Source: Mesorhizobium sp. B4-1-4
GTDB lineage: Bacteria; Pseudomonadota; Alphaproteobacteria; Rhizobiales; Rhizobiaceae
Direction: 5' to 3'
DNA: 64,000 bases
NCBI RefSeq assembly: GCF_006439395.2
Contig: NZ_CP083950.1
Location: 248,001-312,000 of the forward strand
Below the pieces are notes generated by a model, which saw only the letters and a list, made by a program, of their open reading frames with translations, did not search any database and was not told the origin of the DNA. Made by a program: the position numbers and the translations under genes. This document shows, piece by piece, positions 1 to 64,000 of the stretch; position 1 is the stretch's first letter, and each line of letters starts with the position of its first letter.

Positions 1-46
1 AGCGCTCCGTCGAACAGATTTCAGTTGTCAACGAAGGGAACCATCC

Positions 47-1600
47 ATGCCTATCACCATCAACCGTCGCAATTTGTTGCAAGCCTCCGCAGCAGCCGGA
101 CTTTTTGCCGCCTTCGGTGCTCACGCTCAAGCCGCAGGCACAGGTTTATCCGATCTGACGATCGCGGTTACGAGCCTTCCGGTAAGTCTCGATCCTATGG
201 GGGCGAATTCAAACGACAGCGAGCGCGTATCGCAGAATCTCATCGAAAATCTAATCTTCTACGATTTTGGCACCAAGCAGTTGAAGCCGGGCCTCGCCGC
301 GTCCTGGCGTCGACTCGACGACCTTACTCTTGAGCTCGATATCCGTCAGGACGTGAAGTGCCATGATGGCAGCCAGTTCACGGCAGAAGACGTGGAATTT
401 ATGTTTGGACCGGCGCGGTACGGTTCAGCCGACGCGAAGGGACCTGGCTACACAACTGCCGTGTCCTTTCTGGGTACGATCGCTTCCGTGAAAGCGGTCG
501 AGCGCTTCAAGGTTCGCATCACCACCAAGACCACCGATCCCCTACTTGAGCTGCGCCTCGCGAGCTGGATGGGCCAGGTCCCGAGTGCTTCCGGCTTCCG
601 AAAGGCTGAGAATTGGGAAAAATGGGGTCTCTCCGTCGTGGGCACCGGTCCATACCGCATTGCCGAAGTCCGTCCGGGCCAATTTATCCGGTTCGAAGCT
701 TTCGACGGTTACTGGGGTGAAAAGCCAGCGATCAAGTCCTTCACGCTCAAGCTAACGCCGGAGGCAGCAACACGCACGGCGGGACTGCGGACAGGCGAAT
801 TCGATATTGTCACCGAACTTGCTCCGGACCAGTTCAAGGCTCTGGCGGGCGATGCAAACACCGAAGTTGTGGGCGGACCGATCCGCAACATTCGCGCCTT
901 GGTCTACAACAGCCAGCATCAGGTCTTGAAGGACGTTCGCATTCGACGCGCGCTCAATCTTGCGATCGATCGGCAGATCATCGTCGACACGCTCTTCGAC
1001 GGCAAGGTGACTGTACCCAACGGCCTTCAGATGCAGGCCTTCGGCGACATGTATGTCAGCGAGCACAAAGCGACCCCCTTCGATCCCGATGCGGCCAAGA
1101 AGCTCCTGAAGGAGGCTGGCTATGACGGAGGCGAAATCGCCTATCGCTACCTGAAGGACTACTACACGAATGAGATCGCAACCGCTCAGGCCCTTCAGCA
1201 GATGTGGAAAGAAGTCGGGCTCAACGTCAAGCTGAGCATGGTGGAATCTACCGAACAGGTTCTGGCGGCTGGTCAGGGCATCAGCAACATCTCCAACGCC
1301 GCCTACTATCCGGATCCGCTTGGCCAGGTCTTCCGCCTCTACGGCAAGGGAGGTCTCATTCCGAGCCGCAAGCAGTGGAGCAACGCTGAATTCGACACCG
1401 TTGGCGAGGACCTTCTCAGCCTCGACCACGCCAAGCGCCGTGCGGCCTCCGCGCGCCTCCTCGACATCTATGAGCAGGACCCTCCAGGCACCTATCTCCA
1501 TACCCTTCCCATGTTCTACGGCAAACGCCGGAAGGTCAAATGGGCTCCGAACGACACAGCGTTCATGGATCTACGTGCTGGGAACCTGCAAGCTGGTTGA
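47..1600 (+). CDS. Peptide-type ABC transporter substrate-binding protein (SBP family 5)
   Basis: This 517-residue periplasmic binding protein belongs to the oligopeptide/dipeptide/nickel group (SBP_bac_5) and would deliver its ligand to the permeases encoded just downstream. The N-terminus has a twin-arginine style signal (RRNLLQASAAAGL, residues 7-19) followed by an Ala-rich stretch ending near AHAQA, so Tat export is likely. The length fits the family. The start is supported by a purine-rich GAAGGGA shortly before the ATG. The stop lies 4 bases before the ATPase gene, which points to one transcript. The ligand cannot be read from the sequence; peptide, opine or modified amino acid are all possible. 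Family is confident, substrate is not. Confidence 0.9.
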   Translation: MPITINRRNLLQASAAAGLFAAFGAHAQAAGTGLSDLTIAVTSLPVSLDPMGANSNDSERVSQNLIENLIFYDFGTKQLKPGLAASWRRLDDLTLELDIRQDVKCHDGSQFTAEDVEFMFGPARYGSADAKGPGYTTAVSFLGTIASVKAVERFKVRITTKTTDPLLELRLASWMGQVPSASGFRKAENWEKWGLSVVGTGPYRIAEVRPGQFIRFEAFDGYWGEKPAIKSFTLKLTPEAATRTAGLRTGEFDIVTELAPDQFKALAGDANTEVVGGPIRNIRALVYNSQHQVLKDVRIRRALNLAIDRQIIVDTLFDGKVTVPNGLQMQAFGDMYVSEHKATPFDPDAAKKLLKEAGYDGGEIAYRYLKDYYTNEIATAQALQQMWKEVGLNVKLSMVESTEQVLAAGQGISNISNAAYYPDPLGQVFRLYGKGGLIPSRKQWSNAEFDTVGEDLLSLDHAKRRAASARLLDIYEQDPPGTYLHTLPMFYGKRRKVKWAPNDTAFMDLRAGNLQAG

Positions 1601-1604
1601 TATC

Positions 1605-3281
1605 ATGGATGCTAGCAACATCATCCCTGAGCACACACTCCTGGAGATCCGCAATCTGCGGGTCTCCTTTCCGACGAGGGAAGGGGAATTGGTCGCCATC
1701 GACGGTATCGATCTCGACGTCGGTGCGGGCGAGATCGTTGCCTTGGTCGGCGAAAGCGGCAGCGGGAAATCGACGTGCGGCCTGTCAATCCTCGGGCTCC
1801 TCGACAAGCGCGTGGTCGCTACCGGGTCGATCAGATTCGATGACGTCGAACTGCTTGACGACGGCGGGTCCACCCAGGCTTCGCTGCGCGGTCGAGAGAT
1901 GGCAATGATCTTTCAGGAGCCGACAGGTGCGCTCAATCCGGTGCGCACGATCGGAAGCCAACTGCGAGAGATGATTTGCTATCATACCGGGACGACCACC
2001 GGTGCCGCCCAGGAAAAGGCGGCCGGAATGCTCGAAAAGGTGCAAGTCCCGGACGCAGCCGGTCGAATGAAGCAATATCCGCACGAGATGTCAGGCGGGC
2101 TCAACCAGCGGATCGTCATCGGCATGATGCTTCTGCACGGTCCCCGGCTGCTTATAGCCGACGAGCCGACAACTGCGCTTGACGTGTCCACTCAGGCCGA
2201 AGTGCTGACCCTTCTGACAAAGCTAAGGGACGAACAAGGGTTGGCGATTCTGTTCGTCACGCATGATCTGGCGATCGTCTCGATGATCGCCGACCGGGTC
2301 GCAGTAATGCAGCGCGGACGAATAGTTGAAAGTGGCCCGACATCCGAGGTTCTGACCAATCCAAAAAACCCTTACACGAAGGCTCTCGTCGAGGCACGCC
2401 TTGATTGGACAACGCCTCCGCCGGTGCTTGTCACTATCTCTGAGGATCCGATCCTGCGCGTCGCATCGGTAACGAAGTCCTATGCCAGGAAGTCAGGCGT
2501 TTTTGGATCGCGGCAGCGATCCCAAATTCTCTCCGACGTCAGTTTCGCCATCAAATCCGGTGAGGCGTTCGGGCTCGTCGGCGAGAGCGGATCTGGAAAG
2601 TCCACATTGGCACGTATCGTGGCCGGCCTCGAGCTTCCTGATTCCGGCACCGTGAAGTACGGGGCGATGGTCGAGCAAACCGGCAGAAAGGCGCTGCATC
2701 GAAGTGTCCAATATGTGTTTCAGGACCCTGCCGGCGCGTTGGACCGGCGCCTTCGTATAAAGGATCAACTCCGCGAGCCGTTGGATATACATGCCATCGG
2801 CGAGCGACGCGAACGGGATTCAAAATGCGTGGAGATGCTTGAGCTGGTAGAACTGGACCGGTCATTTGCCGGCAGGTTTCCGCACGAGTTGTCCGGCGGA
2901 CAGCGTCAGCGAGTGGTGCTGGCACGGGCCTTGATGCTCCAGCCCCGTTTGCTGATTTGCGACGAACCGGTTTCCGCCCTCGATGCTTCTACCCAGCGGC
3001 AGATCCTTAAGCTTCTGCATGGTCTGCGGGAGCGTCTAGGCCTGTCGCTGTTGTTCGTCAGCCACGACCTCACGCAGGTGAGATACCTGTGCGACCGGGT
3101 CGCTGTCCTAAAAACGGGCGAGATCGTCGAAACAGGCGAATGTCGTCAGGTGCTGGAAACTCCTCAGCATCCTTACACCAAGATGCTGGTCTCATCCATC
3201 CCTCGTCCTCATTCGGTCCGCACGGGGCTGCCGCCGGCCACCGAAGACGGAACGTCGCTTCCTGCCGCCGCGGAGGTCTGA
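1605..3281 (+). CDS. Fused double ABC transporter ATPase (DppD-DppF type)
   Basis: The 558-residue protein carries two complete ABC ATPase domains in tandem, equivalent to DppD plus DppF in one chain. Walker A motifs GESGSGKST occur near residues 49-57 and again near 325-335. Each half has an LSGG-type signature (MSGGLNQR and LSGGQRQR) and a Walker B with DEP. The open frame extends upstream inside the preceding gene, but the ATG at 1605, 4 bases after the previous stop, gives the normal N-terminus. It powers uptake through the two permeases that follow. Such fusions are common in Rhizobiales. Confidence 0.92.
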   Translation: MDASNIIPEHTLLEIRNLRVSFPTREGELVAIDGIDLDVGAGEIVALVGESGSGKSTCGLSILGLLDKRVVATGSIRFDDVELLDDGGSTQASLRGREMAMIFQEPTGALNPVRTIGSQLREMICYHTGTTTGAAQEKAAGMLEKVQVPDAAGRMKQYPHEMSGGLNQRIVIGMMLLHGPRLLIADEPTTALDVSTQAEVLTLLTKLRDEQGLAILFVTHDLAIVSMIADRVAVMQRGRIVESGPTSEVLTNPKNPYTKALVEARLDWTTPPPVLVTISEDPILRVASVTKSYARKSGVFGSRQRSQILSDVSFAIKSGEAFGLVGESGSGKSTLARIVAGLELPDSGTVKYGAMVEQTGRKALHRSVQYVFQDPAGALDRRLRIKDQLREPLDIHAIGERRERDSKCVEMLELVELDRSFAGRFPHELSGGQRQRVVLARALMLQPRLLICDEPVSALDASTQRQILKLLHGLRERLGLSLLFVSHDLTQVRYLCDRVAVLKTGEIVETGECRQVLETPQHPYTKMLVSSIPRPHSVRTGLPPATEDGTSLPAAAEV

Positions 3282-3283
3282 CG

Positions 3284-4201
3284 ATGGTCTTGCTTATTCT
3301 TCGGCGACTAGTGCGCGCCGCCATAACGATCCTGCTTCTGACGACGTTCGCTTTCATCGTGCTGCGCACGTCTGGAGGCGGCGCCAGCGCCATGCTGGGA
3401 GCGGAAGCCGATCCAACCGCCATCGCAGCCTTCAACGCCCGGTGGGGCCTCGAAAGGCCGCTTGTCGAGCAATACGTCGCCTTCATCAACGCTCTGCTTC
3501 ATGGCGATTTCGGTCAGTCTTTCATTGGTCGGCGTCCAGCTCTGGATGTTGTGCTGGAGCGTGTTCCGGCAACCTTGTCGCTGATGGGTTCAGGGCTGCT
3601 GGTAGCAGTCGTGCTCGGGCTGACCTTGGGCGTCTTCATCGCCCAGCGACGCGGAACTGCGGTGGACAAGGTTGTAACCTTCGTTGCCCTGGCGGGGTAT
3701 TGCGTCCCGTCCTTCATCATTGCGATCTTCTTGATCCTATTGCTCAGCGTCGAACTCAAGTGGCTGCCGACAACAGGCAACAGCACGGCGATTCACTACA
3801 TTCTTCCGATCACCACCGTTGCCGTTGGGGAGTTCGCTGTTTTCGTCCGGTTCACGCGCACCACAATGCTCGAAATGCTGAACCAGCCCTTTATGCGAGC
3901 AGCACGTGCGAAAGGGCTGAGCCCAGGAGCTACGGTCTGGCGCCACGCGATGCCCAATATGGCGGTGCCGATCGTCACGCTCATCGGTCTCGCAGTCGGC
4001 TCCCTGTTCGTAGGTGCCACGATTACGGAAAACGTCTTCGCCTGGCCGGGCATGGGCCAGTTACTCGTCCAAGCCGTGAACTTGCGTGACGCTGCGGTCG
4101 TTCAGACGATCATGGTGCTCGTCGGGATTTCCATGGTCGCCGTCAACATGACGGTTGACCTGCTCTATGCCTGGCTCGATCCACGGATAGGAGAACTTTG
4201 A
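3284..4201 (+). CDS. ABC transporter permease (DppB type)
   Basis: Inner-membrane permease of 305 residues in the DppB/OppB family. It has an N-terminal membrane segment right after LILRRLVRAAITI, several further hydrophobic helices, and the cytoplasmic EAA-type loop around ARAKGLSPGATVWRHAMPN that contacts the ATPase. I chose the ATG at 3284, two bases after the ATPase stop, rather than the far upstream start of the open frame, because family members begin with this kind of LRRL segment. The stop abuts the next permease start, so translation is probably coupled. Confidence 0.9.
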   Translation: MVLLILRRLVRAAITILLLTTFAFIVLRTSGGGASAMLGAEADPTAIAAFNARWGLERPLVEQYVAFINALLHGDFGQSFIGRRPALDVVLERVPATLSLMGSGLLVAVVLGLTLGVFIAQRRGTAVDKVVTFVALAGYCVPSFIIAIFLILLLSVELKWLPTTGNSTAIHYILPITTVAVGEFAVFVRFTRTTMLEMLNQPFMRAARAKGLSPGATVWRHAMPNMAVPIVTLIGLAVGSLFVGATITENVFAWPGMGQLLVQAVNLRDAAVVQTIMVLVGISMVAVNMTVDLLYAWLDPRIGEL

Positions 4202-5044
4202 GTGCGGAACCGAAGCGTCAACTTCTCTGGATCAGCTCTCGTTGCTGCACTGTTTCTCGTTGCGCTCGTTCTCATAGCCACGGTCGGCCCGGAGCTATAC
4301 TCGATCAGCAACGAAACGATGGATCTACGTGCACGCCTGGCACCGCCTGTTCTGCTGGGAGGGACCTTCGCCCATCCGTTCGGCACGGACGATCTTGGCC
4401 GGGATGTGCTCATCCGTCTGCTGTATTCGATCCGTGTGACGATAGCGGTCGCCTTTCTCGCCACCGGTTTTGGCGCCACGATCGGCATCGTCATCGGCCT
4501 TCTGGCGGCGCACTTTCGCGGCTGGGTCGATGATCTGCTTGTCGTTCTTATCGACCTTCAGGCGGCCGTCCCCTATCTCCTCATGGTGCTCGCCTTGATC
4601 ACGGTTTTCGGCAGCAACATGACCATGTTCGTGCTGGCACTCGGCCTTCATGGATGGGAACGTTACGCGCGACTGGCTCGCGGCGTCGCACTTTCCTTGA
4701 AGAACCACGGCTTCGCACTCGCCGTGAAAGGACTGGGAGCAGGCCCTTTGCGGATCTACGGGAGACACCTTTTGCCTAACATGGCAGGTGTCCTGATCAC
4801 CAACTTTACCCTGGCGCTACCGCAGGTCATTCTGCTGGAAAGTTCTCTCTCCTTCCTTGGCGTCGGCATCCAGGCTCCAGAAACCAGTTTGGGAGGCATG
4901 GTCGGTTTCGGCCGCGATTATCTTACCACCGCCTGGTGGATCGCAGTCATTCCGGCCTTGGTGATTTTCGCGATCTCGATTGCGGTCACAGCAGTTGGCG
5001 AGGAAATGAGGGAGAAGCTTGACCCCACAGTCAGTCAGCGCTGA
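4202..5044 (+). CDS. ABC transporter permease (DppC type)
   Basis: Second permease of the peptide-type transporter, 280 residues, starting with GTG directly after the stop of the DppB-like gene. It shows the DppC layout: one N-terminal helix, a periplasmic region with the family motif HPFGTDDLGRDV (around residues 58-69), then the transporter core with the EAA loop AVKGLGAGPLRIYGRHLLPN. It would pair with the preceding permease to form the channel. It closes the four-gene operon and faces a convergent DapA-family gene about 80 bases away. Confidence 0.9.
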   Translation: MRNRSVNFSGSALVAALFLVALVLIATVGPELYSISNETMDLRARLAPPVLLGGTFAHPFGTDDLGRDVLIRLLYSIRVTIAVAFLATGFGATIGIVIGLLAAHFRGWVDDLLVVLIDLQAAVPYLLMVLALITVFGSNMTMFVLALGLHGWERYARLARGVALSLKNHGFALAVKGLGAGPLRIYGRHLLPNMAGVLITNFTLALPQVILLESSLSFLGVGIQAPETSLGGMVGFGRDYLTTAWWIAVIPALVIFAISIAVTAVGEEMREKLDPTVSQR

Positions 5045-5125
5045 GCTCATTCTTCTTTTTTCCAGTTCAACGCCTCGATCAGTGGGGATGGTATATCAGA
5101 ACGCTCCGGCCGCCATGCCGGCCAG

Positions 5126-6085
5126 TCAGGCGGCGTATCTCGCCATTACGGGTTGCCTTGACCACTGGGCGTACCAAGCATCGAACAGCTTGAGCTGCGC
5201 CTCCGCATAGCCGCGCTGACTGTCGCTCAGTGCATCGGTCTGATTGAAGTGCAGCCGGTACTCAGGGTTACCCTTGAGCACCATCATGTGCTTGAAATAA
5301 AGCACCAGGTCCGGACCCTCGTCGAAGGAGGACAGCACGGCGAGCGCCGCGTCCAACTCCAATGCCAGACGGCGCGCTTCGGCATCGCCCTTCGCCGCCG
5401 CCCGACTGAGACCCACGAGGTGCAGCACTTCCCTGGGCAGGACGTTGCCGATGCCGGTGATTGCGCCGGACGCTCCGCAATTGACGAAACCGTGGAAGAC
5501 GGCGGTGTCGACGCCGATCATCAGCGCAACCTCATCGTCGCGGCTGGTTATATTTTCCGCCGCATAGCGCAGATCCGCCGGACCGCCGAACTCCTTGAAG
5601 CCAACCAGGTTCGGGTGTTCGGCCCGCAACGCAAAGAAGAGGTCGGCGCGCGTGGCAAAGCCGTAATAAGGGCTGTTGTAGATGACCGCCGGCAGATCGG
5701 GAGCGGCGGCAAGGATTGCCTTGAAATGGTGGCGCTGCGCTGTCACCGACGGCCCGCGTGACAGGACGCGTGGGATCACCATCAGACCCCGTGCACCAAC
5801 CTTCTGGGCATGGGCGGCGTGCGCCACGGCACTGGCGGTGTTGACCGCGCCGGTGCCGACGATCACCGGCACGCCGGCCTTCACCAGCCGCTCGACACCT
5901 TCCATGCGCTGCTCGTCCGTCAGGAGCGGCCAATCACCCATCGAGCCGCAATAGACGACCGCCGACATTCCAGCGGCAATCAGCTCGCGCCCCTTGCGCA
6001 CCAGCGCCTCGAAGTCGGGAACGCGGTCCCCGGTGCAAGGGGTCATCAGCGCCGGCATGCAGCCGGAAAACACATTGGCGTTCAT
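5126..6085 (-). CDS. DapA/NanA-family aldolase-lyase
   Basis: A 319-residue (beta/alpha)8 Schiff-base lyase of the dihydrodipicolinate synthase family. The catalytic pair is visible: Tyr136 in IYNSPYYG and the Schiff-base Lys164 in VGFKEF. The carboxylate-binding loop is the divergent GSMGD rather than GTTGE, so this is probably not DapA itself. In this setting it could be a deaminase or aldolase for 4-hydroxy-pyrroline-carboxylate, a keto-deoxy sugar acid, or similar. It is divergent from the enolase-family gene, and the intergenic region carries a shared operator-like site (6208-6220). Confidence 0.85.
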   Translation of the reverse strand: MNANVFSGCMPALMTPCTGDRVPDFEALVRKGRELIAAGMSAVVYCGSMGDWPLLTDEQRMEGVERLVKAGVPVIVGTGAVNTASAVAHAAHAQKVGARGLMVIPRVLSRGPSVTAQRHHFKAILAAAPDLPAVIYNSPYYGFATRADLFFALRAEHPNLVGFKEFGGPADLRYAAENITSRDDEVALMIGVDTAVFHGFVNCGASGAITGIGNVLPREVLHLVGLSRAAAKGDAEARRLALELDAALAVLSSFDEGPDLVLYFKHMMVLKGNPEYRLHFNQTDALSDSQRGYAEAQLKLFDAWYAQWSRQPVMARYAA

Positions 6086-6207
6086 TTTCGGACTCTCCTT
6101 GATGCTGGCGAACGGGCCCGGCTGCTCACTTTGTCCCGGCGCCGGCCGTCTGTCACGGCTTCTCTATCCGTTTATTGAGCAATTGACAACAGGGTAGAAG
6201 GTGACAT

Positions 6208-6220
6208 ATTACCGGTTACC
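6208..6220. promoter_or_regulatory. Putative GntR operator, site A
   Basis: ATTACCGGTTACC lies between the divergent DapA-family and enolase-family genes. It matches three other sites in this block (9125-9136, 11797-11809, 15741-15753) to the consensus RYTACCGNTWAYM. It is roughly palindromic about the CCGG centre, as expected for a dimeric FadR-type repressor. The regulator assignment is inferred from proximity of the GntR gene at 8458-9102. Confidence 0.55.
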
Positions 6221-6255
6221 ACTAACCATTGTTGTGGCTGTTGCTGGGACAGATA

Positions 6256-7359
6256 ATGAAAATCGCCTCGATCGACGCTTTCGGATACGAACTCACCTAC
6301 GCGCATGGCGAGTATGTGATGTCGAAGGGCCGCGCCGCGCAAAGCCAGGCGTCGACGCTCGTGCGGATCCGCACCGACGCGGGCCTTGAGGGATGGGGCG
6401 AAAGCAGCACGCTCGGCGGGACCTATCTGCCGAGCTTTGCGGAAGGCACGCGGGAAGCCGTCCGGGTCCTTGCCGCTGCTTTGATCGGCCTTGATCCGAC
6501 CAATCTGTCGAAAGTGCACCGGGCGATGGATGCCGTCCTGCTGGGGCAGAACAATGCCAAGAGCGCTATCGACATCGCCTGTTGGGATATTTTGGGAAAG
6601 GTCGCCAATCTGCCGATCTCGACCTTGATTGGCGGGACAGCGCAGGACGATTTCCCGCTCTATGAAGCTGTTCCCCTGACTTCGCCTGAGCAGATGGCCG
6701 ACTTCGTCAGAATGCGAGGCGAAGCCGGGATCAATCGATTTCAGGTCAAGGTGGGCAACGATCCCTTTGACGACGCCAGACGCACTCGCAGTGTCGTCGA
6801 AGCCTGCGGGGGTGACGCCGTGATCATTGCAGACTCAAACGGCGGCTGGAATCTCCAGGCCGGCATTATCGCGGTGCGCGAGCTGGCGGGTCTTAAGGTC
6901 TATGTCGAGCAGCCCTGCCGCGACACTGCCGACTGCGCAATCGTCCAGAAAATGAGCTCGCTCCCGCTGGTCATGGACGAGTCCGTCGTCAATTCCGCGG
7001 AGCTCTATCGCGCGAAATACGAAGCAGGCGCTGGCTCCGTAAACATCAAGCTCGGCCGTGTCGGCGGCATCACCGGCGCAGTCCGTATGCGCGGCCAAGC
7101 GCAGGATCTGGGAATGACGATGTGCATCGAAGACGTATGGGGCGGCGACGTCACCACGGCTGCCGTGTCCCATGTGGCCGCTAGCACCCAGCCGGAAGCC
7201 TTGCTGCACGCATCGTTCTTCAACGATTGGACGAAGGAGCATGTGGCTGGATATCTGCCGCGCTCCAGCCGAGGCCGCGGCAGGGCGCCGGACGGGCCGG
7301 GTCTCGGCATTTGCGTCGACGTGAAGGCGATCGGCCCGGCGCTTTTTGAGGTCAGGTAA
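6256..7359 (+). CDS. Enolase-superfamily (mandelate racemase/muconate lactonizing) dehydratase, cis-3-hydroxyproline dehydratase-like
   Basis: A 367-residue member of the enolase superfamily. Seen in sequence: the N-terminal capping domain, the barrel Lys in FQVKVG, metal ligands in ADSNGGW, VEQP and DES, and a second catalytic-type Lys in VNIKLGRVGG. The AKSAIDIACWDILGK block and the TYLPSFAEG-like loop recall cis-3-hydroxy-L-proline dehydratases, and an Ldh2-type imine reductase occurs later in the cluster, which would fit that route. The exact substrate is inference; galactarate- or cycloisomerase-type chemistry is possible. The start is the ATG at 6256, preceded by GGGACAG. Confidence 0.8.
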   Translation: MKIASIDAFGYELTYAHGEYVMSKGRAAQSQASTLVRIRTDAGLEGWGESSTLGGTYLPSFAEGTREAVRVLAAALIGLDPTNLSKVHRAMDAVLLGQNNAKSAIDIACWDILGKVANLPISTLIGGTAQDDFPLYEAVPLTSPEQMADFVRMRGEAGINRFQVKVGNDPFDDARRTRSVVEACGGDAVIIADSNGGWNLQAGIIAVRELAGLKVYVEQPCRDTADCAIVQKMSSLPLVMDESVVNSAELYRAKYEAGAGSVNIKLGRVGGITGAVRMRGQAQDLGMTMCIEDVWGGDVTTAAVSHVAASTQPEALLHASFFNDWTKEHVAGYLPRSSRGRGRAPDGPGLGICVDVKAIGPALFEVR

Positions 7360-7497
7360 CGGTGGCGATCGGCGTCTTGTCCGCAACGTGGTCGGCGGCA
7401 CCGGCCTACCTCGACGTTCATGCGACCGCTGCCGATAGCGACGGTTCCCGGGCAGCTGCTTTCACGCTGCTTTGATGGTTCGACACAGGAGAACATA

Positions 7498-8403
7498 ATG
7501 GCCCTCAAGGGTGTACTTTCCGCAATCGTCACACCGTTCACGTCCGACGGTGAGCAAATCGACGAGGCGGCGCTGCGAAAGCTCGTCGACCAGAACATCG
7601 CCGACGGGGTCGACGGGTTTGTGCCCGCGGGCGGCACCGGCGAGTTCTCGGTCCTGTCTCACCGAGAGAGGCTGAAGCTGGTGGAGATCGTCGTCGAGCA
7701 GACAGCAGGACGAGTTGCCGTACTTGCTCATACCGGTGCGACCTCTTCAAGGGAGGCGATTGCACTTTCGAAGCACGCCGAGCAGATCGGAGCCACCGCG
7801 ATCATGCTGGCGACGCCGTATTATGAGCCAATCGGCCTGGAGGAAGCGCTTGCCTACTACGCCGCGGTCGCGGACGCGACCAGTCTGCCCATTTGTGCGT
7901 ACAATTTTCCGCCGGCTACCGGGTTGCACCTCGACGTGGATTTTCTTGTCCGGCTGGCGACCGAAATCCCTCAGGTGAAATACGTCAAGGATTCGTCCGC
8001 CAATATCGTGCAGATGAACACGCTGATCTCCGATCACGCTGACAGGATCACGTTCCTGAACGGCGAGGATGTCCTGATATTGCCTGCCTTGATGTTGAAG
8101 GCGCCGGGCATGGTCATGGGCGTTGCGAACTTCATGGCCCCAGCGCTGGCCAGGCTCCACAAGGCCAGCCAGGAGGAAGATGCTGCGACCGTGGCGAAGA
8201 TCTGGCGGCAGATCAATCCGGTGATCCGCGTGCTGGGAAACGGCGCCTACAACAGCGGTGTCAAGGCGGCTTGCGAAATTCTCGGCCTACCTGTCGGCAG
8301 CGTCCGCGCACCGATCCGGCCATACTCGACCGTGCAGATGGAAAAGCTGGAAGCGGCGCTGTCCAAGGTCGACCCGATCCTGCTCACAAGGGCCAGGCAC
8401 TGA
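7498..8403 (+). CDS. DapA-family lyase (4-hydroxy-tetrahydrodipicolinate synthase-like)
   Basis: Second DapA-family enzyme, 301 residues, with the canonical loop GGTGEF (residues 45-50), Tyr135 in AYNFPP and Schiff-base Lys164 in KYVKDSS. Because it sits with a proline-racemase-family enzyme and flavin oxidases, a role such as pyrroline-4-hydroxy-2-carboxylate deaminase is attractive, yielding 2-oxoglutarate semialdehyde for the aldehyde dehydrogenase at 17565. That assignment is inference; a sugar-acid aldolase would look much the same. The start has a clear ACAGGAG ribosome-binding site. A GC-rich hairpin follows the stop. Confidence 0.87.
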   Translation: MALKGVLSAIVTPFTSDGEQIDEAALRKLVDQNIADGVDGFVPAGGTGEFSVLSHRERLKLVEIVVEQTAGRVAVLAHTGATSSREAIALSKHAEQIGATAIMLATPYYEPIGLEEALAYYAAVADATSLPICAYNFPPATGLHLDVDFLVRLATEIPQVKYVKDSSANIVQMNTLISDHADRITFLNGEDVLILPALMLKAPGMVMGVANFMAPALARLHKASQEEDAATVAKIWRQINPVIRVLGNGAYNSGVKAACEILGLPVGSVRAPIRPYSTVQMEKLEAALSKVDPILLTRARH

Positions 8404-8413
8404 AACGACGGGA

Positions 8414-8430
8414 GGGCGCCTTGGGCGCCC
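8414..8430. terminator. GC-rich hairpin between convergent genes
   Basis: GGGCGC (8414-8419) pairs with GCGCCC (8425-8430) around a five-base loop, followed by a T-rich but interrupted tail (ACCTTCTTTAT). It lies between the convergent DapA-family and GntR genes and could terminate either. The U-tract is imperfect. Confidence 0.45.
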
Positions 8431-8457
8431 ACCTTCTTTATGGGGACCTCGCCGCAA

Positions 8458-9102
8458 TCAGGCCCAGTCGGTCACCAGGTGACTCAGATGCTCGGTCATC
8501 AGTTTGGCGGTCAGTTTCTGGTCGCCGGCAACCAAAGCATCAAGGACCGGCTGATGCTCCTCGGCCGATTTCACCAGGGCACCGCTTTCCGAAAGCGCTT
8601 TGAGGCCATATTGGCGTGACATATCGCGCAGGTTCTCCACAATGGCGGTGAGCTGGTCGTTTTCGAGGATCTCGAGCAGCCCGATATGGAAGCGCCGATC
8701 CGCGTCCAGATATCCGACAATGTCTCCCTTTTTCGCGCACCGGACCATGTCGGACGCGATCTTGGAGAACTCATCCTTGCGAGGCGCGACCTTCCCCTTC
8801 ATCGAAGCGAGGCGCGCCATCGATGGTATTTCGACGAGAAGGCGCAGGTCGTAGATGTTGCGCCGCTCTTTCTCGCTCAACGGCACGACGCGGAAGCCGC
8901 GGTTCCTGACGGCCTCCATCAGGCCCTGGTTGACAAGCGTCAGCATGGCTTCCCGGACCGGGCTGTTGGACACGCCCAGTTCCGCGGCCAATGATGCCGC
9001 CGAATAGATCTGCCCGGGAGCCAGGTCGCCTGAGATCAGCCGCAGCTTCAAGACCTCGAGAGCCTGGTCTCTCAGGTTGGTTTGGTGCAATCGGTTTTCC
9101 AT
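8458..9102 (-). CDS. GntR-family regulator, FadR subfamily (FCD domain)
   Basis: A 214-residue regulator: N-terminal winged helix (about residues 10-75, with AASLAAELGVSNSPVREAM) and an all-helical FCD ligand domain (about 85-210) with His residues suited to metal-dependent acid binding (RRFHIGLL, EEHQPVLDAL, EHLSHL). It probably controls the surrounding catabolic genes: a near-palindromic site at 9125-9136 lies about 22 bases before its own start, and sites of the same kind occur upstream of three divergent gene pairs nearby. Autoregulation is therefore likely. The effector is unknown. Confidence 0.9.
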   Translation of the reverse strand: MENRLHQTNLRDQALEVLKLRLISGDLAPGQIYSAASLAAELGVSNSPVREAMLTLVNQGLMEAVRNRGFRVVPLSEKERRNIYDLRLLVEIPSMARLASMKGKVAPRKDEFSKIASDMVRCAKKGDIVGYLDADRRFHIGLLEILENDQLTAIVENLRDMSRQYGLKALSESGALVKSAEEHQPVLDALVAGDQKLTAKLMTEHLSHLVTDWA

Positions 9103-9124
9103 TCACGGCCTCGACAGGTGAGTG

Positions 9125-9136
9125 ATTACCGATAAC
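9125..9136. promoter_or_regulatory. Putative GntR operator, site B (autoregulatory)
   Basis: ATTACCGATAAC lies just upstream of the GntR gene and matches the block-wide consensus RYTACCGNTWAYM shared with sites at 6208, 11797 and 15741. Its position next to the start suggests repression of the regulator gene itself. Confidence 0.55.
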
Positions 9137-9245
9137 ATGCGATCCATCGGCGAGTCTCGCATCACAGGTGAGAAAACTCAATACGCGTGAAATCCCGTTT
9201 GTCCATTGCATCCGACAGGCACTATTTCGACGGGTCGCTCACGGC

Positions 9246-10292
9246 TTACGTGTGTCGGACCTCAACAGGCCTGCCCTCGGAGGATGAGCGATAGATTGCG
9301 TCGATCACGCGTACGGCCATCAAAGCTTCGATATCCTCGGTGGCAGGCGCATGTGGGTCGACCAGGGCGCTGACGATCGCTTGCAGTTGTTTGCGCTGAC
9401 CGTCCGTTGGATAGTCGCGAGGCTCGATCGGATCTCCAAAACTGAAGCTTTCCGGAATCCTTGAAGCGACCGGCTCGTTCTTCGCCTGCCGGAACACGAT
9501 CTCGTCGTGCTCGCCATTGATGATAATGGAGCCTTCGGTCCCCGAAATGGTCACGAGGTGGCGTTGTCCGGGGAATGCCGCGGTCGACGAGGACAATGTG
9601 CCGATGGCGCCGCCTTCGAATTCGAAGACCGCCACGGCTACGTCTTCGGTTTCGATCTCGTGATACGTGGTTCCCGTCTTGGCAAATACCGATCGGATCG
9701 GCCCCACCAGATATTGCGCGAGATCGATGAGATGGGTTGACTGCGTAATCAAACAGCCGCCACCCTCGATCGACTTGGTGCCTCGCCAAGCGTCCTTCCG
9801 GTAGTAGGCAGGCGAGCGATATTGATTGTCGACGATGTTGACCAGGATTACCCGCCCGAGCCTGCCGTTGCGGATATCCGACACCGCCTGCTCAGCCGCA
9901 GCGGAGTATCGTCGCTGGTAAATGACAAATAGCCGCGCGCCGACGTCGTGGCATGCCGCGACGATCCTCAACGCACGCTCTTCGTTTATCTCCAGCGGCT
10001 TTTCGATGATGACGTGCTTGCCGGCCTCTGCGGCCGCTATAGCGTAGTCCAGATGCCGGCCGTTCGGGGTCGTGATGATCACCGCGTCGATATCCGGGTC
10101 CGCCAGGAATTTAGAGATGTCGCAATAGCAGCGCGGAACGGCAAAGGCAGCGCCGAAGGCCGCCGCCTTTGTCTGGTCTCTCGCAAAGACTGCCTCCAGC
10201 GAGGCGCCTGCGACGCGTTTCAGTTCACGAGCGTGGGTTTCCGAGGCGACACCGGCGCCTATCAGGCCAAATCGAACTGTTCGGTCGTTCAT
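9246..10292 (-). CDS. Gfo/Idh/MocA-family NAD(P)-dependent oxidoreductase
   Basis: A 348-residue dehydrogenase with the N-terminal Rossmann motif GLIGAGVASETHA (residues 9-21), the family lysine in EKPLEI (about residues 96-101), and a C-terminal alpha/beta domain. Family members oxidise sugars, inositols or sugar-derived acids with NAD(P). Its start overlaps the stop of the upstream flavoenzyme gene by 4 bases, so the two are co-transcribed and coupled. The substrate cannot be deduced. Confidence 0.87.
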   Translation of the reverse strand: MNDRTVRFGLIGAGVASETHARELKRVAGASLEAVFARDQTKAAAFGAAFAVPRCYCDISKFLADPDIDAVIITTPNGRHLDYAIAAAEAGKHVIIEKPLEINEERALRIVAACHDVGARLFVIYQRRYSAAAEQAVSDIRNGRLGRVILVNIVDNQYRSPAYYRKDAWRGTKSIEGGGCLITQSTHLIDLAQYLVGPIRSVFAKTGTTYHEIETEDVAVAVFEFEGGAIGTLSSSTAAFPGQRHLVTISGTEGSIIINGEHDEIVFRQAKNEPVASRIPESFSFGDPIEPRDYPTDGQRKQLQAIVSALVDPHAPATEDIEALMAVRVIDAIYRSSSEGRPVEVRHT

Positions 10293-11692
10293 CTGGATCT
10301 GCCGACGACCTTCAGCATGGCAGCGTTCTGTTCCTTATCCATCAAGCGGGCTCTGGCGCGCCTAGCGGCTTCATGCGCGGACCCGGCCGCGATTTCCATG
10401 TTGCCGATCTCGGCGAAATAGTCGCCGGCGAAATGGATGTCGACGTCGCCCCTTTCGCAATAGGTGAGCATGGGTTCGAAATTGAAGCCGGCGGGGCGAT
10501 AGGTATTGCCGGGAACCCAGCGCTGCACGATTGCCTCCTTGATGTGGCCTTTCAGCTCCGGAAACATCCTGTAGACATCCGTGAGGTAGGTATCGCGGAT
10601 CTCTTCGTCCGAAAGCTTGAGCATCTCCCGCGCCGGTGTTCCGCCGGAATAGACCATCAGGCTGCCGCCCGGCTTTCTTGGGCCTGTGCGCAGCGGATTG
10701 GCGTGGTTGAAGAACATGTCGAACGAGGCATCCGGCGTGGTGATGGCATAGATGTCGTCATAGGGCATCGGTCCGGTTTCATCGGTGATGATGCCCATCG
10801 TGGGGAACGGTCCGTACTGCACATTCTTCAGCGTCGCCCGCACCTCCTCGGGTATGTCGCGGACGATCTCGGCCGCCTGGTAGGCTGGAACGGCGACGAT
10901 CACCTGCGAGGCGGAAACGGTATTGGTGCCTCCATTCGCTTCATAGGTCACGGTCACCTTGTCGCCGGCCTTCTCGACCGATTTCACCGTGGCGTTGTAT
11001 TGCACCCTGTCGCCGAGCAGTTCCATCATCACCTCACCCAGCCGGCCAGAGCCGCCATTGAGGTTGAGGGCCATCGAGTCGCCCTTGCCGGCCCAGACCG
11101 CGCCGAACAGTGACACGCCGACGCCAGCGTTCTGGTCTTCCATTTCCGCGGCGGCGCGGCGAGCCGCCGACTGGAATAGCGCTTCGACGCGCTTGGGCGG
11201 GTGGCCGATGAAGTCGCGGAACGAGATGTCCGCCATATATCGGGCGACCCTGGCCCGGCGCCGTTGATTGGTCTCGCCATAGACAGTTTGCATGGCTTGC
11301 TGCCAGCCCTTGACCGCCTTGAGCATGCGAAGTCCGATGGAGGCGAGCGAAAGGCGCTCGCGAAGGCTCATCTTGAGCGTCAGTGGAAGTGCTGCCACGG
11401 CCTTCGGCTTGTAGACCTTCCCACCCCAATAGATCGCGAATTTGTTGCCGGGGATCCGGATGACATCGAGGCCGATCGAATGCAGGATGTTGCGCATATG
11501 CGAACCGGCCGCCGGAAACAGATGGCCGCCTAGATTGAGCCAGTAGTCGCCTCTGCTGAGTGAATAAAGCCGGCCGCCGAGCCGGTTTGTCTTTTCCAGA
11601 ACCAGGATGCTTCGATCCCGAAGTTCCCAGGCCGCGGCAATCCCCGCTGGCCCGCCACCGATCACAATCGCGTCGTAGTGAGTATCCGTCAT
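10289..11692 (-). CDS. FAD-dependent amine oxidase/phytoene-desaturase-type flavoprotein
   Basis: FAD-binding oxidoreductase of 467 residues. It opens with the dinucleotide motif VIGGGPAGIAAAWEL followed by LEKTNRLGGRLYSL, and ends with an FAD-contacting segment (IHFAGDYFAEIGNMEIAAGSA). This resembles NAD(P)-binding Rossmann-like flavin amine oxidases. I chose the ATG at 11692 (MTDTHYD), 21 codons into the open frame, because the dinucleotide fold begins right there. It heads a two-gene operon with the Gfo/Idh/MocA gene and is divergent from the solute-binding protein gene, with operator site C between them. Confidence 0.82.
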   Translation of the reverse strand: MTDTHYDAIVIGGGPAGIAAAWELRDRSILVLEKTNRLGGRLYSLSRGDYWLNLGGHLFPAAGSHMRNILHSIGLDVIRIPGNKFAIYWGGKVYKPKAVAALPLTLKMSLRERLSLASIGLRMLKAVKGWQQAMQTVYGETNQRRRARVARYMADISFRDFIGHPPKRVEALFQSAARRAAAEMEDQNAGVGVSLFGAVWAGKGDSMALNLNGGSGRLGEVMMELLGDRVQYNATVKSVEKAGDKVTVTYEANGGTNTVSASQVIVAVPAYQAAEIVRDIPEEVRATLKNVQYGPFPTMGIITDETGPMPYDDIYAITTPDASFDMFFNHANPLRTGPRKPGGSLMVYSGGTPAREMLKLSDEEIRDTYLTDVYRMFPELKGHIKEAIVQRWVPGNTYRPAGFNFEPMLTYCERGDVDIHFAGDYFAEIGNMEIAAGSAHEAARRARARLMDKEQNAAMLKVVGRSR

Positions 11693-11796
11693 TCGGTTGT
11701 TGTCCCAATCCTGTGGCTCATCTGGTCGATGCCATGACCGGCTCGGTTGCGACACCGTAGCATGGCCTTCAAAAGAACGCGCTTGTCAAAGCAATC

Positions 11797-11809
11797 GGTA
11801 AGCGGTAAT
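11797..11809. promoter_or_regulatory. Putative GntR operator, site C
   Basis: GGTAAGCGGTAAT (reverse complement ATTACCGCTTACC) lies between the divergent flavoenzyme and solute-binding-protein genes. It fits the same consensus as sites A, B and D. Confidence 0.55.
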
Positions 11810-11894
11810 ATATTACACGTAAGCCATCATTGTCAACGCGCGGCGCGGGCTTTGGGCAAACTCTAACCGACACAAAAATCCGGAGGGAACGGGA

Positions 11895-12767
11895 ATGATC
11901 TTCAACAGACGGAATGCCTTGTGCGTGATAGCAGCAATGACCGGCATGTCCTTGATGCCCATTGCCAATGCACAAGCGGAAAAGGTGGATGCTGTCGCGG
12001 CTCTCCTGCCGAAAGCCATCCAGGACGCCGGCGTGCTTCGCATCGCCGTGCCGGACGTCGGCAAGCCTCTCGCCTATAAGGAAGGCGCCGACCTCAAGGG
12101 GATGGACCCGGACCTTGCGCATGCGGTGGCCGATGTGCTCGGCCTGAAGGCTGAAGTCAGCCTCATCCCGTTTGCGGCAGCGCTGACAGGGTTGCAGGCG
12201 AACAAGTACGATATTTCCTACGGCGAATTTTATGTGACCGCCGAGCGCCTCAAGGTGGCGGACTTCGTCACCAGCTGGCAGGACTACAGCTCGTTCCTTG
12301 TCACCAAGGCGAAAAGCTATAAGCCGACTGCCCTGACCGACATTTGCGGCCATATCGTGGGTGCGATGGCGGGCTCAGCCGAGTTGGAGACGCTCAACGC
12401 GGCGTCGAAGAAGTGCTCCAAGGCAGCAACGGTTAGCGCTTTTCCTTCGATCAGCAACGCCGTGCTGGCGCTCAACAGTGGCCGTGTCGAGGGCGTCCTG
12501 ATCAACCGCGGCGGCGCCCAGGAATCGATCCACATGGATGGCGGCCTCGATGCCTCGGGCGAGATCGGGGGAGGGCCGACCGCCACCGCCGTTGCCCGCA
12601 ACGAGAATTCTGAAAAGCTGCTCGCCGCTATAAAAGCGGCCTACGATCACCTTATCAGCAGTGGCGAATACGCGAAAATCCTCGAGAAGAACGACACCTC
12701 CTATGGAGCGGCAAAGGAAGCCGTCATCTATAAGGAGGGCTCGACGCCTCCCAAATACGGGTTCTGA
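11895..12767 (+). CDS. Polar-amino-acid ABC transporter substrate-binding protein (SBP family 3)
   Basis: A 290-residue periplasmic protein with a Sec signal peptide (about residues 1-27, ending at ANAQA) and the two-lobe SBP_bac_3 fold, including the ligand-lobe pattern GMDPDLAHAVADVLG. It most likely serves the permease and ATPase encoded at 15812-17537, since no other partner lies nearby. The start is preceded by CGGAGGGAACGGG, a strong ribosome-binding site. A textbook terminator follows the stop. Confidence 0.88.
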   Translation: MIFNRRNALCVIAAMTGMSLMPIANAQAEKVDAVAALLPKAIQDAGVLRIAVPDVGKPLAYKEGADLKGMDPDLAHAVADVLGLKAEVSLIPFAAALTGLQANKYDISYGEFYVTAERLKVADFVTSWQDYSSFLVTKAKSYKPTALTDICGHIVGAMAGSAELETLNAASKKCSKAATVSAFPSISNAVLALNSGRVEGVLINRGGAQESIHMDGGLDASGEIGGGPTATAVARNENSEKLLAAIKAAYDHLISSGEYAKILEKNDTSYGAAKEAVIYKEGSTPPKYGF

Positions 12768-12785
12768 TATCCGCTTTGAACTGCG

Positions 12786-12818
12786 ATCCCGCCTCATTGT
12801 TCGAGGCGGGATTTTTTT
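12786..12818. terminator. Rho-independent terminator
   Basis: A 10-bp perfect stem (ATCCCGCCTC, 12786-12795, with GAGGCGGGAT, 12803-12812), seven-base loop, then an uninterrupted run of seven T on the plus strand. It ends the solute-binding-protein transcript and lies between convergent genes. Confidence 0.9.
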
Positions 12819-12878
12819 AGGTCATGACTGAATGGGCGTCGTCGGCCATCGCAGGTTTGACGGCCGACCGGCAGGCCC

Positions 12879-14432
12879 TCACATCATCAGTTCGTAGCAA
12901 TGGTCGGCCTTCAACCTTGCTCTGAACGCGTCGCATTCGTCCTGCGTTCTGCTGCTACTCCATGAGAGGAGCGGCGCCATCGCGTTCGCGGCGACGTGCA
13001 CGGCTTCGGCCGTCATGCGGCCAGTCCAGCCGAGGCCTGTCCTGCTGAACAATACACCGTTCAGGTCTTTTGCGTGCTCGTGCTCGACGCAGAACCTGAC
13101 GTCATCGACCGTGGCCGGATAGTCGTCCTGCAGCCGGCGTCCGGTTCGGGGAAGGGCAACGTGTCCGCCCGGGTGCATTGGCGCGGACTTCAATGGCCGA
13201 ATTTTCGAAGAGACTGCCCTGGCCAAGGCTCGGGCGGTCGAGAGATGATTTGCAACGATCCCCCAGCTCAGCGCCAGCATATTCGGCATCCCTTCCGCAG
13301 TCAGGTCGTGGATCACGTTGAACGGCAATCGTCGGCCTTTGGGGTACCCATCTCTGACGGTGATCGGCCGCAGCCCGGCCCAGGCCATCACAATGCTGCT
13401 TCGGTTGACTGAAAGGCCCGGTGCAAATTTGCGCAGCTCGGCCAGCAGGAATGCGATGTCTTCCTCTTGCGGCCTGACATCCTCAAGCGCGCCGGTGAAT
13501 GGCGTTTCGGTCGGGCCGACATAATGGAGATCATCCCAGGGCAGGCAACAGATCGGCTCACCGATGCTGTTCGTTCCGGCCAAGCCGAGGGCGCGATATC
13601 GCTCTGGCAGCTTCACCAGCAGATAGACGCCTTTAACCGCGACGACCTTCCGCACGACGGCTGCCTTGGGCGTCGCGCTGGCAATCACGTCGTCTACCCA
13701 GACACCAGCCAGATTGAGGACGACACGCGCACACACATCCGCTTCCCGCTCGCCATCTCGAATTTGCTGAAGCCTTGCGTGCCACAGGCCATCCGATGCG
13801 CGCCGCAGATCACCAACCTTGGTGAAGTTGAGAAGCATTGCACCATTTCGCTCGGCGGCAAGGGCGGCGTCGATCGCGATCCGCTCTGGCCAGTAGAACC
13901 GGAAGTCCTGGAACGAAACCAGAGATCGGAGCGCGTCACGCTTGCCGAGATCCGCGACGTACGGATTGGAGCGACTCTCGGCAAGGTCCAAGCGACGATA
14001 TTGGAAGCTCGCCCCATTGCCTGCGAATGCTCTGATGATCGTTGCGCCGAAGTCGATCTGCCATCCGGTGTAGGGGCTGTCGCGAAAGATCGGCACGAAG
14101 ATCGTCATGGGCTCGAGCGGCACCGAGCGCTCGCGGCAGAACTCCCCGAAATCCAGGGCGGCTCGCCTGGCAGACCGAAGACGCGTCGCCAGCTCCTGGG
14201 GATTCTTCAGGTAATCGGCGATGGATCGCCTGGGCGCGAGTAGCTGCAGGCCGCAATGCAGGACGCGTCCCGATCGGGCGGTCGTTGCTCCGCCAAGGTC
14301 GGCGCGATCCACAAGGACAACGCTATGGCCGAGCCCGGAAAGTTCCCGCGCCGCCGCGCAGCCATTTATGCCGGCGCCGACGACCAAGACGTCGAAGGGC
14401 GATTTTCCAAGGTCTGAAAAGTCGCTGCCCAT
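12879..14432 (-). CDS. GlpD/DAO-type FAD-dependent oxidoreductase
   Basis: A 517-residue flavoprotein similar in layout to aerobic glycerol-3-phosphate dehydrogenases and D-amino-acid oxidases: N-terminal VVGAGINGCAAARELSGLG FAD motif, LVDRADLGGATTARSGRVLH, and a C-terminal alpha-helical cap. The ATG at 14432 is chosen because the FAD fold begins about 15 residues later; the open frame extends another 114 codons into the neighbouring gene without homology. In a hydroxyproline setting it could be the D-hydroxyproline or sarcosine-type dehydrogenase; as a GlpD homologue it could oxidise a polyol phosphate. It follows the lactone-oxidase-type gene by 14 bases. Confidence 0.83.
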   Translation of the reverse strand: MGSDFSDLGKSPFDVLVVGAGINGCAAARELSGLGHSVVLVDRADLGGATTARSGRVLHCGLQLLAPRRSIADYLKNPQELATRLRSARRAALDFGEFCRERSVPLEPMTIFVPIFRDSPYTGWQIDFGATIIRAFAGNGASFQYRRLDLAESRSNPYVADLGKRDALRSLVSFQDFRFYWPERIAIDAALAAERNGAMLLNFTKVGDLRRASDGLWHARLQQIRDGEREADVCARVVLNLAGVWVDDVIASATPKAAVVRKVVAVKGVYLLVKLPERYRALGLAGTNSIGEPICCLPWDDLHYVGPTETPFTGALEDVRPQEEDIAFLLAELRKFAPGLSVNRSSIVMAWAGLRPITVRDGYPKGRRLPFNVIHDLTAEGMPNMLALSWGIVANHLSTARALARAVSSKIRPLKSAPMHPGGHVALPRTGRRLQDDYPATVDDVRFCVEHEHAKDLNGVLFSRTGLGWTGRMTAEAVHVAANAMAPLLSWSSSRTQDECDAFRARLKADHCYELMM

Positions 14433-14446
14433 CGCCCGATCGATGC

Positions 14447-15730
14447 TCAGCCGAAGAGGTCGGCAAGGTGCGGGTTGAGGAACAGATCGTGCGGATCCAT
14501 TTCCTGCCTGACCTTCTGGAAGCGCGCGAAATCGGGATAGAGCCGCTCCACGCGATCCCGGTCGAGGAAATGAAGCTTGCCCCAATGCGGGCGGGCAGAA
14601 AATGGCAGCAGCGCCTGATCGACAGCGCGCAGGAAGGGGAGATAGTCCCGGCCGATTTCGCCCGAGACGGAGATTGACGTACTGTCCCTGCCGCTCTGGG
14701 CCGACAGATACGCCTGATCCGGCTTCTGCCAGCGGACCTGAAGCGGCGATATTTCGTCTGGGAACCGCTTCCACATCAGGTCACGCATCAGCTCCACGAC
14801 GGCGCGGGCATCGGTGGCGCGGACCATGTATTCGAGCTCGTGGAATTCGGCGATGGTCGTGCCGTCCGGATAGATGCGATAGGCTCGATCCGTGCGCCGG
14901 TTCATTTCGCCAACCGGTACTTCCAGTTGGTCGGCAGGAACTTCCTTCAGCAACTTTACGAAGCAATGATCGGCCGGGACATCACCCAGTTTGTACATGT
15001 GCGACGATCGATCGGTCGGCATCCACCAGAAGGAGAAATGCCGGTATTCGGAAAGAAGGAAGTCCCATTGCCGCAGCACCTCGGTCATCGGCAGGACGAT
15101 GTTTTCCTCACGCAGCCCGTAGGCCGGAACGAGCTGCAGGCCTACCCTCAGCACCGGCCCGAGCAATCCGAGGGAAAGCTGGGCGGCCCGCAGCCGCTCG
15201 GGATCGGATTGATCGATGTCGACGATGTCGCCCTGGCCGTTGACGATCCGCATGCTGGTGACCATTGATGACATCGACCCAAAGGCCGTTCCCGACCCCT
15301 TGGTTCCCGTGGCGACCGCGCCTGAGATGGATTGGACGTCGACATCGCCCTGGTTGGCAATCGACAGTCCCTGGTCCCACAGCGGAGCTCCCAGGGCCGC
15401 CAACTTCGATCCTCCCCAGACCTCGGCTCGCTTGCTCGACCGGTCTGCCGAGATCACGCCGCTGAGCTTCGAGAAATCGAAGAGAACGCCCTCTGTCTGA
15501 ACGACCGGCGTGAAGGAGTGACCGCCACCCGCCACCCGCACGGATTGCTTCTGCGCAATAGCGGCGCGAATTTCCGAGATCGCCTCCGCCTCGTCTGCCG
15601 GCGTGATGATCCTAGTCGGGTGAAAGGTCTGGTTGCCGCCCCAGTTGGACCATTGATTCCTGCCTCCCAAACGACTTCTCCTGTCATTTTCGAGCGCGCG
15701 CCCCTTGACTGCGCGAGCAGCGGCCGCCAC
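14447..15730 (-). CDS. FAD-linked oxidase of the aldonolactone oxidase (ALO/GULO) family
   Basis: A 427-residue protein with an N-terminal PCMH-type FAD domain (AGGGHSFTPVVQTEG near residues 66-80, then SISGAVATGTKGSG) and a C-terminal ALO domain with the family motif RPHWGKLH. Relatives oxidise L-gulono-, D-arabinono- or xylitol-type substrates with oxygen. It heads a minus-strand pair with the GlpD-like flavoprotein and is divergent from the amino-acid permease, with operator site D in the gap. A shorter start is possible because the first ~20 residues carry no family features. Confidence 0.82.
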   Translation of the reverse strand: MAAAARAVKGRALENDRRSRLGGRNQWSNWGGNQTFHPTRIITPADEAEAISEIRAAIAQKQSVRVAGGGHSFTPVVQTEGVLFDFSKLSGVISADRSSKRAEVWGGSKLAALGAPLWDQGLSIANQGDVDVQSISGAVATGTKGSGTAFGSMSSMVTSMRIVNGQGDIVDIDQSDPERLRAAQLSLGLLGPVLRVGLQLVPAYGLREENIVLPMTEVLRQWDFLLSEYRHFSFWWMPTDRSSHMYKLGDVPADHCFVKLLKEVPADQLEVPVGEMNRRTDRAYRIYPDGTTIAEFHELEYMVRATDARAVVELMRDLMWKRFPDEISPLQVRWQKPDQAYLSAQSGRDSTSISVSGEIGRDYLPFLRAVDQALLPFSARPHWGKLHFLDRDRVERLYPDFARFQKVRQEMDPHDLFLNPHLADLFG

Positions 15731-15740
15731 TATGTAAACG

Positions 15741-15753
15741 GCTACCGGTTATC
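15741..15753. promoter_or_regulatory. Putative GntR operator, site D
   Basis: GCTACCGGTTATC sits in the 81-base gap between the divergent lactone-oxidase and permease genes. It is the most divergent of the four sites but keeps the TACCGGTTA core. Its overlap with both promoters would let one bound dimer control both directions. Confidence 0.5.
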
Positions 15754-15811
15754 GATTACCTGTTCGCGCCGTAAATTGCCAGTGCAAAATGCAAGGAGGA
15801 CCCTCAGGGGA

Positions 15812-16741
15812 ATGCGCGTGAAAGATCCATCAAGCTGCTCCCCCAGTCAGGACATGGAAAAAATGCCTGTTGTCCCACTAAGGCATTACGGGCGTTGGCT
15901 GGCCGCGGCGGTTCTGCTGGTGGTTCTGGCCGGGTTGGTCGTCTCGATGATCACCAATCCGCGTTTCAAATGGGAGATCGTGCTCCAGTACCTGCTCGAC
16001 GATTCCATCATCTCGGGCCTGCTGATGACGATCTGGCTGACCATTGCCGCCATGGCGATCGGCATCGTCCTGGGCACGGCAATCGCGCTCATGCGGATAT
16101 CCGAGAACCCGGTGCTGGCAAGCGTGGCTTCAGGGTATCTATGGGTGTTCCGCGGCACCCCGTTGCTGGTCCAGCTCATCTTCTGGTTCAACCTTTCCGC
16201 GCTCTACCCGCAAATCACCCTCGGATTCCCGTTCGGTCCGAGTCTCGGCAATTTCGATGCCAACCAATACATTACAGTCTATGTCGCAGCTCTGCTGGGG
16301 TTGGGCCTGAACGAGGGGGCCTACATGTCCGAGATCGTGCGGTCTGGATTGAATTCGGTACCAGTGGGGCAGAGAGAAGCGGCCGAGGCGCTCGGCATGT
16401 CGAACTTCCGCGTCATGTGGCGCATAATCCTACCGCAAGCGATGCGCGTTATCATTCCGCCGACAGGCAATCAGCTCATCGGCATGCTGAAGACCACGTC
16501 GCTGGTCAGCGTCATCGCGCTTCAGGAGTTGTTGTATTCGGCGCAGCTTATCTACTCGGCGAACTTCCAGACCATACCGCTGCTGATCGTGGCCTCCATA
16601 TGGTATCTCGTCCTGACGACGGTTCTGTCGATCGGGCAATATTTCCTGGAGCGGCATTTCGGCAGAAGCGACCGCAGGACAGCGATGGTGCCCTCCGACG
16701 ATGTCACGGACGCTTCGGCCCAAATTGTGGGGAGCGCCTGA
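15812..16741 (+). CDS. Amino-acid ABC transporter permease (HisM/GlnP type)
   Basis: A 309-residue inner-membrane permease of the polar-amino-acid family. It has an N-terminal helix, the family pattern [16 protein letters not shown], the FRGTPLLVQ segment and the EAA loop [21 protein letters not shown]. The ATG at 15812 is supported by AAGGAGGA 11 bases upstream; an internal ATG at 15854 is the alternative. It overlaps no gene but ends one base before the ATPase start. It would work with the binding protein at 11895. Confidence 0.9.
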
Positions 16742-16742
16742 G

Positions 16743-17537
16743 ATGCCAGCACCCAATTCCAGTTTCAGGCCGGCGCAGGGTTTTGCGGTCGTCGCTCGTG
16801 GCGTCGAGAAATCGTTCGGACATCTCCAGGTTCTGAAAGGTGTCGATCTCGCCGTGGAATACGGAAAGGTCGCCTGTATCCTAGGGCCTTCCGGCTCGGG
16901 CAAGAGCACGTTCCTGCGCTGCATGAACCATCTCGAACGCATCGACAAAGGCCTGCTGCAGGTCGGCGGCCAGCTGGTCGGCTATCGCCAGCAGGCCGGC
17001 AAGCTCTACGAGATGAAGCAGGCCGAAGTGGCAAGGCAGCGCGCCGACATCGGCATGGTTTTCCAGAGCTTCAACCTCTTCCCGCACATGACGGTGCTGC
17101 AAAACATCATCGAAGCGCCCGTCGGCGTGAAGAAGGTCGACAAGAAGCAGGCGACTGACGAGGCCATGCAACTGCTCGCAAAAGTCGGCCTCACCGCGAA
17201 GGCGGCTTCCTATCCGAGGACCTTGTCGGGTGGTCAGCAGCAGCGCGTCGCAATCGCGCGGGCGCTGGCGATGAAGCCGAAACTGATGCTCTTCGACGAG
17301 CCGACGAGCGCTCTCGACCCGGAGCTGGTTGGCGAGGTGCTCAACGTGATGCGTGAACTCGCCGTGGACGGAATGACCATGATCGTGGTCACCCACGAGA
17401 TTGGTTTTGCACGCGAGGTCGGCGACATGGTCGTTTTCATGGACGGGGGCGTCGTCGTCGAGCAGGGCAGCCCGTCCGAACTCTTCACCAACACCAAGAG
17501 CGACCGCGCCAAGGCCTTCCTGAGCAAAGTCCTGTGA
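16743..17537 (+). CDS. Amino-acid ABC transporter ATPase (GlnQ/HisP type)
   Basis: A 264-residue ABC ATPase with Walker [10 protein letters not shown], signature LSGGQQQR, Walker [13 protein letters not shown] and switch histidine in VVTHE. This is the canonical GlnQ/HisP architecture. The start one base after the permease stop gives translational coupling. It completes the amino-acid importer and leads within 30 bases into the aldehyde dehydrogenase gene, linking uptake and catabolism in one operon. Confidence 0.93.
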
Positions 17538-17564
17538 AATTTCAAGATCGTTAGTGGAACCCAA

Positions 17565-19037
17565 ATGACAAGCCTCCCAGATAAAGTGAGAAACCAGGCC
17601 TTCATCAACGGCAAGTTCGTCGATGCCGAAGACGGGTCCGAGTTCGATAATTTTAATCCGGCGACCGGCAAGCTGCTGATCAAAGTGGCCGCGTGCTCGG
17701 CGCGCGACGTCGATGCGGCGGTCAGCGCCGCGCGCGCCGCCTTCGAAGCCGGCACGTGGAGCCGCATCGAGCCGCGAGAACGCAAAAAAGTGCTTCTGAG
17801 GTTTGCGGCTCTCGTCGAGGCCAACGGAAAGGAGATCGCCCTCCTCGATTCCGTCGACGCAGGCAAACCGATCGCCGACTGTGAGAACTTGGACGTTCCC
17901 GACGTCGTCAACAACATCCGCTGGTACGCCGAAGCCATCGACAAGGTCTTCGGCAAGATCTCGCCCACGGGGGAGGGCAATCTCGGTCTGATCGTCCGCG
18001 AGCCCGTCGGCGTGGCCGGCATGGTGCTGCCCTGGAATTTTCCGGCAGGCACGCTCTCCTGGAAGATCGCCCCGGCGCTGGCGGCGGGCAACTCGATCGT
18101 CGTCAAGCCGGCCGAGCTGGCGCCGCTCTCGAGCTTGCGCATTGCCGAACTGGCCTTCGAGGCAGGCATTCCTGCTGGAGTTTTCAATGTGGTGCCCGGC
18201 CTTGGGCACATCGCTGGCAAGGCGCTCGGGTTGCATCCCGACGTCGATGTCATTTCCTTCACCGGGTCCACGGAAATCGGCCGGCAGTTCCTGCGCTACT
18301 CGGCCGACAGCAATCTAAAGAAGGTCGTGCTGGAGTGCGGCGGAAAGAGCCCTCAGATCGTCATGGCGGATGCCGCAGGAAACCTTGACCAGATCGCCGA
18401 GAACCTTGCAAATGCCGCGTTCTGGAACATGGGCCAGAACTGCACTTGCGGTTCCCGCATCCTCGTCCAGTCGAGCATCAAGCAGGATTTCGTCGATCGG
18501 TTGGTCAAGGCTTCCAGAAGCTGGGTCGTCGGTGAGCCTACTGATCAGGCGACCAAGCTCGGGCCGCTGATCGAAGCCTCCGCCTTGACCCGCGTACTGG
18601 GTGCGGTCGACCAGGCGCGCAAGGATGGCGCAACAGTCGTTTCGGGCGGCAACCAACTCTTCCACGAGACCGGTGGATGGTTCGTGGAGCCGACCGTCGT
18701 TGACGATGTTCGTCCAGATAGCGCGTTGGCCCGGGACGAGATTTTCGGGCCGGTGGTTGCGATCCTGCCCTTCGACACTGAGGAGGAGGCGATCCGGATC
18801 GCGAACGCGATCCCCTACGGCCTGGCGGCCACCGTCTTCTCGACAGACATCAACGTCGCGATCCGCGTCGCCCGTCGAGTGCAAGCCGGAACGGTGGCGG
18901 TCAATGGGTATGGAGAGGGCGATATCACCACGCCTTTCGGCGGCTACAAGACCTCGGGCTTCGGTGGCTATGACAAGGGTCTCGAAGCCTTCGATCAATA
19001 CATGCAGCTGAAGACCATCTGGGTCACGCTTGGCTAA
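17565..19037 (+). CDS. NAD(P)-dependent aldehyde dehydrogenase
   Basis: A 490-residue aldehyde dehydrogenase with the general-base Glu in LECGGKSPQ and the nucleophile Cys in GQNCTCGSR. The GSTEIGR and PWNFP motifs of the cofactor site are also present. Length and motifs are typical of semialdehyde or betaine-aldehyde type enzymes. If the cluster degrades 4-hydroxyproline, this would oxidise 2-oxoglutarate semialdehyde; gamma-aminobutyraldehyde-type substrates are alternatives. It lies 27 bases after the transporter ATPase in the same orientation. Confidence 0.92.
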   Translation: MTSLPDKVRNQAFINGKFVDAEDGSEFDNFNPATGKLLIKVAACSARDVDAAVSAARAAFEAGTWSRIEPRERKKVLLRFAALVEANGKEIALLDSVDAGKPIADCENLDVPDVVNNIRWYAEAIDKVFGKISPTGEGNLGLIVREPVGVAGMVLPWNFPAGTLSWKIAPALAAGNSIVVKPAELAPLSSLRIAELAFEAGIPAGVFNVVPGLGHIAGKALGLHPDVDVISFTGSTEIGRQFLRYSADSNLKKVVLECGGKSPQIVMADAAGNLDQIAENLANAAFWNMGQNCTCGSRILVQSSIKQDFVDRLVKASRSWVVGEPTDQATKLGPLIEASALTRVLGAVDQARKDGATVVSGGNQLFHETGGWFVEPTVVDDVRPDSALARDEIFGPVVAILPFDTEEEAIRIANAIPYGLAATVFSTDINVAIRVARRVQAGTVAVNGYGEGDITTPFGGYKTSGFGGYDKGLEAFDQYMQLKTIWVTLG

Positions 19038-19092
19038 TCGGTGCTCATGATGGCAACAGCGAACAGGCTCGCAACGACCGCTCCCAAGCATC

Positions 19093-20163
19093 ATGCCGCG
19101 AATGGATACCATGGCTGAAACCGTCACCCTCACGCTTGACGAAGCCCACGATCTCTGCCTGCGTGTTCTTCTGGACCATGGCTTGGGCGGGAAGCAGGCC
19201 GAGGCCGTGGCCGCGGTGATCGTCGCCGGACAGCGGGACGAATGTCACTCGCACGGGCTCTATCGATTGATCGGCTGCGCGCATGTGCTGGGCACGGGTC
19301 GCGTGAACAAGGATGCAAAGCCGAGGGTGATCGACTGGGCGCCGTCGATCGTCAAGGTCGATGCCGATTTCGGCTTTTCATCCTACGCCTATAATGAAGG
19401 CATTGGCCTTGCGCTCGAAAAGGCTCGATGCCAAGGTCTCGCCGCCTTCGTGATCAACAGATGCTACCACTTTTCGGCGCTTTGGCCCGAGATCGAACCT
19501 CTGGCCGAACAGGGCTTCGCGGCGCTCGCGCTGACACCAAGCCACAGCTGGGTTGCGCCGGCCGGCGGCACAAGACCGCTGTTCGGTACCAACCCGATCG
19601 CGTTCGCCTGGCCGAGAGCAGACCATCATCCATTCGTGTTTGACTTCGCCACGAGCGCTACGGCGCGCGGCGAGATCGAACTCCACCGGCGGGCCGGCAA
19701 GACCATTGCGCCTGGGCTTGCCCTCGATGCCGCTGGTCGGCCGACCGTCGACCCTGCCGAGGCGCTTCGTGGCGCCATGCTGACCTTCGGCGGTCACAAG
19801 GGATCGGCAATGTCGACCATGGTGGAATTGCTGGCCGGGCCGTTGATCAACGACATGATCAGTATGGAATCGAAGGCCTTCGATGATGGGCTCGGCGCCA
19901 TTCCATGCCATGGGGAACTGATCCTGATATTCGATCCGAGCGTGTTCCTGGGCGATGCACTCGGAAAAAATCTCGCCTGCGCCGAAACGCTTTTTGACGC
20001 GATCATCGGCCAGGATGCGCGATTGCCGTCCCAGCGCAGATACGACGCTCGGCTCAGAAGCCTTCGCGCTGGCGTGACCATTCCAACGCCGCTCTATGAA
20101 GAGCTGCTCGCGCTGATGAAGGCGCCCTCCGAAAACGCCCGGGCATCTGGTCGGCTGGGCTGA
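19093..20163 (+). CDS. Ldh2/malate-lactate dehydrogenase family oxidoreductase (possible pyrroline-2-carboxylate reductase)
   Basis: A 356-residue member of the Ldh2 (YiaK/DpkA/AllD) family of NAD(P)H-dependent oxidoreductases, which differs in fold from classical lactate dehydrogenases. The family features SHGLYRL, HFSALWPEIE, a PAGG-TRPLFGTNPIAFA block and GGHKGSAMSTMVELL are visible. DpkA-type members reduce delta-1-pyrroline- or piperideine-2-carboxylate, the product of a 3-hydroxyproline dehydratase, which would fit the enolase-family gene at 6256. An ATG at 19111 is a plausible alternative start. Confidence 0.85.
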   Translation: MPRMDTMAETVTLTLDEAHDLCLRVLLDHGLGGKQAEAVAAVIVAGQRDECHSHGLYRLIGCAHVLGTGRVNKDAKPRVIDWAPSIVKVDADFGFSSYAYNEGIGLALEKARCQGLAAFVINRCYHFSALWPEIEPLAEQGFAALALTPSHSWVAPAGGTRPLFGTNPIAFAWPRADHHPFVFDFATSATARGEIELHRRAGKTIAPGLALDAAGRPTVDPAEALRGAMLTFGGHKGSAMSTMVELLAGPLINDMISMESKAFDDGLGAIPCHGELILIFDPSVFLGDALGKNLACAETLFDAIIGQDARLPSQRRYDARLRSLRAGVTIPTPLYEELLALMKAPSENARASGRLG

Positions 20164-20352
20164 GCGGGGAGTACGGATTTTCCATGCGCGCCTTCTTCCA
20201 TCATCTGCGGGACCAGATCCGGATTGCGATGGAGGATTTTTCGAGCAACCACAGCCAGGTCTGCATATCCTCGTGTGGCGTTATCTGCTTCGACGTCAGT
20301 GAGCATACCCCGCTGTTTGCCAAGCAAATAGTCGCGGTCAACAGGAGCAACA

Positions 20353-21393
20353 ATGCGCACGAAAGCCAGCATTCGCGTCGTCGGTTGTCATGCCGAAGGG
20401 GAAATCGGCGACGTGATCGTCGGTGGCGTGCTGCCGCCGCCAGGCCGCACGATGATGGAGAAGATGATCGCGATGGAACGTGATCACGACCATATCCGGC
20501 GCATGCTGATTTGCGAGCCGCGCGGCAGCGTTGCCCGGCACGTCAATCTCCTGGTCCCCTCGACGCGCGAGGATTGCGTCGCAGGCGCCATCATCATGGA
20601 GCCGACGGAATATCCGCCCATGTCGGGCTCCAACACGATCTGCGTCGCCACCGTGCTGCTCGAGACCGGCATGGTGCCGATCAACGAGCCCGAGACGCGC
20701 TTCAAGCTGGACATGCCGGGCGGCGTCATCGAGGTGCGCGCCGAATGCCGCGACGGCAAATGTCTGTCGATCACCTTTCGCAATGCGCCGGCCTTTGCCG
20801 AACGCCTCGATGTCAATATCGAGGTGGCAGGCCAGGGAACGCTGAAGGTCGACATCGCCTATGGGGGGATGTTCTACGCGATCGTCGACGCCAAGGCGCT
20901 CGGCTTCTCCGTCACACCCGACGAGGCGCGCGAACTGGCGGTAACCGGCGAGAAGGTTCGCCGCGCCGCGCGCGAGCAGTTGGATGTCGTTCACCCGGAG
21001 TTCGACAATGTGCGCGGCGTCTCGATCGTGCAGTTCGCCATGCCGTTCCAGGGGCCTGGCAATGTCACACGCAACACCTGCATCGTTTCGCCCGGACGTT
21101 CCGACCGCAGCCCCACGGGAACCGGCACTTCGGCCCGCATGGCCGTGCTGCAGGCGAGGGGCCTGATGCGCGTCGGCGAGGTTCTGATCCACGAATCCAT
21201 CATCGGATCCCGTTTTACCGGCAGGATCGTGGAACTTGCCGAGGTCGCCGGTCGCAGGGCCATCATTCCTGAGATCACCGGCCGCGCCTGGATTACGGGC
21301 CAGCATAGCTATTATCTCGACCCGACGGATCCTTATCCGCAAGGCTACGTGCTCTCGGATACCTGGGGCTCATCCACCTCGGTAAAGCAGTAA
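20353..21393 (+). CDS. Proline racemase/hydroxyproline epimerase family protein with Ser/Thr in the catalytic pair
   Basis: A 346-residue protein with the diaminopimelate-epimerase-like fold of the proline racemase family. In well-studied members two Cys, or Ser plus Cys (4-hydroxyproline epimerase), or Cys plus Thr (trans-3-hydroxyproline dehydratase), perform the proton transfers. Here the first site reads MSGSNTIC (Ser91) and the second DRSPTGTGTSAR (Thr255), so neither thiol is present. A dehydratase rather than racemase role is therefore more likely, but unproven. The start has AGGAG 8 bases upstream. It ends the operon that begins with the amino-acid permease. Confidence 0.87.
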   Translation: MRTKASIRVVGCHAEGEIGDVIVGGVLPPPGRTMMEKMIAMERDHDHIRRMLICEPRGSVARHVNLLVPSTREDCVAGAIIMEPTEYPPMSGSNTICVATVLLETGMVPINEPETRFKLDMPGGVIEVRAECRDGKCLSITFRNAPAFAERLDVNIEVAGQGTLKVDIAYGGMFYAIVDAKALGFSVTPDEARELAVTGEKVRRAAREQLDVVHPEFDNVRGVSIVQFAMPFQGPGNVTRNTCIVSPGRSDRSPTGTGTSARMAVLQARGLMRVGEVLIHESIIGSRFTGRIVELAEVAGRRAIIPEITGRAWITGQHSYYLDPTDPYPQGYVLSDTWGSSTSVKQ

Positions 21394-21466
21394 GTGTGCG
21401 TTTCTGTACCGAAAAATGGGATTGCGATTTTCAAAGACACACTGGTTCAAGTCTGGTTTGCCGCGC

Positions 21467-22279
21467 TCAGGCGGTCAGGGCGCGTTCGCTCAACCATTCG
21501 GCCGTGCGCTGGCTTGCCTGTTCGGCGGAAACCACGAGGCTGAACCCCTGCAGCAGGCTGTGCAGAAAAGCCCCGGTGAAGCAGTCGCCGGCGCCGATCG
21601 TGTCCGGCACTGAGACCTGCCTAAACGGGGTGACCTGGCGTAGTTCACAGCCGTCATAGAGCGAGATCGGATGTCTGCCATCAGTCAGAACCAGCGTGTT
21701 CAGGCGTGGTCCAGCAATCAGCGCGGCCTTCTCCCAAAGCCGATGAATGTCTTCACAGGGAAAATCGGCGCGGGACCCGATGATAATGTCTGCCGGCCGT
21801 GGTGATGCGCTGCGCAGCGGAAACTGCGAGATCACCAGGGGTATCTTCTCCAGGGAAGCGACGACACCGTCACCCAGCAGCAACGCGTTGAGATAGGCTG
21901 CGTCGCCGCAGACCGGCTCCGATACCTCAAAGTGCGGGCGCACCTGGTCGCCGCTGTTTAAGATGGTGCGCTCGCCGTTCGGCTCAAGCAGGATCTCCGT
22001 GAGTATGGATTCGCCAGCCAGCATGGTGACGTGACGGACATCGACGCCGATGAATTTCAATGTGGCAAGCGCAGCCTGACCATGACCGTCGTCTATCAGA
22101 TTGCTGACCAACCGGACATCATTGCCGAGCCTCGCCAGTTGGCCACCGGTATGAAAACCGCCGCCGCCAAGCCTGACAGCGCGGTCAAAATAGGTGATGC
22201 GCGCGCCCGGAGTGAGTTGTGATGCGAGCGACCAGACTCGGTCATGGTTGACGTGGCCGATAACGACGACTGTGCCCAT
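21467..22279 (-). CDS. PfkB-family sugar kinase
   Basis: A 270-residue kinase of the ribokinase/PfkB family with the N-terminal substrate-site motif GGGGFHTGGQLARLG and the C-terminal anion-hole/catalytic motif TIGAGDCFTGAF. It would phosphorylate the sugar or nucleoside brought in by the ABC transporter whose genes precede it on the same strand (stop of the permease 5 bases away). The open frame runs further upstream into the permease gene, but homology starts at the ATG at 22279. Confidence 0.88.
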   Translation of the reverse strand: MGTVVVIGHVNHDRVWSLASQLTPGARITYFDRAVRLGGGGFHTGGQLARLGNDVRLVSNLIDDGHGQAALATLKFIGVDVRHVTMLAGESILTEILLEPNGERTILNSGDQVRPHFEVSEPVCGDAAYLNALLLGDGVVASLEKIPLVISQFPLRSASPRPADIIIGSRADFPCEDIHRLWEKAALIAGPRLNTLVLTDGRHPISLYDGCELRQVTPFRQVSVPDTIGAGDCFTGAFLHSLLQGFSLVVSAEQASQRTAEWLSERALTA

Positions 22280-22284
22280 CCCTG

Positions 22285-23136
22285 CTACTTTTCGTCCAAT
22301 CCTGGCGCCAGCGCATCGACGATGAAGCGCTGCGCGAGCAAAAACAACACCAGAACGGGCGTCACCGACAGCAGGCTCGTCGCCATCAGCGGTCCCCACA
22401 GAATTTCCGCGCCATCGAGATCGGCAAAGGCGGCGATGCCGGTGGTCAGCGTCTTCTTGAACGTATCCTCCAGCACTAGCTGGCCCCACAGGTAGATGTT
22501 CCAGGCTCCCATGAAGGAAATTACCGACAGCGCCGCGATCGCCGGAATGACATTCGGCACCGCGATCTCCCAGAATTGCCGCCAGACGTCGGCGCCATCC
22601 ATCCGCGCGGCCTCGAACATCGAGCCCTGCAGCGAGCGGAAGGCCTGGCGGAAATAGAAGACGTAGAAGCCGATATAGGGAATGGAGGGAATGATCATCG
22701 CGCCATAAGTGTCGAAGGCCTGCACTTTGACCACCGCGATATAGGTCGGGATGATGGCGAGCACTGATGGAAAGGACATGGTGGCCACCACCAGCCAGAA
22801 CAGGAAATTTCGTCCGGGAAATTCCATGCGGCCGAAGGCGTAGCCTGCAGGCAACGCCAGCACCAGCTTGCCGAACGTGATCAGGCTCGATGTCAGGATC
22901 GAGTTCCACAGCCACATCCAGATCGGATGACGCGCCGCGGCGATCGCGAAATTGGACACGGTCGGCTGTTCTGGCCAGAGGCGGATCGCCTTGGCGGTGA
23001 TGAGCTCATTGGGCGTGAAGGCCGATGTCACCATCCAGACCAGCGGGAACACCGTCGCGACGCTCAGACACAAAAGAACGACGTGAATGGCCAGGCGTTC
23101 AACCTTGAACGACAGCGGCAGGGACTGCCCGTTCAT
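22285..23136 (-). CDS. Sugar ABC transporter permease (MalG type)
   Basis: A 283-residue carbohydrate ABC permease (CUT1, MalG-like) with six predicted membrane helices and the EAA loop EAARMDGADVWRQFWEIAVPN. The start overlaps the stop of the MalF-like gene by 4 bases (ATGA), so the two are coupled. Together with the MalF-like permease it forms the channel for the binding protein at 24029. No ATPase gene for this transporter is in the operon; a shared MsmK/UgpC-type ATPase elsewhere is likely. Confidence 0.9.
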   Translation of the reverse strand: MNGQSLPLSFKVERLAIHVVLLCLSVATVFPLVWMVTSAFTPNELITAKAIRLWPEQPTVSNFAIAAARHPIWMWLWNSILTSSLITFGKLVLALPAGYAFGRMEFPGRNFLFWLVVATMSFPSVLAIIPTYIAVVKVQAFDTYGAMIIPSIPYIGFYVFYFRQAFRSLQGSMFEAARMDGADVWRQFWEIAVPNVIPAIAALSVISFMGAWNIYLWGQLVLEDTFKKTLTTGIAAFADLDGAEILWGPLMATSLLSVTPVLVLFLLAQRFIVDALAPGLDEK

Positions 23137-24032
23137 CCGTAATGCACCCGCTTTTCGCCGATGCGGAACTGCATCCAGGTAACCGAGAGCACGACCACGA
23201 TGATGATCATGGCAACTGCGCTTGCTTGTCCGAATTGGAAGAACTGCATGCCTTGTTGCCAGAGGAAATAGAGGATGCTGCTGCTGCGTCCCGCTGGCCC
23301 GCCATGGGTGAGCACATCGATAACCCCGACAATGTCGTCCAGGATATGGAACAGCGTGGTGACCGAAATGAAGAAGGCCGTGGGCGTGATCATCGGCAGT
23401 TCGATGTCCCGGAAATATTGCCAGCGGCTAGCGCCGTCGAGCCGCGAGGCCTCGCGCAGGCTATGTGGAACATTGGCAAGCGCCGCCAGCCACAAAAGCA
23501 TGTTTAGCCCGAACGTCTTCCAGAAGGTGATCAGCGATACGCACAGCAGCGCCAGGTCCGGATCCGTGTGCCAGCGCGAGCGCGGCAAGCCGAAAGCCGT
23601 CAAGACCTCGTTGAAAAGGCCGTTGACCGGGTTGAGCAGCCACGACCAGGCGACGCCGGCGACCGAAAAGGCAAGAATGGTCGGCAAAAACAGCATGCCG
23701 CGATAGACGGTGCCCATCCGCGATCCGCTCACCGAATGGAGCATCACCGCCAGGACCAGCGGGATGACGATCTGCGCCGGGATCAGGATGGCGCAATAGG
23801 CAAGCGTGTTCCACGCCGACAGCTGGAAATCGGCGTTGCTGAACATGGCCGCATAATTGGCGGCACCGACGAAATTGATATCCGAGGATAACAGGTTCCA
23901 GTCGAGGAGCGATAAAGCGGCCGAGCCGGCGATCGGCCCGTAGAGAAAGATCAGAACGGCCAGAACCGCTGGCCCCACGAAGAGATAGGGGGCCAGCAGC
24001 CTAGTCGTTCGACGAAAATTCGGTCTGTTCAT
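23133..24032 (-). CDS. Sugar ABC transporter permease (MalF type)
   Basis: A 299-residue CUT1 permease, MalF/UgpA-like, beginning MNRPNFRRTTRLLAPYLFVG. The first helix follows directly and the EAA loop reads EASRLDGASRWQYFRDIELP. The open frame extends 30 codons upstream into the binding-protein gene, but the ATG at 24032 overlaps that gene's stop by 4 bases, the arrangement used again at its own 3' end, which decides the start. Confidence 0.9.
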   Translation of the reverse strand: MNRPNFRRTTRLLAPYLFVGPAVLAVLIFLYGPIAGSAALSLLDWNLLSSDINFVGAANYAAMFSNADFQLSAWNTLAYCAILIPAQIVIPLVLAVMLHSVSGSRMGTVYRGMLFLPTILAFSVAGVAWSWLLNPVNGLFNEVLTAFGLPRSRWHTDPDLALLCVSLITFWKTFGLNMLLWLAALANVPHSLREASRLDGASRWQYFRDIELPMITPTAFFISVTTLFHILDDIVGVIDVLTHGGPAGRSSSILYFLWQQGMQFFQFGQASAVAMIIIVVVLSVTWMQFRIGEKRVHYG

Positions 24033-25279
24033 CCGGCGGCAATAAGGGCACTGAGTTCGTCGTTCGCGCCCTTCATGCCGTCGGCAACCGAGGTTTCCTT
24101 CAGCAGCATCCGTGACACCCATTTGCGCCAGATTGTCTGGCCCTCCAGGCCGCGCTTGCCCGGCCAGATGGTCTCCGCTGTCAGGCCGTCAACCAACTGG
24201 CCGGCGGCCGGCTTCATGAAGTCGTTGATGAGCGGAATGTCGTGGACCGAGGTGTTGAGGTAACCGACGCTCGACCAGATCGCCTGGCCTTCCTTGGAGG
24301 CGCAGAATTCGAGGAAAGCGAGCGAGGCTTCGGCCTGCTCCTGGTTCCTGGTGTAGACGGCCAGGAAATTGCCGCCGCTGTTCATCTTGCGGGCGTGGCC
24401 GGCCAAGCCGGGGAACTTCGTCGTGACCGCCTTGGCGGCGCCGAACGGGAAGGTCGTGGCGCGCGTCGAACTGGTGGTGCAGATCGCCAGCGCGCCGGAT
24501 TCGAACGCCGCGTCCTGCTCCTTGGCGCTGACCGGCAGCCACAGGCCTTCGAACGCCGGCGCACAGAACTGCTCCATACCGGCGGCGGCTTCCGGACTGT
24601 TGAGCGCGAGCTTTCCGGCCGGATCGATGATGAAACCGCCTGCATTCTGGATGAAGGACTGGCTCGTCCACTCATTGTTGGACAGCGCCAGCGCCGAGCG
24701 GTAGGTGGCATGCTTGTCCTTCAGCTTGCTGTCCAGCTGGCGGGCCGATTTGTACAGCCAGTCGGCATCCGGCGTTTCGGGCAGGGCCGGATCGAGCCCG
24801 GCTTCCTGCCATAGCGCGCTGTTGATGAAGGTGATCGGCGTCGACATGGCCCAGGGAAGTCCGATCAAGGCGCCATCGATGGTGACCAACGGCAGGACGG
24901 AGGGATTGAAGTTGGCAGCGATCGCGCCGGCCTTGGCGGCGTTGATCTCGCGCAGGTCGCGGGCGCCAAGCGTGCGCCTGGCAAAATAGCCGAACTTCCA
25001 GCCGGTGATCATCATCGCCGGCGGGCGGCCCGCCGCGATGCTGGCGACCGCCTTGGCGGTGGCGGCCTCATAGTCGCCGTCGAAGCGGTTGACGACCGTG
25101 ACGCCGAGCTTCTTGTCGTTGAAGGCGTCGACAACCTTCTGGAACGGCTTGTCGGAACCCCATGTGCTCGAAATCTCGATCTGCGCGTCGGCGGAAAACG
25201 CCGGATACAGACCGGCAACCCCTGTCGCTGCCAATGCAGTCGCACCGGCCATGAATTGACGTCGGCTTATTTGAACCAT
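24029..25279 (-). CDS. Sugar ABC transporter substrate-binding protein (SBP family 1)
   Basis: A 416-residue extracellular binding protein of the UgpB/MalE group. The N-terminus MVQISRRQFMAGATALAATG is a twin-arginine signal (RRQFM) and cleavage is expected near SADA. The body shows family features such as GAKAV-type loops and WP-rich binding-cleft segments. It is the first gene of the sugar-uptake operon, divergent from the HutC-type regulator, with an inverted repeat (25296-25326) just upstream of its start. Confidence 0.9.
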   Translation of the reverse strand: MVQISRRQFMAGATALAATGVAGLYPAFSADAQIEISSTWGSDKPFQKVVDAFNDKKLGVTVVNRFDGDYEAATAKAVASIAAGRPPAMMITGWKFGYFARRTLGARDLREINAAKAGAIAANFNPSVLPLVTIDGALIGLPWAMSTPITFINSALWQEAGLDPALPETPDADWLYKSARQLDSKLKDKHATYRSALALSNNEWTSQSFIQNAGGFIIDPAGKLALNSPEAAAGMEQFCAPAFEGLWLPVSAKEQDAAFESGALAICTTSSTRATTFPFGAAKAVTTKFPGLAGHARKMNSGGNFLAVYTRNQEQAEASLAFLEFCASKEGQAIWSSVGYLNTSVHDIPLINDFMKPAAGQLVDGLTAETIWPGKRGLEGQTIWRKWVSRMLLKETSVADGMKGANDELSALIAAG

Positions 25280-25295
25280 ATCAGACCATCCCTAT

Positions 25296-25326
25296 TCATC
25301 CGAATGTTTCATTTTCATTCGGATGA
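25296..25326. promoter_or_regulatory. Inverted-repeat operator upstream of the sugar transporter
   Basis: TCATCCGAATG (25296-25306) and its exact reverse complement CATTCGGATGA (25316-25326) are separated by 9 bases, directly before the binding-protein gene. The half-site resembles the palindrome TCATTCGAATGA at 25470-25481, so both are probably bound by the adjacent GntR/HutC regulator. Confidence 0.65.
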
Positions 25327-25469
25327 TCTGGGTAGCGCGACTTGATGACAGGCATGTGTATGCAAAGGCGCCGATCTCATCGGCCACCGTAGGCGCGGGG
25401 GATATCCTCTGTATGACGGCGCAACGAATGCGCGCGCACGTTGCCAAAGCCCGTGCTGCCCGATATTTA

Positions 25470-25481
25470 TCATTCGAATGA
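25470..25481. promoter_or_regulatory. Palindromic operator upstream of the HutC-type regulator
   Basis: TCATTCGAATGA is a perfect 12-bp palindrome about 50 bases before the regulator start, and matches the half-sites at 25296-25326. Autoregulation is inferred. Confidence 0.6.
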
Positions 25482-25531
25482 CATAACCGAATGCGGCAAA
25501 GAACCGTGTTGTCGTTCGGGAAGGAACAGCA

Positions 25532-26302
25532 ATGCAAAACAAGATGTTGCATGGCCAATGGCAGCAGGTCGAAGAGGCGCTTGCTGCCGAAATTGCCGCC
25601 GGACATTTCGGCGACGACATGCAACTGCCGAGAGAGACCGAGTTGATGGCGCGTTTCGGCGTCGGCAGGCACAGCATCCGGCGGGCAATGGCGCAATTGC
25701 AGAGCCGCGGGCTTGTCCAAGTCGAACAAGGCAAAGGCACGTTCGTACGCGCAAACAGGCTCGATTACCGCCTGTCCGAGCGGACTCGCTTTTCGCAAAA
25801 CCTGTTGGATCAAGGTCGCGAGCCGCTGGGCCAGGCCATCAAGGAGGAGGCGATCGCGGCACCGCGCCGGGTCAGCCAGGCGTTGAGGCTGCCGCCCGGC
25901 GAACCCGTTTATCGCATCGTTCGCCTTGGTCTGGCCGACGAGGAACCGATCGACTTTTCCAACGCCTATTATCCGGTCCGTCGCTTTCCCGGCTTCGATA
26001 AGGCCAGACGCGGTGGCCGCAGCGTCAGCGTCATCCTCGCAGAATATGGTGTCGCCGACTACATCCGTTTGCGCACTGACATCATCGTGCGGCTGCCGAC
26101 CAGACAAGAGGCCCGACGGCTGGCGCAATCCGAGGCGCAACCGATCGTGTTTACAAAGAAGGTGGACGTGGACATGAAAGGCACCCCGATCGCGTATTCC
26201 GAAACCGCCTGGGCCAGCGAGCGCGTGCAATTCTCGATCGACAATACAAACCAGCTTCTCAATGCGCTGGCACAGGTTCTTACCCCAAAGAGTGAGCCTT
26301 AG
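25532..26302 (+). CDS. GntR-family regulator, HutC subfamily (UTRA domain)
   Basis: A 256-residue regulator: winged-helix GntR domain (about residues 10-75, with LPRETELMARFGVGRHSIRR) and a C-terminal UTRA ligand domain (about 90-245) ending in ETAWASERVQFSID. The UTRA fold binds small sugars, phosphorylated sugars or histidine-type effectors. It is divergent from the sugar ABC operon, and palindromic TCATTCGAATGA-like sites flank both promoters, so it most likely represses that operon. The start has GGGAAGGAACAGC upstream. Confidence 0.9.
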   Translation: MQNKMLHGQWQQVEEALAAEIAAGHFGDDMQLPRETELMARFGVGRHSIRRAMAQLQSRGLVQVEQGKGTFVRANRLDYRLSERTRFSQNLLDQGREPLGQAIKEEAIAAPRRVSQALRLPPGEPVYRIVRLGLADEEPIDFSNAYYPVRRFPGFDKARRGGRSVSVILAEYGVADYIRLRTDIIVRLPTRQEARRLAQSEAQPIVFTKKVDVDMKGTPIAYSETAWASERVQFSIDNTNQLLNALAQVLTPKSEP

Positions 26303-27052
26303 GGAAAACGGTTGCTCTGGCAAAAGGATCGTCTGTTTCTACTGCTGAAGGGCAGGGTTGGCAGCAGCAGGGAAAGGCCACGAGCGATCGAAATCCAACT
26401 GCTCATCCCCTGGTCCATCGGCGCAGCTTACTCTTGCAAGGCGGGTGCAGGCGCAGGTGCCGCCGCATTCGGCCACGTTGGACGTACCGCTCCCGCTAAG
26501 CTTAGCATGCGCACGTGGGTGCGATCGAGCGCGCTCCGTTTCCGCCAGCGTAAGCGTGCTCGGGCGATTGGCCCACGCGCTCAATGTCGATCCTGCGATC
26601 TGATCAGGCCGCCGAAGAAGTAGGTTTCGAGCTTCACGGTCGGATCTCCTGAACCTGGTCGGTTGGGAGTTCCTGTCGCATCTGAAATGGCGCCGCGCGC
26701 CTTTGGCGCCCACCGGGTGCTCGTGAACCGAGCCCGCTTTCCTTCGCCAGGCTCAGGCGGTCTCGGCCATCCGGCTTCGCCCCCTGGCGCAAAGCAGCCT
26801 TGCGGCTGCCAGTCGTCGCCGTCCTTTGGCCGGCGCGGTCTTGGTTAGCCTTCCCCGGTGGCGCGGGGTGGGCGGCACTCCCTTCTAGGCCCGCCGCGGC
26901 ACCCCGCAACCTTCGCTTACGCTTCGGGTCCTCCACTGCGTTGCGGTCCTTCGGATGCGGGTCGCCTCTGACGGCGGGCCTTTCCGGTCGCGTCTTGCCG
27001 CCCACCCCACTTCCGGGGAAGGGCGCGCGAGTTGCGAGCGGAGGACCAAACG
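26303..27052. other. 750-base stretch without a recognisable gene; junction of cargo and transfer core
   Basis: No open frame here has convincing homology on either strand. The left half may hold decayed coding sequence; the right half (about 26690-27000) is very GC-rich and reads like the leader seen before ardC-type genes in rhizobial ICEs. It marks the boundary between catabolic cargo and transfer genes. No repeat, tRNA or att-like core was recognised. Confidence 0.5.
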
Positions 27053-28012
27053 ATGCGCAAAACTGGCAAGCGTTCGAGCCATGGCGGGAGCGGCGCGAAG
27101 AAGGACAGGCCGCCAAGGGCAAGCCTCTATTCCGAGATCACGGATCGCATCATCGGCGATCTGGAGCGCGGCTGCGTTCCATGGGTAAAGCCTTGGGGCA
27201 GGGCAAATGCCGGGCTCGGGCTGCCCAGGAATGCCGCCACCGGGCGCTGCTATTCCGGCATCAACATCCTGATCCTTTGGGGTGCCGTCATCGAGCGCGG
27301 CTATCCCTGCCAGAACTGGCTGACCTTCCGGCAGGCGCTGGCGCTTGGCGGCAATATCCGCAAGGGCGAGCGCGGAACGACCATCGTTCATGCCGATCGC
27401 TTCATCCCGAAAAACGAACATGAGCGCGCCAAGGCCGATGGCGACGAGCCGCAGGCCATTCCCTTCCTGAAGCGCTTCACCGTCTTCAATGTCGCCCAGT
27501 GCGACGGCCTGCCCGAGCATGTTTGCGCCGCCGCCGAGCCGTTGCCCGAACGCGAAATCATCCCGCAGGCCGAGGCGCTCATTCATTCTACCGGCGCGGA
27601 TTTGCGCATTGGTGGTGACCGCGCTTTCTATACGCCGGCCGGCGACTTCGTTCAGCTGCCGCAGCCAGAGTCTTTTTTGCGGATTGACTATTACCGCACC
27701 TGCTTTCACGAACTCGGCCACTGGACCGGGCACCCCACGCGGCTCGGCCGCGATCTCTCCGGCTCGTTCGGCTCCAAGGCCTATGCCCGCGAGGAACTGG
27801 TCGCCGAACTCGCCGCCGCCTTTGTCTGCGGCAGTCTCGGCATCGAGCCGACCGTACGCCACGCCGACTATATCGGCTCCTGGCTGAAGGTGCTGCGCGA
27901 GGACAATCGCGCCATCTTCAGCGCTGCCAGCCGCGCCTCGAAAGCCGCCGATTTCCTGCTTGCTTTCGAGACCCTCGACGAGGGCGAGGGGCGTGAGGGG
28001 ATCGCGGCATGA
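27053..28012 (+). CDS. ArdC-like antirestriction protein with zincin domain
   Basis: A 319-residue protein of the ArdC/DUF1738 type. The N-terminal half (about residues 20-130) is the ssDNA-binding ArdC domain (YSEITDRIIGDLERGCVPW, YSGINILILW). The C-terminal half is a metallopeptidase-like domain with HELGHW (HExxH, near residues 216-221) and the distal EELVAELAA helix. Such proteins protect incoming conjugative DNA from host restriction. The ATG at 27053 follows GCGGAGGACC. It overlaps the next small gene by 4 bases and opens the transfer region. Confidence 0.9.
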   Translation: MRKTGKRSSHGGSGAKKDRPPRASLYSEITDRIIGDLERGCVPWVKPWGRANAGLGLPRNAATGRCYSGINILILWGAVIERGYPCQNWLTFRQALALGGNIRKGERGTTIVHADRFIPKNEHERAKADGDEPQAIPFLKRFTVFNVAQCDGLPEHVCAAAEPLPEREIIPQAEALIHSTGADLRIGGDRAFYTPAGDFVQLPQPESFLRIDYYRTCFHELGHWTGHPTRLGRDLSGSFGSKAYAREELVAELAAAFVCGSLGIEPTVRHADYIGSWLKVLREDNRAIFSAASRASKAADFLLAFETLDEGEGREGIAA

Positions 28013-28212
28013 GCGCGCGCGATCCCCATTCCCTGCAGACCGAGACGACGCCGGAAGGCGAGCAGACGCTTATTCCGGGCGTTCGCCGGATCACCACGCG
28101 CGACCGGCTTGCGCTTCTGATGGACGCTCCGATGCGGCCGCGCGCCGCGCAAAAGCCGCTCGATATCGGCCTCTTCGATCAAGCGGCTCGCGACCAGCTC
28201 GACCTGTTCTAG
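28009..28212 (+). CDS. Small conserved ICE protein of unknown function
   Basis: A 67-residue polar protein whose ATG overlaps the ArdC-like stop (ATGA). No domain is recognised. Its tight coupling to ardC, absence of membrane segments and ending in a QLDLF-type motif are all that can be said. The C-terminal QAARDQLDLF resembles a beta-clamp binding motif (QLxLF), which would be unusual and worth testing; this is only a motif match. Confidence 0.65.
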   Translation: MSARDPHSLQTETTPEGEQTLIPGVRRITTRDRLALLMDAPMRPRAAQKPLDIGLFDQAARDQLDLF

Positions 28213-28227
28213 AAAAGGAGTTTTGCC

Positions 28228-28644
28228 ATGATCCTGATCACCGAGGAACTACGCGCGCGGCTTCTCGCCAACGGCGCGGCCGAAGCGGAAACCGACCATT
28301 ATCCGGTGGTGAAGCTGTTCGATCCGACCGGCGCGGCGACCTGGCTGCTGACCGAACTCGACGCCGATGGCGACACGCTGTTCGGCCTTTGCGATCTCGG
28401 TTTCGGGTACCCGGAACTCGGCAGCGTCAGCCTTGCAGAACTCCAATCCGTCAAGGGGCGGCTTGGACTCGGCATCGAGCGCGACCTCTATTTCGAGGTG
28501 CGGTTTCCGCTCTCGGTCTATGCCGAAGCCGCTCGGCTATCCGGCCATATCACCGAGGCCGAACAGCTGTTGCGACAGGCCGCGACCGCACTTTCAAACG
28601 CGATTCCCGAGCTTTCGCCCGACGCGGCGAGAGAGCGCCGCTAG
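28228..28644 (+). CDS. DUF2958 domain protein
   Basis: A 138-residue protein of the DUF2958 family, which typically sits beside ardC- and parB-like genes in proteobacterial conjugative elements. The block YPVVKLFDPTGAATWLLTEL followed by LFGLCDLGFGYPELGSVSL is characteristic. The function is unknown. A strong AAAAGGAG site precedes the ATG. Confidence 0.85.
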   Translation: MILITEELRARLLANGAAEAETDHYPVVKLFDPTGAATWLLTELDADGDTLFGLCDLGFGYPELGSVSLAELQSVKGRLGLGIERDLYFEVRFPLSVYAEAARLSGHITEAEQLLRQAATALSNAIPELSPDAARERR

Positions 28645-28721
28645 GCGCAAACCGTCCCGCCGCTCGGCCTCAAGGCCTCGCGGCGGGGAAAACGTCAACC
28701 AGTGCAAAAAGGAGAAACACC

Positions 28722-30452
28722 ATGCAGCTTGCCCATATCGCAATCGATAAGCTCAACATTTCCGCCGTCAACATGCGTCATGCCAGACGCAGCCCCGACG
28801 TGTCCGACATTTTGCCGTCGGTGCGCGCGCGCGGCGTTCTGGTGCCGCTTCTGGTGCGGCCCAATGGCGAGCCCGATATGTTCGAGATCGTCGCCGGACG
28901 CCGACGCTACTTCGCGGCGAAATCCATCGCCGACGAGCGCGGCGAGGCCGACCCCGTGCCCTGCGCCATTATGGAGGACGGCGACGATGCCGACGCCCTC
29001 GAAGCCTCACTGATCGAAAACATTGCCCGCCTCGATCCCGACGAGGTCTCGCAGTGGGAGACCTTCGCCCGGCTCATCAAGCAAGGCCGCGCCGTGCCCG
29101 ATATCGCCGCCACCTTCGGCATCACCGAGCTCGCCGTCAAACGCATTCTGGCGCTTGGCGACCTGTTGCCGAAACTCCGCGAGGCCTATCGGCGGGACGA
29201 GATCGACGCCGAGACCGCGCGTTATCTCACCATGGCCTCGAAGGCGCAGCAACAGGACTGGCTGGCGCTGTTTTCCGATCCCGACAATCGAGCGCCGCGC
29301 GGCTTCCAGTTGAAGCAATGGCTGTTCGGCGGCCAGTCGATCGCCACCAAGGTGGCGCTGTTTTCGATTGAGGATTACCCCGGCCTGATCGTGTCCGACC
29401 TGTTCGGCGAGGACAGCTATTTCGCCGATGCCGATCTGTTTTGGGAAAAGCAGAACGCAGCCATCGCCGCCAAGCGCGACGCCTATCTGGAGGCCGGCTG
29501 GGCGGAAGTGGTGGTGCTGGAGCCGGGCCAGTATTTCCACGCATGGGACCACGAAAAGACGCCAAAGAAGAAGGGCGGCAAGGTCCTCATCACCGTCTCG
29601 CATCGTGGCGAGGTCGAGTGTCACGAAGGCTGGCTGTCGCACAAGGAGGCCCGTCGCACCCGCTCGCAAGGCGAGGCGGGTGACGAGGCCGAAACACCGG
29701 CCAAACCGTCACGCCCTGAGCTTAGCGGCCCGATGCAGAACTATGTCGATCTGCATCGCCACGCCGCCGTGCGCGCTGCCATGCTCGACCACGCCGGCGT
29801 TGCCCTGCGGCTGATGGTGGCGCATGCGATCACCGGGCCGGGCCTGTGGCAGGTGCGTCCCGAACCGCAACGCGCCGCCAACGAGGCGGTGGCGGCAAGC
29901 CTCGCCAACAGCAAGGCCGAAGCCGCCTTTGCCGCAAAACGCCGCGAGGTCCTGGCCCTGTTGAAGGCACCGGATGAGGACGCAACTGTCGCCGGGGGAA
30001 ACGGCGACGACCATGCCACGGCGAGCGTCTTTGCCCGGCTGCTCGCGCTCCCCGACGATGATGTGGTGCGCGTGCTCGCCATCGTCATGGGCGAGACTTT
30101 GCAGGCAGGCAGTGCCGTGGTCGAGGCGCTCGGCAACCATCTCAGTGTCGATATCGGCAGTTACTGGCAGCCGGACGAGGCCTTCTTCGACCTCCTTCGC
30201 GACAAGGAAATTGCCAACGCCATGCTGGCCGATGTTGCCGGCAAGCATGTCGCCGACGGCAATGTCAGCGAGAAGGTCAAGACGCAGAAAAAGATCATGC
30301 GCGACTTTCTTTGCGGCGAGAACGGCCGTCAAAAGGTCGATGGCTGGCTGCCGCGCTGGATGAAATTCCCGGCCGAAACCTACACCAGGCGCGGCGGTTT
30401 CCGCACCGCCGACCAGTGGGCCAAGGTGCGACCGCTGTTCAGCGCCGAATGA
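28722..30452 (+). CDS. ParB/RepB-like nuclease-domain protein (ICE ParB-like)
   Basis: A 576-residue protein with an N-terminal ParB/sulfiredoxin-like domain (about residues 5-100, including AGRRRYFA and ASLIENIARLDPDE) and a following helix-turn-helix region (VPDIAATFGITELAVKRIL). A long C-terminal region of unknown role follows. The family occurs on rhizobial ICEs and plasmids and is thought to help maintenance or transfer-gene control. The open frame extends upstream far into the previous genes, but the ATG at 28722 preceded by AAAAAGGAG is the clear start. Confidence 0.87.
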   Translation: MQLAHIAIDKLNISAVNMRHARRSPDVSDILPSVRARGVLVPLLVRPNGEPDMFEIVAGRRRYFAAKSIADERGEADPVPCAIMEDGDDADALEASLIENIARLDPDEVSQWETFARLIKQGRAVPDIAATFGITELAVKRILALGDLLPKLREAYRRDEIDAETARYLTMASKAQQQDWLALFSDPDNRAPRGFQLKQWLFGGQSIATKVALFSIEDYPGLIVSDLFGEDSYFADADLFWEKQNAAIAAKRDAYLEAGWAEVVVLEPGQYFHAWDHEKTPKKKGGKVLITVSHRGEVECHEGWLSHKEARRTRSQGEAGDEAETPAKPSRPELSGPMQNYVDLHRHAAVRAAMLDHAGVALRLMVAHAITGPGLWQVRPEPQRAANEAVAASLANSKAEAAFAAKRREVLALLKAPDEDATVAGGNGDDHATASVFARLLALPDDDVVRVLAIVMGETLQAGSAVVEALGNHLSVDIGSYWQPDEAFFDLLRDKEIANAMLADVAGKHVADGNVSEKVKTQKKIMRDFLCGENGRQKVDGWLPRWMKFPAETYTRRGGFRTADQWAKVRPLFSAE

Positions 30453-30990
30453 TCTCGCAGGGGCGGCGGCACCTCGCTTGCCGCCGCCCACGCGGGCCGC
30501 CCCGGTCGGGTTGATCTGCCCATTTCGTCGCTCTTGCGGATCGCGTCCGGCAGCAAAATCCAGCCGCCAAACGCCTCGCCATTGGTTAGCGATCAGCAGG
30601 CCGGGATGGACGGCAGGGCGCCAGCGCCGATCGGCACATCTGTCGTCGGCATGACCTCCGAGCCTCAGCGGCCCCACCTTGCCATCGCCTCTGCCTGTTG
30701 CATGCAGCGCGGTCAGCGCGACCTGTCTCCATCGCGTCTCTCAAGGACCATTCCCCTGCGGCTGGCTTGTCGACCTATGGGCGATCCGGCCCGCCCGAAA
30801 CCCTCGGCCAGCAGCTTTTTTCCCCGCCGCCCGTGGCGGCTCCTCGCGCCCGCTTCGCTTCAAAAAAGCCGCCCGCTCGGGTCCTTCGCTGCCGCTGCGG
30901 CCCTGTCGGGTTCAGGCGCGCCGGACGCGCCCATCACGGTCCGCCATCGCAGGGGAATGGTCCCCGGCGAACACAAAGAAGGAGACTATC
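30453..30990. other. GC-rich intergenic stretch
   Basis: 538 bases between the ParB-like and DUF736 genes. Open frames on both strands lack homology and ribosome-binding sites. Short palindromic GC clusters are present but nothing I can call an origin or promoter with confidence. Confidence 0.5.
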
Positions 30991-31314
30991 ATGACCGCGA
31001 TCGGCTACGTCACCAAGCAGGAAAACGGCGGCTACAAGGGCCAGCTCAAGACGCTCAGCGTCCGCGCCGACATCGACATCGTGCCCAACCAGGCCAAGGG
31101 CGCCGACAGCCATCCCGACTTCCGGGTGCTGACCCAAGGGGTCGAGGTCGGCGCGGGCTGGATCCGCACCGGCGAAACCTCCGGCAAGGACTATGTGAGC
31201 CTGTCAATCGCCGCCCCCGAGTTCGGCCCGCGCAAGCTCTACGCCAATCTCGGCCGCGCCGCCGGCCAGGATGACGACGACACCTACGCCATCATCTGGA
31301 ACCCGGTCGACTGA
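30991..31314 (+). CDS. DUF736 family protein
   Basis: A 107-residue protein of the DUF736 family, almost always found near transfer genes in alphaproteobacterial conjugative elements. The start MTAIGYVTKQENGGYKGQL and the block HPDFRVLTQGVEVGAGW are diagnostic. The function is unknown. An AAGAAGGAG ribosome-binding site lies 7 bases before the ATG. Confidence 0.9.
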   Translation: MTAIGYVTKQENGGYKGQLKTLSVRADIDIVPNQAKGADSHPDFRVLTQGVEVGAGWIRTGETSGKDYVSLSIAAPEFGPRKLYANLGRAAGQDDDDTYAIIWNPVD

Positions 31315-31327
31315 CCGGCAAGCCTTC

Positions 31328-31358
31328 AAGCCCTCGCGCGTAACCGGCGCGGGGGCTT
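31328..31358. terminator. Strong GC hairpin after the DUF736 gene
   Basis: AAGCCCTCGCGC (31328-31339) pairs over 12 bp with GCGCGGGGGCTT (31347-31358), one T-G wobble, seven-base loop. There is no T-run, so it may be an attenuator or RNA stabiliser rather than a classic terminator. Confidence 0.4.
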
Positions 31359-31466
31359 CCTCCCAAGGGGCGGCGAAAACCCACCACCCGACTCTTCGCC
31401 CGTCCCCGAGACGCTCTCACCCGCTCATCCTCGCGCTGGCTTTTCCCAAGCGCAACGAGGATGACA

Positions 31467-31706
31467 ATGGACGACGAAAACGAGCGCGCCGCCCGCGCCA
31501 AGAAGGGCAGCCCGTTTCTCAACACGGCACAAGCCGCCTTCTATATCGGGCTCTCCCAGCGCACGCTGGAAAAGATGCGGCTCACCGGCGCCGGCCCGAA
31601 ATTCCGCAAGCACGGCCGCTATGTCCGCTACCACATCGACGAGCTCGACGAGTGGTCGAAAGGGCGCCCGCAGGCCGCCAATTCCGATGATGGAGGCCGC
31701 TCATGA
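31467..31706 (+). CDS. Excisionase-like helix-turn-helix DNA-binding protein
   Basis: A 79-residue DNA-binding protein of the HTH_17/AlpA-excisionase type: FLNTAQAAFYIGLSQRTLEK forms the helix-turn-helix and GRYVRYHIDELDEW the wing. In rhizobial ICEs proteins of this shape act as directionality factors or transfer regulators. I prefer the ATG at 31467 (MDDEN) because the GAGG at 31457-31460 is then properly spaced; the ATG at 31461 is too close. It overlaps traF by 4 bases. Confidence 0.85.
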   Translation: MDDENERAARAKKGSPFLNTAQAAFYIGLSQRTLEKMRLTGAGPKFRKHGRYVRYHIDELDEWSKGRPQAANSDDGGRS

Positions 31707-32248
31707 GCCGTCCCTCCATCCGTCTGATCGGCAGCCGGCTGCGGCGCATCCGGGCGCGCAAGGCAATCGCCATCGCGGCAATTGGCGTCGGCCTCACCGG
31801 CTTCACCGCCTTCGCAAAACCGTCGCCCTGGCTGGTCTGGAACGCCTCGGCCAGTGCCCCGGTGGGGCTTTATTTCGTCAGTTCGGCAACACCGGCGCGC
31901 GGCGATCTGGTGCTTGTACGAACCCCGGATACGGTTGCCGTTCTTGCCGAAAAACGCAGCTATCTGCCCCGCAACGTGCCGCTGGTCAAGCGCATCGCGG
32001 CACGTCCCGGAGAACATGTCTGCACCTTCGACGACGCCATCATCATACGCGGTGAGATCGTCGCGCGCCGCCTCGCAACCGATACGCAAGGCCGTGCGCT
32101 GCCATGGTGGAACGCATGCCGAAAGCTCGCCGCCGGCGAGGTCTTCCTGCTCAATGGCGAGGCGCCGCGCTCCTTCGACAGCCGCTATTTCGGGCCGGTC
32201 CCGGCCACGAATGTCATCGGGAGGCTCGTGCCGTTATGGATCGAGTAA
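31703..32248 (+). CDS. traF: TraF-type S26 signal peptidase
   Basis: A 181-residue conjugal-transfer peptidase of the S26 family. TraF of RP4 cyclises the pilin TrbC. The N-terminal segment IAIAAIGVGLTGFTAFA is a membrane anchor. The catalytic Ser lies in SASAPVGLYF and the Lys in PLVKRIAA, the usual Ser/Lys dyad. Its likely substrate is the TrbC encoded at 50300. The stop overlaps the next gene start region by a few bases. Confidence 0.9.
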   Translation: MSRPSIRLIGSRLRRIRARKAIAIAAIGVGLTGFTAFAKPSPWLVWNASASAPVGLYFVSSATPARGDLVLVRTPDTVAVLAEKRSYLPRNVPLVKRIAARPGEHVCTFDDAIIIRGEIVARRLATDTQGRALPWWNACRKLAAGEVFLLNGEAPRSFDSRYFGPVPATNVIGRLVPLWIE

Positions 32249-32994
32249 CCCTCCTGATGCTGGGCATGATCGCCATTGCGCCATGCGCCTGTTCCGCCTC
32301 GACCGGCGCTGAGCCGGTCGCCATCTCCCTAAGTCCGCAGCTTCGAAACTGGCAGCAGTTCGTAGCGGAAGCAAGCCAACGCTTCCGTATTCCACAGCGC
32401 TGGATTTATGCCGTCATCGACGCCGAGAGTAACGGCAAGACCAGGCTCGATGGCCGGTCCATCACCTCGCGTGCCGGTGCCATGGGCCTCATGCAGGTCA
32501 TGCCTGGCACTTATCAGGACATGCGTGCCGAGCACGGTTTGGGCGCCGATCCGCATGATCCCCACGACAATATTCTCGCCGGAACCGCCTATCTGCGGGC
32601 CATGTATGACCGCTTCGGCTTCCCCGGCCTGTTCGCCGCCTACAATGCCGGCCCGGAGCGCTATGCGGCGCATGTGAAGCGCGGAACACCACTTCCGAAC
32701 GAGACGATTGCTTACCTGAAAGGGCTCAAGGCGGCCGGGGTTTCGGCCGCCGACATGGACGAGTTCGGGGGCAAGCCGCCGCGCGCAACCGACGCCAAAC
32801 GTTCGCTCAGGAGGATCGCTGTTCTTCCTGCGCAACGGCGAGCCTGCGGGCAAGCCGAACGGCGAAATTCTGGTGCCGCTCGGCAAGGATCGCTTTGGGA
32901 CAGGCAAGCTGGATGGCCGGTGAGGCAGGGGGGCGGGGCTGGCGGCTGCGCGTCGGCGGGGGCGGCCGGGTGGGGGAGGCGTAAGGCAAGATAA
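32236..32994 (+). CDS. Lytic transglycosylase (SLT) with frameshifted C-terminus
   Basis: Goose-type lysozyme/SLT domain protein that opens the peptidoglycan for the conjugation machinery. After a lipoprotein-like signal (IAPCAC), residues 38-170 hold the SLT core with the catalytic Glu in IDAESNGK, then AGAMGLMQVMPGTY and AAYNAGPE. From about base 32815 the frame turns into low-complexity Arg/Gly-rich sequence, while the +1 frame reads SLFFLRNGEPAGKPNG and continues sensibly to a TGA at 32921-32923. A one-base insertion (or two-base deletion) near 32815 is therefore likely. The catalytic domain is intact, so the protein may still work. Confidence 0.8.
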   Translation: MDRVTLLMLGMIAIAPCACSASTGAEPVAISLSPQLRNWQQFVAEASQRFRIPQRWIYAVIDAESNGKTRLDGRSITSRAGAMGLMQVMPGTYQDMRAEHGLGADPHDPHDNILAGTAYLRAMYDRFGFPGLFAAYNAGPERYAAHVKRGTPLPNETIAYLKGLKAAGVSAADMDEFGGKPPRATDAKRSLRRIAVLPAQRRACGQAERRNSGAARQGSLWDRQAGWPVRQGGGAGGCASAGAAGWGRRKAR

Positions 32995-33121
32995 AGGGAC
33001 CACCTCCACGAGGCGGTCAACCCTTTGTCTGCACATCGTTTTCCGCGGAGGCTGTTCGCGTGCCTTGGAGGCTAATCGCCGCAACCCTTTGATTTTCCGA
33101 CAAACATCCGGGAGGCTTCAC

Positions 33122-35089
33122 GTGAAGGATGACGAGTTCACGCCCAAGCTTGGCAAGATCCGATCGAATGGCTCGAAAGCCCGCAAGCGCTACGCCAACC
33201 GGCTTCGGTCTGCGATCAATCGGGCAGGCGGCAAACACCAGCGTGGCGGCCGCTTCACCGGCAGCCGGGTAGGGCGCGGCGGAGCGGCTGCGGCGTTGCT
33301 CAAGTCACGCGACCGCTATGCCGCGTTTCGCCAGCGCCGGGTGGTGGTCAAGGCGCGCATCGTCAAGCTGGCTGGCAAGGGGCAGGACGGGGCGCGTGCG
33401 CATCTGCGCTACATCCAGCGTGATGGTGTCACGCGCGAGGGTGAGCCGGGCGAGCTCTACGGCGCCGACAAGGATCGCGTCGGCGGAAAAGAGTTCCTCG
33501 ATCGTGCTGATGGCGACCGCCATGAATTCCGCTTCATCGTCGCGCCCGAGGACGGGATAGATTATGACGACCTCAGGCCGCTGACCCGGCGCCTGATGGC
33601 GCAGATGGAAGAAGATCTCGGCACCAAGCTCGACTGGGTCGCCGTCGATCATTTCAACACCGGCCATCCGCACACCCACATCATTGTACGCGGCAAGGAT
33701 GAGCGCGGCGAGAATCTCGTCATCGCGCGTGAGTATATTGCAAGTGGAATCCGCGAGCGGGCGGCCGAGCTGGTCAGCCTAGATCTCGGTCCGCGGACCG
33801 ACCGCGAGATCGAGCTTCGCCTGCGCCAGGAGATGGAGCAAGAACGCTTTACCAGTATCGACCGGCAGCTGCTTAGAATGCGTGATGATGACGGCCTTGT
33901 TTTGCCTGACGGCCGCGATGCCTTTCGCCAGACGCTGCACCAAGGCCGGCTGCGCAAGCTGGAGCGCATGGGGCTGGCCGAGCAGGCAGCTCCGGACCGC
34001 TGGCGCCTTGATGACGGGCTCGAAGCCGCGCTGCGCCACATCGGCGAGCGCGGCGACATCATCAAGACCATGCATCGCGAGCTCACCGGTAAGGGGCTCG
34101 CCCGCAGTGCCGCAGACTATGTTGTCTACGATGTGGGACAGAATGCCGAGCCCGTGGTCGGCCGCGTTGTTGCGCGTGGTCTGGCCGACGAGATCAAAGA
34201 CCGACATTACCTCATCGTCGATTGTGTGGACGGTAAAAGCCATTACATCGACATTGGCAAAGGCGAGGCCACGGAACCGACGCCGGACGGCTGCATCGTG
34301 CGCGTGACGCCGACGAGTACCGAGCCCCGGCAGGTTGACCGAACAGTCGCCGAGATCGCTGCAGCCAATGGCGGGCGATACACCATCGACATTCATCTCA
34401 AGCATGATCCGTCGGCCACCCAACGCTTTGCCGAAACGCATGTTCGGCGTCTGGAAGCGATCCGGCGAGTCCCTGGGGGCGTGGAGCGTGCGCCGGACGG
34501 TACCTGGAGCATCGCGCCCGATCATCTCAAACGCGTGGCTGATTACGAACGCCAACGGGTGAGGGCGGAGCCTGTCGTTGTCGACAAGCTCTCGTCGATG
34601 CCGCTGGAACGGCAGGTCGGTTTCGACGGCGCCACCTGGCTCGACAGTGAGCTGGTTTCAGCAACGCCGGAGCCCTTGCGCAACACCGGCTTCGGCCGTC
34701 AGATCCGGGAGGCGCAAGCCCGCCGGCGGCAGTGGCTGATCGCGCAGGGCCTCGCGCGGGAAGAGCAGGACAGGACCCTCTATCGCGCCAACATGATTTC
34801 TGTCCTGCGTCAGCGCGAGCTGAACCGTGTTGCGGGTCAGCTCGCGGACGAACTCGGTCTCTTTTACGCTGAAGTCCAAACTGGTGAACGAGTCGAGGGC
34901 ACGCTGCGCCGATCGATCGAACTTGCCGGCGGCAAATATGCAGTGGTCCAAAAATCGCGAGAGTTCACACTCGTGCCATGGCGGCCGGTGCTTGACCGAT
35001 ATGTTGGGAAGGAGGTCTCCGGGGTCGTGAGTGGGGATGGAATTTCTTGGACGGTCGGTCGGCAGAGGAGCGGGCCGAGCGTAGCCTAG
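33122..35089 (+). CDS. VirD2-like relaxase (DUF3363)
   Basis: A 655-residue relaxase that nicks the transfer origin and pilots the DNA strand. The N-terminal part carries the three-histidine metal motif HFNTGHPHTHIIVRG, and RAHLRYIQRDGVTREG is typical for the DUF3363/VirD2 type. The C-terminal half is the DUF3363 domain. I take the GTG at 33122, preceded by GGGAGG with good spacing; the open frame goes 19 codons further upstream without support. The oriT would be expected nearby, possibly in the 32995-33121 gap. Confidence 0.88.
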   Translation: MKDDEFTPKLGKIRSNGSKARKRYANRLRSAINRAGGKHQRGGRFTGSRVGRGGAAAALLKSRDRYAAFRQRRVVVKARIVKLAGKGQDGARAHLRYIQRDGVTREGEPGELYGADKDRVGGKEFLDRADGDRHEFRFIVAPEDGIDYDDLRPLTRRLMAQMEEDLGTKLDWVAVDHFNTGHPHTHIIVRGKDERGENLVIAREYIASGIRERAAELVSLDLGPRTDREIELRLRQEMEQERFTSIDRQLLRMRDDDGLVLPDGRDAFRQTLHQGRLRKLERMGLAEQAAPDRWRLDDGLEAALRHIGERGDIIKTMHRELTGKGLARSAADYVVYDVGQNAEPVVGRVVARGLADEIKDRHYLIVDCVDGKSHYIDIGKGEATEPTPDGCIVRVTPTSTEPRQVDRTVAEIAAANGGRYTIDIHLKHDPSATQRFAETHVRRLEAIRRVPGGVERAPDGTWSIAPDHLKRVADYERQRVRAEPVVVDKLSSMPLERQVGFDGATWLDSELVSATPEPLRNTGFGRQIREAQARRRQWLIAQGLAREEQDRTLYRANMISVLRQRELNRVAGQLADELGLFYAEVQTGERVEGTLRRSIELAGGKYAVVQKSREFTLVPWRPVLDRYVGKEVSGVVSGDGISWTVGRQRSGPSVA

Positions 35090-35182
35090 ACCGCCACCCG
35101 GGATAGCGACGATCTTGGGATGTCGTTCATGGTTCAGGGGAGAGTGCAAGGCGTAGCTTCTCTGACGAGGTCGACGCCAATG

Positions 35183-35692
35183 CTACAAGCACAGTCGTTT
35201 GTATATATCGGAATTGTAGTGCCTTGCTCCCTCACTTCGGTGTGCTTGGCTCATACGCCGATATTCGTCCGGCCAATTATCAAGCGCAAACCGAATTGCA
35301 CGCATCTTGAAGAGAACATGCAGAACGCATTGGTCACGGATGATGCTTGGACAATTAGTATCCTGCTCACGGCTTTCGTTCAGGTTGGCTGCAACGATCG
35401 GAAGGTCAAGATCGAGCGCAAATTCCAATTCCCAGCGTACGAAACGATAAAGGTTTTTAGTCTTCTCGCCGATCAGCACAATCACCGCCGAAGATTGACG
35501 CATTCGCTCCTTCAAATTCCGCTTCACGTAGTCTTCGCTTTGAGCGCGGCTTGTCATGCTGTCGAGATCGTGTGCATCTAAGAAGTTAAAATCGATCCTC
35601 TCGTTTGCGCGCCAGCCTCTCATGTATCGATAAGCCCAACCATCGGTATCGCCGTCGAAAACCACGTACGTCGGATCTGTATGGGATGTCAT
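35183..35692 (-). CDS. ThsB-like TIR (MTH538/DUF1863-type) protein
   Basis: A 169-residue single-domain protein of the MTH538 TIR-like family, the family of the Thoeris signal-making subunit ThsB. Seen: first strand TYVVFDGDTDGWAYRYM, the DFNFLDAHDLDSM loop, VIVLIGEKTK, and the putative catalytic Glu in RFVRWELEFAL. ThsB-type TIR proteins turn NAD+ into cyclic ADP-ribose-like messengers upon phage infection. The ATG at 35692 lies one base after the SLATT stop, so the two are translated together; an upstream in-frame ATG would overlap that gene. The Glu and loop suggest it is active. Confidence 0.85.
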   Translation of the reverse strand: MTSHTDPTYVVFDGDTDGWAYRYMRGWRANERIDFNFLDAHDLDSMTSRAQSEDYVKRNLKERMRQSSAVIVLIGEKTKNLYRFVRWELEFALDLDLPIVAANLNESREQDTNCPSIIRDQCVLHVLFKMRAIRFALDNWPDEYRRMSQAHRSEGARHYNSDIYKRLCL

Positions 35693-35693
35693 C

Positions 35694-36560
35694 TCAGGCC
35701 CCCTGCTGTTGACGTGCCGCCCACTGAGTATGTTCGCGAGAAAACGCAAGCTCGGCTTCGTTGATCGCTGCGGAAAACGCAGCGGGGGTTGCAGCGTCCT
35801 TGACTAGCCCCTGCGTTAGACCGATCTCGTGAGCTGTAAGGGTATACGCGGCGGCCAGTTCATTGAATTTCTTTATTTGCGTCCACCCAATTGCGGCTGA
35901 TGCGAGCACGACCAATGGCTCGGTCGGCCAGCCTTCCGATGACGGATCAACGACGCGTGCCAGAATGAACGCCAGACCGAGTGCGTAAGCCGCGCACGAA
36001 ATGATGAGCCAACGCCGTGCTGCAGCCTCATTTACCGATGCCTTTTTCTCGTACCATTCCCGCTGATCTGCAATGCGATTCTTAAGGTAGAACTGGCGCC
36101 GTTCCTCCAAGCCGCTCTCACGCATTTCCTGCATTTCGTCAGGAAGCTGGTCTCCCGTCGATCTGAGACCGACAAGAGCGTCGCTAACAGAGTGATTGGC
36201 CTTCAGCACGTCCCTAAGCAAGTCACGAAAATCGCGACGGGCGTCGCTTGACTTGGCATCGTCGAACGGCTCGGCGCGCATGGCGAACCGCCAGGCTAGT
36301 GTCTTCACGGATTCCGCGAGCGCCCGCGCCTGGTACCACGTCCGCTCGGGTTTTTTCATGGAGCGGTAGACCATCACCATCATCGAAAATGCGAAGAATC
36401 CGGCGTAGGCAGCAAAGTAGGCACGGCTAGAACTCCAACCGAGGGAAAACATAGCGGTTACCAGCAGCAGAAAATATTCAAGGCGTACCAACGCCAGAAA
36501 CCACCACTGGCTTCTGTTGGAGGCGTCGTCCGCGCTTTCGTACAAAACAGGGTACTTCAT
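35694..36560 (-). CDS. SLATT-type (DUF4231-like) membrane effector
   Basis: A 288-residue membrane protein with two pairs of helices (about residues 21-43 and 47-66, and 184-203 and 213-229). Each is linked to the soluble SLATT signature: WYQARALAESVKTLAWRFAM after the first pair, and RQFYLKNRIADQREWYEKKA before the second. SLATT proteins (SMODS and SLOG associating 2TM) are predicted nucleotide-gated pores that kill the infected cell. It sits 42 bases after the poly-Gly TIR gene and one base before the ThsB-like gene. The natural reading is a membrane effector answering a TIR-made signal. Confidence 0.82.
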   Translation of the reverse strand: MKYPVLYESADDASNRSQWWFLALVRLEYFLLLVTAMFSLGWSSSRAYFAAYAGFFAFSMMVMVYRSMKKPERTWYQARALAESVKTLAWRFAMRAEPFDDAKSSDARRDFRDLLRDVLKANHSVSDALVGLRSTGDQLPDEMQEMRESGLEERRQFYLKNRIADQREWYEKKASVNEAAARRWLIISCAAYALGLAFILARVVDPSSEGWPTEPLVVLASAAIGWTQIKKFNELAAAYTLTAHEIGLTQGLVKDAATPAAFSAAINEAELAFSREHTQWAARQQQGA

Positions 36561-36602
36561 AATCGGTTCTGGTATCCGTAGCCTACGAGGCGCTTTTCGG
36601 CG

Positions 36603-37073
36603 TCACTTCAGTTCATTCGCCAGCTTGCTCCAAGGCACCACCTTTATTCCGGGCTGAGCAAGCCATGTTGGGATTGCAGCTGACGAAGCTGGACCTGCAT
36701 GGGTCGCGATTACGGTCTTTCCGAGTGCTAGGCTCTGTTCGACTTCCCACCGGACCCAACGGCTCTGCGCCGTGCTCTCGGAGACGTATACCACAGTGGT
36801 CGAACACCGTTTTATCCTTTCGGTGATCTTACCCTTTATGTAGTCCGCCCGTTCGCTGTCATAGGGCTCGCGAACTGAGTGGTCGTTGAATTCGATGTCG
36901 CTGTTTTCGTTCTTGGCTTGACCGCGCAGTAGATTCACCTCAGCCATGTCTTCGGTCGCAAAGCTGATGAAGACGTTCCGTTTCCCGCCAGCGAGGGCGG
37001 CTTTCGCCTTCTCTTCGAGAGATCGAACGTCTCCCAAGCGATTCCAATTTCCTCCTCCTCCGCCACCCATCAT
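36603..37073 (-). CDS. TIR (MTH538-type) protein with poly-glycine N-terminus
   Basis: Up to 156 residues. The first start overlaps the QueC stop (ATGA); a second ATG follows directly, giving MGGGGGGNW. After methionine removal the protein would begin with six glycines. Residues ~32 onward form a TIR domain: NVFISFATEDMAEVNLL, DIEFNDHSVREPYDS, TTVVYVSESTAQSRW and the putative catalytic Glu in VRWEVEQSLALGK. Direct coupling to a QueC-like gene makes the glycine N-terminus a candidate site for attachment of a deazaguanine. The nearby AGGAGGAGG is coding and has no close downstream start, so it is not just a ribosome-binding site. Confidence 0.85.
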   Translation of the reverse strand: MMGGGGGGNWNRLGDVRSLEEKAKAALAGGKRNVFISFATEDMAEVNLLRGQAKNENSDIEFNDHSVREPYDSERADYIKGKITERIKRCSTTVVYVSESTAQSRWVRWEVEQSLALGKTVIATHAGPASSAAIPTWLAQPGIKVVPWSKLANELK

Positions 37074-37663
37074 TCAGCCCTTCCGAATTTGAATTCGTTG
37101 CACGCAATGCACTCGCCGCAGGCCTTTTCGCCGCCTTCGTGGCAGGAATAGGTGCCCACTATCCCCTTCAGTTGGGCAAGTTCCACAACGTCGATTTTGT
37201 GAAACTGCGAGAGTGGCGCGAGGACTTTGATGGTTCGGCCCATGCTGCGTTCGATCATTCTCTCCGCCTCCAAGAGAAAGGCTGATGTTTGATCCGGGAA
37301 AAGACTGGTTTCCTCATGGAGCAGGCCGATCGACACGGCATCGGCATTCTTCTGAAAGGCGTAGGCGGCAGCAACAAGAAGGAAGAGTAGGTTGCGACCT
37401 GGGGTGAACGCATCGCTGACGATATGCAGCGTGCTGTCCGTCAAACCTGATCGAACGAGCGATCCGAAGCCTGATAAGTCCGCAATCTTCGGCTCTGGGA
37501 GACCGAGCTTCACCATCGCTCCTTTGCACGCGGCAAGTTCCCTATCTCTTGACCGTTGTCCGTAGTCAATGAAGAGGGGATATTGAGCGAGACCCTCCTC
37601 CCGAGCCAAGGCTGCGACCAGGGTGGAGTCGAGGCCGCCCGATACCAAAGTCACGATGCTCAT
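37070..37663 (-). CDS. QueC-like 7-cyano-7-deazaguanine synthase (type IV CBASS Cap9-like)
   Basis: A 197-residue PP-loop ATPase of the QueC family: SGGLDSTLV near the N-terminus (residues 8-16), and the zinc-binding cysteines C174, C182, C185 and C188 in CHEGGEKACGECIACNEF. QueC makes preQ0 from carboxy-deazaguanine with ammonia. In a defence operon with TGT and OGG it matches the ancillary QueC of type IV CBASS rather than housekeeping queuosine synthesis; no queD, queE or folE lies here. The start is the ATG at 37663, overlapping the OGG stop (ATGA); the longer frame lacks homology. It also overlaps the following TIR start. Confidence 0.9.
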   Translation of the reverse strand: MSIVTLVSGGLDSTLVAALAREEGLAQYPLFIDYGQRSRDRELAACKGAMVKLGLPEPKIADLSGFGSLVRSGLTDSTLHIVSDAFTPGRNLLFLLVAAAYAFQKNADAVSIGLLHEETSLFPDQTSAFLLEAERMIERSMGRTIKVLAPLSQFHKIDVVELAQLKGIVGTYSCHEGGEKACGECIACNEFKFGRAE

Positions 37664-38349
37664 ATCTTGGCCTCTTCCTGCCTTTTTGCTACTCTCATTA
37701 CAATCCAGATTGCCCAATCCAAAATGCCCACGGGGAATCCGAGCTCACGAGCATGGCCACGCATACTTTCTTCGTCACGCTCGTATTGCTTCATGGTGGT
37801 GATCGGCCTCGACTGCACTGTTCGCAGGCCGATCAGCTGCATGTAGTCCAACACGTGCCGATCCAGGATGGCGAGCTCGTAACTAACTCCCACATTTCTC
37901 AGAAACATGCTCGCCTGTTTTGGACCAAGGCCGGGGGCCGTTTCGACCAACCAATGCCGCATCGCATCAGGGCTCTCGGACATCGTCAAAAGAGACCCGA
38001 GCGTTCCGAACTGGTCGGCTATGCGCCGTTTCGTGACTGCCAATTGCCGAGCACGAGCAACAGGAAATCGATAACTCCGCCCGCCACCCGGACTCCTGAG
38101 TATCGTGATCAGCTGATCGGTGAGCTCTCCTTCAAGATCCCCACCATGCAGAATTCCGTGAGCTTCGATCGCAGAGGCCGCCTCGGCGGCGAGCACGTAC
38201 GGAACTTGACTGCTCAAAAGGCACGCTGAAAGTTCCCACCACAACTGGCGCTCACTGGTTGCTTTGGAATTTCCTGCGATTCGACTCTCGATCTCCGGAC
38301 AGATGGCGCAGACGGCCGTGGTGAGCTCTCGAGCAGTGAAGGCTTTCAT
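37660..38349 (-). CDS. OGG-like HhH-GPD DNA glycosylase
   Basis: A 229-residue glycosylase with the helix-hairpin-helix/GPD hallmark: APGLGPKQASMFLRN with the candidate nucleophile Lys144, then the Asp163 in ELAILDRHVL. The N-terminal SSQVPYVLAAEAASAI helix pattern also fits. Enzymes of this type cleave the base-sugar bond of damaged purines such as 8-oxoguanine. Members of this particular set accompany QueC and TGT in type IV CBASS. It overlaps both neighbours by 4 bases (ATGA), so expression is strictly linked. A role in removing deazaguanine or an activity on a nucleotide signal is conceivable. Confidence 0.87.
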   Translation of the reverse strand: MKAFTARELTTAVCAICPEIESRIAGNSKATSERQLWWELSACLLSSQVPYVLAAEAASAIEAHGILHGGDLEGELTDQLITILRSPGGGRSYRFPVARARQLAVTKRRIADQFGTLGSLLTMSESPDAMRHWLVETAPGLGPKQASMFLRNVGVSYELAILDRHVLDYMQLIGLRTVQSRPITTMKQYERDEESMRGHARELGFPVGILDWAIWIVMRVAKRQEEAKI

Positions 38350-39743
38350 CGGAACAAACCTTCTACCTCTCGGTTCAGTTGCTGCGCGGCTGCCTTTCCG
38401 ATTCGCTCAGCGATGAAGGCTTCCAGGCGGCTGTTCGAAATAGCGCTCCGGAGTTCCCGCATAAAGGCGGTGTAGTAGTCGATGTTGTGGAAGGCGACCT
38501 TACCGGCGAAGTCGATCTTGTCGTCAAGGAAAGCTGCGCGCGTGACTGGAGAGTCCGCCACTCCCGTCTGAAAGTTGAAAAAGTCATAGTGCTGGAAGTG
38601 GTGAAGCCGGTCGTGCTGCATGTCTGCGACAACCCGGCACCACTCAAGGCCATCGAAAGTGTCCGCGCCCGCGGCCGTCAAAATCGCGATGCTCCAAGGG
38701 TTACCGGTGCCGAGGAGGTGAACCGGCTGATAAAACGGAAGCTGGCCAAGTTTAGCTCTAATCGCCATCATCGTTCTGCAGCGCTGGAGAAGGCCAGCCC
38801 CAAGCTCACGCTCAGGAATCCCGATCAACTCTGGCTGCAGTTCTTGCGCGACCGCGAAAGCGGTATTAATGAGCATCTGAATATCATGGCCCCCCGATGC
38901 CTTTTTCGGCGCATGGACGACCGGCAGAGTCTTCAAGTTTGTCGCTGATCGATCACGCTCGACGGCGTCTATGACCGATCGCGCAGCGACCCGTGGTCTT
39001 TTGCTTGGCCGCATATCGTCAAAACAAAAGATCCAGTCGTATGAGGTACCGCTCAACGCGGCGGCCAGATCGGAAGGGTTCCACCGCTTGTTGGTAAGCC
39101 TTGAGGCTTCGTAGTTGCCTGAATCTACGAGCACAAATCCACCATTCTTACGGTATTCCTCCAATGCTGATCTCAATTGTTCCGGCTTGCGTCGCGGCAC
39201 CAGGTCCCAGGCTGAGACTAGCAGGGTAGGATATCGAGAAACGTTCAGCGCCTTTACAGCTTCGCTCGGCTTTAGCTGTGTCTCGAACGAAGAAGTAGAC
39301 AGGAAAAGACAGGGCAGATCCAATCCGTTCAGGGTCGCCGGTCGCCTTGGTCGATCACGAGCCGGCACAACCGCGTTAATCCGATTGACCAGCGTCCTCA
39401 AATCCGGATGATCGAACCGCTCATCCCATTCAGACAGATCGCTGTTAGAATAGCCTCCGAATCCATACGCTGCATCGCTTCCGTCCAATGTGACCGAGAC
39501 CACGGGTACGTCGTTCTTCTCCGCGAGGCCCACTTCGTCACGCACCGTATCCTTCCACCGAGATGCCTTGGACCAGAAGACGAGCACGCAGCTTGCCTTC
39601 TTAATTTCCTCTTCAATCTCGGTGGCAAAGCGATGGCGGATCATTTGGTCCCACCACACGCTCCAGGTTTGGGAAAAGAAATCGAATAACTTTGCTACCT
39701 GTCTTCGATCCTCTTTGGCATAAATCAAATAGATATCAGCCAC
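38346..39743 (-). CDS. TIR-TGT fusion protein
   Basis: A 465-residue two-domain protein. Residues 1-125 are a TIR domain: DIYLIYAKEDRRQVAKLF, WSVWWDQMI, CVLVFWSKASRWKDT and a putative catalytic Glu70 in VRDEVGLAEKN. Residues ~140-465 match tRNA-guanine transglycosylase: VDSGN (207-210; DSGG in TGT), GIPERELG, LLGTGNPWSIAILTAAGADTFD with the candidate nucleophile Asp near 361-364, and AFHNIDYYTAFMRELRSAI, which corresponds to the HNLxYYxxLMxxIR block. The zinc cysteines before that His are missing, as in several non-tRNA TGTs. It is the first gene of the four-gene coupled set. I know of no described TIR-TGT fusion. Confidence 0.85.
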   Translation of the reverse strand: MADIYLIYAKEDRRQVAKLFDFFSQTWSVWWDQMIRHRFATEIEEEIKKASCVLVFWSKASRWKDTVRDEVGLAEKNDVPVVSVTLDGSDAAYGFGGYSNSDLSEWDERFDHPDLRTLVNRINAVVPARDRPRRPATLNGLDLPCLFLSTSSFETQLKPSEAVKALNVSRYPTLLVSAWDLVPRRKPEQLRSALEEYRKNGGFVLVDSGNYEASRLTNKRWNPSDLAAALSGTSYDWIFCFDDMRPSKRPRVAARSVIDAVERDRSATNLKTLPVVHAPKKASGGHDIQMLINTAFAVAQELQPELIGIPERELGAGLLQRCRTMMAIRAKLGQLPFYQPVHLLGTGNPWSIAILTAAGADTFDGLEWCRVVADMQHDRLHHFQHYDFFNFQTGVADSPVTRAAFLDDKIDFAGKVAFHNIDYYTAFMRELRSAISNSRLEAFIAERIGKAAAQQLNREVEGLFR

Positions 39744-39828
39744 GCCCCCTCCGAATCACAACCCAAGCACTAGCACGTGTAAATCTATGCAGTTAAAGGT
39801 GCAACGCTAGTTCACAGAATTCATGCAG

Positions 39829-40971
39829 CTAAGCACTCCAACCGGATAAGTACAGCGCCGTTGAAAAGTCCTCGGTTGTTTCGCAGTTTGCGAAATTTGC
39901 TAAAAGGGGTTCCAAGGATCTAGCTTCCACTAATGCGATGCATCGCACACCCTCGTCGTTGAGCCGCTTGGCGGTTCGGATCCCTTCCTGGTCAATGCCG
40001 TCGACGAGCATAAGAACCGTCGAGAGATGCATCCTCTCTAACTCGACCGCTTCCAGGGCCGGGCAAATTGCATTCAAACCGAGTTCCGCCAGGCCAAATC
40101 GAGCCTCTTCGATTGTGTAGCGCCGTCCCAAAGTATCTATCGCCCCCAACAGAAGCACGTTTCCGGTGTCGCTGATGGGATGCCTTTCGACCGCTTCGCT
40201 CGGATTGGGGGGAGTGAGCGGGGCATGAGGATTGTCGCAATAGGACGCGACGTGCATGGACGCTAAATAGGCGGCATCGTAAGGCGTGAGTTTGGCCTCG
40301 GCCCAATGATGCGCGAACGCTGCGGTGAATATGTCGCCTGTTCCAATTTTAAATATGCGTTTGCTTAGGAAGGCCGGGACGGTAGACGGCAATGAACCGC
40401 GGGAAAAGACGAGGGCACCTTTGACACCCCTCTTTACGATGACGCACGCGACCCGCTTGTCCTTGAGCATCGCGTCGGCCGCATCCGCCAGGCTGCCGGT
40501 TCGAGCTGCGGCGCGGAGTTCACGCTCGTTTAGCACCAGAGCCAATTCGCTCGCACGGGAACCATTGTCGTGAAAAGGAACGAAATTTTGAGCACTCTGG
40601 GGGTCGTAAATTGCTCTATCGGCCGCAACGATCGCGTCGCCCTCGATAAAACCGAACCGCAGCACGGCATCGCCTTCCACCTTGATAGCCGGCATCCGCT
40701 TGATTTCCGCTAATGGCGGCTGCAGAAGAGGCCGAGACAGCGGGTGAAAATAGGCAAATACGATTCCGGTATGGCGACCGGCGAAGGTTGCCTGGATAGC
40801 CAGATCCTGTTTGACTCGATCGAAGCTCCCCTCGCTTTCGAAATAGCAATGCAGCCGGCTGTTAGGCGATAGGTCAACAAGCGCGCGAGCCGCCCGACCG
40901 CCGGAGCCCATAACCGCATCCCAGGACGGGTGAAGGCACAGCTCCCGATAGAGACCGCCAGCGATTTCCAT
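39829..40971 (-). CDS. PfkB-family kinase fused to a nucleoside-deoxyribosyltransferase-like domain
   Basis: A 380-residue fusion. The N-terminal ~285 residues are a PfkB/ribokinase-type kinase: MEIAGGLYREL as first strand, MGSGGRAARAL for substrate, and IGTGDIFTAAFAHH with the catalytic Asp. The C-terminal ~100 residues (VLLLGAIDTLGRRYTIEEA, VLMLVDGIDQEGIRTA) resemble nucleoside 2-deoxyribosyltransferases. The open frame could start at a TTG at 41091, but the ATG at 40971 has CGGAGAACC upstream and begins exactly at strand one. It lies 85 bases upstream of the TIR-TGT gene on the same strand and may be part of the system. Confidence 0.78.
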   Translation of the reverse strand: MEIAGGLYRELCLHPSWDAVMGSGGRAARALVDLSPNSRLHCYFESEGSFDRVKQDLAIQATFAGRHTGIVFAYFHPLSRPLLQPPLAEIKRMPAIKVEGDAVLRFGFIEGDAIVAADRAIYDPQSAQNFVPFHDNGSRASELALVLNERELRAAARTGSLADAADAMLKDKRVACVIVKRGVKGALVFSRGSLPSTVPAFLSKRIFKIGTGDIFTAAFAHHWAEAKLTPYDAAYLASMHVASYCDNPHAPLTPPNPSEAVERHPISDTGNVLLLGAIDTLGRRYTIEEARFGLAELGLNAICPALEAVELERMHLSTVLMLVDGIDQEGIRTAKRLNDEGVRCIALVEARSLEPLLANFANCETTEDFSTALYLSGWSA

Positions 40972-41112
40972 ATCCGGTTCTCCGCGCAAGTTTTCCGCAG
41001 GAAAGATATCCTTAGAGGATGCGCAAATAAGCCAGTGGAATAGCGACCCGGCAAGATGCCATGGCGCGCATTGTTGTGTAGGTTGATCCAACTAGGAATG
41101 ATCTGGGTTCAT

Positions 41113-42357
41113 ATGCAGACCGTAGAGCACAATGTTGATGTCCGCCCAGTATGTTTTGTCGTGATGGGTTTTGGCAAAAAGACTGACTATGAAAGTGGTC
41201 GGACGCTCGACCTAGACGCGACATTTGAAGCCATAATCAAGCCGGCGGCTGAACGAGCAGGCCTGCGGGCAATCCGGGCTGTCGATATCAATGGAAGTGG
41301 TGTCATTGATGTCTCCATGTACGACCTGCTCCTGCGCGCGGACGTGGTTGTGGCCGACATTTCCACCGGTAACGTGAATGCCGTTTATGAGCTGGGCGTG
41401 CGACATGCGCTTCGGCCCAACACGACGGTGATTATGAAGGAGGACCAGGGAAGGCTATATTTCGATCTCAACCATATCAACACGTTTCACTATAAGCACC
41501 TTGGTGAGGACATCGGCAACAGAGAGGCCATTCGCGCTAGCAATGAGCTGGCGGCGCTCATCGTCAAAGCGATGGCGTCCACAACCCCAGACAGCCCCGT
41601 CTACACGTTCTTGCCGAAGCTACGGCGCCCTCGGCTTTCGGACGAACAATACGCCGAGTTGCTTGACGAGGCAGAAGAACATCACGAGGTTTTAAGCAAC
41701 GTTTTGCGCGAAGGCCGGGAGGCCTTCGATCGAAGCGATATGCAAGCGGCAGCAGCCGCTTTTGCCAGAGCCTGCGAACTGAAGCCTGAGGAAGCGTCAT
41801 TTCGACAGCAATATGCTCTCGCGACTTACAAAACCAAACTTCCGACCGAGGAAGAAGCCTTGCTGAACGCTCTCCGGATTATAGACCAACTCCAACCTGA
41901 AGATTCCAACGATCCTGAGACGCTTGGGATCACCGGCGCGATCTATAAACGCCTCTGGTTGCTCAGAAAAGATCGCGTTCATTTGGATAAAGCATTGCGT
42001 CTCTATGGACGGGGATTCGAAGTCAGGCGCGATTATTACAACGGCGAGAATTTAGCCACATGTTTTGACATGAGGGCGGCGGAGCAAAGTGATCCAGATG
42101 AAATCCTTTTTGATCGCATGAGCGCTAAGAAGACAAGAATTTCCCTTGTTGATATTCTATCGTCGATGATCGCCGAGCCATCGTTCCAGGAGAGATCCGA
42201 CCGAAAATGGGTTTATGCAACCCTTGCAAACACAATGTATGCGCTTGAGCGGCGAGCCGAGGGGTCCATCTACGAGGAGCTATTCCGGGCGTTGAATCCT
42301 GCTGGTTGGGAGATTTCGACGTTTGAGGGCGTTAGGTCGCTATCCATACGATCCTGA
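41113..42357 (+). CDS. TIR/deoxyribosyltransferase-like domain plus TPR protein (DUF4071, TPR-S type)
   Basis: A 414-residue protein divergent from the kinase-fusion gene. The N-terminal ~150 residues have a Rossmann-like nucleotide-processing fold related to TIR/NDT domains (VCFVVMGFGKK, DLLLRADVVVADISTGNVNA, YELGVRHALR). The rest consists of TPR-like helices (AAAAAFARACELKPEEASFR) and a C-terminal part seen in MAP3K TRAF-binding (DUF4071) homologues. Such TPR-S proteins are described near TIR and nucleotide-based conflict genes and could act as sensor or scaffold. The start is uncertain; ATG at 41098 is an alternative. Confidence 0.72.
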   Translation: MQTVEHNVDVRPVCFVVMGFGKKTDYESGRTLDLDATFEAIIKPAAERAGLRAIRAVDINGSGVIDVSMYDLLLRADVVVADISTGNVNAVYELGVRHALRPNTTVIMKEDQGRLYFDLNHINTFHYKHLGEDIGNREAIRASNELAALIVKAMASTTPDSPVYTFLPKLRRPRLSDEQYAELLDEAEEHHEVLSNVLREGREAFDRSDMQAAAAAFARACELKPEEASFRQQYALATYKTKLPTEEEALLNALRIIDQLQPEDSNDPETLGITGAIYKRLWLLRKDRVHLDKALRLYGRGFEVRRDYYNGENLATCFDMRAAEQSDPDEILFDRMSAKKTRISLVDILSSMIAEPSFQERSDRKWVYATLANTMYALERRAEGSIYEELFRALNPAGWEISTFEGVRSLSIRS

Positions 42358-42632
42358 TTTGGATCCGCGGCCTCCGCGAGAGGAATCGGTCGCGGTGGCG
42401 CTATTCGAGATTCAGGGTGACAACCGCCGATGCTGACATCAATGAGCGGCGCGTTGTCAACGACGTCGCATCGAGTTTTCGGATTTTGGCCTCGATCCGG
42501 AATCTGGACTTCTCACCAAAGGCCGACTGGGGGTAACTGTCTGCTCTGTTCTCATGTGTTGAATAATAGTTAAACTCGTTACTTGGATTTTGCCGCATCT
42601 ATATTTAGAATCTTTGAAAAAGAAAGAAGCGT

Positions 42633-42935
42633 TCACTTTTCGGATAATTTATTGTTCGGATAAAAAAGCTTGAGAAAATGTTGTAACTTTTGCGAACTTC
42701 CATCCTTGTTGAAAACTTGGGCAAAAACGCCGAACCCTCCCCACCCGGACGAGTGAAGGCCAAATTTGGACGCGCGGTCCTCGACGGTACGCACGGGATT
42801 CGCAAAAGTCGGATGCAGCGTGTAGATGACTTTTTCGATACCATCAAGTTCCGCCGGAGTACCCTCGACCCATATCGACCAACGCCACCAGTCATCTCCC
42901 TGATATTTACTCTTCTGCCTGATGCGGATGGTCAC
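42633..42935 (-). CDS. Prokaryotic YEATS (pYEATS) domain protein
   Basis: A 100-residue protein made of a single pYEATS domain: WWRWSIWVEGTPAELDGIEK, VIYTLHPTFANPVRTVEDR, and GWGGFGVFAQV. YEATS folds bind acylated peptides in eukaryotes; bacterial versions are predicted sensors in TIR-linked conflict systems. It starts with GTG three bases after the TIR-gene stop, so the two form a pair. The region is more AT-rich than the transfer core. Confidence 0.75.
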   Translation of the reverse strand: MTIRIRQKSKYQGDDWWRWSIWVEGTPAELDGIEKVIYTLHPTFANPVRTVEDRASKFGLHSSGWGGFGVFAQVFNKDGSSQKLQHFLKLFYPNNKLSEK

Positions 42936-42938
42936 TTG

Positions 42939-43622
42939 CTATCCCCTTAGATGAACGCCGATGGCGTTGGTGCTCTCATAAGCCGAAACCCAGCTGCGTC
43001 CCTGGTGTTCGATTACCACTTGCACGAGAGCATCTTTTGGAACGCGCTTAGCCTCGACGAAGAGCCCTTGCCCGATCGGGGTGACAGACGTCGGTTGAAG
43101 AGGAAGCTCGTCGCCGTTCAAGCGGACCCGATAAAAGCATCGGAATTCGGGCTTACGATGGATCGGCCAAATCTCCTGGACGCGTTCGTCAGGCATAAGC
43201 TGCAAAGTGACGCTGATATTGCGGTGCCATTCATGCAGGAATTCAGCAATCCTGACCAAACATTCGTCTCGTTTTTCTTCCTCGTAACTGATGCGCTGGT
43301 GACCGCCGGCAATCCCCTCTTGAGGATCAACTCCTTGTTCACGGATTTCCACCGCTTGTATGGGTACCGCTAGGGCCGTCGCAATTTCGTCGAGAACCCA
43401 ACGATGGCTCGTCCACATTCCATCGGCGATCTCGACCCTGCGCGTCGCGAATCCAAGCAAGGCAGACGACGTGCGAATATTGTTCCTCACAGTCTCGGTT
43501 ATGACGCCGTCAATGATTTCGCCGCTGACGACCTCGTCGCCGAATGAGCGGATTAGACGATAGACAAGGTCCGTTATCCATCTGTCTCGCTCGTTGAATC
43601 CATGCGCGACGAATATTCGCAT
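42939..43622 (-). CDS. TIR-like domain protein paired with pYEATS
   Basis: A 227-residue protein. The N-terminal ~130 residues resemble a TIR domain: RIFVAHGFNERDRWITDLVY, a nucleotide-type loop GDEVVSGEIIDG, SALLGFATRR, and WVLDEIATALA with a candidate Glu. The C-terminal ~90 residues are beta-rich (CFYRVRLNGDELPLQ, LVQVVIEHQGRSW) and may bind a partner. With the pYEATS gene 3 bases away it forms a two-gene unit. I assign TIR on pattern, not on full family signature. Confidence 0.65.
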   Translation of the reverse strand: MRIFVAHGFNERDRWITDLVYRLIRSFGDEVVSGEIIDGVITETVRNNIRTSSALLGFATRRVEIADGMWTSHRWVLDEIATALAVPIQAVEIREQGVDPQEGIAGGHQRISYEEEKRDECLVRIAEFLHEWHRNISVTLQLMPDERVQEIWPIHRKPEFRCFYRVRLNGDELPLQPTSVTPIGQGLFVEAKRVPKDALVQVVIEHQGRSWVSAYESTNAIGVHLRG

Positions 43623-43788
43623 ATCAATTCTTTCTAGCGTTTGGACTCGAACTGACCAAGGCCGGAAGGCGCATACTCAAAATCCTTCTCATTTTCCCTT
43701 GCTTCGATAGCGACCGCATTTGTTACCTACAGCGACTGGCGAGAGGATCACTGCACGCTGTTACAACGCTGCACCACTGAACACTGGT

Positions 43789-44895
43789 TCAATCTCGAAG
43801 CTCCAGAACCTTTACCTCTGCAGGACGGATTACTTTTTCACAGAGGTCAGCAAGCAATTGCTCCTGGTCAGCATAGCGATGAACCGCCAAAAACGACGGC
43901 CGGGTTCGATAAAAGTCGAACATGCCCGGCTCCTCCTGTGTTGCCAGAATTATTGATTGTACAGGCACCGAGGGGAGGTCCGGTACAATTGCACGCAGCT
44001 CTTGCAACACAGATTTGGCATCAGAAATATCTGCAACCACAAACCTCGCCATCCTTGCTAGCAGCGTGATTGTTTCGTCTGTATCGCGACCCCTAGGCCT
44101 CTCAAAGTCAAATAAGATCGGAAGGTAATCACGCTCGCGCAGTTTCTCGCGAAGAGCGTCGAGGACGGCCTTTCGCTCACCCGTGAAACGACCAAGGATC
44201 AGCACCACCTTTGAAGTAATCGTGTCGATCACGTCCCGGATCTTGTTATTGCTGAGCATTAGGTAAATGAACTGCGCGACCTCGATGTTGTCGACGGTGA
44301 TCTTGGGCTCGTTGTCTGGCGCTATCACCAAGTTCTGCTGCTTAGCCCCCTCTAGTTTCAGACCCCAAGCAGATATGCCGTAGATCCTGCAGCCGGAAAG
44401 ATCTGCATCCGTCAGGTCAGTGTCGACCAGGACTGCAGATTCGAGACACGCCCCGCGCAAGTCCGCTCCGCGCAGGCATGCGTCGCGGAGGTTCGCTGAG
44501 TAAAGGTTGGCCTTGCGGAGGTCCGCGCCGTTGAGGTTTGCGGGGAAGAGGTCCGCCGCGGCGAGGTTCGCCCCGCGGAGATCGGCCCCACTTAGGTCGG
44601 CCAGGTAGAGCCTCGCGCTACTAAGGTTAGCTCCGCGCAAGTCCGCTCCGTCCAGACGCGTCCCGCGGAGAATGGCCTCGGTGAGGTTCGCCCCCCTGAG
44701 ATACGCTCCGCTCATGTTTGCCCCACTGAGGTTCGCCTCGCGTAAGTCCGCCCCATTCAAAATCGCTCCGGTAAGGTTCGCTGCCCGGAGCTGCGCACCC
44801 GCGAGGTCCGGGCTGATGCTGGCGTTCACCTCATGCCACGCGTTCCAGGCGGCCACGCCCTGGTTGAGCAATGCGACGTGCTGGTCGTTAGCCAT
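43789..44895 (-). CDS. Pentapeptide-repeat protein with TIR-like C-terminal domain
   Basis: A 368-residue protein. Residues ~30-170 are some 25 tandem A(D/N)LxxA-type pentapeptides forming a right-handed quadrilateral beta-helix. The last ~145 residues (VVLILGRFTGERKAVLDALR, FVVADISDAKSVLQELRAIV) have a TIR/NDT-like fold also seen in other conflict proteins. The function is unknown; a sensor or effector is plausible. It is monocistronic, with a 164-base gap to the patatin gene. Confidence 0.8.
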   Translation of the reverse strand: MANDQHVALLNQGVAAWNAWHEVNASISPDLAGAQLRAANLTGAILNGADLREANLSGANMSGAYLRGANLTEAILRGTRLDGADLRGANLSSARLYLADLSGADLRGANLAAADLFPANLNGADLRKANLYSANLRDACLRGADLRGACLESAVLVDTDLTDADLSGCRIYGISAWGLKLEGAKQQNLVIAPDNEPKITVDNIEVAQFIYLMLSNNKIRDVIDTITSKVVLILGRFTGERKAVLDALREKLRERDYLPILFDFERPRGRDTDETITLLARMARFVVADISDAKSVLQELRAIVPDLPSVPVQSIILATQEEPGMFDFYRTRPSFLAVHRYADQEQLLADLCEKVIRPAEVKVLELRD

Positions 44896-45059
44896 GGAAC
44901 GCTACCCTCTCTGCCCGACGAGCCAAAAGGCTCGTCGTCAACCCGATATTCTCCGACTGTTTGGCCAATCCAAAGGCGGGCCGAAAAGCGTCTAACGACA
45001 GGTTAGGCTCATTTCACTGCCAAGGTTGGCGTCGATTCATTGAAAGGAAATCGATATCC

Positions 45060-46202
45060 TCAGAAGCCGATGAAATGTTCCTTCTTTACCCTTTCGGCGG
45101 CCTTCTTGCCAACTGCATGCAGTTCGGGAATTCCGTCAATCGCGTCCATTCTTTGAACCGTCTCAGGCCGGACATTCTCTAGCCCTAAGGCATCCAAACC
45201 TGCTCGGGTCAGTTCTGCATTGTAGCGCACGTACGCGAACAGCTTATTTTCTTTCGGGAGAGGCCCAACGCTGTCGACGAGATTTCCAATCTCTCGGTCA
45301 ATTGTCTGGCCTGCACGGCACTCCCCAAAGATACGGCAAAGTAGGTCTTGCTCGTTGGAAGCAGCAAACATAAGTGCCGATGGAATCGTTGTTGCGTTGA
45401 AGAGCAAGTTCATATCATTAGGATTAAGGCCAGAGCGAACATCCGGACAGGTGCCGGTACCAACCGAAACTATTAACATCTGATCGGCTCCGGTCCGCCA
45501 ACGGGCTTCCGGATTGCGACTCCAGTAACGATCAACAGTAGCCATCAAAAACATTTGGAATGTGGGATTGTTATACATAGTAACTCCGCCATCGACGAAG
45601 ATAAAATGCCTATCGGTGTCAGAGATGCCTGGAATAATAATCACCTCAGGTGGAAAGTAAGTTGGGGCCGCCGTGCTGGCGCGGACTAGTTGCCAAAGCG
45701 GAAGTTTGCCGTTGTCATCGGACCGATCTGGATTATTATAGTACCCGAAGGGATTATTTGACAGCGGCCATGGCGAATCGGTGGTTGCGTTGCGCATGAC
45801 TAGCAACAGTAGGCTTTGCAATTTATCTGAGCCTAATGTGGTCTCACTACCAAAAACCTCCTTTAATTTAACTGCTAGCGGCTCAGAGTCGAACTTGTAT
45901 TTTAGACGATCAAGAACATTAGATCTGACGAACATCTGAGCGCCGCAATTTTCATAAAAAGATTGGATATCTCTTACAGATAATCCCATGGACAATCCGG
46001 CAGCTATAATTCCGCCAGTGCTGGTACCAGCAATGTAATCGAAGTAGTGTGATAAGCGAAAGCTGTCACCATCGATATCTGGCCGCAGAAGGTTTTCCAA
46101 TTTTAGGAGGATTTCCAGCGCCAGTACGCCTCGAATTCCGCCGCCGTCTATCGAAAGTAACTTCTTTTTACCTTGCCGAGTTATACGATCAATCAGAGGC
46201 AT
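45060..46202 (-). CDS. Patatin-like phospholipase
   Basis: A 380-residue lipase of the patatin family: oxyanion-hole loop SIDGGGIRGVLALE, nucleophile elbow GTSTGG with Ser61, and the dyad Asp204 in VDGGVTMYNNP. Patatins of this kind serve as CBASS membrane effectors (CapV), degrading phospholipids after activation by a cyclic dinucleotide. No cyclase lies next to it, so whether it belongs to the neighbouring systems is open. The sequence is AT-richer than the transfer core. Confidence 0.87.
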   Translation of the reverse strand: MPLIDRITRQGKKKLLSIDGGGIRGVLALEILLKLENLLRPDIDGDSFRLSHYFDYIAGTSTGGIIAAGLSMGLSVRDIQSFYENCGAQMFVRSNVLDRLKYKFDSEPLAVKLKEVFGSETTLGSDKLQSLLLLVMRNATTDSPWPLSNNPFGYYNNPDRSDDNGKLPLWQLVRASTAAPTYFPPEVIIIPGISDTDRHFIFVDGGVTMYNNPTFQMFLMATVDRYWSRNPEARWRTGADQMLIVSVGTGTCPDVRSGLNPNDMNLLFNATTIPSALMFAASNEQDLLCRIFGECRAGQTIDREIGNLVDSVGPLPKENKLFAYVRYNAELTRAGLDALGLENVRPETVQRMDAIDGIPELHAVGKKAAERVKKEHFIGF

Positions 46203-46760
46203 ATCAAACCTTTACTTGCTTAAGGCTTAGAGATCGGATGCTGGAAGACAAAAAATATCAGTAAAACCTCCGCCACTGGTGCTTTGGTGTCCGAACCGTA
46301 CGGGAACTGTTGCGCGACGCCCTTCTGAAGATAAGCCGGGATCGGCAAAGCCTGCAAGTCGATGTTTGCGTTAAGTTTAGAATGGATATTCCCAAAGGGG
46401 GGTCTGTAAGGCTTTGCGGCTTTCATCCATTGGTATTGCTTGAACCGATGCCGCATTCGGCTACAACGCGCACAGCTAGGACGCTGGATTGGTTAAGGTG
46501 GCACCTTTCAGGTGAGACAAGGGGGCATTCAGGCCCCGGTCAAGCCTCGAAAATGCACGGCGGGACGACAATGTTCTGCGCATTGCCGGCTGCGCGATTG
46601 CTACATGCAGGACATGGCCGGTTCTTGGATACCCAGTGGCCCCGACCGCCATCCATCAACTAGGTCCTTCGCCACACTAGATCGCATATAAGCGGCGTTT
46701 CCGTTCAGACCGCAAAGCGCGATGCTTGCTCAAACCCTCCCGGAGGAACCGAGCGAGCCA
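46203..46760. other. Gap before traG without a recognisable gene
   Basis: 558 bases between the patatin and traG starts. Open frames on both strands lack homology. The start region of traG with its GGAGGAA (46742-46748) forms the right end; a promoter for traG must lie here but I cannot pinpoint it. Confidence 0.5.
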
Positions 46761-48791
46761 ATGACCCCCACAAAGCTATTGATTGGGCAAATCGCCGTAG
46801 TATTCGCCACCGCTATTCTCGGAGTATGGACGGCAACGCAATGGAGCGCCTACGCGCTGGACTATCAGCAGCAGCTTGGCACACCATGGTTCCTCGCGGT
46901 CGGCCGGCCGATCTATAAACCGTGGAAACTGTTCGAATGGTGGTATCATTTTGATGCCTATGCGCCTGAGGTCTTCGACAAGGCAGGCATGCTTGCCGGC
47001 GCTAGCGGATTCTTGGGCTGCGCTGGTGCAGTCGCGGGTTCGCTCTGGCGCGCGCGGCAGCGTGGACTGGTTACCACCTATGGCTCCTCACGATGGGCCG
47101 TGAAGCAGGAAATCGAAAAAGCAGGGCTGTTTCGACCGGCCGGTGTTTTCCTCGGCGAGCTTAAGGATCGATATCTGCGCCATGACGGGCCGGAGCACGT
47201 CATGGCCTTTGCGCCGACACGTTCGGGCAAGGGCGTCGGATTGGTTGTTCCAACCCTGCTTTCCTGGACCGGCTCGGCTGTCATCCATGACATCAAGGGC
47301 GAGAATTGGCAGCTAACTGCCGGCTGGCGGTCGAAGTTCTCGCACTGTCTGTTGTTTAATCCAACCGATCCGAGGTCGGCGCGCTACAACCCGCTGCTGG
47401 AGGTGCGCAAAGGTCCTAATGAGGTCCGCGACGTCCAGAACATCGCTGACATTCTTGTCGATCCTGAGGGCGCGCTCGAGCGGCGCAATCACTGGGAAAA
47501 GACCAGCCATTCCCTGCTGGTTGGCGCCATTCTGCACGTGCTCTACGCCGAAGAGGAAAAAACACTTGCCCGCGTCGTCACGTTCCTGTCGGACCCGCAA
47601 CGCTCGTTTGCCGCAACACTTGGGCGGATGATGACGACCAACCACGTCGGAACGGCGGACAGGCCTCAAGTGCATCCGGTCGTGGTCTCGGCGGCCCGTG
47701 AGGTGCTGAACAAGTCAGAGAACGAGCGTTCGGGCGTGCTCTCGACTGCCATGTCGTTTCTCGGCCTCTATCGCGATCCCACCGTGGCGGCGACAACATC
47801 GGCCTGCGATTGGCGCATTGCTGACCTCATGGATGCACAACTCCCAATGTCGCTCTATCTGGTGGTGCCGCCATCGGACATCTCGCGAACCAAGCCGCTG
47901 GTGCGACTGGTGCTCAATCAGATCGGCCGGCGGCTCACCGAGCGGCTGGAGGGCGATCCGAAGAAGAGCCGCAAGCATCAACTGCTGATGATGCTCGACG
48001 AATTTCCGGCACTCGGGCGCCTCGACTTCTTCGAGACCGCGCTCGCCTTCATGGCCGGCTATGGCATTCGCGCTTACCTGATCGCGCAATCCTTGAACCA
48101 GATCTCGAAAGCTTACGGCGAGAACAACGCCATTCTCGACAACTGCCATGTCCGCATTGCTTTTTCTTCCAATGACGAACGCACTGCCAAGCGCATTTCG
48201 GACGCGCTCGGTACCGCCACGGAACTCAGATCCATGCGCAACTATGCCGGCCATCGGCTGGCCCCCTGGCTTTCGCATGTCATGGTCAGCCGCCAGGAGA
48301 CCGCCCGGCCGCTGCTGACGCCGGGCGAGGTGATGCAATTGCCGCCATCGGACGAACTAGTGCTGGTTTCGGGGCTGCCGCCGATCCGTGCCAAAAAACT
48401 GCGCTACTATCAGGATCAAAATTTCACCGAACGGGTGCTGCCCGCGCCGGTGTTGCGTGACGGTCCCTACGCGGACTGCCCTGCATCGCGCCCGGACGAT
48501 TGGACTGGGCAGGTGCGCAGCGTCGATCGCCGTCTTGTTGCCGACGGCGAAAGCGCCGGCGCCACGATCGAAGACGAGGGCGGTGTCCAACAGCAGCGCC
48601 ATCCCGGGTTGCCTGAAGAACCGACCGACGTCACTCAGGAGCCCGACCAGGAAGATCTTCTCAAGCCTGCCGACGATGATAGCGAGACGATCGCTGATAA
48701 GCGCGTCATGGACCGGATTTCCACCGCGACACGCGCCTACGGCATCAATGAGGGTAGGGGCGACGAGAAGGACATCGTCCCCGGCTTCTAA
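46761..48791 (+). CDS. traG: TraG/VirD4-type coupling protein
   Basis: A 676-residue type IV coupling ATPase that links the relaxosome to the mating channel. Two N-terminal helices (IGQIAVVFATAILGVW and a second near residues 70-95) precede the Walker A APTRSGKGVGLVVPTLL, and the Walker B-like LLMMLDEFPALG follows. The start ATG at 46761 (MTPTKLLI) is typical for the family; an upstream ATG at 46722 remains possible. It starts the second half of the transfer region. Confidence 0.92.
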   Translation: MTPTKLLIGQIAVVFATAILGVWTATQWSAYALDYQQQLGTPWFLAVGRPIYKPWKLFEWWYHFDAYAPEVFDKAGMLAGASGFLGCAGAVAGSLWRARQRGLVTTYGSSRWAVKQEIEKAGLFRPAGVFLGELKDRYLRHDGPEHVMAFAPTRSGKGVGLVVPTLLSWTGSAVIHDIKGENWQLTAGWRSKFSHCLLFNPTDPRSARYNPLLEVRKGPNEVRDVQNIADILVDPEGALERRNHWEKTSHSLLVGAILHVLYAEEEKTLARVVTFLSDPQRSFAATLGRMMTTNHVGTADRPQVHPVVVSAAREVLNKSENERSGVLSTAMSFLGLYRDPTVAATTSACDWRIADLMDAQLPMSLYLVVPPSDISRTKPLVRLVLNQIGRRLTERLEGDPKKSRKHQLLMMLDEFPALGRLDFFETALAFMAGYGIRAYLIAQSLNQISKAYGENNAILDNCHVRIAFSSNDERTAKRISDALGTATELRSMRNYAGHRLAPWLSHVMVSRQETARPLLTPGEVMQLPPSDELVLVSGLPPIRAKKLRYYQDQNFTERVLPAPVLRDGPYADCPASRPDDWTGQVRSVDRRLVADGESAGATIEDEGGVQQQRHPGLPEEPTDVTQEPDQEDLLKPADDDSETIADKRVMDRISTATRAYGINEGRGDEKDIVPGF

Positions 48792-48909
48792 AGCTCGCTC
48801 AAAGGCAAAGCGCATCTCGGCGTAGATAACGGCCATAAGCGATTTCGAGCGTCTGGTGGATGCTTGTTCCCGTCGCCGGCGCAATGCCGGCCTTTCGAGA
48901 ACAAGCCGC

Positions 48910-49323
48910 ATGAAACCCCACCGCATTCGCCATCAGTTTCTGCTTGAGCCGGAGCTCAGCGAGAAGCTGGACAAACTCAGCCGCGATCCATCGACGACCA
49001 AATCGGCGATCGTGGCGAAGGCGGTCGAGGCGTTCATCGAGCGGCGTGGCGAGAACGAGCTCGACCGGCGCTACGGCTTGAGGCTCGACCGTCTTTCCCG
49101 CGACCTCGCTCATATCAGGCGCGATGCCGAGATGATCCTTGAGAGCCTCGCGCTCTTCATCCGGTTTTCGATCACGCTTCATGCTCACACGCCGGTTCCG
49201 GACAAGGCAACGCAGGCGATCGCCCAGGAACGCTTCGACAAATTCGTCGAGCAAGTCGGCCGCCAAATTGCTTCCGGGAAACGCTCGCTTGGCAAAGGCA
49301 GTGACGTGGGAGTGGAAGGATGA
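48910..49323 (+). CDS. CopG-type ribbon-helix-helix protein
   Basis: A 137-residue protein with an N-terminal ribbon-helix-helix (HRIRHQFLLEPELSEKLDKL and TTKSAIVAKAVEAFIE) and a helical C-terminal part. CopG-like genes occupy this place between traG and trbB in rhizobial ICEs and may regulate the trb operon. The ATG at 48910 follows an Arg/Gly-coding leader; the stop overlaps the trbB start (ATGA). Confidence 0.85.
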   Translation: MKPHRIRHQFLLEPELSEKLDKLSRDPSTTKSAIVAKAVEAFIERRGENELDRRYGLRLDRLSRDLAHIRRDAEMILESLALFIRFSITLHAHTPVPDKATQAIAQERFDKFVEQVGRQIASGKRSLGKGSDVGVEG

Positions 49324-50288
49324 CCTCCCATCCCGAAGCCGACCATCGCCGTCGCGCGATGCTGCGAACCGCCATGGGCCTAGCGATCACCGAGGCGCTT
49401 TCCGATCCATTGGTCATCGAGGTGATGCTCAATCCCGACGGCGCGTTGCGGCTCGACCGTCTCGGAGAAGGCCGCGTCGATACCGGCGTGCACATGCACC
49501 CTTCAGAGGCCGAACGCATCATCCGTCTGGTTGCCTCCCATGTGCGCGCCGAGGCGCATGCCGACAACCCGATCGTCAGTGCCGAACTACCCTCGGGCGA
49601 GCGTTTCGAAGGCTTGCTGCCACCCGTCGTGCTGGCGCCATGCTTCGCCATTCGCAAACCAGCGGCAAAACTCTACACGCTGGCCAACTATGTCGCCGAT
49701 CGCATCATGTTGCCACTCCAGGCTGATGCGCTGAGGAACGCGGTACGCGATCGGCGCAACATTCTGGTCGCTGGCGGCACTTCGTCGGGCAAAACGACGC
49801 TGGCCAATGCGCTGCTGGCCGAAGTTGCCGAATGCGACGAGCGGGTGATCCTGATCGAGGATACGCGCGAACTGCAATGCGCGGCAAAAGACTGCGTTGC
49901 CCTGAGAACCAGGCGGGGCTCGGTCACGCTTGCCGATCTCGTGCGCTCGACGCTACGCCTCAGACCCGACCGCATCATCGTTGGCGAAGTCCGGGGCGCG
50001 GAAGCGCTCGACATGCTGAAGGCCTGGAACACCGGGCACCCAGGTGGCATCGCCACGGTTCATGCCAATTCGGCGCGATCTGCCCTCTACCGGATCGAAC
50101 AGCTCGCCCAGGAAGCCGTCGTCACCGTTCCCCGCCGCCTCATCGCTGAGGCGATCGACCTGATCGTCTTTATCGCCGGACGCGGATCCTCACGCCGCAT
50201 CGACACGATCGCCGAGGTCACCGGTCTCGACGGCAGCGGCGATTACGCCGTCGCCCAACTCACGCTTCCGCAACTCCAGCAGCTTTGA
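49320..50288 (+). CDS. trbB: TrbB secretion ATPase (VirB11 type)
   Basis: A 322-residue hexameric ATPase of the VirB11/TrbB family that powers pilus assembly. Walker A is AGGTSSGKTTLANALL, the Asp box VILIEDTRELQC, Walker B region RIIVGEVRGAEALD and the His box GGIATVHANSA. The length is normal. It begins the trb operon, coupled to the CopG-like gene. Confidence 0.93.
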   Translation: MTSHPEADHRRRAMLRTAMGLAITEALSDPLVIEVMLNPDGALRLDRLGEGRVDTGVHMHPSEAERIIRLVASHVRAEAHADNPIVSAELPSGERFEGLLPPVVLAPCFAIRKPAAKLYTLANYVADRIMLPLQADALRNAVRDRRNILVAGGTSSGKTTLANALLAEVAECDERVILIEDTRELQCAAKDCVALRTRRGSVTLADLVRSTLRLRPDRIIVGEVRGAEALDMLKAWNTGHPGGIATVHANSARSALYRIEQLAQEAVVTVPRRLIAEAIDLIVFIAGRGSSRRIDTIAEVTGLDGSGDYAVAQLTLPQLQQL

Positions 50289-50299
50289 AAGGTACCCTC

Positions 50300-50608
50300 A
50301 TGCGCAAGAGGCTTCGCATTCTTTCCTCCGCCGCGCTCGCGGTTCTTATCACGGCCCCGGCTTTCGCCGCGGGTTCCGGCATGCCTTGGGAACAGCCATT
50401 GCAACAGATTCTGGAGTCGGTGCAGGGGCCCGTCGCCAAGATCGTCGCGGTGATCATCATCATCACCACCGGGCTGACACTTGCCTTTGGCGATACCGCC
50501 GGTGGTTTCCGTCGACTGATCCAGATCGTCTTCGGCCTCTCGATCGCCTTCGCGGCGTCGAGCTTCTTCCTCTCTTTCTTCTCCTTCGGCGGCGGGGCGC
50601 TCGTCTGA
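50300..50608 (+). CDS. trbC: TrbC pilin
   Basis: A 102-residue prepilin: signal sequence ending near AFAAGSG, then two hydrophobic segments (IVAVIIIITTGLTLAFG and IVFGLSIAFAASSFF). It is the likely substrate of the TraF peptidase, which would cyclise it. The ATG at 50300 is preferred over an in-frame TTG at 50285; its stop overlaps the trbD start by one base. Confidence 0.9.
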   Translation: MRKRLRILSSAALAVLITAPAFAAGSGMPWEQPLQQILESVQGPVAKIVAVIIIITTGLTLAFGDTAGGFRRLIQIVFGLSIAFAASSFFLSFFSFGGGALV

Positions 50609-50880
50609 TGGCGGCCGGAGAGCAGCACATCGAGGGCTTTGAAGTTCCTGTCCACCGGGCGCTGACCGAGCCGATCCTGCTGGGCGGAGCGCCTCGAGCG
50701 GTGGCGATCCTCAACGGCACGGTGGCTGCGGCCATCGGTCTTGGTTTGCAGCAGTGGATCGCAGGCATGCTGCTTTGGATTGCCGGTCACACGCTCGCGG
50801 TCTTTGCCGCACGCCGGGATCCGGAGTTCGCCAGCGTGCTTGTCCGCCACCTTCGCCTGAAGGCATGGCTTGCATGCTGA
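50608..50880 (+). CDS. trbD: TrbD (VirB3 type)
   Basis: A 90-residue inner-membrane component of the VirB3/TrbD type with two adjacent hydrophobic segments (VAILNGTVAAAIGLGL and WIAGMLLWIAGHTLAVF). The start overlaps the TrbC stop and its stop overlaps the trbE start, the usual operon packing. Confidence 0.9.
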   Translation: MAAGEQHIEGFEVPVHRALTEPILLGGAPRAVAILNGTVAAAIGLGLQQWIAGMLLWIAGHTLAVFAARRDPEFASVLVRHLRLKAWLAC

Positions 50881-53300
50881 ATCTTTCAGAGTATCGCGGC
50901 AAGGCCGACCGGCTTGCCGACCATTTGCCCTGGGCCGCACTGGTGGCGCCCGGTATCGTCCTCAACAAGGACGGCAGCTTTCAGCGCACGTTTCGGTTTC
51001 GCGGACCCGATCTCGAAAGCGCGACGGAAGCTGAACTCGTCGGCGTCTGCGCGCGGGCAAACAACGCGCTCAGACGCTTGGGCTCCGGCTGGGCATTGTT
51101 CTTCGAGGCGGAGCGCATCGAAGCGCTGGGCTATCCGCATTCGCGTTTCCCCGACGCGGCCTCATGGCTGGTCGATGAGGAACGGCGTGCGGCCTTCGAG
51201 GGCAAGGTCACGCATTTCGAGAGTCGCTACCATCTGACCTTGCTGTTCATGCCGCCGCCGGACAGCCAGGCGCGGGCGGAAAGCGCCCTCGTCGACTCTC
51301 ATCGTTCAGAAGGCAAAAGAGACTGGCGCCAGGAGGTGGCGCGGTTCCGTGACGAGACCGACCGCGTTCTAGATCTTCTGTCGGGCTTTATGCCCGAGGT
51401 GCGCGCGCTCGACGATGCCGAGACGCTGACTTACCTGCACGGCACGATCTCGACCCGTCGCCATCCGGTCGCCGTGCCTGAGACGCCGATATACCTGGAT
51501 GGCATCCTGGTCGATGCGCCACTTACCGGCGGCTTGGAGCCGGCGTTGGGTGAGCAGCATCTTCGCACGCTTACCATCCTCGGCTTCCCGAACCTCACAC
51601 GACCCGGAATACTCGACGCACTTAACCATCAGGATTTCGCTTATCGCTGGATGACGCGTTTCATTCCGCTCGACAAGACCGAAGCCACTAAAACTCTGAC
51701 ACGGCTCCGGCGGCAGTGGTTTGCCAAACGAAAGTCGATCGCGGCAATCCTCCGGGAGGTAGTCACCAACGACCCGGTTCCTCTGGTCGACAGCGATGCC
51801 GACAACAAGGCGCTCGACGCCGACGAAGCACTCCAGGCGTTGGGCGGCGATCATGTCGGCTTCGGCTATCTCACCACGACCGTGACGGTGTGGGACGAGG
51901 ATCGCCAAGCCGCCGCGGAGAAACTTCGCACGGTCGAGCGCATCGTCAACGGACTTGGCTTCACTACGATCCGTGAAAGCGTCAATGCCGTAGAAGCGTG
52001 GCTCGGCTCGTTGCCCGGCCATGTCTATGCCAACATTCGCCAGCCGCTCATTCACACACTGAACCTTGGCCATCTGATGCCGCTGTCATCGGTGTGGGCC
52101 GGCCCGGCGGAGAACGAACATCTGGCCAAGGTCACCCAGACCGAAGCCCCGCCGCTTCTCTTCGCCGAGACCAGCGGTTCGACTCCGTTCCGGCTTTCCA
52201 CCCATGTCGACGATGTCGGCCACATGCTGATCGTCGGGCCGACCGGCGCCGGCAAGTCGGTTCTACTCGCCCTGATCGCTTTGCAGTTCCGCCGCTATGC
52301 CGGCGCGCAGATCTATGTCTTCGACAAGGGCAATTCGGCCCGCGCGGCGACACTCGCCACGGGTGGAGAGCACCACGCGCTCGGCGCGGATGGCACACTC
52401 GCCTTCCAGCCACTGCGCAACATTAACGACCCAGGTACCCGCAGTTGGGCAGCCGAATGGATCGCCGGTCTCCTTGCTCATGAGAACGTCACCGTCACGC
52501 CGGAAGTGAAGGAGGCGCTCTGGTCGGCGCTCGGCAGCCTTGCCACTGCGCCGGCGCAAGAACGCACACTGACCGGCCTGTCGGTCCTGCTTCAGTCCAA
52601 CGCGCTGAAGTCCGCATTGATGCCCTACACGCTCGACGGTCCCTTTGGTCGGCTGCTCGATGCCGATGACGATCGGCTGGCCCTGTCGGATGTGCAGTGC
52701 TTCGAGACCGAGGAACTGATGCACAGCCAGGGCGCCGTCCTGCCAGTGCTCACCTATCTGTTCCATCGTCTCGAGGAGCGGTTCGACGGGCGGCCGACGC
52801 TGCTCATGCTCGACGAAGCCTGGGTCTATCTCGACAATCCGCTGTTTGCCGCCCGCATCCGCGAATGGCTGAAGGTGCTGCGTAAGAAGAACGTATCGGT
52901 CATCTTCGCCACGCAATCGCTTGCCGACATCGCCGGCTCTTCAATTGCGCCTGCGATTATAGAGAGCTGCCCACAGCGCATCTTTCTTCCCAATGATCGT
53001 GCCGTGGAGCCGCAGGCGAGGGCGGCCTACGAACGCTTCGGTTTAAACGAGCGGCAGATCGAACTGGTCGCCCGCGCCACGCCGAAGCGCCAATACTATC
53101 TGCAATCGCGTCGCGGCAACCGTCTGTTCGAGCTGGGCTTGGGTCCGATCACACTAGCGCTTTGTGGCGCCTCCGATCCAGCCACGCAGACGCTGATCGA
53201 CAGCGTCTTGTCCGAAGACGGGCAGGAGAGCTTTGCTTTCCGATTCCTCAGTGCGCGTGGCTTCGATTGGGCCGCCGAGCTTCTCCTGCAATTCCCTTAA
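50874..53300 (+). CDS. trbE: TrbE mating-pair ATPase (VirB4 type)
   Basis: An 808-residue VirB4-family ATPase, the largest energy unit of the secretion channel. Walker A GPTGAGKSVLLALIAL lies near residues 454-469 and Walker B LLMLDEAWVYLDNP near 642-655. The open frame extends upstream into trbD, but the ATG at 50874 overlaps the trbD end and starts the conserved N-terminus MLNLSEYRGKADRLADHLPW. Confidence 0.94.
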   Translation: MLNLSEYRGKADRLADHLPWAALVAPGIVLNKDGSFQRTFRFRGPDLESATEAELVGVCARANNALRRLGSGWALFFEAERIEALGYPHSRFPDAASWLVDEERRAAFEGKVTHFESRYHLTLLFMPPPDSQARAESALVDSHRSEGKRDWRQEVARFRDETDRVLDLLSGFMPEVRALDDAETLTYLHGTISTRRHPVAVPETPIYLDGILVDAPLTGGLEPALGEQHLRTLTILGFPNLTRPGILDALNHQDFAYRWMTRFIPLDKTEATKTLTRLRRQWFAKRKSIAAILREVVTNDPVPLVDSDADNKALDADEALQALGGDHVGFGYLTTTVTVWDEDRQAAAEKLRTVERIVNGLGFTTIRESVNAVEAWLGSLPGHVYANIRQPLIHTLNLGHLMPLSSVWAGPAENEHLAKVTQTEAPPLLFAETSGSTPFRLSTHVDDVGHMLIVGPTGAGKSVLLALIALQFRRYAGAQIYVFDKGNSARAATLATGGEHHALGADGTLAFQPLRNINDPGTRSWAAEWIAGLLAHENVTVTPEVKEALWSALGSLATAPAQERTLTGLSVLLQSNALKSALMPYTLDGPFGRLLDADDDRLALSDVQCFETEELMHSQGAVLPVLTYLFHRLEERFDGRPTLLMLDEAWVYLDNPLFAARIREWLKVLRKKNVSVIFATQSLADIAGSSIAPAIIESCPQRIFLPNDRAVEPQARAAYERFGLNERQIELVARATPKRQYYLQSRRGNRLFELGLGPITLALCGASDPATQTLIDSVLSEDGQESFAFRFLSARGFDWAAELLLQFP

Positions 53301-53320
53301 TCTGACATGGAGCAATTGTC

Positions 53321-54043
53321 ATGATGCGACGCCGCCTTCTCTCCAGCCTGATTGTTTCCCTGATCGCCATGCCGATGGCCGACTATGTCCGGCCGGCCAA
53401 CGCACTCATCGTATTCGATCCATCGAACTATACGCAGAACGTGCTGTCGGCGGCGCGCGCGTTGGAGCAGATCAACAATCAGATACAATCTCTCCAGAAC
53501 CAGGCGACCATGCTGCAGAACATGGCGCGCAATCTTCAAAGTCTGGATTTTTCTTCCGTGGGCCAGCTTACCGGTTCATTCCAACGCATCGACGGGTTGA
53601 TGGACCAGGCAAGTGGCCTGAGTTTTGATCTCGATAAGGTCCAAGACCAGTGGCGCCGGCAGTATCCAGACAGCTACGACGCCACGATCAAGGTCAGCGA
53701 CGTGGCAAGCGCTGCGCGCGAACGCTGGCAGAGCGCCATGCAAGCGTTCCGCCAGACCATGGGTGTTCAGTCGCAGATCGTGGACAATGTGCGCGGCGAT
53801 GGCGAACTGCTCACCGATCTCGTCAACCGCAGCCAGGGTGCGGCCGGTGCGCTCGAGGCAAGCCAGGCCACCAATCAGCTGATTGCGCTTTCGACCAAGC
53901 AGCAGATGCAGATCCAGACGCTGCTCGCCACGCAGTTTCGGGCTGAGGTCGAGGATGCGGCGCGCAAGGCGCAGTCCGAGGAAGCCGCACGCCAGACGAC
54001 GAAGCGTTTCCTGGGCACCGGCACGGCCTATCCCGGCAACTGA
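53321..54043 (+). CDS. trbJ: TrbJ (VirB5 type)
   Basis: A 240-residue periplasmic component of the TrbJ/VirB5 type. A signal peptide (about residues 1-27) precedes a mostly helical body rich in Gln/Asn with a coiled-coil (NNQIQSLQNQATMLQNMARN). It may sit at the pilus tip. It follows trbE by 20 bases. Confidence 0.9.
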   Translation: MMRRRLLSSLIVSLIAMPMADYVRPANALIVFDPSNYTQNVLSAARALEQINNQIQSLQNQATMLQNMARNLQSLDFSSVGQLTGSFQRIDGLMDQASGLSFDLDKVQDQWRRQYPDSYDATIKVSDVASAARERWQSAMQAFRQTMGVQSQIVDNVRGDGELLTDLVNRSQGAAGALEASQATNQLIALSTKQQMQIQTLLATQFRAEVEDAARKAQSEEAARQTTKRFLGTGTAYPGN

Positions 54044-54075
54044 TCACCAGTCTTTGCGATGAGGAAGGCGGCGGC

Positions 54076-55398
54076 ATGAACGACCTCGGGGTAATCGATC
54101 GCTTCATGGAGACTTTTACCCGCTACATCGACAGCGGGTTCGGTCTGCTTTCGGGCGACGTCGCCTTCCTTACCACCACGCTGATTGGCATCGACATCAC
54201 GCTTGCCGGTCTGGCCTGGGCGCTCGGAGGCGAGCCCAATATTTTCGGCCGGCTCATTCGCAAGGTGCTCTATGTCGGCGTCTTCGCCTTCATCCTGAAC
54301 AATTTCAAGAACCTGGCCGACATCATCTATCGATCCTTTGCCGGGCTTGGGATCAACGCGTCTTCTGGCAATCTCTCCGCAGACAATCTCCTGCATCCAG
54401 GCCGGATTGCCGCGACCGGTTTCGAGGCCGCTTGGCCACTGCTCGATCAAGCAAGCCAGCTTCTCGGCTTCCCGGAAATCTTCGGCAATGCGCTCACCAT
54501 CTTCGTGCTGCTTCTGGCCTGGTTCCTGGTCATCATCGCCTTCTTCATTCTTTCGATCCAGCTCTTCATAACCATCCTGGAGTTCAAGCTCACCACGTTG
54601 GCCGGCTTCGTTCTAGTTCCGTTTGCACTCTGGAACCGGTCGGCGTTTCTGGCCGAGCGCGTGCTCGGCAATGTCATCTCGTCGGGCATCAAGGTGATGG
54701 TGCTTGCCGTAATTGTTGGCATCGGCTCCACGCTCTTCGGTGAGTTCGCTGCCGCGCTGCAAGGCAAGGAGCCGGACCTGGCCGCGGCCATGTCGCAGGT
54801 CCTTGGAGCGCTGTCTCTGCTTGGCCTCGGCATTTTTGGGCCTGGGATCGCTTCGGGTCTTGTATCCGGTGCGCCGCAGCTTGGTGCGGGCGCCGCACTT
54901 GGTACCACGGCGGCCGCGGCCGGTGCATCGCTCGTTGCCGGAGGTGCGGCATTTGCCGGCGCCCGCATCGCAGCAGGCGGCAATCTCGCCGCAGTCCGTG
55001 CCGGCACAACCATGGGATCGGCCGCTTCCTCGGCTTGGCAGCTGGGACGCGCAACCTCACCTGACTCCGGCCTGTCCGGTGTGACTGCTGGAATGCAGGG
55101 CGTGGCGGGTGCCGCCGGCGGCGTGGCTATGCGCGCGGCTCGGTCTGCTACAGGAGGGTTCGGACGCGGTGCGGATGCTGGTCGCGAAGCCGCATGGACC
55201 GCAACTGGCGGTACACCAACCGCGTCAATGACCGGAAGCCTTGCCAGTGCAGGCCCGGATGCCGCACCCGCCTGGGCCAAGCGCCTGCGTTCCGAACAGA
55301 CCGCCCGCGCCCATCGACATGCCGCCACGCAGGCCGTCCGTGACGGCGACAGGCCGGGCGGCAGCGCCAATCCCTCTCTCAACGACAAGGATGACTAG
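54076..55398 (+). CDS. trbL: TrbL (VirB6 type)
   Basis: A 440-residue polytopic membrane protein of the TrbL/VirB6 family with about five to six hydrophobic helices in residues 20-250, then a long Ala/Gly-rich tail. TrbK, the entry-exclusion lipoprotein that usually precedes it, is absent: only 32 bases separate trbJ and trbL. Its stop abuts the trbF start. Confidence 0.9.
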   Translation: MNDLGVIDRFMETFTRYIDSGFGLLSGDVAFLTTTLIGIDITLAGLAWALGGEPNIFGRLIRKVLYVGVFAFILNNFKNLADIIYRSFAGLGINASSGNLSADNLLHPGRIAATGFEAAWPLLDQASQLLGFPEIFGNALTIFVLLLAWFLVIIAFFILSIQLFITILEFKLTTLAGFVLVPFALWNRSAFLAERVLGNVISSGIKVMVLAVIVGIGSTLFGEFAAALQGKEPDLAAAMSQVLGALSLLGLGIFGPGIASGLVSGAPQLGAGAALGTTAAAAGASLVAGGAAFAGARIAAGGNLAAVRAGTTMGSAASSAWQLGRATSPDSGLSGVTAGMQGVAGAAGGVAMRAARSATGGFGRGADAGREAAWTATGGTPTASMTGSLASAGPDAAPAWAKRLRSEQTARAHRHAATQAVRDGDRPGGSANPSLNDKDD

Positions 55399-56130
55399 AT
55401 GCTCTTCAAGCGACCCGTTCAACGCTACGGCAGGACGCCCGAGCCGGTCACGCCGTATCAGAAGGCCGGCCAGCTCTGGGACGAGCGCATCGGCTCATCT
55501 CGAGTGCAGGCGAGGAACTGGCGGCTGATAGCCCTCGGCTGCCTGGCCTTGGCGACAGGACTTTCCGGCGGACTTGTGTGGCAGTCGATGCAAAGCCGGG
55601 TCGCACCTTATGTCGTCGAGGTCGACCGGTTCGGCGAGGCACGCGCCGTTGCGCCGGCAATCCGCGACTACGAACCCACCGATGCCCAGATCGCCTGGCA
55701 TCTCGGCCACTTCATTCAGAGCGTCCGCTCGATCTCCACCGATCCGGTGCTGGTGCGGCAAAACTGGCTGGCAGCCTACGACTTTGCCACCGATCGCGCG
55801 GCGCTCTTCCTCAACGAATACGCCAAGGCGAACGACCCTTTCGGTCAGATCGGCACGCGCAGCGTCTCGGTCCAGGTGACCAGCGTCGTCAGGGCTTCCG
55901 ATAGCTCGTTCCAGGTCAAATGGACTGAGCAGGTCTTTGAGCGCGGCAGCCTGGCCAGCACGACGCGCTGGACCGCGATCCTCACCATCGTGATCCGCCC
56001 ACCGAGCAATACGGACCAACTGCGCAACAATCCGCTCGGCGTCTTCATCAACGCCATCGACTGGTCGCGTGAGCTCGACAGCGCCGCGCCGACATCCGTT
56101 TCCCCGAAGGAGCCAGCCAATGACAAATAG
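55399..56130 (+). CDS. trbF: TrbF (VirB8 type)
   Basis: A 243-residue bitopic protein of the VirB8 family: one helix near residues 38-58 (LIALGCLALATGLSGGLVWQ), then a periplasmic NTF2-like domain. It nucleates the inner-membrane platform. ATG immediately follows the trbL stop. Confidence 0.92.
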   Translation: MLFKRPVQRYGRTPEPVTPYQKAGQLWDERIGSSRVQARNWRLIALGCLALATGLSGGLVWQSMQSRVAPYVVEVDRFGEARAVAPAIRDYEPTDAQIAWHLGHFIQSVRSISTDPVLVRQNWLAAYDFATDRAALFLNEYAKANDPFGQIGTRSVSVQVTSVVRASDSSFQVKWTEQVFERGSLASTTRWTAILTIVIRPPSNTDQLRNNPLGVFINAIDWSRELDSAAPTSVSPKEPANDK

Positions 56131-57148
56131 AGCCCAAGCATTCCGCGCCACGCTGATCCTGTCGGTCTCGGCAGCAGTCCTATCAGCCTGTGCGTCGAAG
56201 CCGGTGCCACCGCCTGCGATTTCCTATGATGCTGCCGACTTCAAACCGGCGGCAATCGAGAAGGCGCCGGAGAGGCCGGTGAAGATCGTTGAGATCCCAA
56301 AGCCATTGGCGCTGCCCGGTCAGTTGCAGCCCGAACCGGGCAAGGCCGTCAACGACCAGCGTTCCCCTGAAGAACGCGTCACTGATGCCAACAAGGCGGC
56401 GACGCAGCAACCCACCAGGTACGGCTATGTCAATGCGGTTCAGGTCTATCCCTTCACGGATGGCGCACTCTATCAGCTTTATGCCGCGCCCGAACGCGTC
56501 AGCGATATCGCTCTGCAACCTGGCGAGAAACTAACGGCCGTGTCGGCCGGCGATACGGTGCGCTGGGTCATTGGCGACACCGTCAGCGGGAACGGCGACA
56601 ACCAGCGCACCCATGTGCTGGTAAAACCCTTCGCGCCGGGGCTTAGCACCAATCTGGTGATCACCACGGAACGGCGGACGTACCACCTACAACTTCAAAG
56701 CACCGAGAAGACCGCGATGGCAGCAATCTCCTGGACGTACAGCGAGGACCAGATCATTGCGCTACGCCAGCGTAACGCTCAGGCCGAGGCTGTCCTGCCG
56801 GTAGCGTCGAATGTGGCACTCGAGGACATTCGCTTCCGCTACTCGATTAGCGGCGACACACCGCCCTGGAGACCGACGCGCGCTTTCGACGATGGCAGCA
56901 AAGTCTATATCGAATTCCCGGGTCGCATCGATCAGGGTGAGGCACCGCCGCTCTTCATCGTCGGTGCTGACGGGAACAACCAGCTCGTCAACTATCGGAT
57001 GCGCGGCAACTACTACATCGTCGATCGCCTATTTGCGGCGGCTGAACTGCGGCTCGGCAGCAAGCAGCAGCAAGTGGTGCGCATCACGAGAACCGACGGA
57101 CGACAGCCGCCCCGGCGTATCCCGCTATTTTCGCGTTCCAGTCGCTGA
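56120..57148 (+). CDS. trbG: TrbG (VirB9 type)
   Basis: A 342-residue outer-complex protein. A lipoprotein-like signal with SVSAAVLSACAS suggests a lipidated Cys, unlike many TrbG. The C-terminal half has the VirB9 beta domain (FVDDGSK-type segment FDDGSKVYIEFP and YRMRGNYYIVDRLF). The ATG at 56120 overlaps the end of trbF. Confidence 0.92.
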   Translation: MTNRAQAFRATLILSVSAAVLSACASKPVPPPAISYDAADFKPAAIEKAPERPVKIVEIPKPLALPGQLQPEPGKAVNDQRSPEERVTDANKAATQQPTRYGYVNAVQVYPFTDGALYQLYAAPERVSDIALQPGEKLTAVSAGDTVRWVIGDTVSGNGDNQRTHVLVKPFAPGLSTNLVITTERRTYHLQLQSTEKTAMAAISWTYSEDQIIALRQRNAQAEAVLPVASNVALEDIRFRYSISGDTPPWRPTRAFDDGSKVYIEFPGRIDQGEAPPLFIVGADGNNQLVNYRMRGNYYIVDRLFAAAELRLGSKQQQVVRITRTDGRQPPRRIPLFSRSSR

Positions 57149-57160
57149 GGGGAGGGGTTC

Positions 57161-58375
57161 ATGACCGATACTTCCCAACCCGCTGCGCCGCCGAAACTCG
57201 ACCCCGAGCAGCTACAGTTGCGGGCCTCACCCCGCCGCGCGGTGCGGTTCAGGCGCGGTGTGATCGTCGCCATCGCCGCAGTCGGATCCGGTGCCATCCT
57301 GGGCGTCACGATGATAGCGCTTCAGGGACCTGCCTTGCGCATGAGAGAGCAGGCGGAAGACCTCTACAACACCGACCACAAGCCAACCGCGGAGGGACTC
57401 GACACGCTTCCCAAGGACTATTCCGGAATGAACCCGAAGCCTCCCATGCTAGGACCGCCGTTGCCCGGTGACCTCGGCCGTCCGATCCTGGAACGGCAGC
57501 GGCAACTCGGCATCGCGCCGGGGCAGGAGGCATCCGCCGAAGAGCAGCGGCTGGCCCAGCAGGCGATTTCGGCGCGTGAATCGCAAGTCCTCTTCCGCAT
57601 CGTCAATCGAGCCACCCAGACAGATCTCGCCGGTAATGGGCGAGGTGCGCAGCAGCCGTTTGAGGCGCTTCCGCAGTTCGATGTGAGAAGCGGGTTGCCC
57701 TCGGTTGCACCAGCCGAGGGCGACCAGAACAACCAACAGCGCAAGCTTGATTTCATCAGTCAGCAGGACTCGCGTGGGATCTATAATCCGCATGCGCTAC
57801 AGACGCCTGCTTCGCGATATCAGCTCATGGCTGGGAGCGTGATCGCCGCTAGCCTCATCACCGGCATCAATTCCGACTTGCCAGGTTTGGTCGTCGCGCA
57901 GGTCACCGAGAATGTGCACGACACGGTCACGGGCAACACCTTGCTCATCCCGCAGGGCTCACGGCTGATTGGCACCTATGACAGCGTCGTCGCGTTTGGC
58001 CAAAAACGCGCACTGCTGGTCTGGCAACGCATTGTGATGCCTGACGGCTCGTCGATCGAAATCGACAATCTGCCCGCGGCAGACACCGCCGGTTATGCGG
58101 GGCTGGAAGACAAGGTGGATTTCCACACCTGGCAGTTGATCAAAGGCGTTGCGCTGGCCACCTTGCTGGGCGTTGGCACTGAATTGAGCTTTGGAGAAAA
58201 CGAAAGCGATCTCGTCAAGGCAATCCGGGAATCCGCCCAACAGAACGTCAGCCAAGCCGGCCAACGCATCACGGGGAAGAACCTCAATATTCAGCCCACC
58301 ATCACCGTCCGCCCTGGTTGGCCACTGCGAGTCATCGTGCACAAGGATCTTGTGCTCCGGCCATACCAAAGTTGA
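57161..58375 (+). CDS. trbI: TrbI (VirB10 type)
   Basis: A 404-residue bridge protein of the VirB10 family: one inner-membrane helix (IVAIAAVGSGAILGVTMIAL, residues ~31-50), a proline-rich linker, and the C-terminal barrel domain with GSVIAASLITGINSDLPG, LLIPQGSRLIGTYDS and the antenna region. It ends the secretion-channel genes, with the DUF2274 gene 13 bases downstream. Confidence 0.93.
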   Translation: MTDTSQPAAPPKLDPEQLQLRASPRRAVRFRRGVIVAIAAVGSGAILGVTMIALQGPALRMREQAEDLYNTDHKPTAEGLDTLPKDYSGMNPKPPMLGPPLPGDLGRPILERQRQLGIAPGQEASAEEQRLAQQAISARESQVLFRIVNRATQTDLAGNGRGAQQPFEALPQFDVRSGLPSVAPAEGDQNNQQRKLDFISQQDSRGIYNPHALQTPASRYQLMAGSVIAASLITGINSDLPGLVVAQVTENVHDTVTGNTLLIPQGSRLIGTYDSVVAFGQKRALLVWQRIVMPDGSSIEIDNLPAADTAGYAGLEDKVDFHTWQLIKGVALATLLGVGTELSFGENESDLVKAIRESAQQNVSQAGQRITGKNLNIQPTITVRPGWPLRVIVHKDLVLRPYQS

Positions 58376-58388
58376 ACAGGAGTAGCTC

Positions 58389-58667
58389 ATGGCCGATCTG
58401 AAACTGAGAAAGCTTCCAGACCGGACGCCTTCCAAGATCACCATCACTGTTAGCGCGGATCTTAGCCGAGCGCTCCACGACTATGCGGCGCTTTACCGTC
58501 AGACCTACGGCGAGTCGGAAACGGTGGCTGAACTCATTCCATTCATGCTGTCGGAGTTCCTGGAAAGCGACCGAGCCTTTGCCAAGGCAAGAAAGGAAGG
58601 CCTGCCCGGAGTTGGGATATCGGAGAAACCGCGACGGCAATCTGCTTCAACAGCAGACAATGTGTAG
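58389..58667 (+). CDS. DUF2274 protein
   Basis: A 92-residue protein of the DUF2274 family, which regularly ends trb operons in Proteobacteria. The start MADLKLRKLPDRTPSKITI and the HDYAALYRQTYGE block are typical. The function is unknown; a DNA-binding role is sometimes suggested by its ribbon-like N-terminus. AGGAG lies before the ATG. Confidence 0.9.
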   Translation: MADLKLRKLPDRTPSKITITVSADLSRALHDYAALYRQTYGESETVAELIPFMLSEFLESDRAFAKARKEGLPGVGISEKPRRQSASTADNV

Positions 58668-58888
58668 CGCAGGCTATGGTTTCGCGCACACAGGCTGGCG
58701 GCAACGTAGAGCCATCCTTCGGCGGTCCAGCAACAGTTAGCTGTGAATTACTTTGGCTTCACAGCCCTCGACTCCGTAACGAACTTCGTATTTACTCAAG
58801 TGGCCGATACCGCATTCCGCGCGAGCCTTGGTTAGGCTCCCGCGCTGAGACGCAATTCTCTTACGAAGGCCGGTACTAGGAGCCTCCA

Positions 58889-60556
58889 ATGACTGACAAA
58901 CCTGAGATACCCGAAGCTCTTGGGCAAGGAATTAATAGCATCGGACTCCTTGAGCGCGGTGACGCAATTATTCGAGACAATTATCTCCCTTCAGAGTTTG
59001 CCGAAGAGACAATGGAATTGCTCTACGTTGATTCCTATTCTTCGCTATACTCATTTCTAAGTGTTAGTGCCCAGGCATCATTTTCTGGCTTTGAAGGAAA
59101 AGTCTCCGGTTCGATGGACTTTGTTCGAACTATCACCATGCGCAGCCAGAACATCTATTTTTTGCTAAGGAAGAGGTTTTTTAGCAAGCGTTACAGGTTG
59201 GTGAATGCCTCATTAACCGAGACGGCATTGACCCTACTTAAAACCTCCCGAGAGGACTTCCTTCGTACCTACGGCGACGAATTTGTGAATTCCGTTGAAT
59301 ATGGCGGTATATTGTTTGTGTTAATCGAAATCCAGATCGAATCCAGGTCTGAAACGGAACGTTTGCGAGCCGCGGTTTCGGGGAGCAGTGGTCCAGTGTC
59401 CGGGTCTGCAGACGTCAATAGTATATTGGCAAAAGCAAGTGGGGAGAATAGCATCAATCTGCAGGTCTCTTCCGTCGGGTTGAACGAGTCGCTACCTGCA
59501 CATCGACCCGAGAAGGAAACAGTAACTAAGTACATCGATGGTGTTTTTGACTTTTGTAACAACTTCCGAGCAAAACTGGTAAACAGCGGTCTCGGCTCGG
59601 AATTGGCGTACAGCACGGTTAGTTATGATGTTGTCGATAACAGGGCAGGAATTCTGCCGCTTAGTTTTGACCTTCAAAAATCGATTTTACAGGACTGCGT
59701 CTACATTCGCGACGAGATTAATGCAAGGATCGATGTTTTTCGGTATGCGGCCATCAATCCCGATCAATTTGAAAACGGTGATAGAACCCTTTTTAATGGA
59801 TCGCTTCAGCGGCTGGAGATGGCGCTGCGACAGGTCAACGACTTTGCGGCACGGTTGCTTGAGCGCCCAGCGGAAGTCACGGAAACGGTGGCGCTGAAGG
59901 AGGCCGATCTTCCGTCGTTGCCGGTTCCGATCCCGATAGTAGACATTCCTGTTCAAGTGACTCTAAGGAGCACCATTGACCCATTGCTCGGTGGTGGAAC
60001 CTGTGAAGCATCGGGAGGCGCAGGCCAATTGGTACAGTTGCCCTTCCGTAGCTGGCGCGGGGTCGGTTTCTATCCTCCAGTGATGGTAGTTGACTTTGGC
60101 ATCGCTCGTGGTGCTCGAGATGTGCGCATAGCATGCAGCGGAAGGTCACTGTCGTGTACGTCGCCATACATCGGGAAGTGCGAACCGGTTTATGTAGAAG
60201 GACTGGACGGTATAACCTGTGGTGATTTTGGGTTTTTTGGATTGAGGTTTCGTCTTTCTGGCAAGGACAGCTCAGACTACATGCTCAGGTACAGAGCCGC
60301 TTTAGATGATAGAACGGGTACCCCGAAGTACACTGCTTTTGGCCAAGGTGGAGACGTGATAGGGAGCATGGACTTTCCTACCCCAAGCGGCTTCAGTGAT
60401 TTCGCTAAGCTTCCACCTCCGATTATAGGCTTGGAATTGCAACTGTTGCCCAAAAACATAAGCTTTGCACAAAGGATACTGGTGGTCGGCGGGGCCAGCC
60501 TAATAGCGTTGCGACATCCAATGGACCTACCGGCCCCGGCTTCTCTGTCCTCATAG
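58889..60556 (+). CDS. MACPF-like pore-forming domain protein
   Basis: A 555-residue protein with the MACPF signature Y-G-x-x-F-x6-G-G at residues 128-140 (YGDEFVNSVEYGG), followed by the amphipathic strand pattern ILFVLIEIQIES. This fits a membrane-attack-complex/perforin fold in residues ~40-260. The C-terminal part (about 330-555) is beta-rich with several Cys (TCEASGG, IACSGRSLSCTS, ITCGDFG) and may bind a target surface. No signal peptide is seen, so release or cytosolic action is unclear. TAGGAG precedes the ATG. It is AT-richer than the trb genes, suggesting separate acquisition, perhaps as a defence effector or toxin. Confidence 0.68.
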   Translation: MTDKPEIPEALGQGINSIGLLERGDAIIRDNYLPSEFAEETMELLYVDSYSSLYSFLSVSAQASFSGFEGKVSGSMDFVRTITMRSQNIYFLLRKRFFSKRYRLVNASLTETALTLLKTSREDFLRTYGDEFVNSVEYGGILFVLIEIQIESRSETERLRAAVSGSSGPVSGSADVNSILAKASGENSINLQVSSVGLNESLPAHRPEKETVTKYIDGVFDFCNNFRAKLVNSGLGSELAYSTVSYDVVDNRAGILPLSFDLQKSILQDCVYIRDEINARIDVFRYAAINPDQFENGDRTLFNGSLQRLEMALRQVNDFAARLLERPAEVTETVALKEADLPSLPVPIPIVDIPVQVTLRSTIDPLLGGGTCEASGGAGQLVQLPFRSWRGVGFYPPVMVVDFGIARGARDVRIACSGRSLSCTSPYIGKCEPVYVEGLDGITCGDFGFFGLRFRLSGKDSSDYMLRYRAALDDRTGTPKYTAFGQGGDVIGSMDFPTPSGFSDFAKLPPPIIGLELQLLPKNISFAQRILVVGGASLIALRHPMDLPAPASLSS

Positions 60557-61244
60557 TCCACGCCATCTGGAGCGACGGCACCTTCGACGTCGGCGATGCG
60601 GCAGCAAGCCATGCCGACGCCGCGCGGCGTTCGCACGGCAAGGCCCGCGGATGAGAACCGATGCAGACCAGGAACGACGGAACGCACGTTATCCTGCCTG
60701 CAGCCGCGCCGATCGCGAGATCGCCGGACCGCGCTCGATTGCCTGTGACGATGCTCCGTCAGTCAGATGGAAGAGTGCGCCACGACGGTTCCCGTGCTGC
60801 AAATAAGCAGCGCTGCTAGCCGTCGCAGAGCGCGGAAGACTGCACGGCGCATCGGAACTCGATGCCAGAATGCGGAATCGTGGCATGGAGTGTAGAATAG
60901 TGTATTATCGTAGTTTTTGAGAGTAACTACGATGGCAAACAGAGTTTTGAAGAATACGCCGATTAAGACGGCAAGATAAAAGAGCACGCATTGTGCGGCG
61001 GTTGATTCGTTGCTTTTGTTGTGTTTTTAATCATGCTTCGCAAATTGCCATTGCTGCGCACAATGTTTCACGAACAACTAAGTCGCCGTAGTTTCGAGAG
61101 TTTTCCCACATTGTTGCGTGCGGCAGCCAAGCCGCCGGCTGCGTTGGGATCGCTGTCACTGGCCAGGGGCGGGTAGAACCGAAGAGGGAAGAACTGGCGA
61201 ACGATAACCGGCTCGGCGAGGCAAGCCTCGTTGGTCGTCCCCAC
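60557..61244. other. Gap between the MACPF-like and HEPN-like genes
   Basis: 688 bases without a supported gene. Composition turns GC-rich from about 60490, within the 3' end of the preceding frame, which suggests a recombination junction there; the stretch 60880-61080 is AT-rich and could hold a promoter. Open frames here have no homology. Confidence 0.45.
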
Positions 61245-62078
61245 TCAGGTGGAAGGCGCCAGGCTCGTCAGTTCTTGCCTCAGCAGCATCATCTGCCGCG
61301 CCATGTCCACGAACAATTGCAAGTACACATAGACCTGTTGGCGGGTTACGGTCGTCGCGACGGGATGACCGGCGTCATTGCGCGCGGTTCGGATCACTGT
61401 CTGAATCGTCCACACGACCTCTAGATTCTCAACTACGGACTTGGGCAGATCGCTTTTGATCGTGTCGATGGCCCTTCGGAATTTTTCGACTTTGGACCCG
61501 ATGAACTCTGCCTTCTGAGCGCTGTTGAAGCGACTGCCGTGGTCCGGGTGAGTCGCAGCGACTTCGACCAAACGAGTGAACTCTGCTTCGGCCGCAACGC
61601 CGACCATCACGCACGCCGATAGCAGAAGACTTGCGTAGAAGGCGCCAGCTGCCTCGCGCAGATAGATTAGAGCCTCGTCACTTATGTCAGGCACCTGCTT
61701 TTTCACGAGCGCTATGAACGTCCCGGAATCATAGAAGCGCAACGGGCTCTGTGCAGCGAGTTCCTGACGGCCAAGGTGTGACACCCGAAACCAAGGCCAA
61801 GCCGGGTTATAGTCGTTTAGACCGAGCGTAATCATACCTTGACGAAACAAGTCCCAGAAGGCGTCGCGGGCCAACTCGGTATCGAAGGGATGGAGCGAAT
61901 TGGCGCCATGGCTGACCCGGGCGCCCGCCGGCGCTCCTCCTTCTCGTCGCGCGAACTCGTCGGCGAGTTCCGAAATTAGAGATGCCCACTGTCGAGGAGG
62001 ATCGTTGGGCCGCACTACGATATCGACGATGGCCTCTCGAATCTCTTCGTAGCTATGCTGTTTGGCGTTGTAGCTCAT
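61245..62078 (-). CDS. Hypothetical protein, possible HEPN-type C-terminal domain
   Basis: A 277-residue soluble protein I do not recognise as a known family. The C-terminal part has VIRTARNDAGHPVATTV, close to the RNxxxH pattern of HEPN/DUF4145-type domains, set among helices (FYASLLLSACVMVGVAAEAEF). HEPN domains are frequent RNases or sensors in defence loci. The N-terminus resembles a winged helix. The start is put at the ATG at 62078; a TTG further upstream is less likely. Confidence 0.6.
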   Translation of the reverse strand: MSYNAKQHSYEEIREAIVDIVVRPNDPPRQWASLISELADEFARREGGAPAGARVSHGANSLHPFDTELARDAFWDLFRQGMITLGLNDYNPAWPWFRVSHLGRQELAAQSPLRFYDSGTFIALVKKQVPDISDEALIYLREAAGAFYASLLLSACVMVGVAAEAEFTRLVEVAATHPDHGSRFNSAQKAEFIGSKVEKFRRAIDTIKSDLPKSVVENLEVVWTIQTVIRTARNDAGHPVATTVTRQQVYVYLQLFVDMARQMMLLRQELTSLAPST

Positions 62079-62123
62079 TCCCGTCCGGTTCCCAGTTCGG
62101 CGCGCCAATCGTAGGCCGGTGGT

Positions 62124-62681
62124 CTAGATAGGGGCCCACCCAAGATCCTGTTGCAATCGCTTTCGATAACCCGTTTTGATTTGCAAAGGGGCCTTGCGGA
62201 CATACTCTTCGGCTTCAGCCTGTTCACCTTGGTTGATGAGCATCTTGAAGTGCTGCAGCACAACATCGTAGTCCGGCACGACGTTTGGGCTTCCCTTCAG
62301 TCCGGGTCTCAGATTTGTCCATACTACGGCATCAAGATTGTGAGCGGGAGCCCACCCGGAAATAGCTTGTGCACCGCGTCCGTGTGACGTCCCATCGACT
62401 TTGCGCTACCAGCCAATCGAATGCTGGATGTGCGCTTCGTTGATGCGCTCCCGTGACGCCAAGGCTTCCTTGGCGGCTTGTAGATTTGCGACTTTCATCA
62501 GCGTCCACAGAGTCGTAACCGGCTCAACGCCATCCGCGATTACAAGAGTTATGCGCTTTCGGCCCGATTCACGCGCAAACTCTATCGGCAATACCGGGCC
62601 GTCGTTTTTCCACCCACCCGTCACGGGGAAATCTTCTGGGTTCCAAATCAAGGATCCCCAACCCAAGCATGCGATCCTCAT
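62124..62681 (-). pseudogene. Frameshifted gene of a GGCT-like/hypothetical family
   Basis: The first part (62681 to 62406, MRIACLGWGSLIW...) ends at a TAG after HIQHSIGW. One base further the sequence continues in another frame as AKVDGTSHGRGAQAISGW and proceeds to AVVWTNLRPGLKG and APLQIKTGYRKRL, stopping at 62124. Both parts read like one ~185-residue protein whose LGWGSLIW start recalls gamma-glutamylcyclotransferase-like folds. A single-base deletion or a sequencing error around 62406-62412 is the simplest explanation. Confidence 0.7.
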
Positions 62682-62846
62682 CTGCTCTCCTGGCCCCGTA
62701 TAAGGTTCAGCTAAAACGACCCGGTCTTCGGTAGTAGATTCCGATCCGTGCGACTTACGCGCACTTTAATTTCGGCCCGTTCGCCCACTCGTACTTCAGA
62801 GTTCTTTCCACATTTGCAGGCGCGTTAGGTCCAACAATATCGCCGG

Positions 62847-63326
62847 TTAGGTAGTCGGCCTAGTGGTTCCCATACCCCAGCTGCGCACAGGCCATCTGCC
62901 CTCTGCGTCCTTTTCCTCTACTGTGAAATGAAAATCCTTGAATCGATGCGCTTCGAAGCGAGGCAGCATGTCCGAAAATTGCTCTCTGGTGACGTAGAGG
63001 GAGAGGCTCAGCGACGGCAGCTGATCGGCCTCAAAAAGAACGCCCGCGGGTGGTCTGCCTTCATTGGCGTTGGGGGCCATGGCCATTACGATTCCAGGCC
63101 ATCTGAATACGGCATTCGGCATGATGAGCGAGGTAGCCAGTATGACGTAGGTGAACTCAAATGATTGTCTCGGCGGGCCTTGCTGCACGACCTGGCCAAA
63201 ATTGACGTTGGCCGAGCCGACGATTTCGCCGCGCCATTCGCCAGCGACCATTTGCTTGCCCTGGCTGCGTCGGGCGAGCCTGCTTTGATCTCGCCGAATG
63301 GCTGCTATAGGAAATGATGTAGTCAA
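62847..63326 (-). CDS. Hypothetical protein
   Basis: A 159-residue protein without recognised domain. The region SFEFTYVILATSLIMPNAV and following strands look like a small beta-sandwich; no signal or membrane anchor. An internal ATG at 63251 (MVAGEWRGE) is an alternative start. Support is the open frame, codon pattern and lack of overlap with another gene. Confidence 0.45.
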   Translation of the reverse strand: MTTSFPIAAIRRDQSRLARRSQGKQMVAGEWRGEIVGSANVNFGQVVQQGPPRQSFEFTYVILATSLIMPNAVFRWPGIVMAMAPNANEGRPPAGVLFEADQLPSLSLSLYVTREQFSDMLPRFEAHRFKDFHFTVEEKDAEGRWPVRSWGMGTTRPTT

Positions 63327-64000
63327 AGTTACGCATTCCGCGACGGCGGCTACATTATTCCAATCTTTTCAACAGGCTAAAAATCTGACGGCATTTTTGA
63401 CGGTATTGAGTGGACCATCAATGTTATTTTTGCTTTAATATCAAATATATAGGAGACTTGTTGATGATCGAGTGGGAATGATTTGGGGCCTTCGCGCACT
63501 ATCGCGTGCTATCGGAATACCCCTACAAACGACTGATTTAATAAGCAGAAATCTTCGCCCATCGATCGCGAACGATCGCGTGCAAAAGGACCGTTCTGAC
63601 GTCTTTTTGACGGTACCGTTTTCTTGGCGCGCCAAAATCGAAAAAGTGCCTTTTCATTGGGAATCACCAGCTGCGTTTCCCGTGGATGTGTTCCATGCTG
63701 GCAGCCATCCTTTAGCGGCCAGGGCCGGATCGCCAGCTTCAATGGCCAGCGGAATACCGTCGAACATGATCTTCATGTCCTCGAGCTCCGCCGAAATCTC
63801 ATTGCGCTTGCCGTTGCAGTCCGGGCGTCGATTCGCCCAGCTTATTGCGGTACCCACGCCACTGGGTTATTTTAACAGTTGATTGGGTGCGGCATCTGCC
63901 AGCCATCGCGGATGCCTTTCGTGCCTTGCCGTTTCGGCGGATGTGAAGTCTTTAACGGACCGCGGCGTCACGAGCTGTGTCTTGTGACCCGACAGGTCAC
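63327..64000. other. Right end of the window, no firm gene
   Basis: An AT-rich patch (63360-63465) precedes an AGGAG and a five-codon ORF at 63464; overlapping frames follow on both strands, among them a 67-codon minus-strand frame (63654-63857, GTG start). None shows homology I can name. A promoter or a degraded gene is possible. Confidence 0.4.

What the first reader, a model, noticed from the sequence alone, without database searches (positions are those of the whole stretch)
37070..39743. TIR-TGT, OGG, QueC and TIR genes coupled: type IV CBASS enzymes without a CD-NTase
Four genes overlap by ATGA at each junction (39743 to 36603): a TIR-TGT fusion, an OGG-type glycosylase, a QueC-like synthase and a small TIR protein. 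QueC, TGT and OGG are the ancillary enzymes reported for type IV CBASS, where they accompany a cGAS-like cyclase. Here no cyclase is present in the island; TIR domains, which can make NAD-derived messengers, occupy its place. This suggests an immune system that joins deazaguanine chemistry with TIR signalling, which I have not seen described.
Basis: partly seen in the sequence, partly recalled or inferred. Interest (0 to 1): 0.95.

Follow-up and report, generated by a model that had tools for sequence, protein, structure and literature searches.

The report
Deazaguanine-tagged TIR immune cassette
A gene cassette found in many bacteria pairs relatives of the enzymes known to stick a guanine-like base onto an immune cyclase with a small TIR protein that carries the same glycine-rich start and no cyclase, so bacteria likely use this base tag to control TIR signalling against viruses as well.

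Summary
In detail: TIR-TGT, OGG, QueC and a small TIR are joined by three ATGA overlaps (39743-36603), and no CD-NTase (SMODS) is found in the complete 6.27 Mb genome. The cassette recurs: of 81 loci examined (window plus 80), TGT, QueC and TIR sit together in 77, with OGG in 75. In 50 genomes tested, no SMODS match falls inside the fetched locus.

Nothing was tested at the bench. The host lacks QueD and a canonical QueC, so the tag's source is unexplained. I found no description in the papers I could search.

The parts
38346..39743 (-). TIR-TGT fusion: N-terminal TIR, C-terminal Cap10-like TGT domain; proposed tag reader
37660..38349 (-). OGG-type HhH glycosylase, role unknown
   Evidence: Pfam; PDB relatives N-glycosylase/DNA lyase 3FHG and others; K144 in 76 and D163 in 75 of 78 rows (that these are the catalytic residues is recalled)
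37070..37663 (-). QueC-like enzyme, proposed writer of the tag
   Evidence: Pfam; hits QueC 2PG3, 3BL5 and Cap9 9NTO; SGGxDS and [YF]xQ(x)5E in 77 of 77 cassette copies; tree
36603..37070 (-). small ThsB-family TIR with MGGGGGGNW start (second ATG), proposed tagged protein
   Evidence: WxxWE in 76 of 77 copies; profile hits ThsB1 structures 6LHY, 9B7D
37062..37070 (-). ATG-GGT-GGC start region: predicted Gly acceptor of the tag after Met removal
   Evidence: sequence; xGG start in 75 of 77 loci
39829..40971 (-). PfkB/ribokinase-family kinase with an extra C-terminal domain, group A companion
   Evidence: Pfam; aligned start in relatives; model pLDDT 91.8; ribokinase-fold matches; beside the cassette in 36 of 46 group A loci and 0 of 31 group B
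35694..36560 (-). SLATT_3 plus SLATT_1 membrane protein, likely effector
   Evidence: Pfam; SLATT within 3 kb in 28 of 31 group B and 21 of 46 group A loci
35183..35692 (-). second ThsB-family TIR, no MGG start
   Evidence: Pfam; PADLOC ThsB 2.2e-54; control row
41056..42357 (+). TPR-S protein, divergent, frequent group A neighbour
   Evidence: Pfam TPR-S 2.4e-24; in the fetched stretch of 37 of 46 group A and 4 of 31 group B loci

Best explanation
The TGT-OGG-QueC-TIR cassette, which holds no cyclase gene, likely encodes an antiviral system in which the Cap9-like QueC is predicted to attach 7-deazaguanine to the N-terminal glycine of the small TIR and the Cap10-like TGT domain would hold the tagged tail. 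On infection the TIRs would use NAD to make a nucleotide signal, and the SLATT protein would open the membrane. Shown from sequence and models: gene order, the tail, conserved residues of all four proteins, the fold match to Cap10, the lack of a detectable cyclase. Inferred: the tagging reaction, reading of the tag, the NAD product, the SLATT step and the antiviral role. Unknown: the trigger, and the roles of OGG, PfkB and TPR-S.
Against: No biochemistry. The own genome has no PTPS/QueD, no QueE by one model and no second strong QueC, so no visible source of CDG, though 45 of 50 other hosts have PTPS. By sequence the window QueC scores higher against canonical QueC structures (2PG3 5.9e-18, 3BL5 8.3e-13) than against Cap9 (8.6e-12). 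Two motifs named for Cap9 occur in part in canonical QueCs: the Cys spacing in 3 of 6 and YxQ(x)5E in 1 of 6 that I checked. Foldseek's lead of Cap10 over canonical TGTs is small (9.3e-14 against 6.0e-13). L052 starts MAGSGGG and L012's TIR is broken. SLATT is within 3 kb in only 21 of 46 group A loci. Many of the 77 loci are close kin.
Confidence: 0.6

Rival explanations
1. The QueC-like enzyme modifies the TIR tail with a group other than 7-deazaguanine, as may hold for QatC, and the TGT domain recognises that other group.
For: The own genome has no PTPS and no canonical QueC but has Tgt and a YhhQ-type transporter, so CDG may be lacking; QatC's reaction is unresolved in PMC13279940.
Against: The aromatic and Asp residues that hold the deazaguanine in Cap9 are kept in form (F122 in 76, D124 in 78 of 78 rows, Cap9 counted), unlike the Thr/Thr of QatC (PMC13279940); 45 of 50 other hosts have PTPS.
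Confidence: 0.2
2. QueC, TGT and OGG act on nucleic acids (modified bases in DNA or tRNA), and the TIR proteins are an ordinary Thoeris-like partner next door.
For: QueC, TGT and OGG families are known for base chemistry; the OGG keeps its candidate catalytic Lys and Asp; the window QueC resembles canonical QueC structures most by score.
Against: The TGT domain matches Cap10 above canonical TGTs and has Cap10's FDGL(T/E)W where the own canonical Tgt has FDCVMPTRAGRHG; the MGG start is confined to the TIR beside QueC; no QueD or QueE gene in the island (families).
Confidence: 0.12
3. The tag is a lock, not an arming signal: tagged TIRs are held inactive by the TGT domain, and loss of the tag (perhaps through OGG or phage interference) releases them.
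For: An OGG with conserved candidate catalytic residues accompanies reader and writer in 75 of 77 loci; nothing in the sequence tells arming from locking.
Against: In type IV CBASS the tag is required for defence (PMC11996544 abstract), which favours arming.
Confidence: 0.15

Closest known systems
Type IV CBASS (Cap9 QueC-like, Cap10 TGT-like, CdnD cyclase, 2TM effector)
   Same: QueC-like and Cap10-like proteins in one operon, a partner protein with an MGG-type start, often a 2TM/SLATT gene.
   Different: No cyclase; a TIR carries the tail; in 46 of 77 loci the TGT is fused to a second TIR; group A adds PfkB and often TPR-S.
Qat (qatABCD)
   Same: QueC-family enzyme beside a protein with a conserved N-terminal glycine motif, MGTS in QatB (PMC13279940).
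   Different: No QatA, QatB or QatD found by PADLOC among 12 window proteins scanned; QueC is short and keeps the deazaguanine-type base site.
Thoeris (ThsB TIR)
   Same: The small TIR and the downstream TIR are ThsB-family; the small TIR profile hits ThsB1 cyclic ADP-ribose synthase.
   Different: No ThsA found among 12 window proteins scanned; QueC, TGT and OGG are not part of Thoeris (recalled).
TIR-SLATT gene pairs
   Same: TIR beside a SLATT 2TM protein; SLATT is predicted to be a membrane effector regulated by ADP-ribose derivatives (PMC9503650, passage).
   Different: That paper's main text has no QueC, deazaguanine or TGT (term search).

Membership tests
Type IV CBASS | CD-NTase (SMODS) in the operon | tested here: not met
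   0 matches in the own genome; 9 of 50 genomes match somewhere, none inside the fetched locus
Type IV CBASS | QueC-like Cap9 | tested here: met
   PADLOC type IV QueC model 8.3e-26; tree groups cassette QueCs with two Cap9s away from six canonical QueCs, 98/95, midpoint-rooted, long branches; but higher score to canonical QueC structures
Type IV CBASS | TGT-like Cap10 | tested here: met
   PADLOC TGT model 1.7e-19; 9NTN ranked first
Type IV CBASS | partner with an N-terminal glycine that is deazaguanylated | tested here: inconclusive
   MGG start present in 75 of 77 loci, on a TIR rather than a cyclase; the modification itself was not testable
Type IV CBASS | membrane (2TM) effector, one of the effector types | tested here: met
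   SLATT in 28 of 31 group B and 21 of 46 group A loci within 3 kb; SLATT families differ from that of the reference locus
Thoeris | ThsB-type TIR | tested here: met
   PADLOC ThsB models
Thoeris | ThsA effector | tested here: not met
   no ThsA model hit among 12 window proteins scanned; other window proteins not scanned
Qat | QatA, QatB and QatD partners; Thr/Thr base site in QatC | tested here: not met
   no Qat model hit among 12 window proteins; base site is Phe-Pro-Asp
Canonical queuosine synthesis locus | QueD and QueE in the genome or beside QueC | tested here: not met
   no PTPS in the own genome; QueE tested with one model only, none

The most novel reading that the evidence does not exclude
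A separate class of immune system in which protein deazaguanylation controls TIR enzymes: writer (QueC), reader (TGT, often itself fused to a TIR) and tagged TIR form a module that has swapped with the cyclase of type IV CBASS. In hosts without their own deazaguanine pathway, such as this one, the base would have to come from outside, for example from phages that make 7-deazaguanine for their DNA, so that the tag itself reports infection.
Probability: 0.5. Interest if true: 0.93.

Novelty: new variant of a known kind. Interest (0 to 1): 0.86.

Why it matters
Protein deazaguanylation was reported in 2025 on one kind of target, the type IV CBASS cyclase, and proposed for QatB. If the same writer and reader work on a TIR, the modification becomes a general switch that can be plugged into unrelated signalling enzymes, and it links two large branches of prokaryotic immunity. 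It makes direct predictions: a mass shift on the first glycine of a small TIR, its capture by a TGT domain, and a TIR product that acts on a SLATT membrane protein.

Tried and rejected
Canonical queuosine locus: rejected; no PTPS in the genome, no QueE by the one model tried, and a Cap10-like TGT domain.

Hidden cyclase: looked for with SMODS in the own genome and in 50 others, and with PADLOC on 12 window proteins; none in the loci. Cyclases that SMODS cannot see are not excluded.

Cap9 motifs as proof of membership: they looked decisive, but canonical QueCs share part of them, so I rely on the tail, the fold and the tree. Identity does not settle it either: one cassette QueC is 27.6% identical to Cap9 9NTO, about as far as canonical QueCs (27-31%), while the Pseudanabaena Cap9 is 37.4%.

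My TIR-domain profile drifted while iterating and hit lone TGTs too, so I split the groups by length of the TGT ORF, with L043 (cut) and L045 (split) put in group A by hand.

Other collections: no match to the Pseudanabaena Cap10 in phages; no near match of the cassette DNA in E. coli, a search that sees only close DNA; 15 plasmid records match the TIR-TGT, 13 over most of it; one virus-labelled contig carries the cassette (L086).

The SMODS gene of G001 (L087) has no cassette gene in the 12 kb stretch taken. In one search I counted divergent TPR-S genes with too narrow a limit (4 of 37) and recounted places.

Papers: searches gave no listing that looked like a TIR-QueC-TGT cassette. Most hits were seen as listings only. 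Subscription papers, the full deazaguanylation paper and the original CBASS classification could not be read.

Full report
What is there. On the minus strand, 39743-36603, four genes follow each other with ATGA overlaps: a TIR-TGT fusion, an OGG-type glycosylase, a QueC-like enzyme and a small TIR. The small TIR opens ATG ATG GGT; relatives start at the second ATG, so the protein likely begins MGGGGGGNW. Upstream, 85 bases away, is a PfkB-family kinase whose likely start is 40971 (most relatives align from MHIAGG or a close variant). Downstream are a SLATT_3 plus SLATT_1 protein and a second ThsB-family TIR. A TPR-S gene diverges from the kinase.

Where it sits. GC is 0.52-0.57 over 36-48 kb, against 0.64-0.66 over 28-34 kb and 0.62-0.64 over 48-58 kb. 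The stretch lies between a relaxase-type gene (33065-35089; DUF3363, with Relaxase just below its cut-off) and a TraG-type coupling gene (46722-48791), so it is probably cargo of a conjugative element (inference).

Is the set conserved? I aligned 26 TIR-TGT proteins and fetched 79 genome loci and one virus-labelled contig (80 kept of 89 relatives in the genome scan). With profiles built from the window's genes, 77 of 81 loci (window included) have TGT, QueC and a TIR together, and 75 have OGG. L058, L059, L072 and L073 have no detected QueC: three reach contig ends, one is a remnant. Two architectures appear. Group A (46 loci) has the TIR-TGT fusion; PfkB is within 1.5 kb in 36, TPR-S is in the fetched stretch in 37, SLATT within 3 kb in 21. 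Group B (31 loci) has TGT alone; SLATT is within 3 kb in 28, upstream on the same strand within 600 bases in 27; PfkB in 0, TPR-S in 4. Records are labelled as several proteobacterial groups and also Clostridiales, Nitrospira, KSB1, Acidobacteria, Planctomycetota, Bacteroidia and Micrarchaeota, many of them MAGs. Many loci are close kin and not independent. In a class-wide sample, 4 of 385 genomes, the own one included, match the TIR-TGT alignment; the other three also have QueC and OGG beside it. So it is widespread but patchy. Pairwise distances of the four proteins correlate 0.82-0.91 over 72 loci (nine of 81 left out: L012, L043, L045, L058, L059, L062, L072, L073, L083), as for a unit that travels together.

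The tail. In type IV CBASS, Cap9 joins 7-carboxy-7-deazaguanine to the N-terminal glycine of the cyclase, which starts MGGS, and Cap10 binds the tagged N-terminus (PMC11996544: abstract, all that is held; PMC13279940: parts 1-3 of 6 read). The small TIR here has that kind of start. An in-frame start codon followed by two glycines, from 13 bases before to 22 bases after the QueC stop, is present in 75 of 77 loci. L012 has a broken TIR ORF and L052 reads MAGSGGG. Controls: 0 of 42 other ORFs hit by the TIR profile in the same loci; 85 of 2807 other ORFs of 100 aa or more have any in-frame xGG start in their first 100 codons. Of the 120 relatives listed (of 1519 found), 116 start MGG and one MMGG. 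A reference type IV locus on a Pseudanabaena plasmid reads QueC, TGT, cyclase, 2TM effector. Its cyclase begins MGGSGGGFFSNSDI, and 102 of 121 sequences (itself and the 120 listed relatives) begin MGG. Group B tails such as MGGSSGGGLFSSDI (L074) look much like it.

The writer. All 77 cassette QueCs keep SGGxDS, [YF]xQ(x)5E and Cx7CxxCxxC; the base site reads Phe-Pro-Asp (F122 76, P123 75, D124 78 of 78 rows, Cap9 counted). PMC13329287 (parts 1-2 of 5 and passages) lists such motifs for Cap9, but parts of them occur in canonical QueCs too: the Cys spacing in 3 of 6, YxQ(x)5E in 1 of 6. By score the window QueC is nearer to canonical QueC structures than to Cap9. A tree of 28 sequences (20 of the 77 cassette QueCs, 2 Cap9, 6 canonical) parts the canonical ones from the rest with 98/95 support; it is midpoint-rooted and has long branches. 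That paper found a CD-NTase next to 67% of its Cap9 cluster and its text does not mention TIR, so some of the remaining third may be this cassette (inference).

No cyclase. PF18144 gives no match in the own genome. In 50 genomes (50 of the 80 loci given; one call takes 50), 9 have a match somewhere. Two others, G014 and G036, could share a contig with the locus but lie more than 20 kb from it. The model detects the reference type IV cyclase at 42.7 bits.

Mechanism. The most economical reading is a swap: writer, reader and glycine tail as in type IV CBASS, with a TIR in place of the cyclase. SLATT proteins have been predicted to be membrane effectors regulated by ADP-ribose derivatives (PMC9503650, passage), which fits a TIR signal. 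PfkB, a ribokinase-fold protein, might act on a ribose-bearing product; this is a guess. OGG keeps its candidate catalytic residues, with no known role here.

What does not fit. The own genome has no PTPS/QueD, no QueE by one model and no other strong QueC, but it has a canonical Tgt and a YhhQ-type transporter. It looks like a salvager without CDG. 45 of 50 other hosts have PTPS, some by weak matches. Either the base is imported, or it comes from an infecting phage, or the enzyme uses another substrate.

Verdict. By definition it is not CBASS, because no cyclase was found, and not Thoeris, because no ThsA was found in the proteins scanned; it works most like type IV CBASS. I found no description in the searchable papers, but much of the field's literature could not be read.

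Noticed in passing
own genome G000: No PTPS/QueD, no QueE by TIGR04508 and no canonical QueC, but a canonical Tgt and a YhhQ-type transporter: a likely queuosine-precursor salvager that nevertheless carries a QueC-dependent island.
   Followed up: partly
window 42633-46202: A second cluster: a pYEATS protein (42633-42935), an unassigned protein (42939-43622), a pentapeptide-repeat protein (43789-44895) and a CapV-like patatin phospholipase (45060-46202; NCBIfam CBASS_lipase 110 bits, below its cut-off), again without a cyclase in the genome.
   Followed up: partly
window 33065-35089 and 46722-48791: The defence cargo sits between a relaxase-type gene and a TraG-type coupling gene, so it is probably carried by a conjugative element.
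   Followed up: partly
L086: A contig labelled viral in IMG/VR carries the whole group A cassette with SLATT, laid out as in the Pseudomonas loci.
   Followed up: no
L045:6769-10741: In this Pseudomonas locus the TIR-TGT gene is in two pieces about 2.4 kb apart, as if split by an insertion.
   Followed up: no
window 39829-40971, about residues 265-380: The PfkB-type kinase has a conserved C-terminal domain that no library named.
   Followed up: no
window 41056-42357 and loci of group A: TPR-S proteins are found in the fetched stretch of 37 of 46 group A loci at varying places and orientations, which hints at a functional link.
   Followed up: partly
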